From an uncultured Atopobiaceae bacterium (GTDB lineage: Bacteria > Actinomycetota > Coriobacteriia > Coriobacteriales > Atopobiaceae): a DNA stretch of 11,233 nucleotides. Of the stretch, positions 1 through 11,233 are shown one piece after another. The notes below the pieces were generated by a model that was given only the letters and a program-made list of their open reading frames with translations, searched no databases and was not told where the DNA came from. A program made the translations under genes and the position numbers. Position 1 is the first letter of the stretch, and each line of letters starts with the position of its first letter. Location: contig CALUJT010000047.1 of NCBI GenBank assembly GCA_944321005.1, forward strand, positions 1 through 11,233, read 5' to 3'.

Positions 1-941
1 GGAACGGAGATCACGAGGTCCGCGTCGACGGGCGTCTCGCGGGCGAGCCTGCGGCCCATGTTGTGGCGCATGAGGTAGAAGCTCTCCCCGTCCTGGACGG
101 AGTCGGGTCGCGAGAAGTACACGTGCTCGAAGACGCAGGACGCGCGGCACCCCGGCGCACAGCCGCGCTCGGAGCGCAGGCCGTCGTCCGAGACGCGGAC
201 GATCTCGCCGGGCTCTATCTCGCGCACGAAGGTGGCGCCGGTGATGTCGAGCGCGCAGGTCTCGCTCGCCACGACCCAGCCGTCCTCGCCCAGCCGACCA
301 AGGACGAGCGGGCGGATGCCGTGCGGGTCGCGGAAGGCGTAGAGGGCGTTCTCGCGCACGAGCACCATGGCGTAGCCGCCCTCGAGCATGCGCATCGTGT
401 GCGCGATGCCGGTGCGCAGGCGCCCGGCGCGCTGCGTAAAGTAGCCGATGAGCTTGGCGGCCACCTCTGAGTCCGTGTTGGAGCGGAAGGGGATGCCCAT
501 CTCGATGAGCTCGCGCCGCAGCGCGTCGAAGTTCACGAGGGTGCCGTTGTGCGCGAGCGCGATGATCACGTCGTTGATGGTGGAGAGGTGCGGCTGCGCG
601 GCCTCCCAGCCGCGCGCGCCGGCGGTGCCGTAGCGGCAGTGCCCGCAGGCGGCCTTGCCCGGCATGGCGGAGAGGTCGGCGTCCGAGAAGACCTGCGCCA
701 CGAGGCCCAGGTCTTTGCGCACGAGCACGGTGCGGCCGTCCCCCACCGCGATGCCGGCGGACTCCTGCCCGCGGTGCTGGAGCGCCCGCAGGGCGAAGTA
801 GGTCATGCGCGCCACGTCGCGGCCGGGGGCCCAGACGCCAAAGACGCCGCACTCCTCGTGGAGCCCCCGGGGCTCGAGGTTCTTCTCGGCACCTTCCCGC
901 ACGCTGGGGGGGGCGGCGCGTCTACGGTCCTGGAGGGTCAC
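1..941 (-). CDS. purF: Amidophosphoribosyltransferase (PurF), C-terminus beyond the window
   Basis: PurF makes 5-phosphoribosylamine from PRPP and glutamine, the first committed step of purine synthesis, in the cytosol. The minus frame is open from 941 to the window edge and encodes about 313 residues. It starts at GTG 939-941, because GGAAGGAG (950-957) lies 8 nt upstream and no in-frame ATG precedes the conserved block. After a 30-residue propeptide comes the nucleophile Cys31 in EECGVFG. Then follow LQHRGQESAG (about 54-63), GHCRYGTAG (100-108), HNGTLVN (131-137) and SNTDSEV (154-160), all typical of the N-terminal Ntn glutaminase domain. A later SCVFEHVYFSRPDS stretch matches the family, and its Cys could be an iron-sulfur ligand as in Bacillus-type PurF (inference). 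The PRPP-binding loop lies outside the window. The gene is 20 bp after the sortase gene, so it is the third gene of a purE-sortase-purF operon. A run of eight C (coding strand; plus 906-913) sits in the propeptide. The propeptide is longer than the roughly 11 residues of B. subtilis PurF. A second GTG at 900-902 is possible but has no ribosome site. Confidence 0.95.
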   Translation of the reverse strand, partial: MTLQDRRRAAPPSVREGAEKNLEPRGLHEECGVFGVWAPGRDVARMTYFALRALQHRGQESAGIAVGDGRTVLVRKDLGLVAQVFSDADLSAMPGKAACGHCRYGTAGARGWEAAQPHLSTINDVIIALAHNGTLVNFDALRRELIEMGIPFRSNTDSEVAAKLIGYFTQRAGRLRTGIAHTMRMLEGGYAMVLVRENALYAFRDPHGIRPLVLGRLGEDGWVVASETCALDITGATFVREIEPGEIVRVSDDGLRSERGCAPGCRASCVFEHVYFSRPDSVQDGESFYLMRHNMGRRLARETPVDADLVISV

Positions 942-961
942 GGGGATGGCTCCTTCCGTCT

Positions 962-2059
962 TCAGCTTGCGGCTGCGGCGGTCTCTACGGCGTCGGCGGC
1001 GGACACGGGCGCGCACACCAGAACCACGCGGCCCTTGTCCGTGTCCTCGTAGTAACAGGTGCAGAGCGAGAGCACCTGCGACGTGCCGGCTATGACCTCG
1101 GCGGCGTCCGCGCGGCTTGCCGTGGACGCGCCGAGAAGACCGGTGAGGTAGGCGTGGAAGTCCTCGACCGAGGCGAAGTTGAACTGGCGCACGTTGGTGT
1201 CGTCCGCCGTGGTCGGGTAGGCGAGCAGCGGCCTGAGCTGGTAGGTGGCCGTCTCGGTCACGTACCAGACCACCGAGACGCTGTCGAACATCTCCTGTCC
1301 CTGCATGTCGGAGACGACCTTGAACATGGAGCCGTCGCGCAGGTGGTGGCCGTAGACGATCGTCTGCGCGTCCACCATGCCGGGGGCCGTGTTCTCGTAG
1401 TCCATGAAGATCTGGCCGCCTATGGTGTAGGCGCCCTCGGCGCTGGTGTGAAGGTACTTCTCGTTGTCCGACGCCTGGTAGACGGGGAAGTTGACCACGG
1501 TGCCGGGAATCTGGACCCAGCCCACCACCTCGTCGTTCACGGCCTTGAGGGACGCCCAGTCCACCTGGGGCGGCTCCTCGCCGCTCGGAGAGACGTCGAC
1601 GAACGCCGCGAGCTCCTCGTTCACGCGCTCCTGCTCGGCGTACTGCCGCTGGTTGTTGATCCAGAGCGCGGCGGCGGCCACGATGAGGCCTATGCCCACG
1701 ACGAAGAGCAGGACGGAGAGCACGCGGCCCAGGCGCTTCCACGCGCTGCGGCTCCTGCGGCCGGCGAGGTCGTAGGGGTCGGTCTCCACGAAGTGGGGCT
1801 CCTTGCGGCGACGGTCGTGCCCGCGGCGGGCGTCCTCGGGCTCGGAGACGACCGAGACGAAGCCCTCCGCGCCGTGCGGGATGCTGGCGGCGTGGGGGTT
1901 GCCGTCGGGGGCGTGGTAGGACTCGTCCCCTCCGCGCCTGGTGGTGAGGCCGGAGCGGGGGTTGCCCGAGCGCGCCCGATGCTGGGCGGCATGGGCGCCG
2001 TCCAGCGCCGCGTGCGCGCCGCGGGGCTTCTCGTCCGGCTGTCTGAAGTGCGAGGCCAT
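962..2059 (-). CDS. Class B-type sortase, membrane-anchored
   Basis: This is a 365-residue cysteine transpeptidase that would cut sorting motifs of surface proteins and join them to cell-wall peptide or to each other. The first about 100 residues are charged, His/Arg-rich and probably cytoplasmic. One membrane segment follows at about 112-134, so the catalytic domain (about 165-352) faces outside. Seen motifs are VGWVQIPGT (178-186), the catalytic His238 in VYGHH, Cys335 in SLCTC (the TLxTC position) and Arg344 in DKGRVVLV. The YGHH...DGSMF pattern and the long gap between His and Cys favour class B. The 100-residue cytoplasmic tail is unusual, since most class B enzymes are about 220-280 residues. 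The start ATG 2057-2059 has GGGAG about 9 nt upstream. The gene lies 19 bp after purE and 20 bp before purF, so it is almost certainly co-transcribed with them. No LPXTG- or NPQTN-type substrate is encoded in this window, so its targets are unknown. Confidence 0.93.
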   Translation of the reverse strand: MASHFRQPDEKPRGAHAALDGAHAAQHRARSGNPRSGLTTRRGGDESYHAPDGNPHAASIPHGAEGFVSVVSEPEDARRGHDRRRKEPHFVETDPYDLAGRRSRSAWKRLGRVLSVLLFVVGIGLIVAAAALWINNQRQYAEQERVNEELAAFVDVSPSGEEPPQVDWASLKAVNDEVVGWVQIPGTVVNFPVYQASDNEKYLHTSAEGAYTIGGQIFMDYENTAPGMVDAQTIVYGHHLRDGSMFKVVSDMQGQEMFDSVSVVWYVTETATYQLRPLLAYPTTADDTNVRQFNFASVEDFHAYLTGLLGASTASRADAAEVIAGTSQVLSLCTCYYEDTDKGRVVLVCAPVSAADAVETAAAAS

Positions 2060-2078
2060 GGCTCAGCTCCCGGACGCC

Positions 2079-2540
2079 CTACGCCTCGGCCATCTGGCGC
2101 TTGAACTCGACGATCTTCTCGCGGTACTCCGGCATGGCGGCGCCCAGGATCTGCGTGGCGTAGATGGCCGCGTTCTTGGCGCCGTTGATAGCGACGCAGG
2201 CCACGGGCACGCCGGAGGGCATCTGGACCATGGAGAGCAGCGAGTCCATGCCACCGAGGTCGGAGGTCTTCATGGGGACGCCGATGATGGGCAGCGGGGT
2301 GAACGCGGCGACCACGCCGCCGAGGTGGGCGGCCTTGCCGGCGGCGGCGATGATGACCCTGAGGCCGCGCTCGGCCGCGGAGCCGGCCCACTCGTGGACC
2401 TTGTCCGGGTTGCGGTGCGCGCTGGCGATCACGAGCTCATAGGGGACGCCCAGCTCCTCGAGCTGCGCGGTGCAGGCCTCCATGGTGGGAAGGTCGGACT
2501 TCGAGCCCATGATGATACCAACAAGCGGCTGCTCTGCCAT
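2079..2540 (-). CDS. purE: N5-carboxyaminoimidazole ribonucleotide mutase (PurE, class I)
   Basis: PurE converts N5-CAIR to CAIR in purine synthesis in the cytosol. The 153-residue protein has the normal length for class I PurE. Near the N-terminus it shows [13 protein letters not shown], with the conserved Ser/Asp pair, then [10 protein letters not shown] with the conserved His. [15 protein letters not shown] and the [28 protein letters not shown] stretch follow. The frame is open upstream to 2645, but ATG 2538-2540 is preferred: it has AGAGGAG a few bases upstream and gives the standard N-terminus. It is the first gene of the purE-sortase-purF operon, with a TATACT box about 33 bp before the start codon. 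PurE normally works with PurK, which is not in the window. Confidence 0.97.
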
Positions 2541-2572
2541 GATGCTCCTCTCGTCGATGCATATGCCGTTCA

Positions 2573-2578
2573 AGTATA
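2573..2578 (-). promoter_or_regulatory. Probable -10 box of the purE operon
   Basis: The minus strand reads TATACT here, about 33 nt before the purE start codon, giving a short leader of roughly 25 nt. No good -35 is found at 16-18 bp; the nearest TTGTCA (2602-2607) is 23 bp away, so activator dependence is possible. The same TATACTTG string is found before the gene at 6569. Confidence 0.5.
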
Positions 2579-2617
2579 GAGCGTGCCGCCGCACGGCGTC
2601 GTGACAAAGGGGCGGCA

Positions 2618-2644
2618 CGACAAAGGGGACAGGGCGGTTTGTCA
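2618..2644. repeat. REP-like 27-nt repeat, copy 1 (purE/pdx divergent region)
   Basis: The 27-nt unit starts with GACAAAGGGGACAGGG and ends in TGTCA, so its ends can pair (GACAAA with TTTGTC). It matches the unit at 8737-8763 at 22 of 27 positions, including 16 in a row. A partial copy (TGACAAAGGGG) begins at 2602, and an inverted CTGTCCCCTTGT copy lies at 2681-2692. Such units resemble REP palindromes mobilised by RAYT transposases, which is inference because no such transposase is in the window. Confidence 0.6.
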
Positions 2645-2680
2645 CAAACGTAACATGCAGAGGGGCGAAAAAGGGCTATG

Positions 2681-2692
2681 CTGTCCCCTTGT
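2681..2692. repeat. Inverted partial copy of the REP-like unit
   Basis: CTGTCCCCTTGT is the reverse complement of ACAAGGGGACAG, the core of the unit at 2618-2644 with one A missing. The two could pair across about 50 nt to form a long hairpin in the kinase leader or in the region between the divergent promoters. A TATGCT string at 2677-2682 overlaps it and might be the kinase -10, but no -35 is seen. Confidence 0.4.
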
Positions 2693-2729
2693 ACGCTGGT
2701 CCATCAGTCCGCGGACAAAGGAGAATCCC

Positions 2730-3614
2730 ATGAACACAGCCAGCAATCTGCACCTCTACCAGCGCAAGGGCGGCTACCTGCCGCGCGTGGCGGCCGTCCA
2801 CGACCTCTGCGGCTACGGCAAGTGCTCCCTCGGCGTCGCCATCCCCGTGCTCTCGGCGGCCGGCATCGACGTGTGCCCCGTCCCCACGTCGCTCTTCTCG
2901 GCGCACACGCGCTTCCCCAAGTTCTACATGCACGACACCACGCCCATGCTTGACGAGTACCTCGACGCCTGGCGCGAGGAGGGCATCGAGCTCGACGGCA
3001 TCTACTCCGGCTTCCTGGGGTCGGCCGAGCAGGTGGGCGCCATCCTGCGCCTCTACCGCGAGTACCCCGAGGCGCTGCGCATCGTTGACCCGGTGATGGG
3101 CGACGGCGGCGCCAAGTACCCCACCTACACGGACGAGATGTGCGCCGCGATGCGCGACCTCGTTGACGGCGCGGACGTCCTCACGCCCAACCTCACCGAG
3201 GCCTCCATCCTCACCGGCATCCCCTACGAGGGCCAGGACGTGGACGAGGCGTACGTCACGCGCCTCATGGACGCGCTCTTGGGCATGGGCGCCAAGTCCG
3301 TGGTGATCAAGGGCATCGTCCACGAGGGCGAGCAGATCATACGCAACTACGTGGCCGTTGTCGGCGAGGGCGCGCCGCAGGTGGAGGAGGTCTCGAGCGA
3401 GCTTCTCCCCTTCATGCTGCACGGCACGGGCGACCTCTTTGCCTCCGGCCTCACCGCGGCGATCTACGCCGGCGAGAGCCTGCTCTCGAGCGTGGAGTTT
3501 GCCGGGGCGCTCGTGCGCCACGCCATGCAGATCACGCCCGAGCAGCCCGACTACCAGGTGCGCGGCGTGAGCTTCGAGAGCGTGCTGGGGGACGTGACGG
3601 CGCTTCTGGGCTAG
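2730..3614 (+). CDS. Pyridoxamine/pyridoxal kinase (PdxY/PdxK-like)
   Basis: The enzyme phosphorylates pyridoxal or pyridoxamine with ATP in the B6 salvage pathway, in the cytosol. The 294-residue product fits the ribokinase-fold PdxK/PdxY family (usually about 285-290). Seen features are HDLCGYGKCSL near residues 24-34, where the substrate-binding HD..G pattern is expected, and SGFLGS (93-98). DPVMGDGG (120-127), TPNLTEA (152-158) and the anion-hole/catalytic-base motif GTGD (232-235, Asp235) follow. The open frame begins at 2583, but ATG 2730-2732 has AAGGAGA 5 nt upstream and starts the conserved sequence. It is divergent from the purE operon and stands alone, ending before a strong hairpin. 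Whether it prefers pyridoxal or pyridoxamine cannot be told from the sequence, so no symbol is assigned. Confidence 0.93.
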   Translation: MNTASNLHLYQRKGGYLPRVAAVHDLCGYGKCSLGVAIPVLSAAGIDVCPVPTSLFSAHTRFPKFYMHDTTPMLDEYLDAWREEGIELDGIYSGFLGSAEQVGAILRLYREYPEALRIVDPVMGDGGAKYPTYTDEMCAAMRDLVDGADVLTPNLTEASILTGIPYEGQDVDEAYVTRLMDALLGMGAKSVVIKGIVHEGEQIIRNYVAVVGEGAPQVEEVSSELLPFMLHGTGDLFASGLTAAIYAGESLLSSVEFAGALVRHAMQITPEQPDYQVRGVSFESVLGDVTALLG

Positions 3615-3663
3615 CGCCGCGCCGGGCCCGGCGTCACAGAGGGCCGCACACGAGCCACACAAG

Positions 3664-3699
3664 GGCGCCCCGCGGGTCCAGAAGAACCCGCGGGGCGCC
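3664..3699. terminator. Perfect 14-bp hairpin between convergent genes
   Basis: GGCGCCCCGCGGGT (3664-3677) pairs perfectly with 3686-3699 around an 8-nt loop. It lies between the stops of the plus-strand kinase (3614) and the minus-strand zinc-ribbon gene (3730), so it can serve both. The T-tracts are weak (GCGTTTCTC on the plus strand, CTTGTG on the minus strand), so termination may rely on stem stability, as in many GC-rich genomes. Confidence 0.75.
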
Positions 3700-3729
3700 G
3701 CGTTTCTCTGGAGGGGCCCTCCGGAGGGG

Positions 3730-5664
3730 CTAGAGGCAGAAGCCGAGGATGATGGCGTCCGGCGTGCCCGTGCGGTGGCCGTACGGGGTGCCGCCCTCGG
3801 GAGAGACGACGAGGTACCAGTAGCCGGTGACCACGTCCGGGCTCCTGGTCCACCAGTACTCGCCGATGGCGAGCGCCGCGCTCTCGGACACGGAGGTGAC
3901 GCCGGAGTCCGCGTAGAGCTGGTACTGCTCGCCCTCGCTGGTGTAGATGCCGTAGCGGCGGGCGCTCTGGTCGAGCGGGCCCACGATCTCGGAGTACGAG
4001 GGAATCCACAGGTACTCGGACGTGACGCTCTGGCCGCCGCCGTAGGCGATGGGCAGGTTGGTGGTCTTGTCCACGGCCACGACCAGCTCGGCGAGGTCGG
4101 CGGGGATCTCTGCCATGAGGCTCTGGTTGAGCCAGGAGCGCAGCGGCGTCTCCTCCCAGGCGGTGGCGATGCCGGAGGGGTCGACGGCCTGGTTGCCCGC
4201 GGAGGCGCGCGCGATGAACGTGATGCCCGCCACGCCCGAGCCGTCGGACTTCTGGTCGTGCCTGAAGCCGCCCACGGCCACCGGGACGACGACACCGCTG
4301 GAAAGCTCGAGGTTCTTGGTGTTGTTGGCGTCTATCGAGCCACTCTCCGCGCAGAGGTTGTAGCGACGGGCGATCTCGATGCCCTCCTCGTCGCTGGGAG
4401 CCGCGGCGATAAGGGCGGAGAGCTGGGAGAGCTCCGCCCAGGAGTACGCCTGGAGCGTGTCGCGGACCTCGGGGCCGCCCTCGACGGGGCCCTCCTCGGG
4501 CTCCTCCTCCGCCTGCTCGGGCTGGATGGGCTCGACGCTGCCGTCTGAGGGCTCCTCGAACTGCGGGGCCTCGACGGTACGGTCCGCGAAGGGGCTGAAC
4601 CAGCCCGTGGAGACGTACGCCAGCGCGACGCCCACCACGACGAGGATCACGGCAGCGACGGCAATGACGGGGACCCTGTCGGGGCCGAGGGCCTCGAAGC
4701 GCGCGGCGGCCTCGTGTGCGGCATCTACGACAGCGTCCTTGGCGCGGCCCGCGAGCTCGCCGGCGCGCGCGGCGACCTCCTGCGCGCGCTCGGCCAGGGA
4801 GGGGCCGGCGGGCGCCACGGGCTCGGGCGCGGGCTGGGATTCGGGCGCGGGTGCGGGCTCCGCCGCGGGTGCGGCGACCGGGTACAGGCGGCCGGTCTTC
4901 TCGGCCGGGGCCTCATCTTCCTCGGGCTCGGGCTCGGCGTCCTCCGCGGGCTCGGCGTTGGGCTCGGCGGGCTGCTCGGGCGCGGGCGCGGGCTCAGCCT
5001 CGACGTCCGCGGGAGCCTCCTCGTGCTCCGAGTCCTCCTCGGGCTCCGGCTCGACGTCCTTCTCGGCCTCGGGGCCCTTCTCGGCCCGAGGCTCCCCTGC
5101 GACGTCGGACTCCGGCTCGACGACCGTGGCCTCGACGGCCTCAGCGGCGACCTCGACGGCAGCGGCGGTCTCGGCGGCCTCGACCTCCGGCTCGGCGGCG
5201 ACGTCGGTGGGCTCCTCGGCCTCCGGCGCCGTCTCCGCAGCGTGGCGGGCGCGCTTCTCGGCCTCTATCTCGCGACGGCGCTTGGCCACGGCCTCGCGGC
5301 GCTTCTCGCGGGTCTGCGGCTGAACCGGGGTCTGGGGGCCGTCCTTGGCCGCCTCGTCCTTATCGGCACCTATGGCAGACATCTCGCGCTGGCCGAACGC
5401 GTACGACGAGCCGTAGCGGCTCGACGTGGAGTAGCGCGAGGACCGCTGGTTGGAGTGCGGCACGTAGGGCCGCGGGATGCGCGGGGTCATCCGGCTCGCG
5501 CGCGGGGGCGGCGCCACGGGGACGAGGGGAACCGCGCCGCCCACCAGCGGGTCGATGGGCGCCTCGAGCTTCTTGGGGGCCGGCACCCCCTCAACGGGCG
5601 AGCCACACCCCGGACAGAACCGAGCGTTCTCGGGCAGCTCCTCGCCACACTTCTTGCACTTCAA
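3730..5664 (-). CDS. Zinc-ribbon membrane protein with acidic linker and DUF6273-like C-terminal domain
   Basis: This is a 644-residue protein of unknown function. It has an N-terminal zinc ribbon with Cys3, Cys6, Cys17 and Cys20 (CKKC...CPGC). An Arg/Ser/Tyr-rich stretch (about 57-95) and a basic segment (about 118-141) follow, then a very long Glu/Ala/Pro-rich acidic region (about 142-290) and one membrane segment (about 331-351). The C-terminal domain (about 404-644) fits DUF6273: PLRSWLNQSL, LWIPSYSEI and EYWWTRSP are typical strings. Topology is inferred to be ribbon and linker inside, DUF6273 outside. The start is TTG 5662-5664, because AAAGGGGG lies 6 nt upstream and no in-frame ATG gives the complete ribbon. 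The repeat-rich linker yields many false open frames on the other strand. The acidic region may be variable in length between strains (inference). The domain resembles cell-surface modules in gut Firmicutes and Actinobacteria, but no activity is established here. Confidence 0.88.
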   Translation of the reverse strand: MKCKKCGEELPENARFCPGCGSPVEGVPAPKKLEAPIDPLVGGAVPLVPVAPPPRASRMTPRIPRPYVPHSNQRSSRYSTSSRYGSSYAFGQREMSAIGADKDEAAKDGPQTPVQPQTREKRREAVAKRRREIEAEKRARHAAETAPEAEEPTDVAAEPEVEAAETAAAVEVAAEAVEATVVEPESDVAGEPRAEKGPEAEKDVEPEPEEDSEHEEAPADVEAEPAPAPEQPAEPNAEPAEDAEPEPEEDEAPAEKTGRLYPVAAPAAEPAPAPESQPAPEPVAPAGPSLAERAQEVAARAGELAGRAKDAVVDAAHEAAARFEALGPDRVPVIAVAAVILVVVGVALAYVSTGWFSPFADRTVEAPQFEEPSDGSVEPIQPEQAEEEPEEGPVEGGPEVRDTLQAYSWAELSQLSALIAAAPSDEEGIEIARRYNLCAESGSIDANNTKNLELSSGVVVPVAVGGFRHDQKSDGSGVAGITFIARASAGNQAVDPSGIATAWEETPLRSWLNQSLMAEIPADLAELVVAVDKTTNLPIAYGGGQSVTSEYLWIPSYSEIVGPLDQSARRYGIYTSEGEQYQLYADSGVTSVSESAALAIGEYWWTRSPDVVTGYWYLVVSPEGGTPYGHRTGTPDAIILGFCL

Positions 5665-5771
5665 CGCCAGCCCCCTTTCAGACTTTCCCTAGAGGGTAAC
5701 GTTATCACGCATCTTGCCCTGCGGGCGCTACGAGCTGCCCGAAGGTGGCATATGCGCCGTGGGCTTAACCT

Positions 5772-6569
5772 CTAGTTGCCGCTCAGGATCTGAACCGGGG
5801 TGAAGGAGGTGGTGATCTTGTCGCGCAGCTCCTGCTGGATGGAGTCGTCGAGGCCGGTGATGCGCAGGGAGAACTGCACGCCCTCCGCGGACTGCGTCTT
5901 GGTCCAGACGTAGGTGACGTAGGAGGTGACGTCGCCGGTGGGCTTGAGGAAGCCAAAGAGCGTGGAGCGCTCGATGTTGCCGCTCTCGTCCATGTGCACG
6001 TTCACGTGGTAGACCACGGTGTTGATGTTGGGGTTGAGCAGGCAGTTCACCGCAAAGGCCTGGGACTGCACGCCGGAGCCGGCAAAGCACTCGAGCGCGT
6101 TCTCCGAGTTGGTGTCCGTGACGGTGACCTCAACGCGCCCGGTGTTCTCGTCCGCCTCCTGGACGGAGAAGTCCTCCGGGAACTGCGTGAAGCCGTCGCC
6201 CCACTCGACGCCGCCGCGGAGCGCCGAGGCCACGGTGCGCACGGTGACCGTCTGGGTGAGGTCGGCGGTGTTGGAGCGGCGAATGAAGCCAAAGGCGATC
6301 TGCCCCACCACCACGATGGCGAGGAACACCGCCACAAACGTGACGGCAGTGCGGGTGATGACCTTGCCCACGTTGGAGCCGGAGGGGTCCTCCTCGGAGA
6401 GGGGGTCGATGTCGAGGGAGACGCCCTTCTCCCTGCGGTGCGCCCGCTGGCGCCGGGCGCGCTCCTCGTCGGAGTGGCCGGTGTGGTCGACCGTCGCAAA
6501 CAGGGCCTCGGCCTCGTCGGCCGTGAGGGCACCCTTCTGGACGCGCGCGAACTCGCCTTTCCTAGCCAT
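5772..6569 (-). CDS. Single-pass membrane protein of unknown function
   Basis: I do not recognise this 265-residue protein. It has a charged, Arg-rich N-terminal part (1-66), one membrane segment at about 72-96 (ITRTAVTFVAVFLAIVVVGQ onward), and an extracytoplasmic part of about 170 residues without lipobox or sorting signal. The outer part has alternating beta-type stretches (RVEVTVTD, TVVYHVNVH, SYVTYVWTK, VQFSLRITG) and two Cys (161 and 176) that could form a disulfide. The start ATG 6567-6569 has AGGAAAGAGAG before it; the open frame upstream to 6935 is only translated repeat sequence. It has its own TATACT box about 60 nt upstream. The zinc-ribbon gene follows 107 bp downstream on the same strand, so the two may be co-transcribed. 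Confidence 0.85.
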   Translation of the reverse strand: MARKGEFARVQKGALTADEAEALFATVDHTGHSDEERARRQRAHRREKGVSLDIDPLSEEDPSGSNVGKVITRTAVTFVAVFLAIVVVGQIAFGFIRRSNTADLTQTVTVRTVASALRGGVEWGDGFTQFPEDFSVQEADENTGRVEVTVTDTNSENALECFAGSGVQSQAFAVNCLLNPNINTVVYHVNVHMDESGNIERSTLFGFLKPTGDVTSYVTYVWTKTQSAEGVQFSLRITGLDDSIQQELRDKITTSFTPVQILSGN

Positions 6570-6629
6570 CTCTCTCTTTCCTAAACGGGACCCCGGCAAA
6601 CCTGCCGCCCCCACCACGTTGGTACAGCA

Positions 6630-6635
6630 AGTATA
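6630..6635 (-). promoter_or_regulatory. Probable -10 box for the 5772-6569 gene
   Basis: The minus strand reads GTATACTTG here, about 60 nt before the start codon. It shares TATACTTG with the purE promoter. No convincing -35 is seen in the GC-rich sequence 17 bp upstream. Confidence 0.4.
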
Positions 6636-6732
6636 CGCAATCGTCCCCCGGGCGGTGCCGCCGTCGGCGTCGCAACAGGAGCCCTTCACGCCGTCGGCGC
6701 ACGGCGGGACGGTTAGCGAGGCCAGGCTCCTT

Positions 6733-6951
6733 CGAGGTTTGGCGCTTCGTGCGATGTAGACGGGAACCCGTGCGGGGTTTGGCTCTTCGTGCGATGCGAT
6801 TTTGGAGGTCCGCAGAGCAGGCGAACTACAAAACCCCAGTTGGCTCTTCAGACGGAACTTCCGACGCCCCATTTTTCGTAAAAAACGCATCGCACGAAGG
6901 GGCAAACCCCGCACGGGTTCCCGCCTGCATCGCACGAAGGGGCAAACCTCG
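6733..6951. repeat. 219-bp inverted repeat with 66-nt arms and internal 21-nt units
   Basis: Arm 6733-6798 and arm 6886-6951 are reverse complements at 60 of 66 positions, separated by an 87-nt spacer. Each arm has two copies, 40 nt apart, of a 21-nt unit GGTTTGSCNCTTCGTGCGATG, plus a small ACGGGAACCCGT-type palindrome between them. That makes four unit copies in all, two per orientation. There is no transposase and no clear flanking target duplication. It could be a MITE-like element, a REP-type double palindrome or a very long terminator-like hairpin after the ABC gene. Because the arms mirror each other, both strands show the same false peptide. Confidence 0.8.
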
Positions 6952-6964
6952 CAGAGGCGCCGTG

Positions 6965-8719
6965 CTAGGCCCCCAGGCCGCCGTCCGTGAACTGCATCTC
7001 GTAGTAGCGCGCGTACGTGCCGCCGCGCGCGAGCAGCTCGTCGTGCGTGCCGCGCTCGGAGACGCGCCCGCGCTCCATAGTGACAATTTCGTCAGCGTTC
7101 TTGATGGTGGAGAGCCTGTGCGCGATCACGAGCGTGGTGCGCCCGCGGGCGAGCTCGGCCAGGGACTCCTGGACCGCCTGCTCGGACTCGTTGTCCAGGG
7201 CCGAGGTGGCCTCGTCAAAGATGAGGATGGGCGGGTTCTTGAGAAAGACGCGCGCGATGGCCACGCGCTGCTTCTGGCCGCCGGAGAGGTGGCTGCCTCG
7301 CTCGCCCACCTCGGTCTCGTAGCCCTCGGGCAGGCTCTCCACAAAGTCCGCGATGTTGGCGCGGCGCGCCGCCTCGCGAATCTCGTCCATCGTGGCGTCC
7401 GGGCTGCCGTAGGCGATGTTCTCCGCGATGGTGCCGTCAAAGAGGTAGACGTCCTGCTGCACCAGGCCAATGGCCTCGCGCAGGCTCCGCTGCGTGACCG
7501 AGCGCACGTCCTGCCCGTCAATGGTGATGGAGCCGGAGTCAACGTCGTAGAAGCGCGGGAGCAGGGAGCACGTGGTGGACTTGCCGCCGCCGGAGGGGCC
7601 CACGAGCGCGATGGTCTCCCCGGGCGCGATGTCCAGTGTGAGGCCGCCGATGACCTCGTCCTCCGCGGTGCCGTCCGCGGCCTTGTATGCAAAGTGCACG
7701 TCACGGTAGCTGATGGCGCCCTCGGTCACGCGAATGGGCCTGGCGTCCGGCGCGTCCTGGATGTCCGGCAGGGTGTCCAACACCTCGCAGAAGCGGCGGA
7801 AGCCCGCGATGGCCTTCTGGAAGGTCTCCGTGAAGTCCAGGATGGACGTGATGGGCGCGGTGAAGAGCGAGATGTAGAGCGCGTAGGTGGCAAGGTCGAT
7901 GGCCTGCATCTGCCCCTGCGCGATGAGCCAGCCGCCAAAGACCACCACGGCCGTGTTGAGCGCCCCCATCATGACGGCTATGGCCGCCTGGTAGCGCCCC
8001 ATGGCGCGGTACATGCGCGTCTTGGAGTCGAGGTAGGCGTTGTTGGAACGGCGGAACTTCGCGCGCTCCACGTCCTCGGCCGCAAAGCTCTTGACCACGC
8101 GCACGCCGGCAAGCGAGTCCTCCAGGCGGCTGTTCACGCCGGAGATGCGCACGCGGTTCTCCGTGTACACCTCGCGCATGCGCATGTTGGCGTAGATGTT
8201 GTAGAGCACGAGGAGCACCGCTATGAGCGCGAGCACGCCCGTGAGCGGCAGGTTGATCGTGGAGAGGATGATGAACGAGCCCGTGACCTCCACGATGCCA
8301 ATGAGGACGAACTCGGGCCCGTGGTGCGCGGCCTCGGAGATGTCAAAGAGGTCGGAGACCAGGCGGCTCATAAGGTCGCCGGACTTGTTGTGGTCGAAGA
8401 AGTTGAAACTCATGCGCTCGTAGGCGTCAAAGAGGTCCTCGCGCATGCGGCTCTCCATGCGGGCGCCCATCACGTGGCCCCAGAAGATCACGAAGTAGCG
8501 GCACGCGAAGCGCAGCGCGTACATGCACACCAGGCCCACGGCCAGATACGCCAGCACACCCATGATGGCGTCCGAGCCCTGGGTGAAGAGGCCGCCCGTG
8601 AGCGAGCGCAGGATCTGCGGGAAGGCGAGGTCGATGCCCGCCACCGTGACGGCGGCGATGATGTCAATCACAAAGAGGTGAAGCTGGCCCTTGTAGTAGC
8701 CGAGGAAGCGGTGGAACAT
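6965..8719 (-). CDS. ABC exporter half-transporter (MsbA/multidrug-type, TMD-NBD fusion)
   Basis: This 584-residue protein has an N-terminal six-helix export domain fused to an ATPase domain, and should act as a dimer pumping a lipid, drug or peptide outward. Hydrophobic segments occur at about 13-35, 52-80, 137-155, 157-178, 245-270 and 277-297. The ATPase shows a probable A-loop Tyr345, Walker A GPSGGGKST (374-382), Q-loop Gln in VQQD (about 421-422), signature LSGGQ (478-482), Walker B ILIFDE (498-503) and H-loop His534. All key residues are present, and the length is normal for half-size exporters (about 570-600). The start ATG 8717-8719 has GGAG 9 nt upstream. No partner half-transporter is adjacent, so a homodimer is likely. 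Its leader contains a REP-like unit, and farther upstream lies the duplicated operator at 8869-8979. The substrate cannot be read from the sequence. Confidence 0.95.
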   Translation of the reverse strand: MFHRFLGYYKGQLHLFVIDIIAAVTVAGIDLAFPQILRSLTGGLFTQGSDAIMGVLAYLAVGLVCMYALRFACRYFVIFWGHVMGARMESRMREDLFDAYERMSFNFFDHNKSGDLMSRLVSDLFDISEAAHHGPEFVLIGIVEVTGSFIILSTINLPLTGVLALIAVLLVLYNIYANMRMREVYTENRVRISGVNSRLEDSLAGVRVVKSFAAEDVERAKFRRSNNAYLDSKTRMYRAMGRYQAAIAVMMGALNTAVVVFGGWLIAQGQMQAIDLATYALYISLFTAPITSILDFTETFQKAIAGFRRFCEVLDTLPDIQDAPDARPIRVTEGAISYRDVHFAYKAADGTAEDEVIGGLTLDIAPGETIALVGPSGGGKSTTCSLLPRFYDVDSGSITIDGQDVRSVTQRSLREAIGLVQQDVYLFDGTIAENIAYGSPDATMDEIREAARRANIADFVESLPEGYETEVGERGSHLSGGQKQRVAIARVFLKNPPILIFDEATSALDNESEQAVQESLAELARGRTTLVIAHRLSTIKNADEIVTMERGRVSERGTHDELLARGGTYARYYEMQFTDGGLGA

Positions 8720-8736
8720 GTGGCGAAACTCCGTTA

Positions 8737-8763
8737 TGACAAAGGGGACAGGGTATTCTGTCA
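8737..8763. repeat. REP-like 27-nt repeat, copy 2 (ABC gene leader)
   Basis: TGACAAAGGGGACAGGG followed by TATTCTGTCA. The ends TGACA and TGTCA can pair. It matches the unit at 2618-2644 at 22 of 27 positions. It sits 18 bp before the ABC start codon and overlaps the region where a promoter or leader would lie. Confidence 0.6.
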
Positions 8764-8868
8764 GGTTTTTCAGCGGGAACTAGGGTAGCACCCGCCGGGC
8801 CGCGTAGGTGTCGAGAAGAGCGCCGGCGCCCCGGCGAGAATGCGCCCCGGCGGCCCCTCATCGTGCGC

Positions 8869-8979
8869 GATAACTAAGTGATAAGTAGAAGGCAAGTAAG
8901 AACCGGCGGGAAAGTGCAGGTAGAGAGGTTGCCGGTTCCACGGAAGGGGTCGTTTTGTTCCTGAGTGATAAGTAGAATG
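8869..8979. repeat. 111-bp direct repeat, downstream copy (A)
   Basis: Identical in length to 10490-10600 and equal at 106 of 111 positions, in the same orientation. It begins 10 bp after the stop of the AlbA_2-type gene, in gene direction. It holds 11-bp units at 8868-8878, 8879-8889 and 8890-8900 and an isolated TGATAAGTAGA at 8966-8976. The promoter-like pair is TTGCCT (8890-8895) and TATCGC (8867-8872) on the minus strand, 17 bp apart, so the -10 is worse than in copy B. Only this copy has GAACCGGC (8900-8907) and GCCGGTTC (8931-8938), which can pair and might help end the upstream transcript. Confidence 0.9.
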
Positions 8980-8988
8980 GTCCCGCTC

Positions 8989-10455
8989 CTATGCCCATGC
9001 GGGAACATAACGTCGGTACCGTGCGCCGGCCTCGCCATCCTCCTCCTTTATGAGTCCGGCGTCGCAGCACTCCCTCAAAAGCCGCGAAATTGCGACCATG
9101 TTCTTCTTATCAGACGGAAGACCGAACCTCTCGCGGAGGCTGCTATTATTCGCCGCCTCGCTCTGGGCGTACATAAGGCACGCATGCCAATAAGCCGCAT
9201 CCATTCTCTCGCGGCGCGTCATCCGCTCGTAGCCGCTTCCTGAATAGAGGGTGACCTTGGTTCCCGTTTCCTCGCTACTTTCGATACATGGTGCCATCAT
9301 GTGTGCTTCTTCACACGCGGCAACCACGCGATCCCAGCCCGTTCCACCCTCCTCGCAAAGATCCATCTGCCTTAGCAGGCCGACGAGGCGATTGTTTCGA
9401 GTCTTGGGAAATGCATTGAGGACCTTGTTGAGCGGGATGAGGCTCGCCCCCGGATTCGAGAACTCAATTCTGTTCTGATAGATAGCAACAAGCGGTCCAG
9501 AGTTCGTAATGGTCAGGTCTTGATGTATCACCGCATTTGCAAGCAGCTCACGAACCGCACTCCTCGGGTACTCATACACAACTCTCCGGAATGCCCCGAC
9601 CTGCTCATCACGCGCAGAGATGCTAGACATGATATGCGCCTCGGCCTTAGGCAGAGCCAGAGCATACCCCTCGTTAAACTCCTGGTCATCAACGATATCG
9701 ATGCTCCCCTTTCCTTGAAAGCGGACCACGCGCAGAACCCGTTTTCTCAAACCAGGGAAGTCCCTAAGCCGGCGGGATATCAACAGGGCCCCGAGGTTTG
9801 TTATGGAGAATCTGCCGTTGTCCTGTTTGCGGACTATATCCTGCTCAGCAAGAAACGGGACGGCAGCCTGGTACGACATGGGGAAGCGCGCACCCATCAA
9901 ATCAAAGAAGGCCTCGGCATCCAAGAGGTCAGACAGGTCGTCCATCTCGAGGTCAGACAGCGCCAGACGCTCCTCAAAGTCCGAGCGCTGCAGACGACGC
10001 CAGAGCTCGGCTTCCCTGCTAGACCCGGGCACCAGCTCTGTCGTGCTGCTCCCAACGCGAATGTAAGCACGCTTTTCAAAGTAAACGGGCTGGCCGACTG
10101 CCGGACGTATTATCGCAACAACAAAATGCAGGCCGTCATGCTCGATCGTATGGAAGTCATAGTTTGCATTTGGGGACAGCATTCGCTTGAGCCAGATCTG
10201 AAGATCTTGGTTGCCCTTGGCCTTATGGGCAAGCGGGCTGAACTTTGTGCCCACCAAAGCATGCGTGTCGTCCGCTACGCCCCAAAGCTTATAGGCAGCC
10301 TCACGCCCATGATAGGCGGCGGAATTGGCTAGAGCAGAGATGTCTTTGCCTATCCTCTCGCGGTCATTGTTCGACTCCTTGAACTCAATCCACTCCGTCT
10401 CGTCGGGATAGCCGACAAGCTGATACAGGAGTTCCATCGGGTCTGCCTCGGCCAT
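8989..10455 (-). CDS. AlbA_2 (Schlafen-type) / GHKL-ATPase-like putative transcriptional regulator
   Basis: This 488-residue protein starts with an AlbA_2/Schlafen-type nucleic-acid-binding domain (about 15-145; EWIEFKES at 21-28, then IGKDISALANSAA). The central and C-terminal part fits the ATP-binding family often called divergent AAA_4/HATPase_c_4: RELLANAVIHQD (302-313), NRIEFSNPG (328-336) and EEGGTGWDRV (368-377). The last about 60 residues look like a winged helix (RERFGLPSDKKNMVAISRLL, then DAGLIKEEDG). Family members are annotated as ATP-binding or RNA-binding regulators; their true role is mostly unknown, and some lie in defence or mobile regions. The start ATG 10453-10455 has GGGGGAGGAG directly upstream; ATG 10435-10437 is an alternative. 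The gene is visibly poorer in G+C than its neighbours and is enclosed by 111-bp direct repeats, which suggests transfer. A promoter made of tandem 11-bp units lies just before it, which suggests self-control (inference). Confidence 0.85.
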   Translation of the reverse strand: MAEADPMELLYQLVGYPDETEWIEFKESNNDRERIGKDISALANSAAYHGREAAYKLWGVADDTHALVGTKFSPLAHKAKGNQDLQIWLKRMLSPNANYDFHTIEHDGLHFVVAIIRPAVGQPVYFEKRAYIRVGSSTTELVPGSSREAELWRRLQRSDFEERLALSDLEMDDLSDLLDAEAFFDLMGARFPMSYQAAVPFLAEQDIVRKQDNGRFSITNLGALLISRRLRDFPGLRKRVLRVVRFQGKGSIDIVDDQEFNEGYALALPKAEAHIMSSISARDEQVGAFRRVVYEYPRSAVRELLANAVIHQDLTITNSGPLVAIYQNRIEFSNPGASLIPLNKVLNAFPKTRNNRLVGLLRQMDLCEEGGTGWDRVVAACEEAHMMAPCIESSEETGTKVTLYSGSGYERMTRRERMDAAYWHACLMYAQSEAANNSSLRERFGLPSDKKNMVAISRLLRECCDAGLIKEEDGEAGARYRRYVPAWA

Positions 10456-10477
10456 AACTCCTCCCCCATATCCGCAA

Positions 10478-10521
10478 TGATAAGTAGATGATAACTAAGT
10501 GATAAGTAGAAGGCAAGTAAG
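10478..10521 (-). promoter_or_regulatory. Promoter and four-unit 11-bp iteron operator of the AlbA_2-type gene
   Basis: On the minus strand, TTGCCT (10511-10516) and TATCAT (10488-10493) are 17 bp apart, a good sigma-70-type promoter with a start near 10481 and a leader of about 25 nt. On the plus strand the same span divides exactly into four 11-bp units: TGATAAGTAGA (10478), TGATAACTAAG (10489), TGATAAGTAGA (10500) and AGGCAAGTAAG (10511). The units therefore cover the whole promoter on one helical face. Another TGATAAGTAGA lies at 10587-10597. This layout fits a repressor operator, most simply for the gene's own product. Confidence 0.65.
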
Positions 10522-10600
10522 AAGAGGCGGAAAAGCGCAGGTAGAGAGGTTGCCGGTTCCACGGAAGGGGTCATTTTGTTCCTGAGTGATAAGTAGAATG
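10490..10600. repeat. 111-bp direct repeat, upstream copy (B)
   Basis: Matches 8869-8979 at 106 of 111 positions with no gaps. It differs at a CC/GA pair, a G/A, a T/C and a G/A. It holds the promoter and three of the four tandem 11-bp units, plus the distal unit 10587-10597. Recombination between the copies would remove 1621 bp containing the whole AlbA_2-type gene. Confidence 0.9.
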
Positions 10601-10601
10601 T

Positions 10602-10620
10602 GCTCTTCCGCGAGAAGAGC
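10602..10620. terminator. Small hairpin between the right-end fragment and the repeat module
   Basis: GCTCTTC (10602-10608) pairs with GAAGAGC (10614-10620) around a 5-nt loop. It lies 36 bp after the stop of the regulator fragment in gene direction and next to repeat B. There is no T-tract, so terminator function is uncertain. Confidence 0.35.
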
Positions 10621-10656
10621 CACGGCGCGGAAACGCCTCCGGCGCCTACCCTATTA

Positions 10657-10812
10657 CTACTTCGTACGGACGAGGTGGTAGGCGTTGGCGAGCTGCGCCT
10701 TGGTGCAGGGTTCCCCCTCGTGCTCGGCAACGTAGAACATGATCTGACGCTCCGTCGGGGTCAGACGCTTGTTGGAGCGGATGGCGTGACATCGCCCTTC
10801 CCTGTCACTGCC
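10657..10812 (-). pseudogene. Fragment of a winged-helix regulator, no start codon
   Basis: The minus frame encodes 51 residues that look like real protein: RLTPTERQIMFYVAEHEGE, then PCTKAQLANAYHLVRTK, then a stop at 10657-10659. The first part resembles the first helices of a winged-helix regulator. The ending resembles the tail of such proteins, so the middle (recognition helix and wing) seems deleted. No ATG, GTG or TTG opens this frame after the TGA at 10813-10815. The frame is the same as that of the sortase-like gene before it, separated only by that stop. It may be a deletion remnant, possibly linked to arrival of the neighbouring module. Small size keeps confidence low. Confidence 0.4.
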
Positions 10813-11233
10813 TCACTCCGTTTCCGTGTGCGCCAGCGCGCACCGCACCACGAGGCGGGCCTTCCCGCCGGAGCCGACGACGCAGAGCGTGAGCCCCTCC
10901 GCGGCCTCGTCGCCAACCGCGCGGGTGATCTCCGTGGGCCGGAGGGTCTCCACGCCGTCGACCACGTACGCGAAGTCGTTGCCCAGCATGTCGCTCAGCA
11001 CCACCTCCTCGCCCCCGGCAAGGCCGGAGAGCGGCCCCAGCTGCGAGCCCCCGTCCCCACCAACGACCACGAGGCTGTTGCCGTAGGCGGTGCCGGAGTA
11101 CCTGCACGGGGCTACGCCCAGCTCGGCGTCGTCCCACGTTGCCGAGACGGGAAGCTCCAGCCCCAGGGACTCGATCCGCAGCACGCCCAGATACTCCCCG
11201 GCGTGAACCTCGACGCAAGGCATGTCCGCCGCG
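10813..11233 (-). CDS. Sortase-fold protein without the catalytic His and Cys; 5' end open
   Basis: The frame is open to the window edge. The first visible ATG (11221-11223) would give 136 residues, but a real sortase would have a membrane anchor before this, so the start is probably outside. Numbering from that ATG, the sortase pattern is clear: YLGVLRIESLGLELPV (11-26), APCRYSGTAYGN (38-49), VVVGG (52-56), LSGLAGGEEVVLSD (65-78), FAYVVDGVETLRPTE (84-98) and LTLCVVGSGGKARLVVR (111-127). Where sortases have GH, this protein has Gly55-Gly56. Where they have TLxTC, it has TLCVV, so the fifth position is Val116. Arg123 is kept. It may be a non-catalytic relative with a binding role, or a decaying gene; the intact frame favours the former. 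A Cys at the third motif position (Cys114) also occurs in the class B sortase at 962-2059. Confidence 0.75.
   Translation of the reverse strand, partial: AADMPCVEVHAGEYLGVLRIESLGLELPVSATWDDAELGVAPCRYSGTAYGNSLVVVGGDGGSQLGPLSGLAGGEEVVLSDMLGNDFAYVVDGVETLRPTEITRAVGDEAAEGLTLCVVGSGGKARLVVRCALAHTETE

Follow-up and report, generated by a model that had tools for sequence, protein, structure and literature searches.

A repeat-flanked and apparently losable gene for a Schlafen-type protein in Atopobiaceae and their relatives

The repeat-flanked locus

The window, by which we mean the whole stretch of 11,233 nucleotides analysed here, contains a pair of direct repeats, termed R, with one gene between them (Table 1). 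The two copies, designated R_up before the gene and R_dn behind it, are 111 nt each, align without gaps at 95.5% identity (106/111) and start 1621 nt apart. The recomputed identity confirms the repeat pair described in an initial annotation, which had also called the enclosed gene lower in GC than its surroundings; GC content is 56% in the gene vs 64% in the flanks. When the 2.24-Mb draft genome was searched with R, the two window copies were the sole matches at E ≤ 0.001, and the next two matches were weaker (E 0.2 and 2.6). By eye, the gene-side array of R_up has one unit more than the array of R_dn, and the last two bases of the promoter-like sequence lie outside the 111-bp repeat.

Table 1. 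Features of the R-gene-R locus, in window coordinates.
Feature	Position	Strand	Basis
Gene for SLFN_AlbA_2 / GHKL-type ATPase / winged-helix protein, 488 aa	8989..10455	-	Pfam; AlphaFold2 model; PDB fold matches
R_up, upstream 111-bp copy (gene orientation)	10490..10600	-	repeat comparison
R_dn, downstream 111-bp copy, orientation as R_up	8869..8979	-	repeat comparison
Gene-side 11-bp array, lying in R_up and extending slightly beyond it; TTGCC / TTATCA units	10478..10522	-	by eye
11-bp array in R_dn, counterpart of the R_up array; unit at the -10 position is TATCGC	8869..8903	-	sequence
Promoter-like TTGCCT-17-TATCAT at the gene-side edge of R_up, made of array units	10488..10516	-	consensus scan only
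Outer array unit of R_up, single	10583..10600	-	by eye
Outer array unit of R_dn, single	8962..8979	-	by eye
TCTACCTGCGC core, middle of R_up	10535..10547	-	by eye
Core in R_dn, similar to TCTACCTGCGC	8914..8926	-	by eye

Two other stretches of the window were recorded in passing. Beyond R_up, at 10620-10770, lies a stretch resembling a regulator-like gene that is longer at the equivalent place in the genomes G084 and G095, so that the window copy looks shortened by comparison. At 6725-6960, two inverted arms of 74 nt, 89% complementary and 77 nt apart, are members of a MITE-like paired inverted repeat that is present in many copies in the window genome, where 25 contigs carry 81 matches to it at E ≤ 0.001, with pairs often spaced by about 160 bp.

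The encoded protein

Pfam models SLFN_AlbA_2 (E 1.7e-16, 61.3 bits, curated cut-off 25.3) and HATPase_c_4 (E 1.4e-15, 57.4 bits, curated cut-off 26) both matched the 488-aa protein, the former in agreement with the AlbA_2-type assignment made initially, the latter an addition to it. An AlphaFold2 model has a mean pLDDT of 91 and yielded fold matches in the PDB. Judged by sequence position, the Schlafen triad corresponds to E19, E24 and D62, with the spacing of 5 and 38 residues found in E205/E210/D248 of rat SLFN13, and among 81 aligned rows it is conserved in 80 (E19), 80 (E24) and 74 (D62, with N in 6). The protein is thus likened to the Schlafen-type tRNases (SLFN13 and the SAMD9 tRNase domain) by the positions of its putative triad, and differs from them in that the SLFN-type domain is joined to an ATPase and winged helices. 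The SLFN/AlbA_2-GHKL protein DIP2311 (PDB 3lmm) is among the closest known systems, by likeness of the protein itself. Proteins of the AlbA_2/Schlafen type are widespread in bacteria, for the most part with no known function. We regard the window protein as probably DNA-binding and possibly nucleic-acid-cutting.

Searches of the unit's one gene for a transposase- or recombinase-type domain returned none, Pfam giving only the two domains above and NCBIfam no match, in line with the earlier remark that no integrase or transposase is present. The PADLOC anti-phage models did not match the window protein, and two relatives gave weak partial matches.

The repeat-flanked arrangement in relatives

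Of 140 family genomes, 32 contain a homologue at E ≤ 1e-20. Named genomes were scanned as well, and the best 80 of 504 relatives were taken as loci; their hosts are Coriobacteriia, Bifidobacterium, Bacillota, Spirochaetota, Synergistota, an archaeon and others. Comparison of 700 bp upstream with 700 bp downstream (blastn, E ≤ 1e-4) revealed direct repeats around the gene in 38 of these best 80 loci, with a repeat of at least 80 nt in 33 of the 80; among the loci with at least 250 bp of sequence on each side, the count was 36 of 72. The 38 include two loci with array matches of only about 36 nt (L099, L108), one with a match of 49 nt (L046) and one pair of near-identical records (L058/L059). 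At gene-sized spacing elsewhere in the same loci, repeats were found in 16 of 812 control placements, a difference that rules out chance as the source of the window repeats. The repeat-flanked arrangement is therefore a family trait, not a one-off.

On a quick protein tree of 77 rows (SH-aLRT support only), the gene is repeat-flanked in 18 of 22 rows of a first coriobacterial clade, in 8/8 rows of a second coriobacterial clade (one row being without a named phylum) and in 7/9 bifidobacterial rows, or 33 of 39 rows over the three actinobacterial clades. The remaining 38 rows, four of them coriobacterial, include three that are repeat-flanked.

Anatomy of the repeat

The sequence of R varies between loci and its design, by eye, is constant: one to a few copies of an approximately 11-bp motif, a middle of roughly 50-70 bp, and two to four further copies in the same orientation. 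The motif types track clades (by eye). Cores like TCTACCTGCGC were seen by eye in the middle of many coriobacterial Rs, and this core is also found outside the R-gene family. Periodicity was scored by counting, in 260-bp flanks, 7-mers that occur again without mismatch at a lag of 9-13 bp. At a threshold of three, arrays were scored upstream in 29 and downstream in 46 of 81 loci, as against 138 of 4075 controls; the best lag was nearly always 11. The flanks of the window fall below this threshold (1 upstream, 0 downstream) because its array units vary. In Bacillota and other non-Actinobacteria, arrays occur mostly downstream only, directly behind the stop codon, where they typically comprise TTTAACTTGCCGGTAACTTGC or a near variant, twice, about 70 bp apart.

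A consensus scan that took in 31 of the 36 repeat-flanked tree rows detected a promoter-like site within 130 bp upstream of the gene in 11 loci (controls 63/3582). Ten of these matches to the promoter consensus lie at -58 to -69, at the gene-side edge of R_up, in loci of the first coriobacterial clade; in these ten the -10 element is an array unit, and the -35 element is an array unit in about half and otherwise stands just before the array. The -10 element has a different base in place of its final T in all nine alignable downstream copies, partly because the repeat ends there. By these sequence features, R looks like the control region of the gene itself. The initial proposal of a promoter/operator duplication around a regulator is thereby supported in part, by the overlap in one clade of the 11-bp array with a sequence matching the promoter consensus.

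Limits and spread of the unit

Two loci of the window's genus, L056 and L057, are 74% identical over a stretch whose ends coincide, to within some 20 bp, with the outer edges of R_up and R_dn, and their available flanks gave no further blastn match at E ≤ 1e-15. The Rs of these two loci, only 53-62% identical, lie inside the homologous unit at different places. The annotation had also considered that the gene might be a cassette, and the end of homology at about the outer R edges bears this out as far as the existence of a unit is concerned.

The five members from the window's genus occupy three places of the protein tree, one for the window, one for L041 and L044, and one for L056 and L057, and the tree neighbour of the window protein is an Olsenella record from another genus group. 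This scattering of one genus, together with a patchy distribution, supports the view that the gene may spread horizontally between species. Among the 120 best homologues listed (protein clusters), 34 have a longest contig of 1530-1760 bp, approximately the length of the gene with two Rs, and the next 230-bp bins hold 7, 6, 4 and 5 of the 120; this excess could reflect either assembly breaks at R or circles. Three relatives reside in viral contigs, none on a small contig.

A scan of 20 neighbouring proteins at 14 loci showed restriction genes adjoining three of the eight non-actinobacterial loci: a type I system at L073, a DNA methylase with a ResIII-type helicase at L118, and GmrSD at L088. 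None was found beside the other five (L076, L087, L090, L103, L108), nor beside any of the six coriobacterial or bifidobacterial loci, whose neighbours are ArsC, AAA/DUF4143, a sodium symporter, DUF4012, a peptidase, MerR and proteins without a match.

Sites with a single repeat

In the window the unit lies behind an ABC transporter gene that is present in 31/31 genomes of the genus. At the same site G095 carries one R and no gene, and G084, the nearest relative (95% identity in the ABC transporter gene), carries neither. No R was detected there by blastn at E ≤ 1e-3 in the 27 other genomes whose loci were compared; G094 was without the locus. G091 has another single R of the window type elsewhere and no gene homologue at E ≤ 1e-20.

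A second site lies between an ArsC-family gene and a right-hand neighbour that we take to be CutC-like, and its state was assigned in 24 of the 31 genus genomes. G098 and G107 carry R-gene-R at this ArsC|CutC site. Nine genomes (G112, G091, G108, G111, G087, G099, G110, G100 and G101) carry one R and no gene, and in none of the nine was a gene homologue found elsewhere at E ≤ 1e-20. In eleven genomes the two neighbour genes overlap and R is absent, and G106 and G102 hold other inserts. The gene to the right of the site is a different one in G107 and G110. In G112 and G091 one single R joins the two flanks: it continues the left flank as R_up does and leads into the right flank as R_dn does. 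Empty sites with one R, which the initial annotation had recommended looking for, are thus found both at the window site (G095) and at the ArsC|CutC site (nine genomes). Since such gene-free sites exist, the relatives do not all carry the gene and both repeats at the same site, the pattern that had been named as speaking against a deletable or movable gene.

A tree of R from nine ArsC|CutC genomes broadly agrees with the arsC tree, with some weak nodes; the Rs of G098 group with that of G112, and the Rs of G107 with those of G087 and G099. On the arsC tree (9 genomes, again with weak support at some nodes), fewer events are needed if the gene was gained twice, each time at a single R already present, than if it was lost five times. 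Loss is still preferred over gain, with moderate confidence: in each R-gene-R the two Rs are of the type that the local single Rs have, and no such match is expected of a gained copy. To account for the single-R sites, loss of the gene with one R left behind suffices, and comparison of these sites upholds the deletion part of the original suggestion that the repeats may recombine to delete the gene or release a circle. The ends of the unit are direct repeats, and the flanks of the empty sites are too diverged or rearranged to define a target duplication.

Two further observations concern the ArsC|CutC site. In G106 (L154, 1317-1540) it holds a different array, reverse in orientation, whose units are GGTTATGCGCA and whose core is GCGCAGGTAGATG; this may be an R-like element of a second type. 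In G102 (L155) it holds an unrelated insert of about 1 kb, which by eye we take to contain an ORF6N-type gene, and the site may be an insertion hotspot.

Concerted evolution of the two copies

Within a locus, R_up and R_dn are 71-99% identical (30 loci). In 25 pairs of related loci picked by the analyst, R is 31-77% identical between loci, below both within-locus values in 25/25 pairs. At the shared site of G098 and G107, R identity is 88 and 93% within and 60-63% across the genomes, and the gene is 79% identical. The likeness of R within loci could have arisen either by gene conversion or by repeated loss and regain.

Interpretation and alternatives

We favour, at a probability of about 0.58, an explanation in which R-gene-R is a one-gene accessory unit that is autoregulated, is lost by recombination between its Rs, and has its R copies homogenised by gene conversion. 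R would be the control region of the gene, built of approximately 11-bp direct-repeat arrays around a short middle, and the encoded protein, with its Schlafen-type nuclease-like, GHKL-type ATPase and winged-helix DNA-binding domains, would read the arrays, as suggested by its winged helices, by the way the array overlaps the promoter-like site and by motif types that follow clades. A promoter at the gene-side edge of the upstream R would be the place at which the protein probably regulates its own gene, and the downstream R appears to be a second copy with a spoiled promoter. Because the R copies are long direct repeats, homologous recombination between them could remove the gene and leave one R, as the comparison of sites supports; gene conversion would keep the two copies alike, consistent with their concerted evolution; and the gene would move between species, as the tree and the patchy distribution indicate. 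Counted against this reading are the finding of the promoter-like site in only 11/31 loci, the part that the end of the repeat plays in the -10 difference, the window flanks that fall below the array threshold, and the smaller number of events that two gains need on the arsC tree. That the protein acts in defence or stress response is a guess prompted by the Schlafen-type domain and by the restriction genes beside 3/8 non-actinobacterial relatives. The retention of two R copies across deep clades suggests that R_dn may have a function of its own.

The best placed of the alternatives, itself unlikely, is that selection maintains R_up and R_dn as a pair of operators that serve in looping or insulation around an autoregulated gene, recombination between them being a meaningless side effect. 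It fits the conserved design of R, its retention in most rows of the three actinobacterial clades, and the downstream array as the most widely shared part of the loci; on its own, however, it leaves the concerted evolution and the nine single-R genomes unexplained.

Ranked behind it, and improbable in our view, is a self-moving one-gene element, whose SLFN-type protein would cut at the R arrays (at the ends or at a circle junction) and move R-gene-R, or a circle of gene and one R, to new sites, single Rs included. Such an element would account for the ends of L056/L057 homology near the outer R edges, the preserved spacing and residues of the triad, the many sites and hosts, and the two gains as the fewest events on the arsC tree, as well as for the short contigs, which assembly breaks would equally produce. 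Against it, the unit's gene lacks a recognisable transposase- or recombinase-type domain in Pfam and NCBIfam, no target duplication was defined and no circle was seen, non-actinobacterial members mostly have arrays on one side only, and the relatives in viral contigs are not matched by any on a small contig. Doubtful, and placed lower again, is a stronger form in which the SLFN/GHKL/winged-helix protein acts on two ends of 11-bp arrays to excise or copy the gene, the single R serves as both footprint and landing site, and array and specificity change together by lineage, which would make the unit a minimal mobile element of a new class in Actinobacteria.

The preferred reading, of a losable rather than a self-moving gene, can be set beside known elements. 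LTR elements have promoter-bearing direct terminal repeats, recombination between which leaves a solo LTR. R-gene-R resembles them in its promoter-like direct repeats and in its single-R remnants, nine at the ArsC|CutC site and one at the window site, and differs in lacking a reverse transcriptase and integrase (Pfam), in its array-type repeats and in its one SLFN/GHKL/wHTH gene. In an integron gene cassette, a single gene is followed by a site that lies immediately after its stop codon, and the non-actinobacterial members likewise look like a gene plus R; in contrast to integrons, R-gene-R has no integrase, and arrays of different genes were not seen. The passages on restriction-modification gene complexes in two papers (PMC4978471, PMC3031569, citing Nobusato et al. 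2000) describe direct repeats that are thought to arise on insertion and to be able to recombine, and insertion with long target duplication is proposed there for restriction-modification genes in Helicobacter. As far as those passages go, the likeness is that genes lie between direct repeats that could recombine, and the differences are that R looks like an array region of the element itself, with the same design at different places, and that the unit has one gene only.

Applied to the present unit, insertion with long target duplication would make R host DNA that was duplicated as the gene inserted, an explanation that we consider very improbable. The single copy at some empty sites, the length of the direct repeats (about 100 bp) and the position of some kin beside restriction systems agree with it. 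The array design shared across the family, the place of R inside the L056/L057 unit and its adjacency to promoter-like sequence argue instead that R belongs to the element, not the host; the absence of R from G084 and from the eleven ArsC|CutC genomes also speaks against a duplicated host sequence, with some doubt left by flank divergence. That the structure is an assembly artefact of the window's 294-contig draft is refuted by independent genomes that carry it on long isolate contigs, e.g. Olsenella sp. Marseille-P4559 (1.3 Mb) and Gordonibacter chromosomes.

No description of the R-gene-R arrangement was found in the titles and abstracts of the open-licence papers that the searches listed, and we classify it as a repeat-flanked, losable gene rather than a new transposon. 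The finding ties a large group of AlbA_2/Schlafen-type proteins to a defined DNA site, recognisable by its 11-bp arrays, and to a footprint, the single R, in which earlier losses or landing sites are recorded. This opens binding, autoregulation, deletion and mobility to direct testing. Should the protein prove to drive recombination, a Schlafen-type domain would here be the basis of a transposition-like system.

Other repeats at related loci

Several related loci contain additional repeat structures. At L056, an array of the GTGTACACAA type with a GCGCAGGTAGATG core (9610-9780) directly precedes R-gene-R and perhaps represents another type of R-like element. The same locus has a third copy of R about 650 bp behind the gene (11483-12360), with no family gene between; by eye, R and some 85 bp of the flank that follows look duplicated. 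At L007, in G058, 37 bp of window-type R (92%) lie at a contig end, and the homologue that G058 itself carries has an R of a different type. Downstream of the gene at L072 and L092 are tandem units of about 72 bp, in at least 3 copies, each opening with pairs of the TTTAACTTGCC type and CRISPR-like in look. Finally, the core CGACCTGCGGTTYTTCTCG occurs genus-wide (e.g. at L180, L200 and L202) in many intergenic elements with paired motif arms, and in G105 such arms accompany 10 of its 11 pattern matches.
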